From: Pectinatus sottacetonis
GTDB taxonomy: Bacteria > Bacillota > Negativicutes > Selenomonadales > Selenomonadaceae
Direction of reading: 5' to 3'
Assembly (NCBI RefSeq): GCF_015732155.1
Contig: NZ_WIQK01000001.1
Span: 1,746,001-1,810,000, forward strand
DNA: 64,000 bases
A model generated the notes under the pieces. That model ran no database searches. It saw nothing but the letters and a program-made list of their open reading frames with translations, and was not told where the DNA came from. Positions 1 to 64,000 of the stretch are shown in pieces. Both the position numbers and the translations under genes were made by a program. Each line of letters starts with the position of its first letter. Position 1 is the first letter of the stretch.

Positions 1-63
1 ACATTGTGGGGACAGCTCACTTATGGTTTCTGACGAATAGTAATTATGCGAGGAGGAATGCTT

Positions 64-2742
64 ATGTTTGGAAGAAAAACATTTGTAGCTGCATTGATTT
101 TGGTTATGGTAGGAATTTGTGGATACTGGTATTTTTATTCGGGTCATAGCAAGCAATACAGTGATGTTACTGATTTATCAGGTGAATATACTGTTGATTC
201 GGAAATGCAGGATGCCCAAAATAAGCTTAATAAAAATATAAAACCGGCAGATATATACACGAGAACTTCAGCCAGAAATGCTATAGCATTGACTATTGAT
301 GGGTCTATGGATCCGGTAACTACAGATAGAATACTAGATTTATTAAATAAATATAATATAACAGCTGTTTTTTTTATAGATGGAAGTACCGCGGCTAAAA
401 ATGATGATTTTGTGAAAAAAATATATAAACGCGGTTTTCCCATAGAAAATTATACCTATGTAGGGTTGGCACATCTTGATAAAATGCCTCAGGAAGAAAT
501 TTTGCTGCAGTTGTTAAAAACACAAAAAGTCATTCAGGTTATCACTGGGAAAAAGCCGGAAATATTTAAGGCACCTAGAACAAAATACACATTGGATTTA
601 TTGAAACTTGCTGCTGCCAGTGGATTAAAAGCAGCAGTAGAAAGCAGTGTATATATAAAACCTGATGAAATAAAAACAGATGAAGATGCTGATAATTTTA
701 TCAGTAAAGTAAAAATGGGCAGTATAATATCACTGCCAGTTGATATACCTGTTGATCAGGTAAAATATGAACCAGGTAAAACAGATGATAAACCGGCTTT
801 TGATAAAAAACCAGGGCTTAAAATAGATATTGATAAAAAAATTGAACATGAAAATATTGTGGATGTATTGGAACGTATATTAAAGGCTATAAAGGCAAAA
901 AATATAAAGGTCATCCCTTTAACTGAATTCCCATTAAAAATAACAAATCAGCAAAATAATAAAATTTTATCTTATAATTTATCAGGTTTTAACAAGATTG
1001 CTGCGCTGGCTGATCATTTTTTATTTACAAGAGCTTATGCTGCTTCAAGAAATTATGAATTGCTGCGTAAGGAAAATGCGGGTAAAGAAGCGCATACCAC
1101 AAAACTTATATTAACTACAGAGCCATCGGTTTGTTTTGCTTTTGCGGGACTTACAAAACCAAAAATTGTTTATGATATCTTGGATAGACTGCAAAACATG
1201 CATGCATCGGGGACTTTTTTTGTCATGAAAAATGATATAGATAAAAATCCCCAACTAATCAGGGATATTATAAAAAGCGGTAATGAAGTGGGAATTGGCA
1301 TACGTTCATTAAAAGATGCCAATTTTTATACTACTTGTACTGAAATTGATTATGTAAGAACAAAATTACGGGCAATGGGAGCAGACCCGAGACTTGCCAT
1401 GCAGCCATGGGGACAAATTACGGCTGACACACGTGAAGCTGTATCAGCTGAACAGCTTGATTTAATAGGACCATATATTAATGTTGTTAATTCAAATATG
1501 AAAAATTATACATCTGCACAAAAAGTAATGGATAATACTTTTGGGAAATTTGTCTATTCTCTGGGACGTGGTTGGATAGTATATTTCCGGTTGGATTATT
1601 ATAACGATGATAATTTGGTGGGAAAGGTAATGGATCTGGTAAAAAGATATAAAATAGATAATACGGCATATAATTCTTTTTATGATGACCCTAAGATAAA
1701 TCATAATAATGATTCCCAATATAATGTCAAATCAGTAGGGGCTGTACTATATAATAAAAAATTCCGTTATAATTTTGCAGTAAGAGATGAAATTCCTGAA
1801 AACAGGCGTGATACTTATAATCCATTGGAAAAAAATCATGTTACGTTCAAAGATTATATAAAAAAGCGGTATATAGGTAATCCGGCAGTGGGGATGGATA
1901 GTAATGCGCTGGGTTTTTCTATTGCCGGCTTAAGAAATTTTGATATGACTGGTCGGATACACACAACAAGGCCGGTAGTGTTTTTTACTTTTGATGACTG
2001 GGGAATGGATGCATCTATAAACAGGCTCTTATATGTACTGCGTAAACATAATGTAAAGGCAACTTTTTTTGTATTGACACACAATGTGTTAAATAATCCC
2101 AACCTTCTGCGTACTATTGCCGAACAGGGAAATGATATCGGGGCTCATAGTGATATGCATAAGCCTATGACAACACAGGACGTGAAGACAAATGTACTGG
2201 AACCGTCTGTGCAGTCCAGAGCAGAGTATATGAAGGATTTAAGCAGCTGCTACAAAAAATTAGAAATGGTCACTGGTGATGTTGAAGTAAATAGACATCC
2301 GGCATTGACCAGATATTTCAGACCGCCTACACTGACCGTCAGCAAAATGGGATTTGAATGTTTATATGATAACGGGTACACATATATTGTAAATGGTTCT
2401 TACAGTACCCATGACTATGACCAGACTAATCTGGAATCTATGATAAATGCAATAAAGAAAGGTATATTTGATCGAAATGGACAGGTTAGAAAGGGTGCTG
2501 TTCTTGTAATGCATATGAGTGATTCAGGACAATATACAGCTGTCGCCCTTGATATGATACTGACTGCTAATGAACAGAGAAAAGATAATGATCCAGCAAA
2601 ATTTTTTCCTGCACGGTTATCTGATTATTTAAAAGATGGCTATGATCAGTCCAGACCGAAGCAGGATGAAAATATGGCTGAAAATAAAGATTATGGCAGG
2701 TATTTATATAAAAACTCCGGTTATGGTATGGAAGGTGAATAA
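64..2742 (+). CDS. Membrane-anchored protein with three NodB (polysaccharide deacetylase) domains
   Basis: Probable 892-aa extracytoplasmic polysaccharide deacetylase anchored by one N-terminal membrane segment (about residues 5-27). Three NodB-like domains lie in tandem. The first (from about residue 70) has TIDGS in place of TFDDG and no HxxxH. The second (from about 346) is also degenerate. The third (about 635-860) keeps TFDDWG, HSDMH, a following RPP and the late LVMHMSD motif, so it should bind metal and deacetylate. In-frame ATGs exist at 46, 58 and 64; AGGAGG at 51-56 favours 64. One base separates its stop from the start of the downstream glycosyltransferase, so they are co-transcribed. 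The likely substrate is an N-acetylated exopolysaccharide made by that enzyme (inference). Confidence 0.8.
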   Translation: MFGRKTFVAALILVMVGICGYWYFYSGHSKQYSDVTDLSGEYTVDSEMQDAQNKLNKNIKPADIYTRTSARNAIALTIDGSMDPVTTDRILDLLNKYNITAVFFIDGSTAAKNDDFVKKIYKRGFPIENYTYVGLAHLDKMPQEEILLQLLKTQKVIQVITGKKPEIFKAPRTKYTLDLLKLAAASGLKAAVESSVYIKPDEIKTDEDADNFISKVKMGSIISLPVDIPVDQVKYEPGKTDDKPAFDKKPGLKIDIDKKIEHENIVDVLERILKAIKAKNIKVIPLTEFPLKITNQQNNKILSYNLSGFNKIAALADHFLFTRAYAASRNYELLRKENAGKEAHTTKLILTTEPSVCFAFAGLTKPKIVYDILDRLQNMHASGTFFVMKNDIDKNPQLIRDIIKSGNEVGIGIRSLKDANFYTTCTEIDYVRTKLRAMGADPRLAMQPWGQITADTREAVSAEQLDLIGPYINVVNSNMKNYTSAQKVMDNTFGKFVYSLGRGWIVYFRLDYYNDDNLVGKVMDLVKRYKIDNTAYNSFYDDPKINHNNDSQYNVKSVGAVLYNKKFRYNFAVRDEIPENRRDTYNPLEKNHVTFKDYIKKRYIGNPAVGMDSNALGFSIAGLRNFDMTGRIHTTRPVVFFTFDDWGMDASINRLLYVLRKHNVKATFFVLTHNVLNNPNLLRTIAEQGNDIGAHSDMHKPMTTQDVKTNVLEPSVQSRAEYMKDLSSCYKKLEMVTGDVEVNRHPALTRYFRPPTLTVSKMGFECLYDNGYTYIVNGSYSTHDYDQTNLESMINAIKKGIFDRNGQVRKGAVLVMHMSDSGQYTAVALDMILTANEQRKDNDPAKFFPARLSDYLKDGYDQSRPKQDENMAENKDYGRYLYKNSGYGMEGE

Positions 2743-2743
2743 A

Positions 2744-4672
2744 GTGGAGAAAAAGAAGGACCAGGGAAATACACCATCCCATACAGAAAAAAGTGCAGAT
2801 ATAATAGGGGGCAGCGAGGAAATCGCGGAGGCCATAAAAAATGACATTACTTCTAAAGAAGATATTTTACTGCAGCCAGCAGTTGACAGACGAATATTGC
2901 CTAATGTACCAGACAAGGGGAAAAAAAGAACCAACGTGGATCGCCGCGGCATCAGTGAAAATATGTATAATGAAGACTATGCAGTGAGCCGTGAAAAAGG
3001 AGAAACAGGACAGCGCTATATTGTAAATTACAAAATAAAGATAAAAATTGTCAAAAATGGTGAGTCTGATATAAACCTGACAAGTAACTGTATTGACCTG
3101 TCAGGTTCGGGAATATCCTGCGGCATACCTGCTAAATACCGCCAGAGCATAGAAAATTCGGATGGAGTAGTCTTATCCTTCCGGATTGAGCCCGGTACAA
3201 TGCCCGAAGGTTATGAAATGAAAATAAAAAACTTGAAGGCAAAGTGGGTGCGTACATATACCAATAAAAGTGGTGAAATTTGCTGTGCCTTTCAGTTTGA
3301 CCAGCTATTGGCCCAGTATGTATATAAAAACAGACAATTTTATATGCTGGCAGTGGCTTCTGCTTTTATGTTCGTAATATGTTCTTTTATAATATTATTG
3401 CGCACCGATAGTGTTTTATATTTTAGCTTTAACAAGATGCTCTATTTATATAGTATTCTAGCGGCAACATTTTTATTGACCAGATATTTATTTGGTGCTT
3501 TTTATCGGCCGACGCCGATAAATCCGCATTTTACACCAGGGGTTACTATTATAATTCCCTGTTTTAATGAAGAAAAATGGATAAAAAGAACAATACTGAG
3601 TTGTGTTAATCAGGATTATCCTACGGACAAACTTGAGGTGGTAGTGGTTGATGACTGTTCAAATGATAATTCAGTGGAAAAAATAAAAGAAACTATAGCT
3701 GAATTATGCAATGAACAGGGCTATGACGTAAAAAACCGCATACACTACCATATACAGGAATCTAATGCCGGAAAACGTGAGGCTTTAGCGGTAGGTGCAG
3801 GTATGGCAAAGCATGGATTACTGGTATTTGTGGATTCAGACAGTTTTTTGGACCCATTTGCAGTAAGAAATATTGTGCAGCCGTTTCAGGATAAAAAAGT
3901 CGGTGGGGTATCGGGGCGGACTGATGTGGCAAATACCTATACTAATGCGCTGACAAAGATGCAGTCAGTACGTTATTATATAGCTTTTCGCATGCTGAAA
4001 GCTGCAGAGGGCCTGTTTAATGCAGTGACTTGTTTATCAGGACCATTATCCTGTTATCGTAAGGATTTAGTTCTTAAATATAGCAAGAGCTGGCTTGGAC
4101 AAACATTTTTAGGGCAGAGAGCCACTTTCGGTGATGACCGGTCAATGACTAATTTCATTTTGAGATCACATCGTACTGACTATCAGGATAGCGCAGTTTG
4201 TTCAACGATTGTTCCTAATACATATAAGATCTTTCTGCGCCAGCAGATGCGTTGGAAACGCTCCTGGCTTAGAGAATCACTTATAGCAGCGACTTTCATG
4301 TGGAAAAAAGAACCTTTTATGGCTATATCTTTTTATATGGGATTATTGGTACCTATGCTGGCCCCGATAATTGTTGTTTATAACCTGATCTATATACCAT
4401 TATCGCATCGGGTATTTCCGTTGACTTTTATTATTGGGATAATAATGATGGCTCTGCTGATGAGCGTGGCGCAGCTTATCCTGCGACGTAGTACGACATG
4501 GATATATGGGATATGGTTTTGCCTGTATTATGAGGCTGTATTGCTATGGCAGATGCCTATTGCCTGGGTGACATTTTGGAAATCAACATGGGGAACAAGA
4601 ATGACCTCAGCTGATATAAATGCTATCATCAGGAAAAAGCAGAAAGAGGGAATTGCCAATGGAAAAAAATGA
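2744..4672 (+). CDS. PilZ domain-fused processive family 2 glycosyltransferase (exopolysaccharide synthase)
   Basis: Membrane glycosyltransferase that polymerises a sugar chain, resembling PgaC, NodC and hyaluronan synthases. Residues about 90-190 form a PilZ-like domain with DLSGSG (DxSxxG) at 118-123; the usual RxxxR is not clear. Two membrane segments follow (about 200-250). The GT2 core has the DD pair at 303-304, DSD at 364-366, GDD near 463 and QQMRW at 500-504, the set expected for a processive enzyme, then further membrane helices. The GTG at 2744 is preferred, with GGAAGGTG upstream; earlier in-frame ATGs lie inside the preceding gene. The PilZ domain suggests control by cyclic di-GMP. 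The next gene overlaps by 14 nt. Confidence 0.85.
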   Translation: MEKKKDQGNTPSHTEKSADIIGGSEEIAEAIKNDITSKEDILLQPAVDRRILPNVPDKGKKRTNVDRRGISENMYNEDYAVSREKGETGQRYIVNYKIKIKIVKNGESDINLTSNCIDLSGSGISCGIPAKYRQSIENSDGVVLSFRIEPGTMPEGYEMKIKNLKAKWVRTYTNKSGEICCAFQFDQLLAQYVYKNRQFYMLAVASAFMFVICSFIILLRTDSVLYFSFNKMLYLYSILAATFLLTRYLFGAFYRPTPINPHFTPGVTIIIPCFNEEKWIKRTILSCVNQDYPTDKLEVVVVDDCSNDNSVEKIKETIAELCNEQGYDVKNRIHYHIQESNAGKREALAVGAGMAKHGLLVFVDSDSFLDPFAVRNIVQPFQDKKVGGVSGRTDVANTYTNALTKMQSVRYYIAFRMLKAAEGLFNAVTCLSGPLSCYRKDLVLKYSKSWLGQTFLGQRATFGDDRSMTNFILRSHRTDYQDSAVCSTIVPNTYKIFLRQQMRWKRSWLRESLIAATFMWKKEPFMAISFYMGLLVPMLAPIIVVYNLIYIPLSHRVFPLTFIIGIIMMALLMSVAQLILRRSTTWIYGIWFCLYYEAVLLWQMPIAWVTFWKSTWGTRMTSADINAIIRKKQKEGIANGKK

Positions 4673-6521
4673 TCAGTTGAGCGATCTCCAATTTTCTAAA
4701 TCACGTAACAGAAAAAAAATCATACGGACAATTTTGCAAATAATAATATTATGTGTATTAGTTGTATTTGTTGTCTACAATGTTTTTTATACAACAACTT
4801 ATACACCTTATACAGAACACACACAGGATGAAAAAGGGTTTATTGCGATTTCTTATTTTGGTGTTCAAAGAACTGCCGGCAGCCAGCAGCTTATTTCTCA
4901 GGATCGTCTGCGTCGACATCTTGCAGCTTTGAAAAAACAAGGCTATGAAACAATAACGACAGAAGATATTTATAATTATTACACTAAAGGGATAAAGCTG
5001 CCCGATAAAGCAGTTTATTTAATGTTTGAAGATGGCAGGCGTGATACAGCAATTTTTGCTAAACCGGAATTAGAGGACTTTAATTATAAAGCTACAATTT
5101 TTACTTATCCTAATAAGTTTTCTACTAAAGACCCTAAATTTTTGTCACCTGATGATTTAAAACGATTGACGCAGAGTTCCTATTGGGAATTAGGGACAAA
5201 TGGATATAGATTATATTATATAAATGTTTTTGACCGTTATAACAATTATCTGGGTGAAATGAATCCGCTGATGTTTGCCATGCTCCACAAATATTTGGGA
5301 CGAAGATATAATCATTATTTAATGGATTATATTCGTGATAAATATGGAGTACCTAAGGAAAGCTATGCAAGAATGAAAGACCGGGTAAGCTATGATTATG
5401 AAAAACTGGAAAGTACATATATGAACGATATAGGATATGTACCATCAGTTAGTATATTGATGCACGCAAATACAGGAAGCTTTGGCAATAATTCCCAAGT
5501 GAGCGGGGTAAATGCATATTGGCTTAAGAAATTGTTCAAAATGAATTTTAATCGTGAAGGCTATTGCCTCAATAAGACGGACAGCAGTATATATGATTTG
5601 ACACGTATGCAGCCACAAGCATGGTGGCCAGCTAACCATTTGTTGATGCGTATAGAATATGATACACACCAGAAAATGAAATTTGAAACAGGTGACAAAA
5701 AAAGAGCAGCCCAATGGGATTTATTAAAAGGGGCTTGTGAATTTATAGATGAAAAAATATATTTGACATCTTTACCACAAGGGCAGGGCATCATAAAGTT
5801 AAAAAGAAGCAATGCTTATAAAAACTTTAAGCTTGATGTTGAGCTTATGGGGAATAAAAAGGGAACCCAGGAAATTCTTCTGCGTAGTGATGAACAAAGA
5901 AATAATTATATAGCTTTAACTATAAGCGGCAGAGAATTAATAGTAAAAGAAAAACATGCGGGTACAGAAAAGGAATTAGTAAAAAAGAGTTTAGATAATA
6001 TAAATGGAGTGCCAGTAATATCAATTCCAGAAGATCAGCATGATGCCAAAGAACGTGCCTTGGAAACTTTTTCTCGCTATGCAGAATCAACAGGTTTGGG
6101 AAAAGTATATTTAGAAAGGCTAAAAACGGAAAATAAAAAAACAGCACCTACAGTTAAAGATGGGGCAAAGCCTTATATACCAGTGATAAATGCTAATGAA
6201 AAAGGTGACGAAAAAATATCATTGACTTTGCAGGGGAATATTCTTAAAATAATGGTAAATGGTAAAGATGCCATAACGACAAAAGTTAACGATAATAATG
6301 AAGGGAATATATTTCTGCTCTCCCAATGGTCAGGACATGGGTTTGACCAGAGAAATTTGGCAGATGATGTCTATGACGCTGTATTTAATAAACTTACGAT
6401 AACAAATTTGCCCAATAAAAATATATTATTTACATCTAAATATACCGGATTTAATAAAGTGATATATGATCTTAAAATTTATGGTGAAAAATTAGTAGGT
6501 TGGTTCGTAAAATATTTGTAA
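4659..6521 (+). CDS. Membrane-anchored NodB-like pseudo-deacetylase with C-terminal beta-rich domains
   Basis: 620-aa protein with an N-terminal membrane anchor (about residues 20-42) and a PgaB-like NodB fold. The catalytic motif reads FEDG (near residue 122) instead of FDDG, and WELGTNGY near 176 stands where the metal-binding histidines belong, so activity is doubtful. The C-terminal half (about 370-600) is beta-rich and has two stretches resembling LamG or sugar-hydrolase jelly rolls, for example NNYIALTISG and ILKIMVNGKD, suggesting carbohydrate binding. The ATG at 4659 has AGAGGG at 4645-4650 and overlaps the synthase gene. The role is probably scaffolding or binding of the exported polymer; this is inference. 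Confidence 0.7.
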   Translation: MEKNDQLSDLQFSKSRNRKKIIRTILQIIILCVLVVFVVYNVFYTTTYTPYTEHTQDEKGFIAISYFGVQRTAGSQQLISQDRLRRHLAALKKQGYETITTEDIYNYYTKGIKLPDKAVYLMFEDGRRDTAIFAKPELEDFNYKATIFTYPNKFSTKDPKFLSPDDLKRLTQSSYWELGTNGYRLYYINVFDRYNNYLGEMNPLMFAMLHKYLGRRYNHYLMDYIRDKYGVPKESYARMKDRVSYDYEKLESTYMNDIGYVPSVSILMHANTGSFGNNSQVSGVNAYWLKKLFKMNFNREGYCLNKTDSSIYDLTRMQPQAWWPANHLLMRIEYDTHQKMKFETGDKKRAAQWDLLKGACEFIDEKIYLTSLPQGQGIIKLKRSNAYKNFKLDVELMGNKKGTQEILLRSDEQRNNYIALTISGRELIVKEKHAGTEKELVKKSLDNINGVPVISIPEDQHDAKERALETFSRYAESTGLGKVYLERLKTENKKTAPTVKDGAKPYIPVINANEKGDEKISLTLQGNILKIMVNGKDAITTKVNDNNEGNIFLLSQWSGHGFDQRNLADDVYDAVFNKLTITNLPNKNILFTSKYTGFNKVIYDLKIYGEKLVGWFVKYL

Positions 6522-6605
6522 ACTGAACGGATCTTACTATTAAGTGAGTCAGGTTTGAATTTATGAGTATGTAAATGCATAAATAATATCAATAGTGAGG
6601 ATCAA

Positions 6606-7610
6606 ATGAAAATTTTTAAATACAAAATTATAACAGCTATAATATGCAGTCTGATACTTGTGACATTTGCCTATACAGGCTGGTGTGAACGAAAACCAAT
6701 GCCGACAAGTCCGCAAGAGATGGGGATATGGATTACTTACTGGGATATGCAGAGCGGCGTAGACATGTTTTCTGACAACCGAGAAAAATATGATAATATA
6801 TCATATTTTGCGGCTTGTTTTAATGATAAAAATGAACTATTTTTACCGGAAAATTTGCAGCAAGCGCAAATTTTTCTGCACCAACGAAAAATTGAACCAT
6901 CTCACAGATATTTGACAGTAGTTAATGATGTAGTATCAAGAGGTAAAAGCAAAGTTAAGGATATAGATGTAGTGGATAAAGTTCTTGATGGAGCTGCTGC
7001 CAGAATTTTGCATGCAAATTCTATTATTGCTCTTGCAGAAGAAAACAATTGTAATGGCATAGATCTTGATTATGAAAAAGTTTTTAAAAACAAAGAAACA
7101 GCTGAAAAATATATTAAATTTATAAAAATACTTCATGATAAGGCGTCTGTTAAAGGAATGAAGCTGCGGGTCATTTTAGAACCAAGTGTAGATTTTTCAG
7201 CATATGATTTTCCACAAGGACCACAGTATATTGTTATGATGTATAATTTATATGGACTTCACAGCGGGCCGGGTCCAAAAGCTGATTTTACTTTTATAGA
7301 AAAAACAGCAGATCGCATAAGAAATTTACCCGCACCTGTAGGCATAGCCTTTTCTAATGGTGGCTGCTTATGGAGCAGTAATGGTAAAAAAATATTTATT
7401 TCAGAAAAAAAAGCGGTGCATTTGGCAGATCAATATAAAGCAGTAGTGAAATATGATGAAAAAAGCGGGGATAAATATTTTTCTTATAAAAAGAATAATA
7501 TTGAATACACTGTCTGGTACGCAGATAAAAATACAATTGAAGGATGGATAAAAAAAGCTGATAAATTAGGTCTTCACAATATTGTTATATGGCGTATGGG
7601 AGATAATTAA
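6606..7610 (+). CDS. Secreted GH18-like glycoside hydrolase
   Basis: 334-aa protein with a signal peptide (about residues 1-26) and a single GH18-type barrel. The motif NGIDLDYE matches the family DxxDxDxE except that the first Asp is Asn; the catalytic Glu and the preceding Asp are present. The C-terminal YTVWYADKNT and NIVIWRMGDN resemble the last barrel strands of chitinase-like proteins. It follows the synthase and deacetylases by 84 nt with its own GTGAGG ribosome site at 6595-6600. By analogy with poly-N-acetylglucosamine systems it may trim or release the polymer. The substrate is not shown by the sequence. Confidence 0.7.
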   Translation: MKIFKYKIITAIICSLILVTFAYTGWCERKPMPTSPQEMGIWITYWDMQSGVDMFSDNREKYDNISYFAACFNDKNELFLPENLQQAQIFLHQRKIEPSHRYLTVVNDVVSRGKSKVKDIDVVDKVLDGAAARILHANSIIALAEENNCNGIDLDYEKVFKNKETAEKYIKFIKILHDKASVKGMKLRVILEPSVDFSAYDFPQGPQYIVMMYNLYGLHSGPGPKADFTFIEKTADRIRNLPAPVGIAFSNGGCLWSSNGKKIFISEKKAVHLADQYKAVVKYDEKSGDKYFSYKKNNIEYTVWYADKNTIEGWIKKADKLGLHNIVIWRMGDN

Positions 7611-7639
7611 GGTTAAAATTTCTTTGTTCATAAGTCGGC

Positions 7640-7668
7640 TTGCAAGCAGGATAGCTGTGTGCTATAAT
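7640..7668 (+). promoter_or_regulatory. Sigma-70 promoter for rpmE
   Basis: TTGCAA at 7640-7645, a 17-nt spacer and TATAAT at 7663-7668, followed 38 nt later by the rpmE start. The match to the vegetative consensus is strong. Confidence 0.7.
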
Positions 7669-7705
7669 TAAAAACTGATAGTTTAGGAGAAATGAGGTGC
7701 ATTAG

Positions 7706-7906
7706 ATGAAAAAAGGGATACATCCTGATTATAAAGAAACCACTGTTATTTGCGGGTGTGGCAATACTTTTAAAACCGGATCGGTTAAGGAAGAACTTCG
7801 CGTAGACGTATGTTCTAAATGTCATCCATTCTATACGGGACGCCAGCGTGAATCTGCTGCTGGTGGTAGAATTGAAAAATTCAACAAACGTTACGGGAAA
7901 AAATAA
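7706..7906 (+). CDS. rpmE: 50S ribosomal protein L31 (zinc-binding type)
   Basis: 66-aa basic protein of the large ribosomal subunit. Cysteines in CGC and CSKC identify the C+ (zinc-binding) form of L31; the C-terminal [10 protein letters not shown] is typical of the family. The ATG at 7706 has GAGGTG at 7694-7699. It is transcribed from a strong promoter at 7640 and followed by a small hairpin at 7922-7941. Confidence 0.95.
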
Positions 7907-7921
7907 TAGTTGTTATGGGCG

Positions 7922-7946
7922 GCAGAGCAGTAATGCTCTGCTTCAT
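7922..7946 (+). terminator. Weak intrinsic terminator after rpmE
   Basis: An 8-bp perfect stem (gcagagca / tgctctgc, loop gtaa) is followed by a T-rich stretch. The T run is interrupted, so read-through into the next gene is likely. Confidence 0.5.
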
Positions 7947-7979
7947 TTATATATATAGTAAAATCAAAGGAGCATTATA

Positions 7980-8915
7980 GTGGAACAAAAATGCTGCAAT
8001 AAAATGACAATAGGCGGGCAGGCAGTAATTGAAGGTGTGATGATGCGAGGCGCTAAATATATAGCTACAGCTGTGCGTGATCCTTCTGGTGAAATTTGCG
8101 TAAAAACAAGTTTGGTTAATTCTCTGGGAGATAAATATCCTATCTTGAAAAAACCTTTTTTACGTGGTGTCTTATCGTTAGGAGAATCATTAGTAATGGG
8201 AATGAAATCGTTGTCTTATTCTGCTAAAATGGCAGGAGAAGAAGAAAATGATAAAATGTCAGATAAGGAAATGGCACTAACTATTTTTATATCTATTGTG
8301 GCAGCAATTATTATGTTTGTAGTGATTCCAACAGCAATGGCAAGATTTTTTCCGACTAATGATCCTTTTTATATGAACCTAGGAGAAGGTGTCATACGTT
8401 TAGCTATTTTTCTTATATATATATATGGGATATCCCGTATGAAGGATATATATCGGGTTTTCCAGTATCATGGTGCGGAACATAAGACTATCTTTGCCTT
8501 TGAGGCAGGAGTAGAATTAACACCTGAAAATATAAAAAAATTTTCTCGATTCCATCCGCGCTGCGGTACATCGTTTTTACTTATCGTAATGATTGTAAGT
8601 ATTGTAGTATTTGCTTTTTTGGGCTGGCCAGCCCTTATATACAGAATTCTATCAAGAGTTATACTACTTCCTGTAGTAGCAGGTGTTTCTTATGAAATTA
8701 TCAGATTTTCCAGCAAATCAAAAAATCCTTTGATACATATTGCTATATTACCAGGATTGTGGCTGCAAAGATTGACAACAAAGGAACCAGATGCGTCTAT
8801 GATAGAAGTAGCAGTTAAAGCTGTAGAAGCTGTTGTGATAGAGGCGGAAGAAAAAGATACGGAGAAAAAGTATAGTGTGGATATGGCTTTTTCACAACCG
8901 CTTAATGACAATTGA
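7980..8915 (+). CDS. DUF1385 family integral membrane protein (YqhQ-like)
   Basis: 311-aa multi-pass membrane protein of unknown function, of the family often found before prfA in Bacillota. The N-terminal GGQAVIEGVMMRG and the central YHGAEHKTIFAFE are family signatures. The C-terminal tail after about residue 265 is acidic and poorly conserved. The start is GTG at 7980 with AAAGGAG at about 7966-7972. It begins an operon with prfA, prmC and sua5. Confidence 0.85.
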   Translation: MEQKCCNKMTIGGQAVIEGVMMRGAKYIATAVRDPSGEICVKTSLVNSLGDKYPILKKPFLRGVLSLGESLVMGMKSLSYSAKMAGEEENDKMSDKEMALTIFISIVAAIIMFVVIPTAMARFFPTNDPFYMNLGEGVIRLAIFLIYIYGISRMKDIYRVFQYHGAEHKTIFAFEAGVELTPENIKKFSRFHPRCGTSFLLIVMIVSIVVFAFLGWPALIYRILSRVILLPVVAGVSYEIIRFSSKSKNPLIHIAILPGLWLQRLTTKEPDASMIEVAVKAVEAVVIEAEEKDTEKKYSVDMAFSQPLNDN

Positions 8916-8934
8916 TCAAAGGGGAATATAGTCT

Positions 8935-10002
8935 GTGTTAGAACAGTTAGATGCAATTGAAAATAAATATTTAGAATTGGAATCATTGATAAGTGATCCT
9001 GATATTTTAGCAGATATGTCCCGCTGGCAGAAATATAGTCAGGAACATGCTGCGCTTAATGAAATAGTAGAAAAATATCGCGAATATAAAAGAATATTAA
9101 AAGAATTAAGGGAAAATAAAGATATGCTGGAGAAAGAAGTTGACAGTGAATTCAAGCAACTTTTGGAAACAGAAATATCATCCCTGGAAAAAAGAAAAGC
9201 TGGTTTTGAACAGGAATTGCCAGTTTTGCTGCTTCCTAAAGACCCTAATGATGATAAAAATGTAATTATTGAAATACGTGGTGGTGTAGGTGGTGATGAG
9301 GCAGCTTTATTTGCAGGAGATTTATTCCGTATGTATTCGCGCTACGCTGAGACCAAAAAATGGAAATTGGAAATATTGGTGGCTAATCCTACAGAACTAG
9401 GCGGATTTAAAGAGGTTTCTTTTTGCGTGGAAGGACATGGAGCTTATAGCCGATTTAAATATGAGAGCGGTACTCATCGGGTACAGCGGGTTCCAGAAAC
9501 AGAGTCAGGTGGGAGAATCCATACTTCAGCTGTTACAGTAGCAGTATTGCCCGAAGTTGAGGAAGTAGATATAGACATAAAGCAGTCTGATCTGCGTATT
9601 GATACATACAGGGCAAGCGGGGCTGGCGGGCAATATGTTAATAAGACCGATTCGGCTATAAGGATAACTTATATCCCTACGGGTATTGTTGTTCAGTGCC
9701 AGGATGAAAAATCGCAGCTCAAAAACAAAGAAAAAGCGATGAAAGTGCTTAGGGCCAGATTAAATGATGCAGCACAAAGTGCTCAGCGCAGTGAAATTGC
9801 AGCTGAACGTAAAAACCAGGTAGGCTCAGGGGACAGGAGCCAGAGAATACGCACGTATAATTTTCCCCAGGGACGGGTTACCGATCATCGTATAGGACTC
9901 ACTCTGCATAAACTTGACAGTGTATTGAACGGTGAGCTGGACGAAATAATAAATGCCCTTATTACTGCTGATCAGGCAGAAAAGTTAAAACAGGTAAAAT
10001 AA
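8935..10002 (+). CDS. prfA: Peptide chain release factor 1
   Basis: 355-aa class I release factor that reads UAA and UAG and triggers peptidyl-tRNA hydrolysis. The catalytic GGQ lies in [10 protein letters not shown], and the stop-codon tripeptide corresponds to PET in RVPETES (the RF1 PxT motif). Length is usual. It uses a GTG start with an AAAGGGG site. The next gene, prmC, encodes the methylase that modifies the GGQ glutamine, a conserved pairing. Confidence 0.95.
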
Positions 10003-10006
10003 TATT

Positions 10007-10903
10007 ATGGGACAAAAAAATATCCGTCCTGTTAATAATAAAATTTGGACTATTGGCGAAATTTTAAAATGGACACAGAAATATTTCTCAGGGAAAAATA
10101 TAGAGTCACCGCGGCTTGATGCGGAAGTATTGCTTTCTTATGTCTTAAAAAAAGAAAGGATTTATTTATATGTTCATTTTGATGAACCCTTGCAGGAAAA
10201 TGAACTGGTGCAATTTCGCGGACTAGTGAAAAAAAGAGCGGCGAGAATACCAGTTGCTTATATTACAGGGCAAAAAGAATTTATGGGAATGACTTTTAAA
10301 GTAAATAATAATGTCTTGGTGCCTCGCCCTGAGACAGAACTGCTGGTTGAGGCAGTTATTGAACGATTGCCGCAGGATAGAGAAGCAGTGTTTGCTGATA
10401 TAGGGACAGGCTCGGGCATTATTGCGTTGTCAATAGCCAAGTTTCGGCCTGATATGAAAGCTTATGCAATAGATATATCACAAGCGGCTCTTGCTGTAGC
10501 GCAGGAAAATGCTCGGGTATTGCAGATACAGGAGCAGATAACATTTTTACAAGGAGATTTATTAGAGCCGTTAAGTAAGACTGGAATAGGACTACTGCAG
10601 GCAATAATATCAAATCCGCCGTATATTCCTTTGGCGGATATGGCAGGACTGGAGCCAGAAGTACGTAAATATGAACCTCAAAGTGCATTGACGGATAATA
10701 ATGATGGCCTTGATTTTTACCGCCGATTATTAAAGAATAGCAGAGATTTTTTAACATCAAGTGGTTTCCTGGCTTGTGAAGTTGGTATAGGGCAAGCCAA
10801 AAGAATAAAGCTCATGGCCTTGGAAAAAGGCTGGGGAAAATGTGAAATATTAAAAGATTTAGCAGAAATAGAGCGGGTAATAATAATATGGAAACAAAAA
10901 TAG
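10007..10903 (+). CDS. prmC: Release factor glutamine methyltransferase
   Basis: 298-aa SAM-dependent N5-glutamine methyltransferase acting on the GGQ motif of release factors. DIGTGSGIIALS is the SAM-binding motif I and SNPPYIP is the NPPY active-site motif. It begins 4 nt after prfA and overlaps the next gene by 16 nt, showing tight operon packing. The ribosome-binding site is weak, consistent with translational coupling. Confidence 0.93.
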   Translation: MGQKNIRPVNNKIWTIGEILKWTQKYFSGKNIESPRLDAEVLLSYVLKKERIYLYVHFDEPLQENELVQFRGLVKKRAARIPVAYITGQKEFMGMTFKVNNNVLVPRPETELLVEAVIERLPQDREAVFADIGTGSGIIALSIAKFRPDMKAYAIDISQAALAVAQENARVLQIQEQITFLQGDLLEPLSKTGIGLLQAIISNPPYIPLADMAGLEPEVRKYEPQSALTDNNDGLDFYRRLLKNSRDFLTSSGFLACEVGIGQAKRIKLMALEKGWGKCEILKDLAEIERVIIIWKQK

Positions 10904-11925
10904 TAAAAATTGTAGAAAATAATGATGAAGAAATTAAAAAAGCAGCAGAATTTATAAAAAAAGGACAGGTAGTAGCTTTTCCTACAGAAACAGTTTATGG
11001 GTTGGGGGCAAATGGTCTTAATGCTCAGGCAGCCGCTAAAATATATGAAGCTAAGGGGCGTCCATCTGATAATCCCCTCATATTACATATAGATAGTATA
11101 AAGATGCTGTCACAGATAACAACTGCAGTGCCACACATAGCTTTGGAAATTATTGCGGCATTTTGCCCCGGCCCGATAACGGTGATTGTGCCTAAAAGGA
11201 AGAATGTACCTGACCGTATTACAGGTGGACTGTCTACTGTCGGAGTAAGAATGCCCGATAATGATATTGCTAGAAAATTGATTAAGCTAGCAGGAGTTCC
11301 TATTGCAGCACCCAGTGCTAACTTATCAGGTAAGCCGAGCCCTACAACAGCAAATGCTGTTTATGAAGATTTAAAAGGACGTATTCCACTTATTCTGGAC
11401 GGTGGTTTATCCACTTTTGGTGTAGAATCAACAATTGTCGATTGTACGGAAAATATTCCGATAATTTTACGACCGGGAGCAGTAACAAAGGAAATGCTGG
11501 AAGAAATTTTTACTGAAGTAAGAATTGATCCGGCACTTGTCGGAAAAGATACAGTACCTAAGGCTCCGGGAATGAAATATCGTCATTATGCTCCTAAAGC
11601 ACCATTGATTCTCTTTAAAGGTAATGCGGCTGATATGCTGGGAGCTTTTACTAGAGAACTGGCAAAATATAAAAAAATGCATAAAAAGGTTGGCGTTATC
11701 GCAAGTCATGAAATAGTAAGTGCTCTTGGACATCAATACGCATATGACTATGGACAACAGAATAATTTATTGGAAATTGCGGCTAATTTATATAATGGTT
11801 TGAGATTTTTTGATGATAAAAATATTGACTTAATTTTGGCTGAAGGAACAATAGAAGACGGAATAGGTCTTGCTATAATGAATAGACTGAAAAAAGCTAG
11901 TGGTCAGACAATAGTTTCGGTATGA
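10888..11925 (+). CDS. sua5: L-threonylcarbamoyladenylate synthase
   Basis: 345-aa enzyme making threonylcarbamoyl-AMP from threonine, bicarbonate and ATP for the t6A37 modification of tRNAs. The N-terminal YrdC-like domain has FPTETVYGLG, AKGRPSDNPL and APSANLSG. The C-terminal SUA5 domain (about residues 210-345) makes it the long, YwlC/Sua5-type protein. The start overlaps prmC by 16 nt. Confidence 0.92.
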   Translation: METKIVKIVENNDEEIKKAAEFIKKGQVVAFPTETVYGLGANGLNAQAAAKIYEAKGRPSDNPLILHIDSIKMLSQITTAVPHIALEIIAAFCPGPITVIVPKRKNVPDRITGGLSTVGVRMPDNDIARKLIKLAGVPIAAPSANLSGKPSPTTANAVYEDLKGRIPLILDGGLSTFGVESTIVDCTENIPIILRPGAVTKEMLEEIFTEVRIDPALVGKDTVPKAPGMKYRHYAPKAPLILFKGNAADMLGAFTRELAKYKKMHKKVGVIASHEIVSALGHQYAYDYGQQNNLLEIAANLYNGLRFFDDKNIDLILAEGTIEDGIGLAIMNRLKKASGQTIVSV

Positions 11926-12041
11926 TAGAAAATCTTTTTACCAGAGTAATATATTTGCCATAATAGCTCACTATATGTTAGAATTATCTTAAAAATGATA
12001 GGTGGTGTAAAGAGCATCTATTTATAATGGATGCTGGTTTT

Positions 12042-12485
12042 ATGAAAATTGTTATTGGTTGTGACCAGGGTGCATTGACATTAAAAGAACATATAAAAGA
12101 GGTATTAAAGGAATTTAAAGACATTATAGTAGAAGATGTTGGAACATATACAACGGACTCTGTTGACTATCCCGATATTGCAGAAAAAATTTGTGATAAA
12201 ATAACATCAGGTCAAGCCGAACGCGGTATTGCCCTTTGTGGAACAGGAATTGGGATATCTATAGCCTGCAACAAGGTTAAAGGAATAAGAGCAGCATTAT
12301 GTCATAATGCATTTACAGCACGTATGTCACGTCAGCACAATGATGCTAATGTATTAGCAATGGGCGGACGTGATATTAGTTTTGGCCCAGCAGATGAAAT
12401 AGTACGTATATGGTTAACTGAGAAATTTTTAGGCGGACGCCATGAACGCCGCGTCAATAAAATTATGTCAATAGAAGACAAATAA
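12042..12485 (+). CDS. rpiB: Ribose-5-phosphate isomerase B
   Basis: 147-aa isomerase of the LacAB/RpiB family converting ribose-5-P and ribulose-5-P. MKIVIGCDQGA at the N-terminus, the CGTGIGISI loop and the HNDANVLAMGGR segment are family hallmarks. An in-frame ATG at 12027 would add five residues (MDAGF). Family N-termini favour 12042, but neither start has a strong ribosome site. Confidence 0.9.
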   Translation: MKIVIGCDQGALTLKEHIKEVLKEFKDIIVEDVGTYTTDSVDYPDIAEKICDKITSGQAERGIALCGTGIGISIACNKVKGIRAALCHNAFTARMSRQHNDANVLAMGGRDISFGPADEIVRIWLTEKFLGGRHERRVNKIMSIEDK

Positions 12486-12510
12486 TACTGTCTTTTTTAG
12501 GGGGATCTGA

Positions 12511-13755
12511 ATGAAGTTAGTGGATGATTTATCAAAAGTCGATTTAGAGATAAATAATGCAATAAATGCTGAACTTGAACGCCAGCGTAATAAACTTGAA
12601 CTTATTGCTTCTGAAAATATTGTTAGCCGTGCGGTAATGCAGGCACAGGGCAGTGTTTTGACTAATAAGTATGCAGAAGGTTATCCAGGTAAAAGATACT
12701 ATGGCGGTTGTGAGTGTGTAGATGTTGTTGAACAATTGGCAATAGATAGAGTAAAGAAATTATTTGGGGCAGAATATGCCAACGTACAGCCGCATTCTGG
12801 CGCACAGGCTAATACAGCTGTTTATTTTGCACTTTTAAATCCGGGGGATACTATTTTAGGCATGAATCTTACTGATGGAGGTCATTTGACACATGGCAGC
12901 CCAGTAAATATTTCCGGCAGGTATTTTAATGTTGTGCCATATGGTGTTAATAAAGAAACTGAACGCATAGATTATGATGTTCTGCAGAAACTAGCTGAGG
13001 AACATCATCCTAAAATGATTGTTGCGGGAGCTAGTGCTTATGCCAGAATTATTGATTTTAAGCATCTGGCAGCAATTGCAAAGTCAGTAGGAGCTTATCT
13101 GATGGTTGATATGGCCCATATTGCTGGGTTAGTTGCAGCAGGACTTCACCCTAATCCTATTGAATATGCAGATGTTGTTACATCTACAACACATAAAACA
13201 TTACGAGGTCCACGCGGCGGGATAATTTTATGTCGTGATGCAGAATTTGGTAAGCAGTTTAATAAGGCTATTTTCCCCGGAACACAGGGAGGCCCGTTGA
13301 TGCATGTTATTGCAGCAAAGGCAGTGGCTTTTAAGGAAGCCTTGAGCGATGATTTTAAAGAATATCAGCGCCAGATAATTAAGAATGCCCGGGCTTTATC
13401 AGAGGCCTTGATAGCAAATGGATTTCGTATTGTTTCTGGTGGGACAGATAATCATCTGATGCTTGTTGATTTAAGAAGTAAAAATCTAACGGGTAAAGAT
13501 GCAGAAAAAATGCTTGATGATATAGGTATAACTGTCAATAAAAATACAATACCGTTTGAACCATTAAGCCCGTTTGTTACGAGTGGGATAAGATTAGGAA
13601 CTCCAGCTCTTACGACGCGTGGTTTAAAGGAAGATGATATGGAAGAAGTGGCGTCTATTATAGCGTTGGTATTGGATAATCCAAATGATGAAATAATAAA
13701 AGTACAGGCGGCTGACAGGGTGAAAGCCTTATGCCAAAAATATCCTTTATATTAA
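12511..13755 (+). CDS. glyA: Serine hydroxymethyltransferase
   Basis: 414-aa PLP enzyme interconverting serine and glycine with tetrahydrofolate. The PLP lysine lies in [29 protein letters not shown] is a further signature. Length is typical. The start has AGGGGGA at about 12500. It sits between rpiB and upp, a common arrangement in Bacillota. Confidence 0.97.
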
Positions 13756-13774
13756 TAATGCAGGGAGATATGAT

Positions 13775-14413
13775 ATGACGGCTGATTTAGATGTTAATGT
13801 TATTGATCATCCGCTGGTACAGCATAAATTAACCTTAATGCGGATGACTAAGACAGGAACTAAAGATTTTCGGGAGCTTCTAGAAGAAATATCAATGCTC
13901 ATGGCATATGAAATAACACGGGATCTGCCATTGACAGATATAGAAATACAGACACCTGTTGCAAAATGCACATCCAAAACACTTGATGGCAGGAAGCTTG
14001 GTTTGGTCCCTATATTGCGGGCTGGACTAGGTATGGTCGATGGTATAGTAAATTTGCTACCTACTATTAAAATTGGGCATGTGGGGATGTATCGTGATCC
14101 GAAGACGCTTAAGCCAGTGGAATATTATTGTAAGCTGCCAACAGATGTTGCGGAACGGAGGCTTATTGTGATTGACCCGATGCTGGCTACTGGAGGCTCG
14201 GCAGCTGCAGCACTATCCCTGTTAAAGAAAAAAGGTGCAAAACATATTACGTATCTTTGTTTGGTATCTGCTCCTCAGGGGATTAGAGAATTGAATAAAA
14301 TACATCCTGATATAAAAATCTATACAGCTTCAGTGGATGAGGGACTTAATGAACATGGATATATTGTACCAGGGCTTGGCGATGCCGGAGATAGATTGTT
14401 TGGGACATTATGA
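13775..14413 (+). CDS. upp: Uracil phosphoribosyltransferase
   Basis: 212-aa salvage enzyme converting uracil and PRPP to UMP. The PRPP-binding motif reads [12 protein letters not shown], and the C-terminal [12 protein letters not shown] is the uracil-binding segment. The start at 13775 has AGGGAGA upstream. Confidence 0.96.
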
Positions 14414-14449
14414 TATTGTGCAACATTTTATGATAATATGGAGATAACT

Positions 14450-14905
14450 ATGAATAAATACAGTCGTCCTGACTGGACAGAATATTTTCTTGATATTGCT
14501 AAGGCAGTAGGACGCCGTTCGACTTGTTTTCGTCGCCGCTACGGCGCGATAATAGTTAAAGATAAAATAATAATAAGCACTGGATATAACGGAGCACCAC
14601 GTGGTGAGGCCAATTGCATTGACACGGGAATCTGTGAACGTGAACGGCAGCATGTTCCCAAGGGACAGCGATATGAACTTTGTGTGGCAGTACATGCTGA
14701 ACAGAATGCTATAATAGCAGCTGACCCTGTTAAAATGAATGGTGCTGTAATATATATAGTAGGATATAATGAAGATGGAACTTTAGCATCGGGAAAACCC
14801 TGTCTCTTGTGCAGACGCATGATTTGCAATGCTATGATTGATAAAGTTGTATATTTGGAAGCAGATGGGTCTGTTGTAGAAAAAAAACCGCAGGAAATAT
14901 ATTGA
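14450..14905 (+). CDS. dCMP deaminase family protein (ComEB-like)
   Basis: 151-aa zinc-dependent deaminase. The zinc ligands are visible in HAEQNAI and PCLLCRRM. The protein resembles ComEB and dCMP deaminases, which convert dCMP to dUMP. The ATG at 14450 has GGAG at 14440-14443; an in-frame ATG at 14438 lacks a ribosome site. It follows upp, consistent with pyrimidine metabolism. Confidence 0.9.
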   Translation: MNKYSRPDWTEYFLDIAKAVGRRSTCFRRRYGAIIVKDKIIISTGYNGAPRGEANCIDTGICERERQHVPKGQRYELCVAVHAEQNAIIAADPVKMNGAVIYIVGYNEDGTLASGKPCLLCRRMICNAMIDKVVYLEADGSVVEKKPQEIY

Positions 14906-14960
14906 GCATCTAGAAATTTTATTTCAAGTATGGATTACGGCAGGAAATAATTTTTTTTGA

Positions 14961-14989
14961 TTGATATATTGGTTAGCTTGGGGTAAGAT
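14961..14989 (+). promoter_or_regulatory. Candidate sigma-70 promoter for the wecA-wecB pair
   Basis: TTGATA at 14961-14966, a 17-nt spacer and TAAGAT at 14984-14989, about 75 nt before the next start codon. It is preceded by a run of eight T residues that may end the comEB-like transcript. Confidence 0.4.
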
Positions 14990-15062
14990 AGTAACTGAAT
15001 CATATCATATAGATAAAAGCAGTAATTGCTTTCTACTGTATAGTAAAGGAAGTGCGCTGTAA

Positions 15063-16109
15063 ATGCCGGGTTGTTTTTTTGCCTTTTTTATTACGTTTGT
15101 TATAGTACTTTTGATAACGCCGCTGGTAATAAAATTTGCTGTGAAAACTGGTGCGATGGATACACCTGATAAAAGGAAAGTACATAGTGTTCCTATTCCA
15201 CGTCTGGGGGGATTAGGAATATATATTGGTGTTGTAGCAACAATATTGATATTAGTATCTACAACAAATATAGCTGCTGGACACAGAGATGATTTACTGG
15301 GACTGCTTGCGGGAAGCTCTTTTATTGTTATAGTGGGATTAATTGATGATTATAAAAATCTACCGGCTAAAGTTAAGCTTTTAGGGCAGATTGCAGCTGC
15401 CTGTATACTGGTTTCATTCGATGTTCGTATAGATTTTTTGACCAATCCCTTTGGCAAATGGATCTTTCTTGAATATTTATCCTTGCCTGTAACTGTTTTC
15501 TGGGTGGTGGGTCTTACTAATACGATAAATCTTATAGATGGACTTGACGGTCTGGCAGCTGGTGTTTCTACTATAGCTTCAATCACTTTGTTGTTGGTAG
15601 CTCTTCAGCAGCATGATTTTTTTGTTGTTTTTTTAACTGCTTCACTGGTAGGGGCGGGACTTGGATTTTTGCGATATAATTTTAATCCGGCTCGTATTTT
15701 TATGGGAGATACGGGAAGTATGTTTTTAGGATTTATGCTTGCAGGGATTTCTATTGTGGGAGTAGTAAAAAGTGCTACTACCATTGCTCTTATAGTTCCT
15801 ATATTGGCATTAGGACTGCCTATTTTGGATACAACTTTTGCAATTATTCGCCGTTACAGAGGTGGAACCCCCATTTTTAAACCGGATAAAGGGCATCTTC
15901 ACCACCGATTGCTGGATCTTGGATTTACACAGCGACAGGCGGTTTTGCTCATGTATGTTTTCAGTAGTTTTTTAGGATTAAGTGCTATTGCATTGACACA
16001 GGTCAATGAATATACTGGATGTATAATATTGATTTTTATAGTGCTAGTTATTATTTATGGGGCAAAGAAAATCGGTATATTTCATCCTAAAAATAATCTT
16101 CATGTATAA
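15063..16109 (+). CDS. wecA: Undecaprenyl-phosphate N-acetylglucosaminyl-1-phosphate transferase
   Basis: 348-aa polytopic membrane enzyme of the WecA/TagO/MraY superfamily that loads a sugar phosphate onto undecaprenyl phosphate. The motifs NTINLIDGLDGLAAG and FMGDTGSM are the catalytic cytoplasmic loops, and HLHHRLLDLG is the sugar-recognition loop. It starts cell-surface polymer synthesis and is paired with a UDP-GlcNAc 2-epimerase gene. It could equally be called tagO. Confidence 0.9.
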   Translation: MPGCFFAFFITFVIVLLITPLVIKFAVKTGAMDTPDKRKVHSVPIPRLGGLGIYIGVVATILILVSTTNIAAGHRDDLLGLLAGSSFIVIVGLIDDYKNLPAKVKLLGQIAAACILVSFDVRIDFLTNPFGKWIFLEYLSLPVTVFWVVGLTNTINLIDGLDGLAAGVSTIASITLLLVALQQHDFFVVFLTASLVGAGLGFLRYNFNPARIFMGDTGSMFLGFMLAGISIVGVVKSATTIALIVPILALGLPILDTTFAIIRRYRGGTPIFKPDKGHLHHRLLDLGFTQRQAVLLMYVFSSFLGLSAIALTQVNEYTGCIILIFIVLVIIYGAKKIGIFHPKNNLHV

Positions 16110-16189
16110 AAATTATAATATAGAAGAATAAGGTTTTAAGGTTGTTTAGCAGCCCCCGGTTTTTACTTATACCGGCAGGAGGAAAAATA

Positions 16190-17314
16190 ATGAAAAGTAA
16201 GATAAAAGTAATGACTGTTTTTGGCACCAGACCTGAGGCAATTAAAATGGCTCCAGTTATATTAGAATTGGCAAAGCATGAAGAAATAGAACCTGTTATT
16301 ACGGTTACTGCTCAGCATAGGGATATGCTTGACCAAGTATTGCATTTGTTTTCTATAACACCTGATTATGACCTCAATATAATGGCTAGTGGACAGACTT
16401 TATTTGATATAACCAGCAAAGCAATGAAGGGATTGGATAAGGTTTTTACGCAGGAAAATCCTGATTTGGTACTTGTGCATGGTGATACTACGACTACTTT
16501 TGCCGGTGCTTTGGCAGCTTATTATCACGAAATAGCAGTAGGTCATGTGGAGGCGGGTCTGCGGACTAATAATAAATATTCGCCATTTCCAGAAGAAATG
16601 AATAGAAAATTGACAGGTGCTTTAGCTGATTTGCATTTTGCCCCTACGCAGATGGCAGCAGATAATCTTATGCGGGAAAATATTCCTAAAAATAAAATTT
16701 TTATTACAGGAAATACTGTTATTGACGCATTACATAAAACGGTTTGCGATGATTACCAGTTTAGTAGTAAGTTACTGCAGAATATAGATTATAAGAAAAA
16801 ACGCGTTATCTTGGTAACAACACATAGAAGAGAAAATTTAGGGGAACCTATGCGTCATGTTTATAAAGCTATGCGGCAGATAGTTTCAGAATACCAAGAT
16901 GTTGAGATTGTTTTTCCGGTGCATAAAAATCCTAAAGTGCGTGAAGTAGTCAATGAAGAATTGGGAAATTTGCCAGAGGTACATCTTATAGATCCTTTGG
17001 ATTATGAACCATTTGCAAATTTGATGCATCGTTCTTATCTGATACTTACCGATTCTGGTGGTATCCAGGAAGAAGCTCCATCTTTAGGAAAACCGGTATT
17101 GGTTTTGCGTGATACTACAGAGCGTCCAGAAGCAGTAAGGGCGGGGACTATAAAACTAATTGGGACACAGCGTGATCGTGTTTATAAAGAAATTAAGGAA
17201 CTACTTGATGACAAGAATGAATACATCCGTATGTCCAGTACGTCTAATCCCTATGGAGATGGTAAGGCATCTATTCGTATAGTTGATGCTATACTTTCTC
17301 ATTATAATTGTTAG
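16190..17314 (+). CDS. wecB: UDP-N-acetylglucosamine 2-epimerase (non-hydrolysing)
   Basis: 374-aa epimerase making UDP-ManNAc from UDP-GlcNAc. VFGTRPEAIKMAP at the N-terminus, HVEAGLRT and TDSGGIQEEAP are diagnostic. The start at 16190 has AGGAGGA at 16177-16183; an upstream TTG at 16142 has no ribosome site. It probably works with the preceding transferase in teichoic acid-like or polysaccharide linkage-unit synthesis. Confidence 0.95.
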   Translation: MKSKIKVMTVFGTRPEAIKMAPVILELAKHEEIEPVITVTAQHRDMLDQVLHLFSITPDYDLNIMASGQTLFDITSKAMKGLDKVFTQENPDLVLVHGDTTTTFAGALAAYYHEIAVGHVEAGLRTNNKYSPFPEEMNRKLTGALADLHFAPTQMAADNLMRENIPKNKIFITGNTVIDALHKTVCDDYQFSSKLLQNIDYKKKRVILVTTHRRENLGEPMRHVYKAMRQIVSEYQDVEIVFPVHKNPKVREVVNEELGNLPEVHLIDPLDYEPFANLMHRSYLILTDSGGIQEEAPSLGKPVLVLRDTTERPEAVRAGTIKLIGTQRDRVYKEIKELLDDKNEYIRMSSTSNPYGDGKASIRIVDAILSHYNC

Positions 17315-17364
17315 AATGAAAAATGCCGCATAAGCTTAAATCGTATTATTAACTGATAATGAGA

Positions 17365-17408
17365 CTGTTGTATTAAATATTTTTATAAAAAGATATATAA
17401 TACAACAG
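17365..17408. repeat. Long inverted repeat downstream of wecB
   Basis: A near-complete 20-bp hairpin beginning CTGTTGTATTA and ending TAATACAACAG, with one mismatch and one wobble, lies 50 nt after the wecB stop. No clean T run follows, so it may be an mRNA 3-prime end or an unrelated palindrome. Confidence 0.55.
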
Positions 17409-17599
17409 CACTGATTATGATTATTATTGGAATGAGTTTTCAACGGAGGAATGTGAAATTAGTAACTATCATATAAGAACTATAATGTTAAGAATCTTTC
17501 TATAAAGGAATATATTTATAATATGAATTATATTATAAAACAAATTATTATCATGATTTTACATTGGATATCTTACATGAAGCAAAGGATGTGTCTGTT

Positions 17600-19285
17600 A
17601 TGAATTTAAAGGTTAGAATGTATTTGTCGTATGCAATTGTAATAATTTTAACAGGAATTGTAGGAGTTTTTTCATTGTATTCCTTGGCCTCAGTAAATGC
17701 GCGTCTTACTGAATTAGGAACTAAAAAAGTACCTAAAATTGTTTTGATGTCGGATATAAGCAAAAATTTGGGTTTGTATTTATCTGATCAGCAGAGTATA
17801 TTATTAAGTTCTAATTCCAGTAATAGTGCTGATATGCAAAAAAATGAACAATTAATAGATGAAGATTTTCAAAAATTATATAAAACATCATCGTCGCAAT
17901 ACAAACCATCTATTAAAAAGACAATAAACATATGGCAGGATTATAAGGCAGCAGCTAATAAACGAATACAGATGATACAGTCAGGACAGGAACTGCATAG
18001 TGAGGCTGTGGCAGCACAGACAGATAAGATTGATATATTGCGTAAACAGCTTAGTAGTGATATAAATAAGTATTTTACCGTTACTAAGGATGAGGCAGCA
18101 AGGGATGTTACAGACGGTAGTGCATCATATACCAAAACGAAATGGGTCACGACGATAGGACTATTGATTGTGCTGATATTAGGAATGATAATAGCAACTA
18201 TTGTTACACGGTATATGGATAAATTTATTAAAGATTTTTTACTTGTGTCGCAAAAGGTGTCTGAAGGAGATCTGAAACAGCAGATAAATTTTGCTGGTAA
18301 TGACGAATTTGGACAAATGGCAGAAGTTTATAACAAAACTGTACGAAATATACGAGAACTATTAAAGACTATCCAAGCAACGGCAAATAATGTTGCTTCT
18401 ACAGTTTCTCAGGTTGCCAATGGAGCAGACCAGTCTGCAAATGCTATTCAAAGTATAGCCCAGTCAGTTACTGTTGTTGCCCAGTCAGCAGATAAACAGG
18501 CTAAAGGGATAAACCAATCTACTAAGGACACAGAAAGCGCAACGCAGTATATGCAGAAAGTATCAGCGGATGCCAAATCTGCTGCCGATGATGCAGAAAA
18601 AACACTTAATACTGCAAATGAAGGAACACAGATAATGTTTGCTACTATCGATCAGATGAAGGTTATAGAAGAAACAACCAAACGTTCTTCAAATGTTATA
18701 TCAACATTGGGTGACAGATCCAAAGAAATTGGGCAGATAGTTGATACTATTTCAGGAATAGCCGGTCAGACAAATTTATTGGCATTGAATGCAGCTATAG
18801 AGGCAGCTCGCGCTGGTGAACAGGGCAAGGGGTTTGCGGTGGTTGCAGAAGAAGTGCGAAAACTTGCTGAACAGTCACAGGAAGCAGCCCAGCAGATTGC
18901 TGAACTAATAGGGAAAATACAAAAAGAGACGCAGGCAGCTGTTGATGCTATATCATCAGGTACAGGAGAAGTCCAGCAGGGAATGGAATCAGTCAACAAA
19001 TCGGGGGAAGCTTTTTCCAACATAATGCAGACTACAGCGTCTGTTGCCATGCAGGTCAGAGAAATGTCGGAAACGATGGCTGAAGTTGCGAAAAACGGCG
19101 AAAATATATTAGGAAAAATGCAGGATGTTGATAATGAAACTAAAGTAGTAGTAGGCGAAATGGAAAATACTTCTGCTTCGACAGAACAGCAATCAGCATC
19201 AATGGAAGAAATATCAGCTTCCTGTCAAAATTTACAGGAATTAGCTGATAAACTGTTGACCCAGACCAAGAAATTTAAAATATAA
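17600..19285 (+). CDS. Methyl-accepting chemotaxis protein
   Basis: 561-aa transmembrane chemoreceptor. A first membrane segment (about residues 9-30), a four-helix-bundle type periplasmic domain of about 150 residues, a second membrane segment (about 181-205), a HAMP domain and the signalling domain follow in order. The CheA/CheW hairpin reads [20 protein letters not shown]. The ATG at 17600 has AAAGGATG upstream; an upstream TTG at 17564 is not supported. The ligand is unknown and no other chemotaxis gene is in the window. Confidence 0.93.
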
Positions 19286-19300
19286 TAAAATATTTTACCG

Positions 19301-19340
19301 GCCTGCTAGGGAGTAAAATCTCATGGCAGGCTATTTTTAT
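19301..19340 (+). terminator. Intrinsic terminator of the chemoreceptor gene
   Basis: gcctgc at 19301-19306 pairs with gcaggc at 19326-19331, followed by a T-rich run, 16 nt after the stop codon. Confidence 0.65.
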
Positions 19341-19752
19341 ATCCAATTTAAATAAAAATAAATAAAAATAGATAAAAAATTTTTTGCCTTATAAAATGAT
19401 AATAATAAATGAAAAAGCATTTTTTATTTATTATTTGTTGTATAATTTTATAATAATTTTATAATAATATAATATTAAATATTATAAAAGTACCGTTTGA
19501 CATAAATATAAAATAAATATAATATTTATATATTAATTTTACTTTTTCCGTAATACAGAAATGTGTAATATTATAATATAATTAGCATTATGACTTTGAT
19601 AATAATATATAAAAAATGTTATGTGAATATATATTATTGTTTTGGTTTATAATAGATGGTTTTAATTTATTTGGGGACAGTATGACTTCTGCTGAAATGC
19701 AAAATTAAAATTTTCCTCATATAAAACTGTTAAATTGTAAGGAGATGTACAT
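19341..19752. other. AT-rich gap upstream of modA, without a gene
   Basis: Very AT-rich stretch of about 410 nt. A possible promoter is TTGACA at 19497-19502 with TAATAT at 19520-19525, and another TATAAT lies at 19648-19653. I saw no convincing ModE operator and no Moco-type riboswitch core. Confidence 0.35.
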
Positions 19753-20565
19753 ATGAGATTAGGAAAAAGTTTTATGATGGCAGCTACCGTTATATTAGTG
19801 GGAATGCTGATGTTTTCTATGGCTGGCTGCGGACAGCAGATTAGTGAAAAAAAAGCCGTTCAGCCTGCCAAGGAAAAAATTGTTGTTTCAGCGGCAGCCA
19901 GTTTAAAAGATGTAATGGGAGCATTGAAAAAAGAATATGTTAAAAATAATCCCAATGTGGATCTTACATTTAATTTAGCATCCAGTGGATCGTTGCAGCG
20001 GCAAATAGAGCAGGGAGCTCCAGCGGATATATTCATTTCGGCAGCGCAAAAACAGATGAATGCGCTTGAACAAAAAAAGCTGCTAGCAGATGGGACGCGC
20101 AAAAATCTTTTAGTTAACACAATAGTTTTAATAACCCCTAAGGATAACAAAGCTGGAATAAAAAAATTCTCTGATCTTACAACTGCTAAGGTGCATAAAA
20201 TAGCTATGGGAGATCCTAAAAGTGTTCCAGCTGGACAGTATGCACAGCAAATTTTTGTGAGTCTTAAATATCTTGATGCGGTAAAGCCAAAATTAGTTTA
20301 CGGTAGTGATGTTCGTGCTGTTCTTACATGGGTAGAAAATGGAGAGGCTGATTGCGGACTTGTTTATAAAACGGATGCTGCTATATCTGATGAAGTGAAA
20401 ATTATCGCTCAGGCTCCTGCTGGAACGCATAAACCGATAATATATCCTGTGGCAATATTAAAATCAACAAAAAATATGGAAGCGGCGAAGAAATTTGTTG
20501 ATTTTTTACAGACACCGGAAGCAGCAAAAATATTTGAAAAATATGGTTTTTCTCCTGCTAAATGA
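19753..20565 (+). CDS. modA: Molybdate ABC transporter, substrate-binding lipoprotein
   Basis: 270-aa extracellular solute-binding protein for molybdate or tungstate. The signal peptide ends in a lipobox (SMAGC, Cys about residue 26). VSAAASLKDVMGAL, ASSGSLQRQIEQGAPAD and the late GLVYKTDA are ModA signatures. The start at 19753 has AAGGAG upstream. The stop overlaps the modB start (ATGA). Molybdenum supply fits the Mo-nitrogenase genes 11 kb away. Confidence 0.95.
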   Translation: MRLGKSFMMAATVILVGMLMFSMAGCGQQISEKKAVQPAKEKIVVSAAASLKDVMGALKKEYVKNNPNVDLTFNLASSGSLQRQIEQGAPADIFISAAQKQMNALEQKKLLADGTRKNLLVNTIVLITPKDNKAGIKKFSDLTTAKVHKIAMGDPKSVPAGQYAQQIFVSLKYLDAVKPKLVYGSDVRAVLTWVENGEADCGLVYKTDAAISDEVKIIAQAPAGTHKPIIYPVAILKSTKNMEAAKKFVDFLQTPEAAKIFEKYGFSPAK

Positions 20566-21254
20566 TTATAGATTATTCGCCGCTGCTAATATCACTGCGG
20601 ACATCATGTCTGGCAACAGTGATAGCTTTCTTTACTGGGATATATGCTGCTTATATTGTTGTTAAAATGAAGCGTTTTAAAGGTTTGTTCGATGCTGTAT
20701 TAACACTGCCTCTGGTTTTGCCCCCAACTGTTCTGGGATTTATATTACTGTTTGTTTTTGGCAGAAATAGTCCAATGGGACAACTACTGATGCAGCTGGG
20801 GTATTCTCTGGTTTTTTCATGGGAAGCAACAGTTTTAGCGGCAGTGGCAGTGGCGTTTCCACTTGTATACAGGACTACGCGTGGTGCATTTGAACAGATA
20901 GATAAAAATATTATTTATGCGGCGAGAACGCTGGGAGTTTCTGAATGGAGAATATTCTGGCATATAATTATTCCTAATACAAAACATGGTATTATTGCCG
21001 GTGTTATTTTAGCTTTTACACGTGCCTTGGGAGAATTCGGGGCAACGATAATGATTGCCGGAAATATTCCGGGAATTACCCAGACTATGTCAACAGCAAT
21101 TTATTCTGCTGTACAGGCTGGTGATGATAAAGTAGCCGTTTTCTGGGTGTGTGTAATTATGGGGTTTTCCTTTGTTGTTATCATGCTGATGAATTTTTGG
21201 CTACAAAAAAGTGATGGTAGAAAAATACAAATTTCTGCCGGAAATGGGGCTTGA
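20562..21254 (+). CDS. modB: Molybdate ABC transporter, permease
   Basis: 230-aa inner-membrane permease with about five helices. The cytoplasmic EAA loop reads ARTLGVSEWRIFWHIIIPN followed by FTRALGEFGAT, typical for ModB. It overlaps modA by 4 nt. Confidence 0.95.
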   Translation: MIIDYSPLLISLRTSCLATVIAFFTGIYAAYIVVKMKRFKGLFDAVLTLPLVLPPTVLGFILLFVFGRNSPMGQLLMQLGYSLVFSWEATVLAAVAVAFPLVYRTTRGAFEQIDKNIIYAARTLGVSEWRIFWHIIIPNTKHGIIAGVILAFTRALGEFGATIMIAGNIPGITQTMSTAIYSAVQAGDDKVAVFWVCVIMGFSFVVIMLMNFWLQKSDGRKIQISAGNGA

Positions 21255-21256
21255 CA

Positions 21257-22312
21257 ATGTCCCTGAAAGTAAAAATACAAAAGAAATTAAATTCGTTTGA
21301 GCTTAATGTTAATTTTACAGTAGAGAATGAAACGTTAGCTGTTCTAGGGGCATCAGGTTGCGGTAAGAGTATGACATTGAAATGTATTGCCGGTATAGAA
21401 ACACCTGATTCAGGATATATTGAATTTGACGGTAAAGTTTTTTTTGATAGTGAAAAGAAAATAAATTTATTGCCCCAGCAGCGCCGTGCTGGTTACCTTT
21501 TTCAGAACTATGCCCTATTTCCCAATATGACGGTAAAAGAAAATATTGCTTTTGTTGCGGCGGGAAACAACAGGGATAAAGTATGTATAGTAAAAGAAAA
21601 TATCAATAGATTTCATTTACAAGGGTTAGAAGATGCATATCCGGCTAGTTTATCCGGCGGACAGCAGCAAAGAGCAGCTTTTGCCCGTATACTGGCAGCA
21701 GAATCAGAGCTGTTAATGTTGGATGAACCTTTTTCCGCATTGGATAGTTATCTTCGCTGGCAGCTGGAACTAGAAGTGGGTGAGCTGTTAGAAAAATATA
21801 AAAAAACGACATTGTTTGTTTCTCACAATCGCGATGAAGTTTATCGTTTGTGCAATCGGATAGCAGTAATGAATAAGGGCAAGATAGAAGTTGTGAGCGA
21901 TAAATATACAATATTCGATGATCCGCGTACATCAACGGCAACACTACTTACTGGTTGTAAAAATATGTCAGCGGCTAAGAAAGTGTCCAGGTATAAATTA
22001 TATGCTGTTGATTGGCAGCTGGAACTTACGTGCAGACAGGAAATACCGGATGATTTGTCATATATTGGTTTTCGGGCCCATTTTTTCCAGCCAGGGATAA
22101 AACAGGCTGAAGGCAGCAGTATCAATTGCTTTAAAGTTGTCATAGACAGGGTCATAGAAGACACGTTTTCCTTTATTGTTATGGTACGTCCATATGGGAC
22201 GAGTGGAAGGGCAATGCGTTGGGAAATGGATAAAAAAATATGGCGGCAGTTAGAAGGTAAAGAATTGTTTTTAACTATGCCGCCAGAAAAAATTATTATT
22301 TTAAAAAGGTGA
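21257..22312 (+). CDS. modC: Molybdate ABC transporter, ATP-binding protein
   Basis: 351-aa ATPase energising molybdate import. The Walker A is GASGCGKSM, the signature is LSGGQQQR, and Walker B is LLMLDEPFSALD. The C-terminal region after about residue 240 is shorter and more divergent than the usual MOP/TOBE tail; a separate molbindin gene follows. The ATG at 21257 is preferred over a TTG at 21251. Confidence 0.93.
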   Translation: MSLKVKIQKKLNSFELNVNFTVENETLAVLGASGCGKSMTLKCIAGIETPDSGYIEFDGKVFFDSEKKINLLPQQRRAGYLFQNYALFPNMTVKENIAFVAAGNNRDKVCIVKENINRFHLQGLEDAYPASLSGGQQQRAAFARILAAESELLMLDEPFSALDSYLRWQLELEVGELLEKYKKTTLFVSHNRDEVYRLCNRIAVMNKGKIEVVSDKYTIFDDPRTSTATLLTGCKNMSAAKKVSRYKLYAVDWQLELTCRQEIPDDLSYIGFRAHFFQPGIKQAEGSSINCFKVVIDRVIEDTFSFIVMVRPYGTSGRAMRWEMDKKIWRQLEGKELFLTMPPEKIIILKR

Positions 22313-22322
22313 GGTTATTGTT

Positions 22323-22532
22323 ATGAAATTAAGTGCAAGAAATCAGTTAAAAGGTACAGTATGTGAAATTAACAGCGGTAGTGTTAATGATGTGGTTAAA
22401 ATAAAATTAGCCAGCGGGGATGTCATTAGTGCGACGATTACTAAACAATCCGCAGAAGAATTGGGACTGGAATTAGGAAAAGAAGCTTACGCGGTTATTA
22501 AGGCAAGTTCTGTAATCGTTGCGGTAGATTAA
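22323..22532 (+). CDS. mop: Molbindin (TOBE-domain molybdate-binding protein)
   Basis: 69-aa single TOBE domain starting MKLSARNQLKGTV, which is typical of Mop proteins that store or buffer molybdate in the cytoplasm. It follows modC by 10 nt with a GGTGAGG ribosome site and completes the mod operon. Confidence 0.92.
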   Translation: MKLSARNQLKGTVCEINSGSVNDVVKIKLASGDVISATITKQSAEELGLELGKEAYAVIKASSVIVAVD

Positions 22533-22556
22533 CAGAAAATATGTAACACAAAGGTC

Positions 22557-22680
22557 GGGGCTGCTGCACGTACGCATTTTCAGTCATAAACGATAAGCAT
22601 GTCTTTCCTGCTTGTTTATAAAACAGCAGAGGACGGATGCATATGTTTTATGAGGTTAATGACATTTGTGCAGCAGTACC
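22557..22680 (+). ncRNA. Structured repeat element, copy A (candidate ncRNA or 3-prime UTR element)
   Basis: Copy A of an element also found at 34223 and 44773. The closing stem is CTGCTGCAC (22561-22569) with GTGCAGCAG (22668-22676). An inner stem TCATAAA pairs with TTTATGA (22647-22653). Conserved strands between them are CATTTTCA on the 5-prime side and GGTTAATGACATTTGT on the 3-prime side. The variable apex holds its own hairpin (CTGCT..AGCAG). It lies after mop and before the convergent bioY. The orientation shown is that in which all three copies align; the transcribed strand is unproven. Confidence 0.6.
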
Positions 22681-22695
22681 GATTTTATGGCCTTT

Positions 22696-23217
22696 TTAAG
22701 GCAAAAGTCTTTTTAGATGAACACCAATATAGGCTGCCAGAAAATCCTTTATGATATCTCCGATTAAAAACGGCAGGACGCCTGCAAAAACAGCCTGTGT
22801 AACAGAGAGTCCGGCTGTTAAACATATACCTATTACTCCGAATATGTACGATATGGGAATACTTATAAGACCAGCTGCAAAATAACGGCGTAGGTTTGGG
22901 GGGGTTCCTTTTAAAAAACTGCATATGGGATAAGCAATTATAAAACCTATAAGGTAACCGCCGTTAGGAGAAAATAGTACACCAATACCACTACTGCCAT
23001 TGGCAAATACAGGCAGTCCTGCAGAACCCAATAATACATAGACTGTCAATGTGATAAAAGTCTGCCATGGCGGAAGTATAAATGAAGTCAAAAGCATGGA
23101 TAAAGTCAGAAAAGTAAATGGCACAGTGGTAAAGGGAAGAGGAAATGACAGATAAGCCGATATACATATTATGGCAACACAAACGGCCATTTTTGCAATA
23201 TTGCGGGTAGAAGACAT
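22696..23217 (-). CDS. bioY: Biotin transporter BioY (ECF S component)
   Basis: 173-aa membrane protein with about six helices, the substrate-binding S component for biotin. LPFTTVPFTFLTLSMLL and the late GVLPFLIGDIIKDFLAAYIG segment are typical of BioY. The ATG at 23217 has AAAGGA at suitable distance; the ATG at 23226 sits directly on that site. An energising ECF module is not adjacent; the ECF set at 28384-31155 has its own S domain. Confidence 0.9.
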   Translation of the reverse strand: MSSTRNIAKMAVCVAIICISAYLSFPLPFTTVPFTFLTLSMLLTSFILPPWQTFITLTVYVLLGSAGLPVFANGSSGIGVLFSPNGGYLIGFIIAYPICSFLKGTPPNLRRYFAAGLISIPISYIFGVIGICLTAGLSVTQAVFAGVLPFLIGDIIKDFLAAYIGVHLKRLLP

Positions 23218-23247
23218 GAAAACCATCCTTTTATATGGAGCCTTGTA

Positions 23248-23319
23248 TTAGTTAACTCAATTAATATAATAGAGCATAATATAAGTTATAGTCAACTAAT
23301 ACAGAAAAATAGTTGACAA
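23248..23319 (-). promoter_or_regulatory. Promoter region of bioY with repeated GTTAAC-like half-sites
   Basis: Read on the minus strand there are three related half-sites: TTGTCAACT (+ strand 23311-23319), AGTTGACTA (23290-23298) and AGTTAACTAA (23248-23257). They resemble BirA operator halves (GTTAAC/GTCAAC). TTGACT with a TATTAT about 18 nt on could be the promoter. BirA control is inference. Confidence 0.4.
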
Positions 23320-23409
23320 AAAAATAAAGGCTAGAGTATTTTAAATATAAAATAAGGCAAAAAAATAAAGCTTTGATTTTATATCAAAACTTTACTAAAT
23401 TCACCAGTA

Positions 23410-23495
23410 TGGTGGGCAGGGATGGATTCGAACCATCGTAACCTCACGGTGACAGATTTACAGTCTGTTCCCTTTAACCACTCGGGCACCTACCC
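23410..23495 (-). tRNA. tRNA-Tyr (GTA), copy 1
   Basis: 86-nt gene with encoded CCA. The acceptor stem GGGTAGG/CCTGCCC, anticodon GTA in CTGTAAA, a long variable arm and GGTTCGAATCC T-arm identify a class II tRNA-Tyr. Confidence 0.95.
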
Positions 23496-23503
23496 ATGTA
23501 AAA

Positions 23504-23581
23504 TGGTGACCCTGGCAGGATTCGAACCTGCGACCTTTTGATTCGTAGTCAAACACTCTAATCCAACTGAGCTACAGGGCC
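23504..23581 (-). tRNA. tRNA-Arg (ACG), copy 1
   Basis: 78-nt gene with encoded CCA, acceptor stem GGCCCTG/CAGGGTC and anticodon ACG in GACTACGAATC. The first A is expected to become inosine. Confidence 0.95.
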
Positions 23582-23599
23582 ATATGAAATTGTAAAATA

Positions 23600-23685
23600 T
23601 GGTGGGCAGGGATGGATTCGAACCATCGTAACCTCACGGTGACAGATTTACAGTCTGTTCCCTTTAACCACTCGGGCACCTACCC
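23600..23685 (-). tRNA. tRNA-Tyr (GTA), copy 2
   Basis: 86 nt, identical in sequence to the copy at 23410-23495 as far as I can read. It belongs to a tandem duplication of a Tyr-Arg pair with a period of about 190 nt. Confidence 0.95.
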
Positions 23686-23692
23686 ATATAAA

Positions 23693-23770
23693 TGGTGACC
23701 CTGGCAGGATTCGAACCTGCGACCTTTTGATTCGTAGTCAAACACTCTAATCCAACTGAGCTACAGGGCC
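23693..23770 (-). tRNA. tRNA-Arg (ACG), copy 2
   Basis: 78 nt, the same as the copy at 23504-23581. It is the first gene of the minus-strand tRNA array in transcription order. Confidence 0.95.
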
Positions 23771-23871
23771 ATATTCATTTCATAACTGCGAAAACTATTC
23801 TATCACAAACCATAGTAACTGTCAATGTTTAAAGAAAAATATATTCTCTGCCAATAATGATATTGATGCCA

Positions 23872-23906
23872 TAAAAAAACCTGCCCCTAATTTTAGAAGC
23901 AGGTTC
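23872..23906 (-). terminator. Intrinsic terminator of rpsT
   Basis: On the minus strand aacctgc pairs with gcaggtt, followed by a run of seven T residues, 12 nt after the rpsT stop. Confidence 0.8.
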
Positions 23907-23917
23907 CTCTAAAAATA

Positions 23918-24184
23918 TTATTTTACAATGGCACTGATCTTTTTGGCTAAACGGGATTTACGGCGAGCTGCGGTATTCTTGTGATATACGTGGTCAGCAG
24001 CAGCTTTATCTATTTTTTTGCAAGCAACAGCTAAAAATGTTTTTGCTTCATCAGCATTGCCGGCTTTAACTGCATCACTAACCTTGCGGAAAGCAGTTTT
24101 TACAGTAGATTTTACTGCTGCATTTTTCGCACGGCGTTCAGCATCAGTTTTTACACTCCGAATGGAAGACTTAATATTTGGCAA
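23918..24184 (-). CDS. rpsT: 30S ribosomal protein S20
   Basis: 88-aa basic, helical, Lys/Ala-rich ribosomal protein starting MPNIKSSIRSVKTD. The TTG at 24184 gives the family N-terminus MPNIKSS and lies six nt after AAGGGGTG. A GTG three codons upstream (24193) would sit inside the ribosome site. Monocistronic, with its own terminator. Confidence 0.93.
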   Translation of the reverse strand: MPNIKSSIRSVKTDAERRAKNAAVKSTVKTAFRKVSDAVKAGNADEAKTFLAVACKKIDKAAADHVYHKNTAARRKSRLAKKISAIVK

Positions 24185-24357
24185 GTAATTCACCCCTTTA
24201 CATAATATTCATTTTATTATTTTATCACGTAATAACATTGATTGCAAGATTTTACCTTTAATAAATAATTGCAGATAAAAAAAATTTTTACAGGTATTTT
24301 GCAGGTACATGTCAAATATTAGATATAGTATTATTATATAAATGAAAATATCATTTT

Positions 24358-25899
24358 ATGGAATTAATATTTGTGTCAGTCATGATAATACGAGAAAATA
24401 GTAATGAATGGAATAATTTATTGAATAAAATTGAAAAGAGCAGGGTTGATTTTATGGATCAGGAGCAGCTTGATAATGACAAAATAAAATTGGAAGAAAA
24501 GAAAAAGGAAATGTTTCAGAATGACCCTATCGAGGAAAAATACAAAAAAGTTAGGGAATTAAAAAGTAACAGTTTTGGAAAAACCCTGCTTGTAACGGAT
24601 AAGATTACAGGGAGTTTTTTTGTTTTAAAACGAATAAATGCTGTAGGGCTGGTTTATGCTAAAATGCGTAATTTAATTGATCCGGCATTGCCCAGAATAA
24701 TTTATTGCGGAGAAAATAAGACCTTTGGCATAACAACAGTTATCGAAGAATATGTAAATGGGATAACACTTTCGGAATGGATGAAACAAAGGGACTTGGA
24801 GCCGATAAACGATGAATTGGCAAAGATGATTTTTCGTCAATTAGCTTCAGGTTTGAAAACACTTCATGAAAATAATATAACACACAGGGCAATCAGTCCT
24901 AAGACTATAATGTTTACAAGTAAAAATGTTAAATTTATTGTATTTGATCATGCGATTGAAGGAAATACTTATACTAGCGAACTAAGCTATAAAGGCTTAG
25001 TGGGATTTGCGCCGCCTGAACAGGCGGTACTGGGCAAAGCTGATTTTCGCAGCGATGTTTATTCTTTGGGAATGACGATGAAAAATCTTTTGGGAACAGA
25101 CTATAAAGGAAAATATAGAAAAATATTAGAACACTGTTTGGCATCAGATCCCGATGAACGTTATCAAAATGGAGCTAAATTAAAAAAGGCTGTGCAAAAT
25201 GCCGGAATGCTTCCATTAAATAAAATTATAGCTGGTGCAGCTATATTATATGTTTTTGTTCTGGCATTTCTTTTAATCATAAATACATGGTTTAATCCAG
25301 TAAAACAGTTAGAAGCAGAGCAAAAATTTGAGCAGGAACAAGAAAGTGCCAGAGCAGAGGCCGCAAAGATTGATATGGATAAATCAGTACAAGGAAATGG
25401 TTCGGAAGATAATTTTACTAATGCGGTTAACGGACTTGCCAAAGGCAGGCTGGGATTATCCGTTGCTTTTCCAGGGCGGCCGCAGGAAAGCGGCAGTGAT
25501 GGTGTTATTGTAAATATGGGAAAGTCCTCTGATCTATCAGGAACCGCAGATTCTGGTGAAAACAGCTCAGTAATTTTTCCTGGCAATGCTAAATTGGTGT
25601 TGACCATAAAAAATAATACAGATCGTGCTATAAAAAATCCAGTATTAACTTTTATTCCATATAATATAGATCTGGCCAATATAAAAGATCCGTCTAATAC
25701 TATAACCAAGCATTTGGCGAATTCCGTAGAATGCAGACGTGATGTGAGCATTCCCCGCGGCAGCACAATGAAGTTTGAACTACCGCTGGGCAAAGCGGTT
25801 GTTCTTAATCCTGCCAAGAATAATGCTGCTATAAAAGCTGTTTTACGGTCTGATAATTATGCTGATACGGCTGTCAAGATGAAGTTTAACTTTCAGTAA
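24358..25899 (+). CDS. Membrane-anchored protein kinase-like protein, probable pseudokinase
   Basis: Up to 513 aa: a cytoplasmic kinase-like domain (about residues 70-280), one membrane helix (about 289-311) and an extracytoplasmic C-terminal part with a beta-rich end. The ATP-lysine is plausible in FFVLKRI. The catalytic loop reads HRAISPKTI, so the HRD Asp is Ala and the usual Asn is Thr. The DFG motif is DHA. APPEQ and SDVYSLGM are conserved. Phosphotransfer is therefore doubtful. The first 32 residues may not be translated; an ATG at 24454 (MDQEQ) is an alternative start. It is isolated from other genes. Confidence 0.75.
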   Translation: MELIFVSVMIIRENSNEWNNLLNKIEKSRVDFMDQEQLDNDKIKLEEKKKEMFQNDPIEEKYKKVRELKSNSFGKTLLVTDKITGSFFVLKRINAVGLVYAKMRNLIDPALPRIIYCGENKTFGITTVIEEYVNGITLSEWMKQRDLEPINDELAKMIFRQLASGLKTLHENNITHRAISPKTIMFTSKNVKFIVFDHAIEGNTYTSELSYKGLVGFAPPEQAVLGKADFRSDVYSLGMTMKNLLGTDYKGKYRKILEHCLASDPDERYQNGAKLKKAVQNAGMLPLNKIIAGAAILYVFVLAFLLIINTWFNPVKQLEAEQKFEQEQESARAEAAKIDMDKSVQGNGSEDNFTNAVNGLAKGRLGLSVAFPGRPQESGSDGVIVNMGKSSDLSGTADSGENSSVIFPGNAKLVLTIKNNTDRAIKNPVLTFIPYNIDLANIKDPSNTITKHLANSVECRRDVSIPRGSTMKFELPLGKAVVLNPAKNNAAIKAVLRSDNYADTAVKMKFNFQ

Positions 25900-25904
25900 G
25901 AGTA

Positions 25905-26516
25905 TTATATAAGACTGCTGCTTAACTCATAAAAAAGTTTCAGTCCATAACCAATGATTATGGCACCACATACCAAATTGATTTTTGCAAAAATATTTTT
26001 ATTGATTTTATTGTTGAAACTGGAAACAAAGAATGACAAACCAATAAACCAAATGAATGAGGCTGTAACGATTCCTGTGAGGAAGAAGACAGCCTCATCG
26101 TTATTGAATATAGCATGAAAAGCTCCCAGCATAATGGTGCCGTCGATAATTGCCTGCGGATTGCACCATGTGACAATGCAGGACTTGTAAATGGTCTGGG
26201 GTAATGAGTCGTTTGTAAACTTATTATCGCAGGCAGTATCAGGGTGTCTTATTAAGTTGAGCCCGATAAACATAAGCAGAATGCTTCCCAGTGCGAGTAA
26301 AAATAATTTTACAGCCTGAAAATAATCTATTATTGATCCTATACCAAAAAAACATGATATAGATAAAGTAATGTCAAAAAAAATTACGATCAATGCAGCA
26401 GCCAAAGAGCGGCTGCGATTGTGATGCATTGCTGTATTAATTACATATAAGTTTTGCATACCAATAGGTGCAAGATAAGCCAGTCCAATAAATAAGCCTT
26501 CTATAAAAAAATGCAT
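25905..26516 (-). CDS. LysE/ArgO family amino acid exporter
   Basis: 203-aa membrane protein with about six helices, starting MHFFIEGLFIGLAYLAPIGMQN, which has the typical LysE/ArgO N-terminus. CNPQAIIDGTIMLG is the family central motif. The ATG at 26516 has AAAGGAT upstream. A longer frame runs back to 26837 but would cross the divergent regulator. It probably exports basic or related amino acids under control of the divergent MocR protein. Confidence 0.85.
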   Translation of the reverse strand: MHFFIEGLFIGLAYLAPIGMQNLYVINTAMHHNRSRSLAAALIVIFFDITLSISCFFGIGSIIDYFQAVKLFLLALGSILLMFIGLNLIRHPDTACDNKFTNDSLPQTIYKSCIVTWCNPQAIIDGTIMLGAFHAIFNNDEAVFFLTGIVTASFIWFIGLSFFVSSFNNKINKNIFAKINLVCGAIIIGYGLKLFYELSSSLI

Positions 26517-26528
26517 TTTGAATCCTTT

Positions 26529-26628
26529 CCAACCAAAAAAATGGTTATAAGTTTTACTTGTAATAATATTATAGTATACTTTGTAATATAAATATCCAAC
26601 CAAAAAAATATTAAAACCAACCAAAAAA
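26529..26628. promoter_or_regulatory. Three direct repeats between lysE and mocR (candidate MocR operators)
   Basis: CCAACCAAAAAA occurs at 26529, 26596 and 26617 in the same orientation. The last two are 21 bp apart, about two helical turns. MocR-family regulators are known to bind direct repeats in divergent promoters. The first copy lies next to the ribosome site of the exporter gene. Confidence 0.6.
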
Positions 26629-26643
26629 TGAAAAGGAATAGAA

Positions 26644-28122
26644 ATGAGTAAAAATGATAACTGGCAATTTTTAACAACATGGAAAGAAAAAAAATGTATC
26701 GTTAAGCCTTTATATAGGCAAATAGTTGAATTTGTCTGTAAAAAAATAGCACAGGGAGAATGGAGCATTGGTACTAAGCTGCCACCGCAGCGAAAACTGG
26801 CTGAAATTTTTGGTGTAAATAGAAGTACAGTTGTCACCGCTATGGATGAATTAGCATCATATGGAATAGTAAAAAGTTATGGCAGAATGGGAACAAAAAT
26901 TGTAAATAATACATGGTCAGTGATGATGTCATCTGCATTAGACTGGGGCAAATATATTAATGCTGGAGCGTTTAAGGCCAATAATCATATTATTCAGGAA
27001 ATTAACCGACTGGAATTTGAGCCGAATATTATGCGGCTGGGTACAGGCGAAATAGCACCTGATTTGTTTCCTTATGATATGTGGGACAAGGTTTTAGGCA
27101 TTTTAAGCAGAAAACATATCAAGTTTGGTTATTTAAGAACATTGGGGTCGCTGCATTTAAGAGAAGTATTGGCTGAGCATTTGAAAAAGCAGGGAATGCA
27201 TAATATATCTGCTGATAATATTTTAATTACATCGGGTTCACTTCAGGGGCTGCAGTTGATATCAGTGGGGCTGTTGAAAAAAGGGGCGACAATATATATG
27301 GAGATGCCTACTTATTTAAAATCGTTAGAAGTATTTCAATCAGCAGGTATGAAACTACGGGGAGTCGGTCTTGATGAAGCGGGAATAGAGTTCTGGCAGA
27401 TGTCCTCCATAGCAAAAGAAATCCATCAGAGAAAATTTCCGATAATTTATACAATACCGACAAACCATAATCCAACGGGAATAACTATGTCATTGAAACG
27501 CCGCCGGGAATTAATGCAGTTTTGCAATGATAATCAGCTGCCCATTATTGAAGATGCAGCATATCAGGAACTTAGTTTCGGGAGTAAAAAAATAATACCG
27601 TTAAAAGCTATGGATAAAACAGAGCTGGTCATATATCTGGGAACGGCATCTAAGACTCTGGCACCAGGCCTGAGAGTGGGATGGCTTGTAGCATCAGAAG
27701 CAATAGTACAGAGGTTGGGCGATATAAAAATGCAGATGGATTACGGGACAAGCTCTATTTCACAGCTGATATTAGCGGAATTTATAGAAAGTGGTATGTA
27801 TGAAAAGCATCTTGTGAATTTGCAGCAGAAATTATTGATAAGAAGAGATAATGCCTTGAAATGGGTTAAAATGCTTTTTGCAGGAAAGGCAAAATGGAAT
27901 ATTCCCCAGGGAGGTTTTTATATCTGGATTACATTCAAAAAATATATTGCGACAGAAAAGATATTTTTTGCAGCGGTAAAAGAAAATATTTTGATAGCCC
28001 CGGGGGAAGTTTATGATTTTAAACATAATAATTCTCTGCGAATATCATATTCCTATCTTAATTGTAAAGATTTTGCAGCAGCAATAAGAAAATTAGCTGC
28101 AATCATAGAAAAAAGCCAATAA
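26644..28122 (+). CDS. MocR/PdxR-type regulator (GntR HTH fused to aminotransferase domain)
   Basis: 492-aa transcription factor. A GntR winged helix (about residues 18-85, LPPQRKLAEIFGVNRSTV) is joined to a fold-type I aminotransferase domain that binds PLP. The PLP lysine is likely in TASKTLAPGLRVGW. Such proteins sense PLP or an amino acid adduct and control a nearby gene, here most likely the divergent LysE exporter. The start has AAAAGGA upstream. Confidence 0.9.
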   Translation: MSKNDNWQFLTTWKEKKCIVKPLYRQIVEFVCKKIAQGEWSIGTKLPPQRKLAEIFGVNRSTVVTAMDELASYGIVKSYGRMGTKIVNNTWSVMMSSALDWGKYINAGAFKANNHIIQEINRLEFEPNIMRLGTGEIAPDLFPYDMWDKVLGILSRKHIKFGYLRTLGSLHLREVLAEHLKKQGMHNISADNILITSGSLQGLQLISVGLLKKGATIYMEMPTYLKSLEVFQSAGMKLRGVGLDEAGIEFWQMSSIAKEIHQRKFPIIYTIPTNHNPTGITMSLKRRRELMQFCNDNQLPIIEDAAYQELSFGSKKIIPLKAMDKTELVIYLGTASKTLAPGLRVGWLVASEAIVQRLGDIKMQMDYGTSSISQLILAEFIESGMYEKHLVNLQQKLLIRRDNALKWVKMLFAGKAKWNIPQGGFYIWITFKKYIATEKIFFAAVKENILIAPGEVYDFKHNNSLRISYSYLNCKDFAAAIRKLAAIIEKSQ

Positions 28123-28383
28123 TATATAATTTATAATGTAATGCTGGTTGAAATAAATTTCATAAAATATTATGCAAAATGAAAAATGATAAAATGGTTT
28201 TATGTATTAATGGGCATAATGTGAAGATTATTAACTTCAAAAAAATGAAAATACTTGATTTATGAGCATATTGTGATAATATATATTTTATCCGAATGTA
28301 GGAAAATGTTAACTTGTATTATACAATAATTGAAAATTAAATTAATTATATACATAGCATCCACAATGGGAAGGAATGGTTAA

Positions 28384-29667
28384 ATGACGGGGAAGAAATA
28401 CAAAAAAGGTAGTGATCTGCGCTGGATAACAATAACTACGTTACTGCTGGCTATTGGAGTTATCCTGCGTATAATATCACCCAATATAGGAGGAATTTCC
28501 CTTAATTGGAACATTGTGATGTATGTCATGGCTATTTTACTGTGCAGGCCATCACCCAAGCAGGGCTTTGGAATTGGCATGGTTTCGGGAATCATAGCGA
28601 CCATGACATCAAAAGCGGCGCTGCCTTATGCCAACCTGTTAAGTGATCCGGCTGCTGCTTTTGTCTGTGCACTTCTGGCAGGTTCCCGTATTTTTAATAT
28701 AAAACTGGGGAAAGTAAGTATAGAACCAGTAATTGTAATATTTATAACCACGTTTATCAGTGGAGGAATTTTTGTTACACTGACTAAAGTGATCTTATCT
28801 TTGCCGATGTCATTATATTTATATGCTATGTTGCCGGCAGTGCTTTTAGTAGCAGCATTGGGGTCTTTAGCTGGGCAGCTTTTGTATTTTCCGGCAGCGC
28901 GTATTTTTAATGATGAAACGGTGACAAAAAAAGAAGCATTCATGCTGCAGAATATTAATCTGTCAGTTCCCAGTGGTGCGTTTTGTGTTATTACCGGAGC
29001 AAATGGCAGCGGCAAGACTACACTGCTTTTGGCAATGGCCGGGGCAAAACCTTCATATTTTGGTGGGTTTAAAAATTCAGAATTATATATTGCTGATATA
29101 GATGTTATACATAGTGCAAGTGACTTTTTGAATCGAAATGTCGGGGTTGTCATGGCCGATTACGAAGCACAGCTGGTTGCTGAAACTGTTAATGACGAAA
29201 TTGCTTTTTCCTTAGAGAATGCGGGTATGCCGCCGGAACAAATCAAGGAAAAATGCTATGATGTATTGAAAAAAGTAGGACTGGAAGATATGGGTGCAAG
29301 AAAAACTGCCTCGTTGTCTGGAGGACAAAAACAACGCTTGGTACTGGCATCTGTACTGGCGATGGATACGCCTATATTGGTGCTTGATGAACCAGTTGCG
29401 GCAATAGATCCTGAAGGGGCAAGAGAAATATATAAACTTTTGTATAAGCTGAATAAGGAAGATGGCAGGACTATAATCGTGGCAGAGCATGATTTGAAAT
29501 ATATTCTTGACATTGTATCTGAAGTAGCAGTTATTGATAACGGCGGTTTAAAAATTAGTGGTACAAAGGATGAATGTATGCAGTATATGTATAAGAATAA
29601 TGTATATAAGGAAGTAATACCACTTCGTTGGAAAATACGCTGGGAAATGGAGCATAATTTATGCTGA
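28384..29667 (+). CDS. ECF transporter S component fused to ATPase (EcfS-EcfA fusion)
   Basis: 427-aa fusion. Residues about 12-175 are an ECF S-like membrane domain with about six helices. Residues about 185-410 are an ATPase with Walker A GANGSGKTT, signature LSGGQKQR and Walker B LVLDEPVAAIDP. The fused order S-A is uncommon; S and A are normally separate. The substrate cannot be read from the sequence. The start has GGAAGGA at 28369-28375. The next gene overlaps by 7 nt. Confidence 0.85.
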   Translation: MTGKKYKKGSDLRWITITTLLLAIGVILRIISPNIGGISLNWNIVMYVMAILLCRPSPKQGFGIGMVSGIIATMTSKAALPYANLLSDPAAAFVCALLAGSRIFNIKLGKVSIEPVIVIFITTFISGGIFVTLTKVILSLPMSLYLYAMLPAVLLVAALGSLAGQLLYFPAARIFNDETVTKKEAFMLQNINLSVPSGAFCVITGANGSGKTTLLLAMAGAKPSYFGGFKNSELYIADIDVIHSASDFLNRNVGVVMADYEAQLVAETVNDEIAFSLENAGMPPEQIKEKCYDVLKKVGLEDMGARKTASLSGGQKQRLVLASVLAMDTPILVLDEPVAAIDPEGAREIYKLLYKLNKEDGRTIIVAEHDLKYILDIVSEVAVIDNGGLKISGTKDECMQYMYKNNVYKEVIPLRWKIRWEMEHNLC

Positions 29668-30476
29668 GTTTTAAAAACGTTTCTTTTGGATATGCTTCAG
29701 AAAATAAAATATTTGATAATATAAATGTGGATATAGATACAACTGTCATAACGGCAGTGGCTGGACGTAATGGTACGGGAAAAACTACACTGACCAGACT
29801 TATAATGGGACTCATTCATCCTGATAAAGGGATTATAGAGCTTGACGGGCAGGACATAAGTAACAAACCACCATATACCTTGGCTAAGAATATCGGTTAT
29901 GTTTTTCAGAATCCTGATCATCAGTTATTTGCCTCTACTGTATATGAGGAAGTAGCATATGCTCCCACCTGCCTGGGAATTACTGAAAAAGAAAAAAGGA
30001 AAAGTGTGGAGCAGGCACTGGTAGACACGGGATTAGCCGAAAAAGCAGGGATGATGCCGCAGACACTATCGCTGGGAGATAAACAAAGACTGTCTATTGC
30101 ATCAGCACTTGCGGCTAATCCTGAAATATTAATATTGGACGAGCCTACTTCTGGACAGGACTGTCGTGAACGGACTATTTTACTGCGGCTTATGGAGAAA
30201 TTGAATAAGAGTGGTATAGGTATAATATTGGTAACTCATGATATGGATATCCTGGCTGAACATGCTGATAAAGTAGTAGTCCTGGCAAATAAAAAAGCAG
30301 CCTATAAAGGTACGCCGCGGGAGCTGTTTATCAATGAAGACAAAACTTTTGATCTGGGACTTGAATTACCGGAATCAGTCTGCATGAGCAATGAATTGGG
30401 CTTGGATATTTGTCTGACACCGGCAGAATTATATAAAAAGATAGCTATACGGAGAGAAGCAAATGGCGGAAAATAA
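29661..30476 (+). CDS. ECF transporter ATPase (second A component)
   Basis: 271-aa ATPase with Walker A GRNGTGKTT and Walker B LILDEPTSGQD. The signature motif reads LSLGDKQR, with Leu at the first Gly of LSGG, a departure from the partner subunit. It should pair with the ATPase half of the upstream fusion. It overlaps the preceding gene by 7 nt and the following one by 14 nt. Confidence 0.9.
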   Translation: MLSFKNVSFGYASENKIFDNINVDIDTTVITAVAGRNGTGKTTLTRLIMGLIHPDKGIIELDGQDISNKPPYTLAKNIGYVFQNPDHQLFASTVYEEVAYAPTCLGITEKEKRKSVEQALVDTGLAEKAGMMPQTLSLGDKQRLSIASALAANPEILILDEPTSGQDCRERTILLRLMEKLNKSGIGIILVTHDMDILAEHADKVVVLANKKAAYKGTPRELFINEDKTFDLGLELPESVCMSNELGLDICLTPAELYKKIAIRREANGGK

Positions 30477-31155
30477 AAAAGTTGCAGTACTTGCTGCATT
30501 TACAAAATTAGTAATGGCACTGACTGTGTCAATAGCTGCTCTTTGTACAAGTAATTTGTATGCATTAGGGGTATTAGCTGTATTGGAATTAATTGTGGCG
30601 TTTTTTATGGGATTGGGTAGAAATCTGGTAAAAGGTATTGGCAGTCTTATTATTTTTGCCGTTATTTTGGCAGGAATACAACTGTTGTTTGCTACACCAT
30701 TCGTATTATCAATAGGGTCAGCTTATAAAATGTTTATAATGGCGGTTTCCCTGCTTATTTTAGTGGCAACTACACCAACACAGTCGATAACAGCTTCATT
30801 GGTAAAGCAATGTTACCTGCCATATAATTATGCTTTTATGATAACAGCCGTCCTGCGGTTTGTGCCTGACCTGCTAAAAGAAAGCAAAGCTGTACAGGAA
30901 GCCCAGTCGTGTCGCGGTTTTAATCCATCACGAAATCCATTAAGGCGGATGATAGATTATATGATGATTATAAAACCTATGGTATTTAAGGCTATTTCCC
31001 GAAGTGAAAATATGGCAATAAGTCTTGAATTGAGAGGCTTTTCCCGTAAAAAAAACCGGACCTTTGTTGCTGCAACAAAATTGTCCGGTTTAGATTATAC
31101 AGTTATGTTTTTTAATCTTTGTATTTGTGCGGCTGTAGTAAAATATTTCCGTTAA
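30463..31155 (+). CDS. ECF transporter transmembrane coupling protein (EcfT)
   Basis: 230-aa membrane protein with about five helices. The two coupling motifs related to ARG appear as AQSCRGFNP and LELRGFSRK in the cytoplasmic helices. It completes an S-A, A, T set in one operon. Confidence 0.88.
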   Translation: MAENKKVAVLAAFTKLVMALTVSIAALCTSNLYALGVLAVLELIVAFFMGLGRNLVKGIGSLIIFAVILAGIQLLFATPFVLSIGSAYKMFIMAVSLLILVATTPTQSITASLVKQCYLPYNYAFMITAVLRFVPDLLKESKAVQEAQSCRGFNPSRNPLRRMIDYMMIIKPMVFKAISRSENMAISLELRGFSRKKNRTFVAATKLSGLDYTVMFFNLCICAAVVKYFR

Positions 31156-31162
31156 TTTATTA

Positions 31163-32065
31163 TCAGTCGCTGTTTTGTGAAGCTACTATAGACTTATAAT
31201 CATTCAGGTTAAAACAGTATTTTTCAGAAGGACTTTTAATTATTGTGAGCTCATGTGCTTCAAAGTTTAATGTCAACGGTATAGTAAGTGTAGCATTTTC
31301 ATTTAAAGGATGACTTTGCCTGACAGGTGTTATAATCGTTTGGGTATCGTTATTATCAGTGACAGTAATGGAATCAGTAGTTTTTAATACGGCTATAGAG
31401 CCATCTTCTTTAAAGCAAAATGAATTTGTATCAGCACTGAGGTCGACACTATCAGGATCAAAAGCAGTTATTCTACCGATAGGTGTACTTACTTTTTGGG
31501 GGAAAGCAGGTTCTGTTGACCGGAGTTTTTCCGAATCATAAAAGGAAAGGCCGCATTTTACTTTCAGATTTCCCGCACTAGTTGTTACTTCAGCTGTTTC
31601 AGCTGGCTGGAAAGTAAGACTTTTTAAAGTGTCGTTTTTATAGAAATGCAGGCACATGGGACGTATAGAGATATTGCCGCAGGAAAAAGAAAAGTTTATT
31701 TTTGGCAAAAGTGCAGCTTCATTTTCTTCTGTCCAGTAAGCACTTATTTTCCCATTTAAAGGGAAAATGCGCTGTAAGGTACCGTCAGGATAAAAAGTGA
31801 TTAATTCTGCCGGGAACTCGCCTATTTTAGTAGAAATAAGCAGACGCTTTTCCAGGTAAAGTGATTTTATACTGCCATCAGGATAAAATTTTACTGACGG
31901 AGAAAGTTTTCGGCGCTCATTTTCAGTAAAATAGGGATAATAGATGGTATCATCTATTGTCAGGGGACTTTCTTTTTGACAGATACAGTCAGCAACATGG
32001 TTGTTGGAATGATAAGAGATATTATAACAATTATTTAATATCCCATATTTAGTAGTAATATCCAT
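31163..32065 (-). CDS. Unknown protein with FYPDG-type repeats, beside an AnfO-like gene
   Basis: 300-aa soluble protein I do not recognise. It has at least five loose repeats of the form F-Y-x-D-G-x-(I/L)-K-x-L: FYPDGSIKSL, FYPDGTLQRI, FYKNDTLKSL, FYDSEKLRST and FKEDGSIAVL, reminiscent of MORN-type beta-hairpin repeats. No signal peptide is seen. The start at 32065 has AGAGG upstream and lies 14 nt after the AnfO-like gene, so the two form an operon divergent from the nif cluster. A role in nitrogen fixation is inferred only from position. Confidence 0.6.
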   Translation of the reverse strand: MDITTKYGILNNCYNISYHSNNHVADCICQKESPLTIDDTIYYPYFTENERRKLSPSVKFYPDGSIKSLYLEKRLLISTKIGEFPAELITFYPDGTLQRIFPLNGKISAYWTEENEAALLPKINFSFSCGNISIRPMCLHFYKNDTLKSLTFQPAETAEVTTSAGNLKVKCGLSFYDSEKLRSTEPAFPQKVSTPIGRITAFDPDSVDLSADTNSFCFKEDGSIAVLKTTDSITVTDNNDTQTIITPVRQSHPLNENATLTIPLTLNFEAHELTIIKSPSEKYCFNLNDYKSIVASQNSD

Positions 32066-32079
32066 TATAAAACCTCTTT

Positions 32080-32715
32080 TCAATATGAATGGGAATAATC
32101 GGCACATTTTTTATTTATTGAAGCTAAAAGAGAAGAGCCGCTTTTTTTGGTAGAAATTTCCAGTTTACTGTCGTATTCTGATGTTTTAAGCCATGCCGGA
32201 ATATGGGAACATACAAGATCAAGACGCATGAAGGGAGTTGTATCAATAAATTTCCGCAGGGCTTTTTTAGAAGAAATATCTGGATAAGCTTTTTGCAGCT
32301 TTATGAGATCAAGATAATAAATACCATCAGTGGTTTCTACAGGAACTGTAGGTACAGAAACATTGCTGTTTATTTGGTGCAGACTCTTATAAATATCAGT
32401 AATTATTTTATTGAGCATATTTTTATCAAGCTTGTCTATCTCAAAAATAGCGAATTTCATTCGATCAAATACATTGTAGATCAATCCGTTAATTGACATG
32501 GAGGCAATTATCTGGCAGTCATCAAGTTTTAAAATCAGGTTGCGAGTATAGTCTCTTATTTCCTGCGTTGTTTTTATGTTGGTAAAATTAAACGGAAAAC
32601 GCTTGCGTATATACCAGTCATTATTATCGTTTTCAAAGATGATTATATGAGAAAGGCCGATGAAATCTGTCAAAGTATTATTCTCATCACAGGTAACAGC
32701 AATTTTTTTGTTCAT
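32080..32715 (-). CDS. AnfO-like nitrogenase accessory protein
   Basis: 211-aa protein starting MNKKIAVTCDENNTL, a pattern I associate with the AnfO family (first described beside Fe-only nitrogenase genes). The segment LILKLDDCQIIASMSINGLI also fits. No anfHDGK genes are seen here, so it would serve the Mo enzyme or act as a regulator. Assignment is from memory of the family and moderate. It is divergent from nifH across about 600 nt. Confidence 0.5.
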   Translation of the reverse strand: MNKKIAVTCDENNTLTDFIGLSHIIIFENDNNDWYIRKRFPFNFTNIKTTQEIRDYTRNLILKLDDCQIIASMSINGLIYNVFDRMKFAIFEIDKLDKNMLNKIITDIYKSLHQINSNVSVPTVPVETTDGIYYLDLIKLQKAYPDISSKKALRKFIDTTPFMRLDLVCSHIPAWLKTSEYDSKLEISTKKSGSSLLASINKKCADYSHSY

Positions 32716-33126
32716 AGTAAATACTCCTTGTGATATTAGTATAATAATAATGTACTGATGACAGATAAAAATGTCAATAGCGGTATTTTGGACTGGTTTA
32801 ATAGAAAAAAAGTGTATTTTGATTCAATGCCTAATAAAGTTTTTGAATTAAATTTTTCCAGGAAATCTTTTATAAGAATATGGATAGGTTTATTAAGAAA
32901 AAATTTAAGAAAAAAAAATAAAAAAATTGTTGATAAAAAATACACAAAAAAACATAAATTTTAATAAAAAAACAGGTTTTCTTTTTGAGCTTATAAATAT
33001 TAAGCATGAAGCAGACTGGTATTAAAATGTTAACTTTGGAAAATTATATTTTATATATAGTGATATCTTACCTATATAAACAGAATATTCTATCTACATA
33101 GGCAGGATACGTTGGATTTACAACTG
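32716..33126. other. AT-rich gap between the AnfO-like gene and the nifH promoter
   Basis: About 410 nt that should hold the minus-strand promoter of the AnfO-like gene. An inverted repeat CCTAT..ATAGG lies near 33071-33102. A 68-codon frame at 32758-32964 has no ribosome site. No NifA or sigma-54 site was recognised. Confidence 0.4.
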
Positions 33127-33155
33127 TTGACAAGGATTAAACAATGCTTTATAGT
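33127..33155 (+). promoter_or_regulatory. Sigma-70 promoter of the nifH operon
   Basis: TTGACA at 33127-33132, exactly 17 nt, then TATAGT at 33150-33155. It predicts a leader of roughly 180 nt before nifH. A second -10-like TATAAT at 33223-33228 lies inside an inverted repeat and has no good -35. Confidence 0.65.
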
Positions 33156-33207
33156 TACAACATCGGCAAAACTTAACAACTTAACACTATAAAAAAACAA
33201 AATAATA

Positions 33208-33293
33208 ATTATATAAGGATGCTATAATACCCTATATAATTTAAAAAGGACAAAGTAGTCCCGCCCTGCTGAAAAGCGAGGTGGGATTTTTTT
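33208..33293 (+). promoter_or_regulatory. nifH leader attenuator: hairpin, ANTAR-like hexaloop and intrinsic terminator
   Basis: In order: a long AT stem-loop (about 33208-33242, arms TTATATAAGG and CCCTATATAA); a hairpin GGAC-AAAGTA-GTCC (33248-33261) whose hexaloop has A at position 1 and G at position 4, the ANTAR-RNA pattern; and a terminator with arms 33260-33270 and 33275-33285 (GAAA loop) followed by seven T. The hexaloop stem and terminator share bases 33260-33261, so they compete. It ends about 48 nt before the nifH start. Confidence 0.65.
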
Positions 33294-33305
33294 ATCTGCC
33301 GATAG

Positions 33306-34163
<858 letters not shown>

Positions 34164-34222
34164 CAGCAAGATATATTGTTGTTGATGAATATATACGAAA
34201 AATAATAACATTGGAACAAGAA

Positions 34223-34348
34223 GGGACTGTAGTACGTAAACATTTTCAATTATAAATATGCAATGTTTTTCTGGACCCTTGGCAACAAGGAAACCACATA
34301 ACGGTGATTTGCATTTTTATGAGGTCAATGATATTTGTACGACAGCCT
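34223..34348 (+). ncRNA. Structured repeat element, copy B, between nifH and nifI1
   Basis: The closing stem is CTGTAGTAC (34227-34235) with GTACGACAG (34337-34345), one mismatch. The inner stem TTATAAA pairs with TTTATGA by one wobble. Conserved strands CATTTTCA and GGTCAATGATATTTGT match copies at 22557 and 44773. The apex holds a CCTTG-GCAA-CAAGG hairpin with a GNRA loop. Relative to copy A, two stem positions changed on both strands (C-G to T-A), supporting a real RNA fold. Confidence 0.65.
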
Positions 34349-34398
34349 TTTCTTGTTTAATAAGATAAAAAAATACCCATGATATAGGAGTGTTTTAT

Positions 34399-34734
34399 AT
34401 GAGCGAATTATTAATGATACGTGCTGTTGTCCGTCCAGAGAAATCGGCTGATGTACTTTCTGAGTTACTGGATGCCGGTTATGTCGGAGTAACAAAAGAA
34501 GAAGTTTATGGCCGCGGCAGACAAAAAGGGATCGTAGTGGGAGAAGTTCATTATGATGAACTGCCAAAGGAACTTTTAATAATTATTGCTGATTCTTCAG
34601 ATAAAGAAGATATTGTAAGAATTATAATGAAAAATGCTCGTACAGGTGAAAATGGCAACTTTGGTGATGGTCGTATATTTATTACTGAAGTAGAGGAAGC
34701 TTATACGATAAGTTCCGGAAAAGCCGGATTGTAA
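34399..34734 (+). CDS. nifI1: Nitrogenase-associated PII protein NifI1
   Basis: 111-aa PII-family regulator. The N-terminal MSELLMIRAVVRPEKS, the T-loop region ending GRQKGIVV and the C-terminal GENGNFGDGRIF mark the NifI1 type. With NifI2 it inhibits the MoFe protein when fixed nitrogen is available, relieved by 2-oxoglutarate. ATG at 34399 has AGGAG at 34386-34390. Confidence 0.95.
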   Translation: MSELLMIRAVVRPEKSADVLSELLDAGYVGVTKEEVYGRGRQKGIVVGEVHYDELPKELLIIIADSSDKEDIVRIIMKNARTGENGNFGDGRIFITEVEEAYTISSGKAGL

Positions 34735-34746
34735 GGGGGGCTTGCA

Positions 34747-35151
34747 ATGAAAGAAATAATGGCTTTTTTACGTATGAATAAAATAAATGATACAAAATCT
34801 GCTTTGGCAAGAGCAGGGTATCCTTCCTTCACAGTATCAAAAGCTGTAGGCAGAGGGAAAAAACCGCTGGCAACCGAAGCGATAAATGTAATTGTTGAAA
34901 ATGAGGGTGAAGTCCCGGCTAATGCTATCGGAGTACATTTATCAGAAGGAACAAGGTTGGTACCGCGTCGGTCTTTTTCTCTTATAGTTGATGATGAACA
35001 GGTAGAGCTTGCTGTTAAAACTATAATTGAAGTAAATCAGACGGGGCAGCCGGGAGATGGGAAAATTTTTGTAATGCCTGTTACCAGTGGCTATAATATT
35101 CGCACTGGGCAATATCAGGAAAAAGAAATGCAGCAGTTAGGAGAGGATTAA
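34747..35151 (+). CDS. nifI2: Nitrogenase-associated PII protein NifI2
   Basis: 134-aa PII-family partner of NifI1, starting MKEIMAFLRMNKINDTK and ending with GQPGDGKIFVMPV, typical of the NifI2 group with its longer T-loop. It lies between nifI1 (12 nt) and nifD (1 nt), the arrangement in clostridia and methanogens. The ribosome site is AAGGGGGG-like. Confidence 0.95.
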   Translation: MKEIMAFLRMNKINDTKSALARAGYPSFTVSKAVGRGKKPLATEAINVIVENEGEVPANAIGVHLSEGTRLVPRRSFSLIVDDEQVELAVKTIIEVNQTGQPGDGKIFVMPVTSGYNIRTGQYQEKEMQQLGED

Positions 35152-35152
35152 A

Positions 35153-36754
35153 ATGGATGGACGCGAGGCTGTTTTAGATAAATATTCCGGCCGTGTATTT
35201 AAGAATAGAAAAGACCATATAGTGCAGTTGGATGAAGCAGGAGTGTCCAAGCAAATAGCGGCAAACAGCCGTTCGGTGCCGGGCCTGATGATTAACAGGG
35301 GCTGTTGTTATGCCGGCTGTAAAGGTGTTGTACTGGGGCCTCTGCGTGATATAGTTTTGATAACACATGGGCCGATAGGCTGCGGTTATTACACATGGGG
35401 AACAAGGCGTAATAAAGCTGACGCTCCAGATGGGCGTAATTTTATTCAATATAGTTTTTCCACGGATATGCAGGAAACAGATATAGTTTTTGGCGGTATG
35501 AAGAAATTGCACCAGGCAATAAAAGAGGCAGTGGAAATATTCCATCCCAAGGCAGTTATGATATGCTCTACCTGTCCTATTGGTTTAATAGGTGATGATA
35601 TTAATGCCGTCGCATCAGAAGCGGAAAAAGAATTTGGTATAACTTGCATAGCGTACAGTTGTGAAGGATATAAGGGAGTAAGCCAGTCTGCCGGACATCA
35701 CATTGCTAATAATGGATTGATGAAACGTGTAATCGGGTCGGCAAAGGATGAAGTTAAGGAAAAAGCTTTCCGTATCAATATCCTCGGGGAATATAATATC
35801 GGCGGTGATGGATGGGAACAGGAAAGATTATTGAAAAAAATAGGCTATGAAGTAGTTGCTGTATTGACTGGTGATGGTTCATATGAGGCACTTACTCATG
35901 CTCATACAGCCAATTTGAATTTAGTTCAGTGCCATCGTTCTATTAATTATATCGCCGAAATGATGAAGACAAAATACAATATTGATTGGATAAAGGTAAA
36001 TTTTATTGGCATAGATGAAACAATACGTACTCTTAGAGAGCTGGCGGAATATTTTAATGATGAGGAATTGAAAAAACGTACTGAGGAAGTAATTGCTGAA
36101 GAACTTGATGAAATAGCTGAGGAAAGAGCTTTTTACCAATCCAAGCTGGAAGGAAAAACAGCTGGTGTTTTTGTGGGTGGTTCAAGATCGCATCATTATC
36201 AAAATGTGTTGAAAGATTTCGGGGTAAAAACAGTAATAGCTGGCTATGAATTTGCCCATCGTGATGATTATGAAGGGCGTGAAGTTATTCCTGATATAAA
36301 ACTCGATGCTGATAGCAAAAATATTGAAACTATAACAGTACAGCCGGATGAGCAACTATATCATGTGGCACTGGACAAAGAAAGGTTTAATGAACTAAGA
36401 AAAAATAATATTGAGCTTGAATATTATAAAGGCATGTTTAAAGATATGGGCGATGGGACAATAACTGTCGATGATTTCAATCATTATGAAACAGAAAAAA
36501 TACTGGAAATATTTAAACCAGATATTTTTTACTCAGGTATTAAAGATAAATATATGATACAGAAAAAAGGTGTGCCTTCCAATCAGCTGCATTCTTACGA
36601 TTACAGTGGACCGTATGCGTGTTTCAAAGGTGCAATAACATTTGCCAGAAACACATATCTTAGTATTTATACACCAGCATGGAAAATGTTGACGCCACCT
36701 TGGCGTACACAATCTACATTAGAAGGTACGATAGGAGATGAAAACTATGCTTGA
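35153..36754 (+). CDS. nifD: Nitrogenase MoFe protein alpha chain
   Basis: 533-aa alpha subunit; the length matches the clostridial type with its extra internal segment of about 50 residues. P-cluster cysteines lie in RGCCYAGCKG, GPIGCGYYTW and CSTCPIGLIGDD. The cofactor cysteine is in LNLVQCHRS and the cofactor histidine in QLHSYDYSGPY. KGVSQSAGHHIAN holds the Gln and His of the active-site pocket. Where Azotobacter has His after SGPY (alpha-451), this protein has Ala (SGPYACF). It overlaps nifK by 8 nt. Confidence 0.97.
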   Translation: MDGREAVLDKYSGRVFKNRKDHIVQLDEAGVSKQIAANSRSVPGLMINRGCCYAGCKGVVLGPLRDIVLITHGPIGCGYYTWGTRRNKADAPDGRNFIQYSFSTDMQETDIVFGGMKKLHQAIKEAVEIFHPKAVMICSTCPIGLIGDDINAVASEAEKEFGITCIAYSCEGYKGVSQSAGHHIANNGLMKRVIGSAKDEVKEKAFRINILGEYNIGGDGWEQERLLKKIGYEVVAVLTGDGSYEALTHAHTANLNLVQCHRSINYIAEMMKTKYNIDWIKVNFIGIDETIRTLRELAEYFNDEELKKRTEEVIAEELDEIAEERAFYQSKLEGKTAGVFVGGSRSHHYQNVLKDFGVKTVIAGYEFAHRDDYEGREVIPDIKLDADSKNIETITVQPDEQLYHVALDKERFNELRKNNIELEYYKGMFKDMGDGTITVDDFNHYETEKILEIFKPDIFYSGIKDKYMIQKKGVPSNQLHSYDYSGPYACFKGAITFARNTYLSIYTPAWKMLTPPWRTQSTLEGTIGDENYA

Positions 36755-38111
36755 TATGACCCCTAAAGAAATAGTAAAAAGAAAAGCTTTGCGGGTAAAT
36801 CCGGCGAAGACATGTCAGCCTGTAGGGGCAATGTATGCGGCACTGGGTGTTCATCGCTGTATGCCGCATAGTCATGGTTCACAGGGCTGCTGTTCTTATC
36901 ACCGAACATTTTTGGCCCGCCATTTTAAAGAACCGGCCATTGCTACTACCAGTTCATTTTCTGAAGGAGCTTGTGTATTTGGCGGTGGCAGTAACTTAAA
37001 AAAAGCAGTAAAAAATATTTTTGACATATATAATCCTGATATTATTGCCGTGCATACTACCTGTCTTAGTGAAACAATCGGTGATGATCTTAACACACTG
37101 ATCCAGGAACTGGAAATACCGGAAGGAAAATTGGTTATTCATACTAATACACCGAGCTATGTTGGGTCGCATATCAATGGTTTTGCCAATATGATGACAG
37201 GTTTTATTAAATATCTTAGCGAAAAAAGTGCTGTTGATAATGGAAAGATAGGAATATTTCCTGGGTTTGTCAATCCCGGAGACATGCATGAATTAAAGCG
37301 TATTGCAAAATTGATCGGCGCAAAATATATAATGTTTCCTGATACTGACGGGACAATGAATGCACCGCTGACAGGTCATTATGAAATGTATCCTAAAGGC
37401 GGGACAACTATAAATGAGATTCGTCAGCTGGGAGGAGCAAGACATGTACTGGCTCTGGGAGAAATAACCAGTGCAGCACCTGCACTGGAAATAAAGAGAA
37501 AATGTGATGTTGATTCAACAATGCTGCCACTGCCCATGGGGATAGAAGCCACTGATAGTTTTGTCATGGCTTTATCACATTTAAGCAAAAAAGAGGTGCC
37601 AGCTGAAATTGAAGAAGAACGCGGGCAGCTTTTGGATATAATGGTGGATTCGCATGCTTACTATGGGGATAAGCGGGTAGCTATTGCTGGAGATCCTGAT
37701 ACAGTTTTGGGCTTGGCTTCGTTTTGTCTTGAACTAGGCATGAAGCCCAAGTATATGATAACAGGGACACCAGATCAAAAATTTACCCAAAAAGCAAAAG
37801 AAAAATTATTGAAATATGGTGTTATCGATTGCATAGCAAAAGCAAATACTGACTTGTTTGAACTGCACCAGCTTATGAAAAATGAATCTGTTGATCTGTT
37901 AATCGGTGGAACCCATTGCAAATATATTGCCCGGGCTGAGGATGTGCCATTTGTACGTGCAGGATTTCCTATCCTTGACCGCTATGTTCATTCATATATG
38001 CCCTTGGTAGGATACAGGGGAGCAATGCGCATGGCAGAACTGATAAGTAATGCATTATTAGATCGGCAGGATCGTGATGCAGCTGATAAAGATTTTGAAT
38101 TGGTTATGTAA
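36747..38111 (+). CDS. nifK: Nitrogenase MoFe protein beta chain
   Basis: 454-aa beta subunit of the short, clostridial type lacking the N-terminal extension of proteobacterial NifK. P-cluster cysteines are in PAKTCQPVGA, HGSQGCCSYH and TTCLSETIGDD. ATG at 36747 lies nine nt after AGGAG; the ATG at 36738 overlaps that site. A strong terminator follows at 38115. Confidence 0.97.
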   Translation: MLDMTPKEIVKRKALRVNPAKTCQPVGAMYAALGVHRCMPHSHGSQGCCSYHRTFLARHFKEPAIATTSSFSEGACVFGGGSNLKKAVKNIFDIYNPDIIAVHTTCLSETIGDDLNTLIQELEIPEGKLVIHTNTPSYVGSHINGFANMMTGFIKYLSEKSAVDNGKIGIFPGFVNPGDMHELKRIAKLIGAKYIMFPDTDGTMNAPLTGHYEMYPKGGTTINEIRQLGGARHVLALGEITSAAPALEIKRKCDVDSTMLPLPMGIEATDSFVMALSHLSKKEVPAEIEEERGQLLDIMVDSHAYYGDKRVAIAGDPDTVLGLASFCLELGMKPKYMITGTPDQKFTQKAKEKLLKYGVIDCIAKANTDLFELHQLMKNESVDLLIGGTHCKYIARAEDVPFVRAGFPILDRYVHSYMPLVGYRGAMRMAELISNALLDRQDRDAADKDFELVM

Positions 38112-38114
38112 GTG

Positions 38115-38160
38115 AAAATAAGTATTGTTATTGTTTTTAGATGACAATACTTATTTTATT
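38115..38160 (+). terminator. Intrinsic terminator after nifK
   Basis: A perfect 14-bp stem (AAAATAAGTATTGT with ACAATACTTATTTT) begins 3 nt after the stop and runs into a T-rich tract. It separates nifHI1I2DK from nifEN/B. Confidence 0.8.
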
Positions 38161-38172
38161 AAATCTTATCTA

Positions 38173-38201
38173 TTGTATTTTTGTAAAACTTTGTGTATAA
38201 T
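38173..38201 (+). promoter_or_regulatory. Sigma-70 promoter of the nifE operon
   Basis: TTGTAT at 38173-38178, a 17-nt spacer and a perfect TATAAT at 38196-38201. Confidence 0.65.
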
Positions 38202-38234
38202 AAACAAAATGATAAATATAAATAGAAGCTGTGC

Positions 38235-38292
38235 GGGACTTATAAAAGCCCCCTAATACAATGAAGTATTAATTTTGTATTAGGGGGTTTTT
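38235..38292 (+). terminator. Leader terminator upstream of nifE with overlapping hairpin
   Basis: A perfect 13-bp stem (CCCCCTAATACAA at 38249 with TTGTATTAGGGGG at 38275) followed by TTTTT lies between the promoter and nifE. A second hairpin, GGG-a-CTT-ATAA-AAG-CCC (38235-38251), shares three bases with the terminator, so the two can exclude each other. This is attenuator architecture. The upstream hairpin does not show the ANTAR hexaloop. Confidence 0.7.
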
Positions 38293-38425
38293 GTGTTTTT
38301 TAGTATATTAATGATTGTAAAATTAGGAAAATAATAAATTTAGTTGCTGTAGTAAGAGAAATAATAAAGCTTTTATAAAAATATTTGTTTTTTATGAAAA
38401 ATAATTAGTAAAGGATGTGTGGATT

Positions 38426-39772
38426 ATGAGTAAAGGCATTTTAGAAGTGCGTAAAAAGTCAATAATGGTGAAAAATCTTGGCTGCAGCGGAACCGGTATA
38501 GATTGCGATAAAGCAAGTGTTTCTGGTGCTGTTAGTCAAAGAGCCTGTGTTTATTGCGGGGCGCGTGTTGTGTTGAATCCCATAACAGATGCATTCCATA
38601 TTATCCACGGTCCTATAGGATGTGCCAGTTACACATGGGATATCCGCGGAAGCTTATCAAGTGGTAGTGAAATTTATCGCAATAGTTTTTCTACTGATTT
38701 AAGAGAAAAAGATATAATTTTTGGCGGAGCCAAAAAACTAACAGCAGCAATAGATGAAATAGTGGGAAAATATGCACCTAAGTTAATATTTGTTTATGCC
38801 ACATGTATTGTAGGCGTAATTGGTGATGACGTGGAAGCAGTATGTAAAGATGCCGAAAAAAGATATGCCATACGTGTTATTCCGGTGAAAGCTGCCGGCT
38901 TTTCCGGGACGAAAAGGCAGGGCTATAAGCTTGCCTGTGATGCAGTTATGAAACTTATTCGTCCGTATAAACTTGTGGGAAAAATGTCCCATCATGGACT
39001 CAATATATTAGGAGATTTTAACTTAGCAGGCGAAATGTGGCTTATACAGAATTATTTCAGGAATATAGGTATTGATATAGTATCAACTTTTACGGGTGAT
39101 GCTTCCTATGATAAGCTGCTAAAAGCACCAGCAGCAGCACTCAATATCGTGCAGTGTGCTGGTTCTTCGATTTATATGGCCAACTTAATGGAAGAAGAGT
39201 TCGATATTCCTTTTATAAAAGTAAGTTTTTTTGGTATTGAAGATACCAGTGCCTCTATAATGCAGGTTGCCAATATATTGGGCGATGAAACAGTAATTGC
39301 CAGGGCAGAAGAATTTACCAGCAGGGAAAGTGCCAGACTGAGAAAATTCGTGGACAAATACAAGAAAAATTTTCTTGGCAAAAAAGCGGCTATTTATGTT
39401 GGCGGTGGATTTAAAGCTATTTCCTTAATACGGCAGTTCAATGAAATGGGGATTCAGACAGTTGTAGTAGGTACGCAGACGGGCAGAAAAGACGAATATG
39501 AAATTATCCAGAGCATAGTAAATGAAGATACTGTAATATTGGATGATGCCAACCCGGCAGAACTGGAGTATTTCATGAAACAAAAACATGCTGATATCCT
39601 GGTGGGGGGAGTAAAAGAACGTCCTCTGGCATATAAACTGGGTATTGCCTTTTGCGATCACAACCATGAAAGAAAACATGCGCTTGGTGGTTATGAAGGT
39701 GTAGAGAACTTTACTAAAGAAATTAATTTGAGTATAAATAGTCCTGTGTGGGATTATATGACGGCTATATAA
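38426..39772 (+). CDS. nifE: Nitrogenase cofactor scaffold protein NifE
   Basis: 448-aa NifD paralogue that with NifN holds the precursor during FeMo-cofactor assembly. SGAVSQRACVYCGARVVLNP and GPIGCASYTWDIRG are NifE signatures. It lacks the NifD cofactor histidine motif. The ATG at 38426 has AAAGGA ten nt upstream. The leader carries a terminator. Confidence 0.95.
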   Translation: MSKGILEVRKKSIMVKNLGCSGTGIDCDKASVSGAVSQRACVYCGARVVLNPITDAFHIIHGPIGCASYTWDIRGSLSSGSEIYRNSFSTDLREKDIIFGGAKKLTAAIDEIVGKYAPKLIFVYATCIVGVIGDDVEAVCKDAEKRYAIRVIPVKAAGFSGTKRQGYKLACDAVMKLIRPYKLVGKMSHHGLNILGDFNLAGEMWLIQNYFRNIGIDIVSTFTGDASYDKLLKAPAAALNIVQCAGSSIYMANLMEEEFDIPFIKVSFFGIEDTSASIMQVANILGDETVIARAEEFTSRESARLRKFVDKYKKNFLGKKAAIYVGGGFKAISLIRQFNEMGIQTVVVGTQTGRKDEYEIIQSIVNEDTVILDDANPAELEYFMKQKHADILVGGVKERPLAYKLGIAFCDHNHERKHALGGYEGVENFTKEINLSINSPVWDYMTAI

Positions 39773-39822
39773 ATAAAGATAATAATATATTCATTTGGTA
39801 TAGAGAGAAAGGAAGGGCGGTC

Positions 39823-42480
39823 ATGGAAAATGCCGTTAATTTAAATATAAATCCCTGCAAAATGTGCGTGCCATTGGGTTCTGTAACAGCATTGTACGGT
39901 ATCGCCCGCTGTATGTCCATTCTGCACGGATCACAAGGGTGCAGTACATATATAAGGCGCCATATGGCAACCCATTATAATGAGCCGGTTGACATTGCAT
40001 CTTCTTCGCTCACAGAAGAAGGAACAGTTTTTGGTGGAGAAAAAAATCTTGTAACAGGACTGGAAAATTTAATAAGACTTTATGAACCGGAAGTCATTGG
40101 AGTATCAACGACCTGTCTGGCGGAAACGATCGGCGAAGATGTTCCGGCCATAATAAAAAAGTTTTATGAAAAACATCCTGAATGTAAAGCCAAGATCATT
40201 CCTATATCCTCTCCCAGTTATGCAGGCACCCATTTTGACGGATTCTTTCGGGCGTTAAGAGCTGTAGTGCAATATGCTGATATGGATACCAGTAAAAATA
40301 ATAAGATCAATATAGTAACAGGTATGATATCACCTGCTGATACCAGAGAGCTGAAAGATTTATTGGAAATTATGGGGATTGATTATATCCTTTTACCTGA
40401 TTTGTCAGATAATCTTGACGGTATACATGTAGATAAATATGACCGCTTGCCCAAGGGAGGCACTCCGCTAAGTGAGATAGCAAAAATGGCAGGGGCAAAA
40501 TATACAATAGAATTATCGACGTTCAATACAGAAGAATTTTCTCCGGCGGTTTATTTAAATAAGAAATATGATATACCTTATTGTCGGCTTGATCTGCCAA
40601 TAGGTCTGAAAGCAACAGATGCTTTGGTCAGCAAACTTAAAGAATTAGGTGGGGAAGTGCCGGAAAAACTAAGGGCGCAGCGTGGACGTTATCTTGATGC
40701 AATGGTAGATTCACACAAATATAATGCCATCGGTCGGGCGGCAATATTTGGAGAACCGGATTTTGTCAAAGGAATGGTGAACTTATGCTGTGAAAATGGA
40801 GTGATTCCGGTGTTGTGTGCTACTGGTTCAGTATGCCATACGTTTACCGATGTACTGGAAAAGCAGGTAAAAACAGCAGCAGATCTTCAATTTGTAGATA
40901 AAACTGCCATAGAAGATGATGCAGATTTTACAATGATCGAAAATCATGTAGTTGGCTGCGGAGCAAATATAATGATTGGCAGTGGTGATGGATACAGAAT
41001 TGAAGAAAAAACAAAAGTACCATTGATTCGCTGCACTTTTCCGATACATGACCGTGTAGGAGGACAACGAGTACAGATGATGGGGTATGCAGGGTCTATG
41101 AAAATTCTTGATAATATAGCAAATACCCTTTTGGCAAGACTCGAAACCGGTTATAGACAGGAAATCTATACAAAGTATTTTCATAATGGGACACCAGAAA
41201 AAATCCAGGAAAATAAAATTGTTGATATAAACAAACGGCATGTTTTACAGGAAAAAACTCTAAAACATCCCTGCTTTACCTGTGGAAGCGGGCAGTATGC
41301 CAGAATACATCTGCCGATAGCACCAAAGTGTAATATCCAGTGCAACTATTGTGTACGCAAATATGACTGCCCTAATGAAAGCCGTCCCGGAGTGACTACT
41401 GAAATATTATCACCGCAGGAAGCATTTGATAAATACATGCTCGTCAAAAAGCGGGTACCAAACCTGACCGTAGTCGGGATTGCCGGCCCCGGTGATGCTT
41501 TAGCTAACTTTGAGCAGACTAGGCAGACATTGCAAATGATAAGACAGGCAGATGATAAGGTCACGTTTTGCCTATCGACAAATGGACTGATGCTGCCACA
41601 GTATGCGCAGGATATTATAGATTTGGGTGTCACGCATGTTACAGTTACACTCAACGCAGTAGATCCTAAAATAGGTGCCAAAATATATAAACATGTTGAT
41701 TATATGGGGATGCGGTACACAGGAGAAAGCGCAGCTGGAATCCTTTTGGGAAATCAGCTCAATGGTATTCGTTATCTTACGAGACATGGTATTATTTGCA
41801 AAATAAATATTGTTATGCTCAAGGGGATTAATGAAGAACATATAGTAGATATAGTAAAAAAGGTAAAAGACCTGGGGTGTGAAATAACTAATATAATGCA
41901 GTTGATTCCAGTGAAAGGCAGTGCTTTTCAGGATATGCCGCTGGTTTCCAATAAAGAAATAACGCAAATGCGTAAAAAATGCGGCGAACACATGAAGCAG
42001 ATGTACCATTGCAAACAATGTCGTGCTGATGCTATAGGGACGTTGGGAAATGATCTGTCCATAGAATATCGTAAATGTACAGGAACAGTAAATGATGCTG
42101 CAGATAAAGATAAAATGTATCGTTTCGCTGTTGCCACCAAAAGCGGTATGCTGGTTGATAATCATTTTGGTCATGCCAATGAATTTTATATCTATGAAAG
42201 TAACGGCAGCCAGGTTCGCTTTATCGAAAAGCGCAATGTGGAAAAATATTGTGTCGGCAAAGAGCTGTGCGATGATAAGATGGATAAAATAGAAAAAATA
42301 ATCTTAGCTATAAAAGATTGTGCAGCTGTTATAACTCTGCGGATAGGGACTTCACCACAAAAACGTCTTGAACAAGAAAAAATAGATGTTATTGTCACAT
42401 ATGATCGTATTGAGAATGCTGTAAAAAAAGCTGCATTGGCAAAAAAAAATACCGGCGAATTATTGGATACAGCATTATAA
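39823..42480 (+). CDS. nifN-B: NifN-NifB fusion protein with C-terminal NifX/NafY-like domain
   Basis: 885-aa fusion. Residues about 1-440 are NifN (PCKMCVPLGSV, HGSQGCSTYIRRH). Residues about 480-770 are NifB with the radical-SAM motif CNIQCNYC, HPCFTCGSGQYARIHLP and the GIAGPGDALA segment. Residues about 775-885 match the NifX/NafY/NifB-tail domain (ATKSGMLVDNHFGHANEFYIY). NifB makes NifB-co, which NifEN converts further, so fusion puts supplier and acceptor in one chain. A NifN-B fusion is known from Clostridium. ATG at 39823 has AAAGGAAGG upstream. Confidence 0.95.
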   Translation: MENAVNLNINPCKMCVPLGSVTALYGIARCMSILHGSQGCSTYIRRHMATHYNEPVDIASSSLTEEGTVFGGEKNLVTGLENLIRLYEPEVIGVSTTCLAETIGEDVPAIIKKFYEKHPECKAKIIPISSPSYAGTHFDGFFRALRAVVQYADMDTSKNNKINIVTGMISPADTRELKDLLEIMGIDYILLPDLSDNLDGIHVDKYDRLPKGGTPLSEIAKMAGAKYTIELSTFNTEEFSPAVYLNKKYDIPYCRLDLPIGLKATDALVSKLKELGGEVPEKLRAQRGRYLDAMVDSHKYNAIGRAAIFGEPDFVKGMVNLCCENGVIPVLCATGSVCHTFTDVLEKQVKTAADLQFVDKTAIEDDADFTMIENHVVGCGANIMIGSGDGYRIEEKTKVPLIRCTFPIHDRVGGQRVQMMGYAGSMKILDNIANTLLARLETGYRQEIYTKYFHNGTPEKIQENKIVDINKRHVLQEKTLKHPCFTCGSGQYARIHLPIAPKCNIQCNYCVRKYDCPNESRPGVTTEILSPQEAFDKYMLVKKRVPNLTVVGIAGPGDALANFEQTRQTLQMIRQADDKVTFCLSTNGLMLPQYAQDIIDLGVTHVTVTLNAVDPKIGAKIYKHVDYMGMRYTGESAAGILLGNQLNGIRYLTRHGIICKINIVMLKGINEEHIVDIVKKVKDLGCEITNIMQLIPVKGSAFQDMPLVSNKEITQMRKKCGEHMKQMYHCKQCRADAIGTLGNDLSIEYRKCTGTVNDAADKDKMYRFAVATKSGMLVDNHFGHANEFYIYESNGSQVRFIEKRNVEKYCVGKELCDDKMDKIEKIILAIKDCAAVITLRIGTSPQKRLEQEKIDVIVTYDRIENAVKKAALAKKNTGELLDTAL

Positions 42481-42510
42481 TAAGGTTTTTCTTTAAAGAG
42501 GTGCATATTT

Positions 42511-43443
42511 ATGATAACAGATGCAACTTTGTGTTATATGGAAAAAACGTCAAAATATCAGCAGTATCGTATTTTAAAAAATCTGGCAAAACTATCTGTT
42601 GATGCCATAGAAATGACAGCTTCAGTATGGCAGAACCTTGCTGACATGGTTTTGCCGCCGTGTAAGTATGTACTGCGCGTAAAAGACAAAACAGACATAT
42701 ATAATTTTAAAGGGTTTCATAGATATGTTATTGCTCAAAAAGATGACAGTGCTGATAATGTTTTCATAAGACAGAAAATATTATCAGCACAAGGAAAGTG
42801 TATAGGAGTACGGATTAAAGGCTGTACCACTTTGTCAGTGCCAGACATGCAAAAACAATTTGCTGAATGGAAGAAAAAGAAAAAGCAGGTATCATTTGAG
42901 CCACTGGATTATTTAAACCAGGCCGCAGCATTAGCTGCAGGCTGGTTATTGAACGATGGGTATGGAGTCGTTACTGCTTTTTGCGGCCTTGCATCCCATG
43001 CTCCCTTAGAGGAAGTTTTGCTGACACTCCATTTACTGGGAATAAAACAATTGCAAGGAAAGCTTGATTTTTCGGAACTAAAAACAATAATGGAACAGGA
43101 AAATATAATTATACCAGCAAATAAGCCTGTTATTGGAGCATCAATATTTGCAGTAGAGTCAGGCATACATGTAGATGGTATATTGAAGAATCCTCATCTT
43201 TATGAACCATATCCACCGGAATTAGTAAATTCCAAACGCCATATAATACTGGGTGACAGTTCAGGAAAAAGTGCAGTAGAAGCCAAAATGCGGGAACTGC
43301 AAATTAATTATCATCAAGTAAATATGACTGATATCTTAGAAAAAGTAAAAAGAAAATCACGGTCTTTGTGCCGATCGATAACAGATAAGGAGTTTTGTGA
43401 GTTACTGGGGATTGGTGGGAATAAAAAACCATGCTTGAGATAA
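42511..43443 (+). CDS. nifV-omega: Homocitrate synthase, omega subunit
   Basis: 310-aa protein corresponding to the C-terminal part of homocitrate synthase. The HCS/LeuA family stretch ESGIHVDGILKNPHLYEPY and the preceding GYGVVTAFCGLASHAPLEE are visible, but the DTTLRDG catalytic N-terminus is absent and instead encoded by the next gene. Residues 1-110 look like a degenerate barrel portion. This two-gene arrangement is known in Clostridium pasteurianum. It supplies homocitrate for FeMo-cofactor. The next gene overlaps by 13 nt. Confidence 0.88.
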   Translation: MITDATLCYMEKTSKYQQYRILKNLAKLSVDAIEMTASVWQNLADMVLPPCKYVLRVKDKTDIYNFKGFHRYVIAQKDDSADNVFIRQKILSAQGKCIGVRIKGCTTLSVPDMQKQFAEWKKKKKQVSFEPLDYLNQAAALAAGWLLNDGYGVVTAFCGLASHAPLEEVLLTLHLLGIKQLQGKLDFSELKTIMEQENIIIPANKPVIGASIFAVESGIHVDGILKNPHLYEPYPPELVNSKRHIILGDSSGKSAVEAKMRELQINYHQVNMTDILEKVKRKSRSLCRSITDKEFCELLGIGGNKKPCLR

Positions 43444-44207
43444 ATAATACTCAGTACCATATTGTTGATACAACACTGCGGGATGGAGCCCAAAGCCCCT
43501 TTATCATGTTTAGTGATAGAGAAAAGATTGCTATAGCTGAAATGTTGAATGAAAAAGGCGTTTATCAGATAGAGGCTGGAATTCCTGCAATGGGAAAGAG
43601 TGAACAAATGATAATAAAAAAAATAAAAAGTGTCTGCGGTAATATGAAAGTATCAGCATGGAACAGGTTGAATAAAAATGATGTTATTGCTTCGACAGGC
43701 TGTAATGCTGATATTATTCATATAAGCGTGCCGGTATCACAGCGGCAGATCCATGATAAACTGAAAAAAGATGAAACATGGATAATTAAAAAAATAGAAG
43801 AAGTATTGTCATTTGCTGAGGACAGGGCTAACGCAATAACCGTTGGTCTGGAAGATGCATCGAGAGCAGATATGGATTTTATTATTACTGTTATAAAAAA
43901 AGTACAGCAATTTAGTGTAAATACAGTCAGATATGCCGATACAGTAGGAATTATGACACCTATTGCAGTTTATCAGCAGATAACACAAATAATAAAGAAA
44001 ACAAATATCGAAATAGAGTTTCATGCCCATAACGATTTAGGAATGGCAGTGGCAAATTCGATAGCAGCTGTACAGGCCGGTGCTGCTTTTATAGACACTA
44101 CAGTCAATGGAATAGGTGAACGCTGCGGCAACTGTGATATGGATAAATTTGTATTTGCTGCTTCATCAACATTTAACAGCGGGAAAAGTGAGAGGGTTGA
44201 AAGGTGA
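43431..44207 (+). CDS. nifV-alpha: Homocitrate synthase, alpha subunit
   Basis: 258-aa catalytic TIM-barrel half. VDTTLRDGAQSP carries the metal-binding Asp and catalytic Arg; EFHAHNDLGMAVANS provides the two metal histidines; NGIGERCGNCD closes the barrel. It lacks the C-terminal regulatory and lid domain, which the upstream omega gene provides. Substrates are 2-oxoglutarate and acetyl-CoA. Confidence 0.92.
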   Translation: MLEINNTQYHIVDTTLRDGAQSPFIMFSDREKIAIAEMLNEKGVYQIEAGIPAMGKSEQMIIKKIKSVCGNMKVSAWNRLNKNDVIASTGCNADIIHISVPVSQRQIHDKLKKDETWIIKKIEEVLSFAEDRANAITVGLEDASRADMDFIITVIKKVQQFSVNTVRYADTVGIMTPIAVYQQITQIIKKTNIEIEFHAHNDLGMAVANSIAAVQAGAAFIDTTVNGIGERCGNCDMDKFVFAASSTFNSGKSERVER

Positions 44208-44212
44208 ATAAA

Positions 44213-44659
44213 ATGGATAAGACAGATAAAGCAATATTAAAAAATTTGCAAAAAAATGCGCGTATGACAATTTCTGACTTGAGTGTAGCTATTTCCCTGT
44301 CAATGCCAGCGGCTAGTGAGCGGCTGCGCAAATTAGAAACTTCAGGTGTGATAAAACAATATACTGTTGTTTTAGATCCCGAAAAAATAAATAAACATTT
44401 GACGGCATTGATGTTTTTGCGGTTTGATAATACTGCCAACGGAGAAAACTTTGCTGAATATGCCAGTGATGAATCAGAAATAAATGAATGCTATTATATA
44501 ACAGGTGAATATGATTATTATCTGAAAATAATAACAGAAGATGCACGTACCCTGAAATCATTATTATCTAGGATCAAAAATAATCCCGGACTAGTAAAAA
44601 CATCCAATGTGGTTGTTTTGTCAAATATAATAGATAATGTATCAGTATTGTCTGATTAA
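44213..44659 (+). CDS. Lrp/AsnC family transcriptional regulator
   Basis: 148-aa regulator with an N-terminal winged HTH (ILKNLQKNARMTISDLS, MPAASERLRKLETSGVI) and a C-terminal RAM ligand-binding domain (TGEYDYYLKIITED). It is the last gene of the nif transcription unit, only 5 nt after nifV-alpha, so it may sense an amino acid and modulate nitrogen fixation. The ATG at 44213 has AAAGGTG upstream; GTG at 44204 overlaps nifV. Confidence 0.9.
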   Translation: MDKTDKAILKNLQKNARMTISDLSVAISLSMPAASERLRKLETSGVIKQYTVVLDPEKINKHLTALMFLRFDNTANGENFAEYASDESEINECYYITGEYDYYLKIITEDARTLKSLLSRIKNNPGLVKTSNVVVLSNIIDNVSVLSD

Positions 44660-44772
44660 TAAAATTATATATTTACAAATATTTTTAATATTTACCATTA
44701 GGCAGGCCTGATTTAACTTTTTGCTTTATTTGTAAACAAAAGCCTGCTGTATTTCAGCTATTATAACATATA

Positions 44773-44896
44773 AGCTGTCGCACTTAGACATTTTCATTCA
44801 TAAATTATAATTATGTTGTTTAAAAGAGCAGGTGACCTTATAGCAGTATTAAACAGCAACTTTATGAAGTTAATGACATTTGTACGGCGGCTTTTT
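44773..44896 (+). ncRNA. Structured repeat element, copy C, after the nif operon
   Basis: GCTGTCGCAC (44774-44783) pairs with GTACGGCGGC (44882-44891) using two G-U pairs and one mismatch. The inner stem TCATAAA pairs with TTTATGA. The CATTTTCA and AGTTAATGACATTTGT strands match copies A and B. A loose inverted repeat, GTTGTTTAA with TTAAACAGCAAC, fills the apex. The 3-prime arm runs straight into TTTTTATTTTT, so this copy could also act as the terminator of the nif operon. Confidence 0.65.
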
Positions 44897-45059
44897 ATTT
44901 TTATTATATTATTAGGAAGATTAGTTTAATGAGTGAAGTTTGTATGATATAAAGTTATTTTGTTGCAGTACGAGTTATATTTTCCAAGTGGGCAACATGT
45001 ATAAACTAGGGGGATTATTAAAACAATATAAGTTAATGCCTACTATAAATTATTGATAA

Positions 45060-45827
45060 TTATTTTTCTACTAAGATTAAATTAGTAGATTTTTTTAATT
45101 CATTTGCAGTTTTATGATTAATACCAGTATCGGTTATTAAATAATTTATATCACTCCATAATGCATATTCTACTAATGCAGTTGAGTGTGATTTATTGCT
45201 GTCAGCTAAAACAATGGTAAGCTTGGAATTAATAATCATTGTTTTTTTTACGGCAGCATCTGAAAAATCAATTGATACAGGACCGCGATGTTCTTTAAAG
45301 CCACTGGATCCTAAGAATGCAATATCTACTTTTATTCTAGCAAGAAATTCTGTGGCACCAAATCCTGTTAAAGACATTGTTGTGTTATTGAGTTCTCCAC
45401 CACTCATATAAACTTTATTTTTACTGTTTACTAGTATATTCGCGGCACTGATTGAATTGGTAATAATAGTCAGTCCTTTTTTTAGGTAAAGCATTTTAGC
45501 TAGACAAAGAGTAGTGCTTCCTGCATCAATAAATAAGACAGTATTATTTGTTATAAAGGAAAGAGCCTTGTTGGCAATAGCATTTTTTAAATCAAAATTT
45601 TCTGCACTTCTTGTTTCAAGTGGTCTTTCCATAACTTCAAGTGCAGATAAAGCCCCACCGCGACTTTTTTTTATAATTCCTATTTTATCTAAATATATTA
45701 AGTCCTTGCGTATGGTTTCTGTTGAAACAGAAAAATTGTTTGATAATTCACCTACTTTAATACTGCCATTTGAGATTATTAGCTTGGCAATTTTGTTTCT
45801 TCTTTCAGCAGTAATTAATTTACCCAT
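45060..45827 (-). CDS. DeoR/GlpR family transcriptional repressor
   Basis: 255-aa repressor. The N-terminal winged helix has VGELSNNFSVSTETIRKDL, and the sugar-phosphate-sensing domain has FIDAGSTTLCLAKML and SSGFKEHRGPV. Such proteins respond to phosphorylated sugars. It is divergent from a hexuloisomerase gene across 380 nt that contains a perfect operator-like inverted repeat. It probably represses the neighbouring sugar genes and itself. Confidence 0.9.
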   Translation of the reverse strand: MGKLITAERRNKIAKLIISNGSIKVGELSNNFSVSTETIRKDLIYLDKIGIIKKSRGGALSALEVMERPLETRSAENFDLKNAIANKALSFITNNTVLFIDAGSTTLCLAKMLYLKKGLTIITNSISAANILVNSKNKVYMSGGELNNTTMSLTGFGATEFLARIKVDIAFLGSSGFKEHRGPVSIDFSDAAVKKTMIINSKLTIVLADSNKSHSTALVEYALWSDINYLITDTGINHKTANELKKSTNLILVEK

Positions 45828-45875
45828 ATATTACATCTCCAACTTAATATTTTATTATAAAGTATAACAGACAAT

Positions 45876-46008
45876 AACATTTTTAACCAATCTAAAAATG
45901 TTTAATCACAATTAATACCAACAAAAAGGTTGTTGACAAATAATTAGTGCAATGTTATTCTTGCATTATCAATTAATAACAATAATAATATTGGTATTAA
46001 TTGTGATT
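45876..46008. promoter_or_regulatory. Operator and promoter region between deoR and hxlB
   Basis: AATCACAATTAATACCAA (45904-45921) recurs exactly as its reverse complement at 45991-46008. Between them lies a promoter-like TTGACA (45933-45938), 17-nt spacer and TATTCT (45956-45961), with a third degenerate copy near 45968-45982. A separate 9-bp inverted repeat AACATTTTT/AAAAATGTT is at 45876-45902. These look like DeoR binding sites permitting repression by looping (inference). Confidence 0.6.
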
Positions 46009-46207
46009 ATAAGCTAAATTTATTTGGAAATATTGTTATATATTCGTTTATTATATATGCAGATTTATGCATTGGAAAATATTCTTAGAATATAGGGTTG
46101 AAATTTTGGTAACTGGTAGTAAAAGTGTATTTAGTAAGTAAAACTTATGCCCAAAATTATAAACAGATAAGAAGAACTGTTAATGAACATTTTATAGGAG
46201 AAAATTT

Positions 46208-46768
46208 ATGATGAGTTATGAAATGGCACGAAAATTAGTGATTGGAGAATGTAATGTTGCATTATCAAAAATTAATGAATATAAAGTTGAAGAATTCATT
46301 AATATGCTTTTTCAAGCCGATAAAATATTTCTTATTGGTGTAGGCAGAGTGAAACTTGAGCTGGAAGCTTTTGCTAAAAGATTGTTTCATTTGGGTTTTA
46401 GAACATATATGGTAGGCGATATAACGGAACCGGCAATAACGGACAGGGATATTTTGATAGTAGGTTCAGGCAGTGGAGAGTCAATAGTGCCAGTAGCTAT
46501 AGCTAAGAAGGCAAAAAAATTTGGTGGTAAAATAATTCATATTGGTTCTAATTCACAGAGTAGTTTAGCACCTGTTACCAATTTAATGTTGCGAATTCCG
46601 GTACAAACAAAACTTTACCGTGAGGATGAAATAGCTTCTAAACAACCAATGTCAAGCCTATTTGAACAAAGTTTGTTATTGTTATGTGATTCTATTGCAG
46701 TCATGATAGTAGATAAAAAACATATAGAATTAAAAAAATTATGGAATTATCATGCTAATTTAGAATGA
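46208..46768 (+). CDS. 6-phospho-3-hexuloisomerase (HxlB/PHI-like SIS protein)
   Basis: 186-aa single SIS domain with FLIGVGRVKLELEAFAKRL, DILIVGSGSGES and a C-terminal FEQSLLLLCDSIAV, as in HxlB. The family isomerises D-arabino-3-hexulose-6-phosphate to fructose-6-phosphate. No partner formaldehyde-fixing synthase (HxlA) is in the window; instead it lies in a hexose/hexitol PTS region, suggesting that a 3-hexulose phosphate arises from a sugar alcohol. The start at 46208 has AGGAG upstream; a second ATG follows directly. Confidence 0.85.
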   Translation: MMSYEMARKLVIGECNVALSKINEYKVEEFINMLFQADKIFLIGVGRVKLELEAFAKRLFHLGFRTYMVGDITEPAITDRDILIVGSGSGESIVPVAIAKKAKKFGGKIIHIGSNSQSSLAPVTNLMLRIPVQTKLYREDEIASKQPMSSLFEQSLLLLCDSIAVMIVDKKHIELKKLWNYHANLE

Positions 46769-47248
46769 AGATGAAAAGGTAGGATAATAGCAAGGTATTT
46801 AGATAGAAAGATTAGTATCTTAGATAATGTGTATTTGTATGATTAAAGTATAATTATAGTCAGTTAAGTGTTACTGGATAAAAAAATTATCAGTGGATCA
46901 TATGTTCAGTTTATGACTGATAATGTGAGTAAAAATGGTTTTTATATAATAATTATTCCATAATTGTATTAATTAACGTACATTCAGATAAGGGGCATTA
47001 AAAATAGAATTGTCACTTTTGAAACTGAATAAATTGATAATATTTTCAGAAAAAATTGCTTACTGTAAGTGAGGTCATTTTATATAAATATACAATTATG
47101 AAAGTTGATACTGAATTAGGAAAAAATATTTTATAGAAATATTATGGTTTTAAAAATAATTCCATGTAAATATGAAAAATGACTATGTTAATATCATAAA
47201 TAATGGTAAATATGTCTGGAAGAAATACAAATGGTACTTTTAAATAAC
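46769..47248. other. AT-rich gap after hxlB, without a gene
   Basis: 480 nt between convergent genes. A 9-bp inverted repeat ATTATCAGT/ACTGATAAT (46886-46924) is the only clear structure and lacks a T run. Nothing else was recognised. Confidence 0.4.
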
Positions 47249-49843
47249 TTATTTTATAGAAAAAATTTCTGTAATGTAACAAAGTTCACTATCTTGTATA
47301 GTAACACCATAAGTATGTTCAATAATTGTGAAAGCTTTTTTAATTATATTGAAAATTTTAATGTGATGAGGTAATAATGTTTGTAAATCTTGATATTCCA
47401 TTTGATCGTTACGGATGGCGCGTTCCAACATACAAGAGGTATGAAACATGAATTTTATATAAAGACTAGAAGTTTGTCGGCAATTTAATTGAGTTGTAAT
47501 ATTGGCAAATATTTTTTCAAGTAAGGGAATAGCTTTTTGTGTATCAATAAAAATAAGTATATTTTTTAGTAATTTGATGATTTTTTCGGAATTAAGGTTA
47601 AGTTTTTCAGCAATTGGTGCTAATATGGGTAACGGTGATGTGACATTCATACCTATATAATAGCTTTGACTGGATACTTCATGTGCAAGTTGTTCTAATG
47701 ATATTGTTGATGATAATGCTTTACGGGTTGCTTCGATAACCATAGAAGTTGTAGCCATTTTGAGAGTATACGTTTTTATATTTGTTGCATTAGTAATAAG
47801 TTCACCAAAAGTTGTTAGAGATCCCATATCAGCTAAAATTAATACACCTTTACCTTCATCAATTGTTTCTATAATTTTAGTAACCTTTTTTAGAGCATGA
47901 CTGACTTTTTCTTCTAATGTCATACAAAAACCATGAGCATGTTGAGTGCCAAGAAGTCTATTTGCTACCTGAGCAAAATCAGTAGCAGTGTGGTAACCGT
48001 GTGTAAGAACTAAAATTGCAATATGGGTATCTTTGGTATTTATATCCAGAGTTTGGAGACAAAGAGAAATTAGCGCAGATTCCTGTTTAGGTATAGAAAT
48101 ATTTAAATTTTGTTCAAGGGAAGTTGTAATACGCGTAGATATAAGATAGTAAATATTATTTTTATTGATATCTATATTATTTTTAGGAAGACGTAGAGGT
48201 TTGTTTATTCGTATTCTTTCAAGCATAGTTTCGACATGTAATACAAGGCCATGAAATACTTGTGTTGAAATGTGTAAATCAAATTCCTGTTCAATTAAAA
48301 GTAATACTTTTTTTAATAAATAGTAAATTTGAGGAGAAATAATTTTTAAGAAGGCGGCTTCCTCAGTAGCAGTGTTTAAAGAATGAGTTTTATTGATATC
48401 TATATCAAAATATTCTGTTATTTGATTATCAAATATGCTATTTATTGTGGATAATGAAAGCCCTTCTGCAAAGTATTTTTTTGAATTATTTAACATAGTT
48501 TTATAAAAATTAGTTTGCGGAGTTTCAGTAGCAGGTGTATAAACTGGTTGTTTAGGATAAAATATTATGTCTTTAATAATATTTAGATCAAATGATGAAT
48601 TCAAATTAGAACGCTTAGTGGGAAGTACATCGAATAATTTAAGATACTGGGCGGGCAATTGGGAAAGTTTAATGTATAGTTGGGAGTTTTTTTCGGTAAT
48701 TAAACTAACGAATGCATTGGCACAAATAAGTTTTATATCATTTTCAAGTTGACCAATATTGCCAGGACAATCATATATAAGAAGAAGTTTTAAAATTTCA
48801 GCAGATACACAGATTTCACGTTCCATATTTTGGGATTCCTTTTGGAAAAAAAGCTTGATAAGATCATAACGTTCCTCAAGTGATCGATTTTCAAGGTCAG
48901 GAATTTGTATAAGATTAGGAATGCGGCGCAGAAATGTTTTGAGTATTGCTGTACCAGGTTTTTCCGTAGTGGCTGCAATAATGAGGACTTGGGCTGAACA
49001 AGTATTGTTTGAATCGCCAAGACGATAATATTGACCACGATCGATAAGTGAAAATAACATTTCTTGTCCTTCTGGAGGAAGGCGATGGACTTCATCAAGA
49101 AAAAGTATTCCATGATTAGCTTTTTCAATAAGACCTGTATGATCATTAATCGCACCGGTAAAAGCTCCTTTTTTGTGGCCAAAGAGATGAGATAATAAAA
49201 GTTGTTGGTTCCCTGCATAATCTGCACAATTAAAGATTATATAAGGGGCATTTAGTGACAAACAGTGCATTTGTTGTGCATAAGAGTACATAATGCGGGC
49301 AAATGTTGTTTTTCCTCCACCAGTTGGTCCAATAATTAAAGTATGCAGCCCATGAGGCGGATAGAGAATAGCAGCTTTACTCTGTTTAACGGCTGTTTTA
49401 AGGCTGCGATTATAACCTATTAATTTTTTAAAAGGAGATTCATTAATATTAATAGGAGACTGTTTGTTAGTTTTTGAGGAAGAATTAGCATTTGAGATTG
49501 GTGTGATTGGTTTTGCCAATTTAGATAAATGAGATATAGAAGAAAAAAATGTTTGAAAGTCACTAATATTTTTAAAAGTATAATTTGATAATGACATTTG
49601 TGAATAGCTTTCCAAAAATTGAGATGATAGGAATAATACAGGTTTACCATGAATTTTTATTAATTGTTTTTCACGATATAATTGATTGAGATCCCGGCTG
49701 ACATTGTCACGGCTAAAACCTAATTGAGAGCTAATCCAAGTGGCATTAAATTTGCCAATGGCATTGTGTTTATCAATTAGTAATGCACTTTGTTTTTGGA
49801 GAAAAGACAATATATGTTTTTTGCGGGTTACTTGTTTAGCCAT
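47249..49843 (-). CDS. LevR-type sigma-54-dependent PTS regulator
   Basis: 864-aa activator. An N-terminal HTH (about 1-70) is followed by an AAA+ domain (about 140-370) with Walker A GPTGGGKTT, the sigma-54 contact loop GAFTGA and Walker B GILFLDEVHR. Then come a PRD (about 500-580), an EIIA-Man-like domain (about 605-720, LVLTHGYHTATDFAQVANRL) and a second PRD (about 760-864). Such proteins are controlled by PTS phosphorylation and activate mannose-family PTS operons. A sigma-54 promoter with repeats lies just upstream of the divergent PTS operon. Confidence 0.92.
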   Translation of the reverse strand: MAKQVTRKKHILSFLQKQSALLIDKHNAIGKFNATWISSQLGFSRDNVSRDLNQLYREKQLIKIHGKPVLFLSSQFLESYSQMSLSNYTFKNISDFQTFFSSISHLSKLAKPITPISNANSSSKTNKQSPININESPFKKLIGYNRSLKTAVKQSKAAILYPPHGLHTLIIGPTGGGKTTFARIMYSYAQQMHCLSLNAPYIIFNCADYAGNQQLLLSHLFGHKKGAFTGAINDHTGLIEKANHGILFLDEVHRLPPEGQEMLFSLIDRGQYYRLGDSNNTCSAQVLIIAATTEKPGTAILKTFLRRIPNLIQIPDLENRSLEERYDLIKLFFQKESQNMEREICVSAEILKLLLIYDCPGNIGQLENDIKLICANAFVSLITEKNSQLYIKLSQLPAQYLKLFDVLPTKRSNLNSSFDLNIIKDIIFYPKQPVYTPATETPQTNFYKTMLNNSKKYFAEGLSLSTINSIFDNQITEYFDIDINKTHSLNTATEEAAFLKIISPQIYYLLKKVLLLIEQEFDLHISTQVFHGLVLHVETMLERIRINKPLRLPKNNIDINKNNIYYLISTRITTSLEQNLNISIPKQESALISLCLQTLDINTKDTHIAILVLTHGYHTATDFAQVANRLLGTQHAHGFCMTLEEKVSHALKKVTKIIETIDEGKGVLILADMGSLTTFGELITNATNIKTYTLKMATTSMVIEATRKALSSTISLEQLAHEVSSQSYYIGMNVTSPLPILAPIAEKLNLNSEKIIKLLKNILIFIDTQKAIPLLEKIFANITTQLNCRQTSSLYIKFMFHTSCMLERAIRNDQMEYQDLQTLLPHHIKIFNIIKKAFTIIEHTYGVTIQDSELCYITEIFSIK

Positions 49844-49889
49844 AAATAATCCTTTCTATGATAATGTGTGTAGAGTTTGTTAATTTAAT

Positions 49890-50055
49890 AACACAGATTA
49901 CAATAAATACAACATAATAATAAAAATTACAAATTTATTATAACACAGATAGATGAAATAATTTTTGTTATTTAATGTAAAAAATAAATTTTCGAAAAAT
50001 TCTATAGAATGTATTGCCAATACAGTACTTTTTTATCAACACAGGTAACACAGAT
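49890..50055. repeat. Four AACACAGRT direct repeats (candidate activator sites)
   Basis: AACACAGAT or AACACAGGT at 49890, 49942, 50038 and 50047, all in the same orientation. The last two are adjacent and end 3 nt before the sigma-54 promoter. They lie between the LevR-type gene and the operon it should activate. Confidence 0.55.
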
Positions 50056-50058
50056 AAA

Positions 50059-50075
50059 TTGGCATGGAATTTGCT
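50059..50075 (+). promoter_or_regulatory. Sigma-54 promoter of the PTS operon
   Basis: TTGGCATGGAATTTGCT has GG and GC exactly 10 nt apart, the -24/-12 pattern (consensus TGGCAC-N5-TTGCW). It lies 70 nt before the first gene of the operon and next to a sigma-54 activator gene. Confidence 0.8.
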
Positions 50076-50145
50076 CTAAATAATAGTGTGTACACAAAAA
50101 TTATGTAGTGTGAGAAGGTAGTTTGAAATGGAGGAATAGTTAAAA

Positions 50146-51189
50146 GTGGAAAAAATGAGAGCAGCTGTATTAAAATCTGTTGGAAGATTGGAGGTAGAGG
50201 ATGTTTCCATACCCGATTTGGGTACTGAGGATGTTTTGGTAAAAGTTTCAGCCTGTGGAATTTGTGGTTCGGATTTACCACGGATATTAACCACAGGAAC
50301 ATATAATTTCCCTACAATTCCTGGGCATGAATTCGGTGGAAAAATTTATTCAGTAGGAAGTAAAAAGTATAATTATCTTATTGGTAAAAAAGTGGCAGTG
50401 AATCCACTCATTCCATGTTATCATTGCGAGATGTGTGAAATCGGTATGTTTGAGCAGTGTAGACAATATGATTTTTTGGGTTCACGTAGTAATGGTGGAT
50501 TTTCAGAGTATGTAAAAGTGCCAATTAAGAATATAGTACTTTTACCAGAAGCTTTTGATGATAAAGCCGTTGTATTTCTTGAACCGAGTGCGGTAGCGTT
50601 GCATGTTGTACAAAATTGTCGGTTAAAATTCGGTGAAAATGTTGTAGTTTTTGGATTAGGTGCTATTGGCATGTTTATTGCGCAATGGGCAAAAGCATTT
50701 GGGGCTGAACATGTTTTTGCGATTGACATAGATGAAAAAAAGGTTATTTTAGCAAAACAATTAGGTTTACAAAATGCTTATTGTTCATTAAATACAGATA
50801 TAAAAAAGGTTATTAATGAATTAACAGAAGGGGTTGATTTTGTGGCTGAAGCATCAGGTTCGGCAACGGCATTTAAACAGGGAATTAGTTTGTTACGTCA
50901 GTCTGGAAGGCTAGGATTAGTGGGGCGGTTTATAAGTAATGTAATGTTAGAGCCGCAAATTTTTGAAAAAATTTTACGTTTGCAGTTATGTATTCAGGGA
51001 ACATGGAGTTTTGAGACAAAAAAATTCCCATATAGTGCATGGAAACAAAGCGTAAACGCTATAGTAGAAGGAAAAATTAAAGTAATGCCCTTGATTTCAC
51101 ATACATTTCCTTTGGAGAAAATAATGCAGGCAGTAAAATTTATGTCTGACAGAAAAAATTTTTATTCAAAAATTTTGATTTTACCATAA
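50146..51189 (+). CDS. Zinc-dependent alcohol/polyol-phosphate dehydrogenase (GatD-like), first copy
   Basis: 347-aa medium-chain dehydrogenase. CGICGSD and GHEFGG carry catalytic zinc ligands, CYHCEMC with a later Cys binds structural zinc, and VFGLGAIGMF is the NAD-binding loop. The relatives I recall oxidise hexitol phosphates such as galactitol-1-phosphate. The start is GTG at 50146 with GGAGGA at 50130-50135. It is the first gene behind the sigma-54 promoter. Confidence 0.82.
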   Translation: MEKMRAAVLKSVGRLEVEDVSIPDLGTEDVLVKVSACGICGSDLPRILTTGTYNFPTIPGHEFGGKIYSVGSKKYNYLIGKKVAVNPLIPCYHCEMCEIGMFEQCRQYDFLGSRSNGGFSEYVKVPIKNIVLLPEAFDDKAVVFLEPSAVALHVVQNCRLKFGENVVVFGLGAIGMFIAQWAKAFGAEHVFAIDIDEKKVILAKQLGLQNAYCSLNTDIKKVINELTEGVDFVAEASGSATAFKQGISLLRQSGRLGLVGRFISNVMLEPQIFEKILRLQLCIQGTWSFETKKFPYSAWKQSVNAIVEGKIKVMPLISHTFPLEKIMQAVKFMSDRKNFYSKILILP

Positions 51190-51257
51190 TGCCAAATTTA
51201 ATTAAACAGTAAATGCATTAAGTTAATATTAATAATATGAGAAAAGAGGTAATATGT

Positions 51258-52001
51258 ATGCTATCGGCAATTTTAGTAGCAATTATTGCTACACTGAGTA
51301 CATGGTGGGTTAGTCATGCAATAACTAGAACATGGTTATATCCATTATGGTCTGGCTTTTTAGTTGCATTAGCAATGGGAGAACCCATTATAGGAATGAA
51401 AGCTGCTGCATATATTCAACTGACATACCTTGGCTGGATAACGGCTGGAGGTACTATGCCGGGGAATTTAATGGTTGCGGGTGTGTTTGGTACAGCTTTA
51501 ACTATACTGTCAGGAGCTGATCCCATTTTAGCACCTACTTTTGCTGTACCATTTAGTTTATTAGGAATTTTAACATGGCAGGCATATATGACACTAAATA
51601 GTTTTTGGGTGCATAAGGCTGATAAATATGTGGCAGAGGGCAATTTGACAGGTATCCGCATGATGAATTGGATACCATCAGGTGTATTGAGTTTTGTTTT
51701 AAATGGAATACCAGCGTTTATTTTAGTTCGTTTTGGTGGGGATTATGCGACACGGGCATTAGCTTCTATACCGCAGTATCTTATAAATGCATTTTCTACT
51801 GTAGGAGCGTTAATGCCGGCACTTGGGATTGCAATGTTGTTGATGTATATTGGTAAAAGGAAAATAATAGCGTTCTTTTTTGCAGGGTATTTTCTTACCG
51901 TTTATTTACATTTGGATACAATGGCAATTACAGTGTTTGCGGCAATTGCTGGTGTATTGGTATATTTCTTTACAGTTGATAATAAAAATGAAGGGGTGTA
52001 A
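51258..52001 (+). CDS. PTS mannose-family transporter, EIIC component
   Basis: 247-aa membrane permease with several helices. GEPIIGMKAAAYIQLTYLG and PGNLMVAGVFGTAL resemble the conserved EIIC segments of the mannose/fructose/sorbose family. ATG at 51258 has GAGG at 51246-51249; an ATG at 51237 lacks a site. It forms the channel with EIID. Confidence 0.88.
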   Translation: MLSAILVAIIATLSTWWVSHAITRTWLYPLWSGFLVALAMGEPIIGMKAAAYIQLTYLGWITAGGTMPGNLMVAGVFGTALTILSGADPILAPTFAVPFSLLGILTWQAYMTLNSFWVHKADKYVAEGNLTGIRMMNWIPSGVLSFVLNGIPAFILVRFGGDYATRALASIPQYLINAFSTVGALMPALGIAMLLMYIGKRKIIAFFFAGYFLTVYLHLDTMAITVFAAIAGVLVYFFTVDNKNEGV

Positions 52002-52003
52002 TT

Positions 52004-52849
52004 ATGGGACAGGAGGATAATAAAAATCAAGTAAAATTGCGTAAAGGTGATCTTATAAAACATTGGCTGGGAGGATATTCCCAGGAAACTTGCTATAATT
52101 ATGAACGATTACAGGCGTTGGGATCTACACAAGCTATTATACCGGTAATTAAGCGATTATATAAAACAAAAGAAGAACGTGCACGGGCATTAAAAAAATA
52201 TATGGTATTTTTCAATACAGAACCATCTTTTATAGGAACCGTAATACCGGGAATTGCTGCTTCTATGGAAGAACAAGCTGCAAATGGAGTTAAAGTAACA
52301 GAAGATGATATTAACTCTTTACGCACAGGACTTATGGGACCAATGGCTGGCATTGGTGATACAGTATCACAAGGTATAGTTTATCCTATTCTTGCAGGTA
52401 TTGCTTGTTCACTTGCTCTGGCTGGTAATTTGGCAGGACCGATATTGTTTGAGGTTTGTTATAAAGTTATTATGTTAACATGTGGTTATACAATGTATAT
52501 GGTAGGATATAAAAAAGGTAAAACTGCTATTTTAGGTTTTTTACGGGCGGGAACATTAAACCGAGTAACGGAAATTTTTAGTATTGTGGGATTAATGGTT
52601 ATTGGTTCAATGGCAGCGACACGGGTTACCATTATGACTCCTATTGCCTTTACTGTTGGTGAAGTGGGAATTAATTTACAAAAAGTTTTAGATTCGTTAT
52701 TGCCATCAATGCTGCCGCTTTTAGCGGTTCTGGCAGTTTGGAAACTTCTGGCAAAGGGAAAAAGTCCAACATATGTAATTGCGATATTATTTATATTTGG
52801 TGTGATTTGTTCATTGTTGGGTATTTTATCAATTCCAGTAACGCATTAA
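52004..52849 (+). CDS. PTS mannose-family transporter, EIID component
   Basis: 281-aa membrane protein unique to mannose-type PTS. The N-terminal YNYERLQALG, FFNTEPSFIGTVIPGI and LMGPMAGIGDTVSQGI are EIID signatures; the C-terminus is hydrophobic. It starts 2 nt after the EIIC gene. Confidence 0.92.
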   Translation: MGQEDNKNQVKLRKGDLIKHWLGGYSQETCYNYERLQALGSTQAIIPVIKRLYKTKEERARALKKYMVFFNTEPSFIGTVIPGIAASMEEQAANGVKVTEDDINSLRTGLMGPMAGIGDTVSQGIVYPILAGIACSLALAGNLAGPILFEVCYKVIMLTCGYTMYMVGYKKGKTAILGFLRAGTLNRVTEIFSIVGLMVIGSMAATRVTIMTPIAFTVGEVGINLQKVLDSLLPSMLPLLAVLAVWKLLAKGKSPTYVIAILFIFGVICSLLGILSIPVTH

Positions 52850-52877
52850 TGGGGAATAAAATTCTAGGGAAGGGAAC

Positions 52878-53276
52878 GTGAAAAATGTGATAGGATTATT
52901 GTTAGTCAGTCATGGCAGTTTATGTAAATATATATTAAAATCAGCAGCAATGATTACAGGAAATATAGAACAAACATGTACAGTCACACTGGAGTTTGGA
53001 GAATCACTGCAAAATTATGAAACACGTATAAGAGAAGCTGTTGATATGATTGATTCTGGTGATGGGATTATTGCCTTAGTGGATGTTTTAGGTGGGACAC
53101 CTTATAATGTGGTCGGTTCTGTAAGCAGAGATTATAATATACAAATTATTACAGGTATGAATATGCCAATGCTCGTTCATATTGCGTTAGAACGGAGCAA
53201 TGGATGTAACATAACAAATTTGGTAAATACAGCATATGAGGCAGGACAAAAGGGTATACAAATATTAAGAAAATAA
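52878..53276 (+). CDS. PTS mannose-family transporter, EIIA component
   Basis: 132-aa phosphocarrier. The phospho-accepting His is in LLVSHGSL near the N-terminus, and VDVLGGTPYNV is conserved. The start is GTG at 52878 behind AGGGAAGGG. It receives phosphate from HPr and passes it to EIIB. Confidence 0.92.
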   Translation: MKNVIGLLLVSHGSLCKYILKSAAMITGNIEQTCTVTLEFGESLQNYETRIREAVDMIDSGDGIIALVDVLGGTPYNVVGSVSRDYNIQIITGMNMPMLVHIALERSNGCNITNLVNTAYEAGQKGIQILRK

Positions 53277-53304
53277 TAAATTACTAAAATAGGAGGGGTT
53301 TTAA

Positions 53305-53781
53305 GTGGATAATTTAGTACTGGCTAGAATAGATGATCGCTTGATTCATGGACAGGTTATGACAGCTTGGATGAAAGTTAAACCGGCAAAACAAATTTTA
53401 GTTATTGATGATAAAGTCGCAAAAGATACATTTATGATTGATGTTATTGAATTAGCGGCACCTATAGGAGTAAAAGTAAGTGTGTTATCATGTGATGATG
53501 CAATTGTAGAATTACAAAAAGGATTATTGATTCCAACTATTTTATTAGCTAAAACACCGGAAACTTATAAAAAAATTATTGATGCTGGTATTGAAATTTC
53601 AGCAATAAATGTAGGGGGGATGGGAGTAAATGAAAAAAGAAGGACATTATATAAGAATATAGCTGCTTCTGAAAAAGAACGAAGTGTTTTTAAAGAGTTT
53701 ATTAATAAAGGGATCAAAGTAAAAATACAGATTATACCAGCAAATACAGCAATAGAAATGGTAGATGTATTAAAAAAATAA
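53305..53781 (+). CDS. PTS mannose-family transporter, EIIB component
   Basis: 158-aa phosphocarrier with the active-site His in ARIDDRLIHGQVM. The start is GTG at 53305 with AGGAGGGG at 53291-53298. It phosphorylates the sugar during import through EIIC/EIID. Confidence 0.93.
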   Translation: MDNLVLARIDDRLIHGQVMTAWMKVKPAKQILVIDDKVAKDTFMIDVIELAAPIGVKVSVLSCDDAIVELQKGLLIPTILLAKTPETYKKIIDAGIEISAINVGGMGVNEKRRTLYKNIAASEKERSVFKEFINKGIKVKIQIIPANTAIEMVDVLKK

Positions 53782-53814
53782 ATAAATAATATAGTAATTA
53801 TGGAGGACGAAGTT

Positions 53815-54864
53815 GTGAAAGCAATGCGATTGCATAAAATAGATAGATTCACATTAGATGAGGTAGAAAAACCTAAACCACAGGGGAATGAGATTTTAAT
53901 TAGAGTTGAAGCATGTGGAATATGTGGATCTGATATACCACGTGTTTATGAATTGGGAACTAGAGTATATCCCGTGACACTAGGACATGAGTTTTCCGGA
54001 GTGGTTTGTGAAGTAGGTAATAATGATGATAAAATGCTTATTGGTAAAAAAGCAGCTGTTTTCCCCATTATTCCCTGTATGAAGTGCAAAAGTTGCCAAA
54101 CTGGTAATTACGCAGAATGTGAAAATTATCAATATCTTGGTTCCAGAAATGATGGTGGGTTTGCTGAATATTGTTTAATACCAAACAAGTGGCATTTAGT
54201 TTTATCAAATGATCCAGAAGTTTCAACTGATGATTTATCACTAGTTGAGCCGGCCACTGTTGCACAACATGCTATACGTAAAGCTGGCCTAACCGCAGGT
54301 GAAAAAATTGTTATTATTGGAGCAGGACCTATTGGTATTATGGCGGCAAGATGGGCAAAAATTTTTGGTGCTTCTGAGGTGGCACTATTAGAAATTGATA
54401 ATGCGAAAATATCTTTTGCTAAAGAATGTGGATTGGCCGTATATAATATAAATGATGTGGATTATATAGAAAAAATAATAAATAAATTAGAGCGTGTTGA
54501 TGTTGTTATTGAAGGAACTGGCACATCATCTGGAATGAATACTGCTATAGAACTTTGCCGTGTATTTGGAAAAATTGTTTTAATGGGTAATCCACATCGT
54601 GATACAGTAATAAATTTAAATAATCATAGTTTGATTTTGCGCAAGGAATTAAATTTAATTGGTATATGGAATTCATATTATGCAGAATTACCATTTAATG
54701 AATGGAAATATACTGTTCGGCAAATGGACTTAGGTAAATTAAAAGTGCATGATTTAATTACGCATAGGGTATCTCTTGATAATTTAAAACAGTTGTTTGA
54801 CAAAATTTATGGCAAGAAAATTATGATTTGTAAGGCAATTTATTCTGCAAGTTTAAATGTATAA
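53815..54864 (+). CDS. Zinc-dependent alcohol/polyol-phosphate dehydrogenase (GatD-like), second copy
   Basis: 349-aa relative of the first gene of the operon, with CGICGSD, GHEFSG, a CMKCKSC structural zinc motif and the GAGPIGI nucleotide loop. The two copies differ along their length, so they are likely to oxidise different intermediates or positions. GTG at 53815 has GGAGG at 53802-53806; the ATG at 53800 overlaps that site. Confidence 0.82.
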   Translation: MKAMRLHKIDRFTLDEVEKPKPQGNEILIRVEACGICGSDIPRVYELGTRVYPVTLGHEFSGVVCEVGNNDDKMLIGKKAAVFPIIPCMKCKSCQTGNYAECENYQYLGSRNDGGFAEYCLIPNKWHLVLSNDPEVSTDDLSLVEPATVAQHAIRKAGLTAGEKIVIIGAGPIGIMAARWAKIFGASEVALLEIDNAKISFAKECGLAVYNINDVDYIEKIINKLERVDVVIEGTGTSSGMNTAIELCRVFGKIVLMGNPHRDTVINLNNHSLILRKELNLIGIWNSYYAELPFNEWKYTVRQMDLGKLKVHDLITHRVSLDNLKQLFDKIYGKKIMICKAIYSASLNV

Positions 54865-54881
54865 TAAGGAGGTATAACTAT

Positions 54882-55562
54882 ATGAATATTAAATTTGCCC
54901 CATCATTGATGTGTATGGATTTAATGAATGTACAGCAGCAAATTATTATTTTAAATAAATATTGTAATTACTATCATATTGATATAATGGATGGACATTT
55001 TGTTAAAAATTTATGTTTATCAATTGATTTTATAAAGGGATTAAAAAATATTACAAATTTACCGTTGGATTGTCATTTAATGACTACGAATCCGGAAGAG
55101 TATATTAATCAGCTCATAGATATTGGTGTTGATTGTATTTCATTGCATGTAGAAACTCTCAACGGGCAGGCATTTCGACTTATTGAGCATATTAAACAAG
55201 CAGGTATAAAATTTGGGATAGTATTAAATCCTGAGACTGATATAAATATAGCTGAATCATATTTACATTTCGTTGATTTACTTACAATTATGAGTGTTGA
55301 TCCAGGTTTTGCAGGACAAAAATTTATTATTGAGTCTCTAGATAAAGTAAGACGAGTACGTAATTTAAAAAATAGTAAAAAATATAGATATAAAATTGCA
55401 GTAGATGGTGGATGTAATGAACATACGTTTAGAGAACTTACCAATGCTGGAACAGAGTGTTTTATTGTTGGTGGATCAGGGTTATTTAATTTGCACTCAA
55501 ATATAGGTACTGCTTACAATATGATGCTTGAAAATTATAAAAAAAGTTGTCTGGTTATGTAA
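54882..55562 (+). CDS. Ribulose-phosphate/allulose-6-phosphate 3-epimerase family protein
   Basis: 226-aa TIM-barrel epimerase. FAPSLMCMDL, HIDIMDGHFVKN, LDCHLMTTNPE, VDPGFAGQKF and VDGGCNEHTF are the metal and phosphate-binding motifs of the RPE/AlsE family. Position at the end of a hexitol-type PTS operon favours a six-carbon substrate such as allulose-6-phosphate, giving fructose-6-phosphate. Ribulose-5-phosphate cannot be excluded. Confidence 0.85.
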   Translation: MNIKFAPSLMCMDLMNVQQQIIILNKYCNYYHIDIMDGHFVKNLCLSIDFIKGLKNITNLPLDCHLMTTNPEEYINQLIDIGVDCISLHVETLNGQAFRLIEHIKQAGIKFGIVLNPETDINIAESYLHFVDLLTIMSVDPGFAGQKFIIESLDKVRRVRNLKNSKKYRYKIAVDGGCNEHTFRELTNAGTECFIVGGSGLFNLHSNIGTAYNMMLENYKKSCLVM

Positions 55563-55592
55563 AATCATTAAATAACTATTGATTTAATGATT
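55563..55592 (+). terminator. Possible terminator of the PTS operon
   Basis: AATCATTAAAT pairs perfectly with ATTTAATGATT, starting directly at the stop codon of the epimerase gene. The following tract is only weakly T-rich. Confidence 0.4.
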
Positions 55593-55894
55593 CTATAATT
55601 TAAAAAATAATACATTAATACTATTAATATCGAATAATAATTGAGATTTTTGTATTTACTTGCTTTTTGAAGGTAAGCAAGGGGAAAAAATACATACAAT
55701 GATATATGGAGAAAGGCAGGGATACAGAAAAACACATTGGCACAGAAATTTTTAATATGAAGATGTAGTATAAAATGCTGCTAAACCTTGTAATTATAAT
55801 ACGAGATCAGCGGCATTTTGTACTGTAAAATGGTTGTTTTGAACTCTAGGTATTAAAATTTATGTGATGGGGTTTATATTAAAAGGTCGCGGAG
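55593..55894. other. Gap with a 16-bp inverted repeat before a small membrane-protein gene
   Basis: The arms are AGTATAAAATGCTGCT (55767-55782) and AGCGGCATTTTGTACT (55809-55824), with two G-U pairs and a 26-nt loop. No T run follows. Nothing else was recognised in this stretch. Confidence 0.45.
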
Positions 55895-56167
55895 ATGATT
55901 TTTTGGGCATCTTCAGATGACAGATCGTTTTCGGGATACAAATATGCAAAATATATATTTATTTCCTTTGCAGCAGTACTATTTGCGGTGATAAGTATTT
56001 TTGGTTTGGAAATAAACGCCTTAATAATTGGGATTTTATCGGAAGACAATATATTTTATATGCAGATTTCTTTTATTAAAGGGGTTATGTCAATTATTAT
56101 GCTGGTGATCTTACGTTGGAGTGTGCCGAAAAAATTATTAAAAGATGAACAAAAATATATGAATTGA
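55895..56167 (+). CDS. Small two-helix membrane protein of unknown function
   Basis: 90-aa predicted protein with two hydrophobic segments (about residues 20-45 and 60-75) and a basic C-terminus. AAAGG lies nine nt before the ATG. I do not recognise a family. It stands alone between the PTS operon and the uracil-DNA glycosylase gene. It could be a chance frame, but codon use looks like the neighbours. Confidence 0.45.
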   Translation: MIFWASSDDRSFSGYKYAKYIFISFAAVLFAVISIFGLEINALIIGILSEDNIFYMQISFIKGVMSIIMLVILRWSVPKKLLKDEQKYMN

Positions 56168-56280
56168 AAAACAGGTCCTTTTTTATAAATTTGTATTTTT
56201 TTCTTAAAAAGCCTATAATTTAAATGTGTTAAAAAAGTATTATATAAAATATTGTAGTTGTTTAAGATAGGTGAATAACT

Positions 56281-56847
56281 GTGTATAGTTTAAAAGATCT
56301 TGAAGCAGCAGTAAAAAGCTGTACCAGATGTCCTTTGTCAGAAACACGGCATAATGTTGTATTTGGTGAAGGAAGTGAAGAAAATCATATTATGTTTATT
56401 GGCGAAGGGCCTGGCTATAATGAAGATATGAAAGGTCGGCCTTTTGTCGGAAAGTCAGGACAGCTGTTCGACAAGATGCTGCAGTCTGTGGGATTGACAA
56501 GAAAAGAAATTTATATTGCCAATATAGTGAAGTGCCGTCCACCGGGGAATCGGAACCCATCGGAAGAAGAATGTGAAAGGTGCATCAATTATCTGCGCTG
56601 GCAGGTAAAATTTATCTGTCCAGATATTATTGTCTGCCTGGGAGCTGTTGCGGCCAAACATATATTGGCAAAGGATTTTAAAATAACCCGCAGCCGGGGC
56701 ATATGGTATCAAAGAGGAAAGTTTAATATAATGGCTACTTACCATCCTTCAGCGTTATTGCGTGATGTCAATAAAAAGAAAGATGCCTGGGAAGATTTTC
56801 AGGCGATAAGAAACATGTACGATGAGATATTGCAGCAGAATAAATAA
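56281..56847 (+). CDS. Type 4 uracil-DNA glycosylase (iron-sulfur)
   Basis: 188-aa repair enzyme removing uracil from DNA. CTRCPL gives the first Fe-S cysteines, with further cysteines in VKCRPPGNRNP and ICLG-like VCLGA regions. GEGPGYNEDMKGRPFVG is the active-site motif and HPSALLR the C-terminal one. The start is GTG at 56281. A strong terminator follows. Confidence 0.9.
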   Translation: MYSLKDLEAAVKSCTRCPLSETRHNVVFGEGSEENHIMFIGEGPGYNEDMKGRPFVGKSGQLFDKMLQSVGLTRKEIYIANIVKCRPPGNRNPSEEECERCINYLRWQVKFICPDIIVCLGAVAAKHILAKDFKITRSRGIWYQRGKFNIMATYHPSALLRDVNKKKDAWEDFQAIRNMYDEILQQNK

Positions 56848-57216
56848 TAAGTATAAATGAAATTATTGGCCTCAGGATGCAGTCAGATAGTATTATTAGG
56901 TGCTTTTCTGTTATATACCTCTGGATAAAACTAGGAAAATAAATTGTTTTATTCAGAGGTATTTTTTATGCTATTAAACATATTTCCTATTCTATAAAAA
57001 CTTAATGAAGCATTAAAAGTCGATGATTTCAAAAAAGTACAACGAGAAAATGATATATTTGAGACTACATAATTGTAATGAAAACTGATATAATAATATT
57101 TGTGTTATACAGTCTGGATTATTTTTTAGTCAATACAGTGATAATTAGTAAAATGCATGATTTTATAAAGACGATAAATTGACCTGAATATAGGTTTTTA
57201 ATATGGGGGAATATAG
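56848..57216. other. Gap between the uracil-DNA glycosylase gene and trpS, with a terminator
   Basis: The strong terminator has arms at 56915-56931 and 56946-56962, matching over about 16 bp, followed by TTTTTT. The remaining 250 nt show no T-box core or other riboswitch before trpS. Confidence 0.6.
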
Positions 57217-58302
57217 ATGGCAAAGATTATTTTAACAGGAGATAGACCAACCGGCAGATTACATATAGGGCATTATGTTGGTTCTTTGCGGGAACGTGTG
57301 AGATTACAGAATTCAGGTGAATATGATAAGGTCTTTATTATGATAGCCGATGCGCAGGCACTTACGGATAATGCGGATAATCCAGAAAAAGTGCGGCAAA
57401 ATATTATTGAAGTAGCCCTTGATTATTTAGCCTGTGGACTTGACCCGGAAAAGTCGGTTATTTTTATACAATCGCAGATACCGCAGTTATATGAATTAAC
57501 TGCCTATTATATGAATTTGGTTACGGTTTCCCGCCTGCAGAGAAATCCTACAGTTAAAGCGGAAATTCAGGCAAGAGATTTTGAAGCAAGTATTCCTGTG
57601 GGATTTTTTACTTATCCGATTAGTCAAGCGGCTGATATTACGGCTTTTCAAGCAAATACAGTGCCGGTTGGTGAAGATCAGATGCCGATGATAGAACAGA
57701 CGAGGGAAATTGTAAGAAAGTTTAATATGACATATGGAGAGGCTTTAACGGAACCGGATATATTATTGCCGAGTAATGAAGTTTGTCAGCGATTGCCTGG
57801 TATTGATGGTAAGGCTAAGATGAGTAAATCACTTGATAATTGTATTTATTTATCGGAAACAGCAGATGAAATCAAAAAAAAGGTAATGAATATGTATACA
57901 GACCCTGATCATATTCGTGTTGCAGATCCGGGCAAAATAGAAGGAAATACAGTGTTTACATATTTGGATGCTTTTTGTCGCAAGGAACATTTTGGACGGT
58001 ATCTTCCAGATTATAGTAGTCTTGATGAATTGAAGGAGCATTATCAGCGGGGCGGTTTGGGAGATGTTAAAGTTAAGAAATTCCTGTATGCGGTTTTGCT
58101 GGAATATTTGAAACCGATAAGAGCGCGCCGCACAGAGTTTGAAAAAGATATTCCGGCAGTTTATAAAATGTTGGAAGACGGCAGTCGTAAGGCAGAAGCC
58201 GTTGCGGCACAAACTCTGGCAGCTGTAAAAGGGGCAATGCGCATAAATTATTTTTCTGATGTAAATTTAATAAATGAACAGGCAAAGCGTTTTAAAAAAT
58301 AA
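57217..58302 (+). CDS. trpS: Tryptophanyl-tRNA synthetase
   Basis: 361-aa class I synthetase. The ATP-binding HIGH motif is in [11 protein letters not shown] and the KMSKS loop is [22 protein letters not shown] is a family segment. A GGGGGAA ribosome site precedes ATG at 57217. Monocistronic, with a long hairpin after it. Confidence 0.96.
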
Positions 58303-58306
58303 ATAG

Positions 58307-58361
58307 CATATACTAATAATTGGAAGGATTTATAATTTATCCTTCCAATTATTAGTATATG
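58307..58361. terminator. Perfect 23-bp hairpin between trpS and the NlpC/P60 gene
   Basis: The arms are 58307-58329 and 58339-58361, fully complementary, with a 9-nt loop. There is no T run on the plus-strand side, so if it ends trpS mRNA it does so without the classical U tract. Confidence 0.5.
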
Positions 58362-58390
58362 AAAAATTAAATGATGTAATAGGAGTAATC

Positions 58391-59707
58391 ATGCAAAAAA
58401 ATATAATTAAGGTATTATGCTTTGTTTTTTGTGTATGCATTTTTGGTACAGGAGCAGTTATGGCCGCTGGGATCACGCATTATCCACCACTGCGTGATCC
58501 GGTTTTTTGGCAGAATAAGATAGTGGATAAAAATAAGCTGGTTTTAACGGATGAGGGTAAAAAATCGTTTAATGCATTAGTGAGGCAAAAGTCATCATGT
58601 ATGGTTGACTTGCAGACATACCCATTAACAAAATCAAGTGACGATGTAAAAAATACAATTAATGCTTCTGCGGTGTTTCCAGATAATGCTTATGATATGT
58701 CAGGGCAGATTCTGACACAGGACGAGAAAGATGCTTTTACGCAGAATATGAATTTAGCAGAGATGCGGGGAATGCAGACTCTTAATATGGGAGTAATAGT
58801 GCGGCATAGTAACATAAGGACCATGCCAACAGCAGATCCGGTTTATTCTTCACCCTATCCAAGTATGTTTGATATGTTTCAGGAAACTGCGGTTGATCCA
58901 GGAGAGGCTGTAATTATTTTACATACAAGCAGTGATGGAAAATTTTATTATGTACAGATGTATAATTACAGCGGCTGGATTGAGACCAGTAATGTAGCAG
59001 TGGTAAAGGACAGGCAAAAGTGGCTTGATTATGTAAAGCCCAAAAGTTTTTTAATGGTAATCGGTAAATCGTATATAGTAAAGAATGGCAGGGAAAATAT
59101 TTTTTATCAAATGGGAAGCCGTATTCCTATTGTTCAAAAGAAAACAGACGGTTATATCATTATGGTGCCGCAGCGTAATACGGCCGGTAATTTACAGGAA
59201 GAAACAATGTTAGTACCGAGGGATAATGCTCTATATGAAGGCTTTCTGCCATATACACGCAGTAATATTATCAGGGAAGCGTTTCAATATTTAGATGAAC
59301 CATATGGCTGGGGTGGCTTAAGACATAGTGTGGATTGTTCCAGTTTTATTGCTAATGTTTATCGAACTGTTGGTATTTATTTGCCGCGTAATGCTGATCA
59401 GCAGGAAAATACATATGGAACGCATTTTTCTTTTACTGGAATGAGCGAAGCTGAGATATATGAGGATATATTAAATAACTGTAAGCCGGGAGATGCTCTT
59501 TACATGAATGGACATGTAATGCTGTATTTGGGACAGACAAATGGAATCCCTTATATTATCCAAGCTTTGGGAAGTTATACTAAAACAGAAGATGGCAGCT
59601 ACAGCAGGCAAAGAATACTGCAGGTAGTAGTGAGTGATCTGTCACTTCATTTATCAAGCGGAGATAGTTTCGCTGCGGCATTGACCTCAGCAGTTTCTTT
59701 TAAATAA
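58391..59707 (+). CDS. Secreted SH3-NlpC/P60 cell-wall hydrolase
   Basis: 438-aa exported protein with a signal peptide (about residues 1-25, cleaved near AMAAG). SH3-like regions lie at about 130-260 (NIRTMPTADPV, YSGWIETSNVAV). The NlpC/P60 domain (about 290-410) has the catalytic Cys in VDCSSFIANVY near residue 315 and the His in GHVMLYLG near 374. It resembles gamma-D-glutamyl-diamino acid endopeptidases that cleave peptidoglycan stem peptides. Confidence 0.88.
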   Translation: MQKNIIKVLCFVFCVCIFGTGAVMAAGITHYPPLRDPVFWQNKIVDKNKLVLTDEGKKSFNALVRQKSSCMVDLQTYPLTKSSDDVKNTINASAVFPDNAYDMSGQILTQDEKDAFTQNMNLAEMRGMQTLNMGVIVRHSNIRTMPTADPVYSSPYPSMFDMFQETAVDPGEAVIILHTSSDGKFYYVQMYNYSGWIETSNVAVVKDRQKWLDYVKPKSFLMVIGKSYIVKNGRENIFYQMGSRIPIVQKKTDGYIIMVPQRNTAGNLQEETMLVPRDNALYEGFLPYTRSNIIREAFQYLDEPYGWGGLRHSVDCSSFIANVYRTVGIYLPRNADQQENTYGTHFSFTGMSEAEIYEDILNNCKPGDALYMNGHVMLYLGQTNGIPYIIQALGSYTKTEDGSYSRQRILQVVVSDLSLHLSSGDSFAAALTSAVSFK

Positions 59708-59714
59708 TATGTTC

Positions 59715-60809
59715 TCAACTGCAGATAATTACTTTATTGCGTCCTTTGGTTTTTGCAAGATATAGTGCAGTGTCTGCCTGCTTTATAAGAATATCAGGAT
59801 TGATACAGTCAGTATGCGGGATGATAGATGAAACGCCAATACTTACAGTTACCTGTAACTTTTGATTAGATTGGTAACGTATGTAAATAGCTTCAATGGA
59901 TTTTCTTATGTTTTCAGCGAGTAAACTACCTTGTTTTATGGAGAGGGAAGGCAGCACAATAATAATTTCTTCACCACCGTAACGTGCAACAAAAGCATTG
60001 GAAAATGTAATTTTTTCTTTTAAAACATTGGCTATTTTCCGTAATATTTTATCACCACATAAGTGACCGTAAGAGTCATTAAAGTTTTTAAAAAAATCAA
60101 TGTCAATTAGACATACTGTTAGTGTATTTTTTTGTTTTGCGCAAAAGTGCCAGTTCTTTTTCAGATTGTCATCTAAATAACGGCGATTATATAAGCCGGT
60201 AAGGGCATCTATATTTGAATATTTAAACAGGCGGTATTCATTAGAATAATTTTTTTCGGAAAAATAAATTCCTACTACGTTTACAAATATTATACCCATG
60301 TATAAACTGCCAAAACCTAGCTCCTGGGGAGGAATTTTATAAGAAAAACATATTAAAATGGAAGAAATACTGAATAATATTGGCGGCATTATCCGATATA
60401 GTCGGTTATATTGGGGCATTATTAAATACATTGATAAGATGACTGGCATTTCGGTTATAGGGGAAAGATAATAAGTGTGGGGACGTGTTATATCGGATAA
60501 AATACACATACTGATGATACTAAGCTCCCATATAAAGATATAGAAAGCATATTTTGCACTGGCTCTTTTTTTTCGTTGCTTAAAAAACCATAGTAAAAGA
60601 AATATGGTTAAAAGTAATCCCAGTCCGCGTAAAATATAAACTAAAAGATTTATAAAGTTTGGGGTAATATTTTTTTGATAGAAAAGCATTATATCATGCA
60701 CTGCGCCCAGAAGTATTAAAATAAAAACCATTGTTACAAAGATGATACCGTTTCGGATATCATTTTTCCAGTGATAATTATAGTAATCAGAATTATTAAA
60801 CTGTGCCAA
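59715..60809 (-). CDS. Membrane diguanylate cyclase (GGDEF domain)
   Basis: 364-aa protein with about six N-terminal helices (residues 20-185) and a C-terminal GGDEF domain. The active-site motif reads RYGGEEI, a GGEEF variant that should be active; the RxxD inhibitory site before it is not seen. It makes cyclic di-GMP, the likely ligand of the PilZ-GT2 synthase at 2744. No direct linkage exists in this window. Confidence 0.9.
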   Translation of the reverse strand: MAQFNNSDYYNYHWKNDIRNGIIFVTMVFILILLGAVHDIMLFYQKNITPNFINLLVYILRGLGLLLTIFLLLWFFKQRKKRASAKYAFYIFIWELSIISMCILSDITRPHTYYLSPITEMPVILSMYLIMPQYNRLYRIMPPILFSISSILICFSYKIPPQELGFGSLYMGIIFVNVVGIYFSEKNYSNEYRLFKYSNIDALTGLYNRRYLDDNLKKNWHFCAKQKNTLTVCLIDIDFFKNFNDSYGHLCGDKILRKIANVLKEKITFSNAFVARYGGEEIIIVLPSLSIKQGSLLAENIRKSIEAIYIRYQSNQKLQVTVSIGVSSIIPHTDCINPDILIKQADTALYLAKTKGRNKVIICS

Positions 60810-60983
60810 GTGAATGTTCCTCCAGATTGTTTAGGGCTGTCAATAGAATATATTCTTCTTTATCAAATATTCCCTAAGATGGGGGATAAGTCCTGCTGAA
60901 AAAAGACAATAAACATTAAACTCGGATAAATAAAATTTATTCATGTTTTAATTAAGTAATAAATATTTAAAGGAGTGAGAATT

Positions 60984-61937
60984 TTGGTTAAGATTAATTG
61001 GTGTGCTGCTATAATAATTGCGGTAGTATTTGTATTAAACGTAAGTGATTGTTTTGCCCAAAAATCAACAGAGGAGAATGTGCAGATTCATTTAGCAAGG
61101 GGAAATATATACGGAACTTTAGAAGTCCCTGCATCAGAAAGACCGGTACCTGTAGCTTTAATTATTGTTGGTTCAGGGCCTACTGATAGAAATGGAAATA
61201 ATAATTATGGGCTAACAAATAACTGTCTTAAGATGCTGGCTGATGGATTAGCACAGGATAAAATAGCCACATTACGCTATGATAAACGGGGAATAGGCGA
61301 AAGTAAGTTTAATTTAAATGAGAGTGAACTTACTATTGAGGATTATATCAATGATGCTGCAGCATTGGTTGACGTACTGAAGAAAGATAAACGTTTTTCA
61401 AAGGTTTTTGTGATTGGGCATAGTGAAGGAGCCCTTATTGGTTCGATAGTGGCCCGGAAAAAAAATGCTGCTGGATTTATTTCTTTAGAAGGTGCTGGTT
61501 ATCCTCTGCAGAAAGTGCTTTTGCGGCAAATAAAGCAGAGAGCCCCGCAATACTATGATGAAAGTCGTAATATTTTGGCTGAACTGGCTCAGGGGAAAAT
61601 TGTCCCTAAAGTTGATCCAGCATTACAGGCTTTATTTCGGCCTAGTGTGCAGCCATATCTAATATCAGAAATGCGTTATGATCCGGCCAGGGAAATAGGA
61701 AAACTAAAAATGCCAGTGCTTTTGCTGCAGGGAACAAATGATTTGCAGGTACAAGTTGCTGATGCGCAAGCTTTGTACCATGCTGCACCACAGGCAGAGC
61801 TTGTGATAATAAAAGGCATGAATCATATATTAAAAGATGTGCCAGATGATATAAAAAGTAATATTGAGTCATATGGGGATCCGCTTATTACTGTGGATAA
61901 AAAACTGCTGGCAGTAATAAAGAAGTTTATAAAATAA
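60984..61937 (+). CDS. Secreted alpha/beta hydrolase (esterase)
   Basis: 317-aa exported hydrolase with a signal peptide ending near CFAQ. RYDKRGIGESK and the nucleophile elbow GHSEG (Ser near residue 147) are clear, with the catalytic His in GMNHILKDV. TTG at 60984 lies eight nt after AGGAG; the GTG at 60975 sits on that site. The substrate is unknown. Confidence 0.82.
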   Translation: MVKINWCAAIIIAVVFVLNVSDCFAQKSTEENVQIHLARGNIYGTLEVPASERPVPVALIIVGSGPTDRNGNNNYGLTNNCLKMLADGLAQDKIATLRYDKRGIGESKFNLNESELTIEDYINDAAALVDVLKKDKRFSKVFVIGHSEGALIGSIVARKKNAAGFISLEGAGYPLQKVLLRQIKQRAPQYYDESRNILAELAQGKIVPKVDPALQALFRPSVQPYLISEMRYDPAREIGKLKMPVLLLQGTNDLQVQVADAQALYHAAPQAELVIIKGMNHILKDVPDDIKSNIESYGDPLITVDKKLLAVIKKFIK

Positions 61938-61946
61938 AGAGTAGTA

Positions 61947-61993
61947 AAATAGGACAGGAAAAATAATAATTTTTTATTTTTCCTGTCCTATTT
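61947..61993. terminator. Perfect 18-bp hairpin after the esterase gene, probable terminator
   Basis: The arms 61947-61964 and 61976-61993 are fully complementary; the A- and T-rich flanks allow termination on the plus strand and possibly the minus strand. Confidence 0.6.
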
Positions 61994-62192
61994 CTTATGA
62001 TAAAAATATTTAATGGCCGGCGATAAAAACATCTAATACCATTAAACCGGCTTGAAGTAACAATTTTGAAAGGTTTTTACCGCAGCGTAATGGAATATCT
62101 TTTATGCAGATTGTTACAGAAATATATTAACAAGGGAGAAACAAAAGGGTGGGATTGGTTGAATGAAAAATTGAACAGGAAATTAATAGCTA

Positions 62193-62663
62193 TTATTCAT
62201 GTCGTTTGCCGGTCATTTGAGAAATTTTTATTTTTAATACTATCGTCTTAGCATATGCTTTTTCTATATATTCAAGACCTTTATTATAGAAGTCAGGGCT
62301 GTATTTTTTTATTAAAAGAGCTAGGGCTTCTTTTTTTTCGGCATCATCAGCCATAATACTTATGGTACCGAATACTACAGCTGATTTAAATCGTGATGTG
62401 AACTTTTCCGGAACTATTTCAGCTTCAGATACTGCAGAAAAACACACAGCCTGATTACAGGAAATATTATTCATTTTATGTCCGTTGGCGGCACAATGAA
62501 GATATATGGCTGAATTACCATCATAGGAAAAATTCATGGGGATACTGTAAGGAGTGCCTTTATTATCTGCTGTTGCCAGCGTTCCGTAAGTAGCATCTTG
62601 CAGGACGATCTTTGTATCCTGTGTGGTGAGCTGGCGGTCCTTGCGGCGCATTTCATTAATCAT
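62193..62663 (-). CDS. Pyridoxamine 5-phosphate oxidase-like flavin-binding protein (NimA-type)
   Basis: 156-aa split-barrel protein. It starts MINEMRRKDRQL, followed by YGTLATADNKGTPYSIPMNF, as in NimA and related flavin-binding proteins of anaerobes. The physiological reaction is unknown. The start at 62663 has AAGGGA upstream; it follows the aminotransferase gene by 13 nt, so the two are one operon. Confidence 0.82.
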   Translation of the reverse strand: MINEMRRKDRQLTTQDTKIVLQDATYGTLATADNKGTPYSIPMNFSYDGNSAIYLHCAANGHKMNNISCNQAVCFSAVSEAEIVPEKFTSRFKSAVVFGTISIMADDAEKKEALALLIKKYSPDFYNKGLEYIEKAYAKTIVLKIKISQMTGKRHE

Positions 62664-62676
62664 ATAAAATCCCTTC

Positions 62677-63915
62677 TTAGAAAATAAATTTTATTTCTTT
62701 AAGCCGGCGTTCTACTTCATTGACTATTTCTATTTCCTGTTTTTCATTGTCAGCTTCAAAAGTAACAGACATTCTTACATAATGTCCGGCATCATCCCAG
62801 GGAACAGTGGAAATGAGTTTTTCTTTTATAAGAAATTCAGAAAAATTTTCGGCTGATGTGAAAGTAATGCCATTTTCAGTGCCGCGGGGAATTTTCAGGT
62901 ATAAATAAAAAGAAGCGCGGGGTTTTTTTACAGAAAAACCAGCATTTTTCAAAGCTTTTACCAGTAACTCGTGGCGGCGGGAATATTTAGCAGCAGTTTT
63001 CAATGTTATTTGAGGATGACTAAAGCAGTATATACCGGCTTTTTGAATAGCAGCAAATTGTCCAGAGTCGTTATTGTCTTTTACTGCGGCAAAGCCTTTC
63101 ACTACTTTGGAATTACCACAGATAAAGGCCAGGCGCCAGCCTGTCATATTAAAAGCTTTAGACAAAGAGTGAATTTCTACGCCGACTTCTTTTGCTCCAT
63201 TAACAGAAAGAAAGCTCAATGGTTTTTCACCATCAAAAGTAAGCGCACCATAGGCTGCATCAGAAACGACAATGATATTATTTTTTTTAGCAAAGTTTAC
63301 AACTTTAGTGAAAAAGTCCTTGCTGGCAACTGCACCAGTGGGATTATTAGGATAGTTGAGATACAAAAGTTTGGCTTTTTGACATTGCTCCGGAGTTAAT
63401 GAGTCAAGATCAGGCAAAAAATTATTTTCGGTTAGTAATGGCAGTTCTACTACTTCACCACCGAGGGTTTTAGTCATACTTCCCATGACAGGATAGCCGG
63501 GGACGGTCATTATTGTAATATCCCCGGGATTAATAAAGGCCTGGGGCAGCAGAGCCAGCACAGATTTTGAACCGATGCCGTGATTAACTTCGTTGGCTGG
63601 ATCAAGTCCATATACATGATAAACATCTTCCATATATTTTACAGCGGCATCTTTGAATTCCTGGATACCATTATCGGTATAAAAGCGGTTTTCCCTGAGT
63701 TTGGCTTGTTCATATAAAACATCAATGACAGCATCTTCTGCTTTCCAGTCTGGTTCACCTACGCCAAGATCTATCAAAGGGATAGAAGGATTTTTTTTAC
63801 AGGCTTCTCTTTTGGCTCGCTTGATTTTTTCAAATTTATATAATACGGTACTCTTACCAAATTTGTTACCGCCGATGCGATCAGCAAAGGCTTCCTGGAT
63901 AAAATCTTTTATCAT
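62677..63915 (-). CDS. dapL: LL-diaminopimelate aminotransferase
   Basis: 412-aa PLP enzyme converting tetrahydrodipicolinate to LL-diaminopimelate for lysine and peptidoglycan. IDLGVGEPDWKAED, YLNYPNNPTGA and the PLP lysine in HSLSKAFNMTGWR are seen; a DapL identity fits the length and N-terminus, although a related class I aminotransferase is possible. ATG at 63915 has GGAG ten nt upstream; GTG at 63924 overlaps that site. Confidence 0.82.
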   Translation of the reverse strand: MIKDFIQEAFADRIGGNKFGKSTVLYKFEKIKRAKREACKKNPSIPLIDLGVGEPDWKAEDAVIDVLYEQAKLRENRFYTDNGIQEFKDAAVKYMEDVYHVYGLDPANEVNHGIGSKSVLALLPQAFINPGDITIMTVPGYPVMGSMTKTLGGEVVELPLLTENNFLPDLDSLTPEQCQKAKLLYLNYPNNPTGAVASKDFFTKVVNFAKKNNIIVVSDAAYGALTFDGEKPLSFLSVNGAKEVGVEIHSLSKAFNMTGWRLAFICGNSKVVKGFAAVKDNNDSGQFAAIQKAGIYCFSHPQITLKTAAKYSRRHELLVKALKNAGFSVKKPRASFYLYLKIPRGTENGITFTSAENFSEFLIKEKLISTVPWDDAGHYVRMSVTFEADNEKQEIEIVNEVERRLKEIKFIF

Positions 63916-63958
63916 AAGAAACACACTCCGTTTATGTTATTGTTAGATAATGAAAATT

Positions 63959-64000
63959 TTAGTGCATGGCATCAGCCAGAGCCTCAACTAGTAATTCAAA
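63959..64000 (-). CDS. C-terminal end of an unidentified gene (cut by the window edge)
   Basis: The minus strand is open from the window edge and encodes FELLVEALADAMH before a TAA stop at 63959-63961, 43 nt before the dapL start. It is probably the preceding gene of the same operon. Too short to identify. Confidence 0.4.
   Translation of the reverse strand, partial: FELLVEALADAMH

Follow-up and report, generated by a model that had tools for sequence, protein, structure and literature searches.

A candidate single-hexaloop ANTAR antitermination leader upstream of nifH and within a nitrogen regulon of Pectinatus and its relatives

RESULTS

The leader of nifH in the window (the whole 64,000-nucleotide stretch of DNA analyzed here, from a 2.69-Mb genome of the beer-spoilage genus Pectinatus, family Selenomonadaceae) is probably a single-hexaloop ANTAR antitermination attenuator that belongs to a nitrogen regulon of Pectinatus and its relatives. 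We observed mutually exclusive RNA folds, a conserved loop and closing pair, a regulon of similar leaders, no canonical first hexaloop (P1), and an ANTAR-kinase gene pair.

Features of the nifH leader

33127 to 33155, plus strand: predicted sigma-70-type promoter, TTGACA (33127 to 33132), 17-nt spacer, TATAGT (33150 to 33155)
33156 to 33164, plus strand: TACAACATC, directly past the −10 box in the predicted start region; similar in the nifH leaders of relatives
33207 to 33241, plus strand: AU-rich hairpin at the place expected for P1; no ANNGNN hexaloop at its tip and no conservation of its sequence
33248 to 33261, plus strand: ANTAR-type hexaloop hairpin (P2), a putative antiterminator; GGAC (33248 to 33251), loop AAAGTA (33252 to 33257), GTCC (33258 to 33261)
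33259 to 33293, plus strand: intrinsic terminator, its first bases shared with the P2 hairpin; stem 33259 to 33286, seven T 33287 to 33293
33342 to 34163, plus strand: nifH, first gene of the downstream operon, ATG at 33342

A sequence-only reading of this DNA had proposed a consensus promoter, a GGAC-AAAGTA-GTCC hairpin with A1 and G4, a strong terminator overlapping the hexaloop before nifH, and the lack of a second canonical hexaloop. All four points were borne out: the promoter reads directly as TTGACA-17-TATAGT and matches the consensus at 11 of 12 positions, the hairpin carries both bases, the overlapping terminator is evident from folds, energies, and the T7 tract, and the hairpin at 33207 to 33241 has no A1/G4 hexaloop at its tip. 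The leader, ~130 nt long with ~85 nt before P2, folds at −27.8 kcal/mol (z = −3.25), and none of 200 shuffles folded equally well. Its GTCC arm is common to the P2 hairpin and the terminator, and the hexaloop fold (−4.0 kcal/mol) and the terminator fold (−21.1 kcal/mol) are mutually exclusive; alone, the terminator wins. A simple terminator scanner run on the plus strand did not list the terminator at 33259 to 33293, probably because of internal mismatches in its stem. A script applied to both strands found an A1/G4 hexaloop whose 3′ arm opens a terminator at one place in the window, before nifH, where 0.15 would be expected per Markov-random window. No Rfam leader family (T-box and others) reached its gathering score in the window, in which the matches were four tRNAs only; a tRNA gene pair at 23413 to 23770 on the minus strand is duplicated in tandem with identical scores.

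After nifH, the operon continues with two PII-type nifI genes, nifD, nifK, nifE, nifN-B, and the nifV parts, and the NifH protein is 92 to 94% identical to those of other Pectinatus. A single 910-amino-acid frame (39748 to 42480) joins NifN, NifB, and a NifX-like tail. Homocitrate synthase (42511 to 44207) is divided into two overlapping genes, the one for the C-terminal part preceding the one for the N-terminal part, which we take to be comparable to nifV-omega/alpha of Clostridium pasteurianum. Upstream of nifH, the product of the divergent gene at 32080 to 32715 (minus strand) resembles AnfO, an accessory protein of the Fe-only nitrogenase, with a TIGR02940 score of 95.8 bits, under the cutoff of 129; a third nifH copy is nonetheless missing from this genome.

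Conservation of the hexaloop at nifH loci

NifH searches in the family and the order yielded nine close nifH copies, including that of the window: five from Pectinatus, two from Propionispira, and two from other genera. The same predicted promoter boxes stand upstream of the terminator in all nine leaders, together with a C[ANNGNN]G hairpin whose 3′ arm starts the terminator, whereas the surroundings diverge and the terminator sequences differ among them. The Pectinatus hexaloops are GGAC[AAAGTA]GTCC, GGAC[AAAGAG]GTCC, GGAC[AAAGAT]GTCC (two species), and AGGAC[AAAGAA]GTCCT; Propionispira arboris and P. raffinosivorans have GGAC[AGAGAC]GTCT, and the two other genera have GAC[ATTGCA]GTC. Conservation of the loop bases in relatives, one of the checks named by the sequence-only reading, holds in nine of nine close leaders: A1 and G4 are kept, as is the C:G pair that closes the loop. 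The further (third-copy, alternative) nifH genes of three Pectinatus and both Propionispira likewise have AGAGC[AAAGGT]GCTTT or GGTAC[AAAGAG]GTATC plus a terminator, and the second, operon-internal nifH copies have no such leader upstream. In the 80 named NifH loci, the element was otherwise confined to two MAGs, one of Clostridia and one of Desulfoscipio. The nifH leader of Megasphaera cerevisiae has AAGAT[AATGAC]GTCTT, an A1/G4 hexaloop that opens a terminator and is closed by U:G rather than C:G, a possible wobble-closed version of the hexaloop. The conserved loop bases, together with the presence of an ANTAR protein in the genome (see below), support the reading of the nifH leader as a candidate for ANTAR-type antitermination control.

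For an analysis of stem covariation, 29 leaders were assembled from gene homology or from a pattern in which nothing but the closing pair was fixed. The closing C and G, A1, and G4 were invariant, partly because the search patterns required them. Stem cells were paired in 84.8% of cases versus 69.2% in shuffles, double changes numbered 40 versus 15.5, and the covariation score was 0.617 versus 0.296, with none of 500 shuffles reaching the observed value. Sliding the stem partner by a single base made pairing collapse.

A wider set of nitrogen-related leaders

Pattern searches were carried out in five genomes, and the flanks were then read; gene names rest on the reading of translations. In the window genome, the same design precedes at least a nitrilase-type hydrolase gene, an M20 hydrolase/deaminase operon (whose element lies 619 bases past the window end), polyamine-transport-like genes, and an M20 hydrolase gene with a transporter gene. 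In the other genomes, it stands before purine permease/deaminase genes, amtB, hutH, a cytosine permease gene, and genes for amino-acid ABC transporters, diaminopropionate ammonia-lyase, and M20 hydrolases. The element of the M20/deaminase operon is kept in two Pectinatus species, in Propionispira, and in a further genus, and that of the diaminopropionate lyase gene is present in two genera. The putatively controlled genes are mostly nitrogen related. The glnA (GSIII) leaders showed no hexaloop-terminator element. In one genome, two hexaloop-terminators occupy divergent leaders, before a PAS-type regulator gene and a corrinoid-protein-like gene.

Matches to CAAAGNNG+T7 formed an overlapping terminator in 22 of 125 instances, compared with 1 of 58 for the control pattern CAAACNNG, in which G4 is changed (Fisher P = 0.0015). 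Stems were long in the matches with a terminator and mostly not in those without. Doubtful matches in the set are leuS, cobH, a TonB receptor gene, and a LarA-like gene. A repeated element, GACATAGTTGTCAGTACG, matched the pattern in many copies and was set aside, as it shows no terminator. A repeat containing GACATAGTTGTCAGTACGATTAAAAACAGG lies in at least eight places on one contig of the window genome and is probably part of a mobile element.

The ammonium-transporter genes of the genus were then all collected by Pfam family, without recourse to the motif. A C[ANNGNN]G hairpin opening a terminator was found in 7 of the 8 amtB leaders, with all five species represented, although by descent the seven cases are perhaps two or three independent ones. 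The stem takes the form AGGC[ANNGNN]GCCT or one close to it, and the loops are AAAGAA, AGCGCA, AACGCA, and AGCGTA; positions 1 and 4 are fixed and positions 2, 3, 5, and 6 vary, matching the prediction from ANTAR recognition. A stretch of ACATC/GCATCA after the −10 box, as at 33156 to 33164, is common to the nifH and amtB leaders of Pectinatus and could reflect a start-site preference or a protein site.

These comparisons bear on another reading, in which the terminator would act constitutively, as an attenuator or a barrier to read-through, and its 5′ arm would give rise to the hexaloop by chance. Terminators are common, and the leuS match, from one genome, is indeed a T-box terminator that met the pattern by chance. 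Such an origin is nonetheless extremely unlikely for the nitrogen leaders, given the stem covariation, the behavior of the G4 control pattern, the motif-blind amtB result, and the functional coherence of the targets.

Absence of the first hexaloop

Published sets of ANTAR RNAs consist of dual hexaloops (PMC3369931, PMC8164766). In vivo, deletion of P1 or mutation of its loop reduces or abolishes induction through EutV (PMC3369931), and the affinity of NasR for a lone P2 is about 12-fold weaker (PMC7496416). Compared with the published dual-hexaloop motif, the leaders described here have the loop, the closing pair, the terminator exclusion, and an ANTAR protein in the genome, but not P1. Between the predicted start and P2, ANNGNN hairpins of at least three pairs were candidates in only 4 of 45 leaders, and a C:G-closed ANNGNN hairpin upstream of P2 was found in none of the 45. 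A stricter dual-hexaloop search detected 0 of the 9 close nifH leaders yet recovered the textbook dual motif in the Desulfoscipio nifH leader, which served as a positive control. Among 40 leaders with a good predicted promoter, the −10 box ends 6 to 26 nt before P2 in 23, leaving no more than ~20 nt of RNA and therefore too little for a hairpin plus a linker.

Could these leaders nevertheless be ordinary dual-hexaloop leaders in which P1 has degenerated, through a shortened stem, another loop size, or conversion into the AU-rich hairpin at 33207 to 33241? An upstream hairpin does exist in Pectinatus nifH leaders, and one species has CTGCA[ATTGTT]TGTAG directly before P2. However, the upstream hairpin is not conserved and carries no A1/G4 hexaloop in the remaining eight nifH leaders, the dual-motif search was negative where its control was positive, and in the nitrilase, M20, amtB, and ABC transporter leaders, the likely −10 box is too near P2 for any P1. 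We regard a degenerate P1 as unlikely. The AU-rich hairpin in particular is unlikely to serve as P1, because no C:G-closed P1 was found, many leaders are short, and the dual search was negative. The missing second hexaloop of nifH appears as a general feature of the larger nitrogen regulon, which goes beyond what the sequence-only reading saw.

The ANTAR protein and its kinase

The window genome encodes exactly one ANTAR protein (E = 1.1e-19), by Pfam and PDB alignments a REC-ANTAR response regulator of the EutV/PdtaR type. The presence of such a protein in the genome was another check named by the sequence-only reading, which it passes. The gene does not lie near glutamine synthetase, where that reading had suggested a search, nor is it linked to nitrogen genes. 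It lies just 3′ of a kinase gene whose product has GAF_PdtaS, PAS-like, and HisKA_2 domains (PdtaS/EutW-like). The regulator aligns with EutV (6wsh/6ww6) at 9e-44 and also with 1s8n (Rv1626, a putative antiterminator). Six of the seven RNA-contact residues of EutV are identical (R142, K143, K149, E160, Y164, and M172) and K147 is replaced by R; to map the EutV residue numbers, positions in the chain were shifted by two. The window genome showed no sign of hexaloop autoregulation of the ANTAR gene. ANTAR scored above the cutoff in 51 of 61 family genomes. Hexaloop-terminator matches numbered 25 in 12 ANTAR-positive genomes versus 4 in 8 ANTAR-negative ones (P = 0.008), a comparison confounded by base composition and kinship and taken as supporting only.

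Recognition of the hexaloop by another RNA-binding protein or a small regulator, in place of the ANTAR protein, would fit the lack of a direct link between the ANTAR gene and the targets. Against it, EutV and NasR have exactly these determinants (A1, G4, and a closing C:G pair), the RNA-contact residues are conserved in the REC-ANTAR protein, and ANTAR-negative relatives largely lack the element. Such a substitute is, in our assessment, very unlikely.

DISCUSSION

From these features, we infer the following course of events under ANTAR control. RNA polymerase would start at the promoter at 33127 to 33155, with the RNA 5′ end placed by prediction, and by default would stop at the terminator at 33259 to 33293. 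Under nitrogen shortage, a signal suggested by the target genes, the adjacent GAF/PAS/HisKA_2 kinase would phosphorylate the single REC-ANTAR regulator, which would then dimerize and bind the GGAC[AAAGTA]GTCC hexaloop as the RNA emerges. The bound hexaloop would withhold its GTCC arm from the terminator, and transcription would run on into nifH. The same one-hexaloop device would serve the nitrogen-acquisition operons of Pectinatus and relatives, with P1 unused, in contrast to eut, nas, and ami. Binding to a single hexaloop is feasible, because in the EutV crystal structure a dimer engages one hexaloop (PMC8934654). One possible reason why P1 can be dispensed with is that P2 emerges among the earliest tens of nucleotides of the RNA; the ~85 nt before P2 in the nifH leader speak against an effect of the start site alone.

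In principle, nif genes under ANTAR control are already known. GnfK/GnfR reportedly control nif genes in Geobacter sulfurreducens, as Ueki and Lovley are said to have described in 2010. For Pelobacter carbinolicus, an ANTAR regulon including nitrogenase was predicted under a dual-hairpin model (PMC3369931). Geobacter/Pelobacter and Pectinatus would share ANTAR-type antitermination before nitrogenase genes; however, they belong to different phyla, and Pectinatus has one hexaloop and a broader regulon. The closest likeness in components is to EutV/EutW of the Enterococcus faecalis eut genes (PMC3369931, PMC8934654), which also combine a REC-ANTAR regulator with a HisKA_2-type kinase and an A1/G4 hexaloop with a closing C:G pair in a hairpin mutually exclusive with an intrinsic terminator. 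In that system, two hexaloops 5 to 12 nt apart are obligatory and the targets are ethanolamine genes, whereas Pectinatus has the terminator-proximal hexaloop only, often near the predicted transcript 5′ end, and its putative targets serve nitrogen acquisition. NasR-nasF of Klebsiella (PMC7496416) likewise places an A1/G4 hexaloop with a closing C:G pair ahead of nitrogen genes, and a lone P2 is bound by NasR, though weakly; unlike the Pectinatus regulator, NasR is a one-component NIT-ANTAR sensor and needs two hairpins for full affinity. The Desulfoscipio geothermicus MAG likewise has an A1/G4 hexaloop overlapping a terminator before nifH but in the canonical dual form, TTTAC[ACGGAA]GTAAA plus ATGC[ATTGAG]GCAT, indicating that nothing about nif itself dictates the single form.

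In the literature searched, no single-hexaloop antitermination regulon is described, and to that extent the proposed regulon is new. The 2022 EutV structure showed a dimer touching a single hexaloop at any one time; why two are needed and what weight single sites carry was not settled there (PMC8934654). The Pectinatus leaders are natural candidates for single-hexaloop antitermination, and some, at ~50 nt, are short enough for in vitro transcription. We consider it reasonably likely that a single A1/G4 hexaloop suffices for ANTAR antitermination and that it forms a genome-wide nitrogen switch of Selenomonadaceae, spanning nitrogenase, ammonium transport, and organic-nitrogen scavenging. If true, sufficiency of one hexaloop would contradict the model in which P1 loads the protein in time, and dual-motif covariance searches may miss a whole class of targets. 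The single-hexaloop design would offer a unifying model of nitrogen control for a family whose members live in the gut, the rumen, and breweries.
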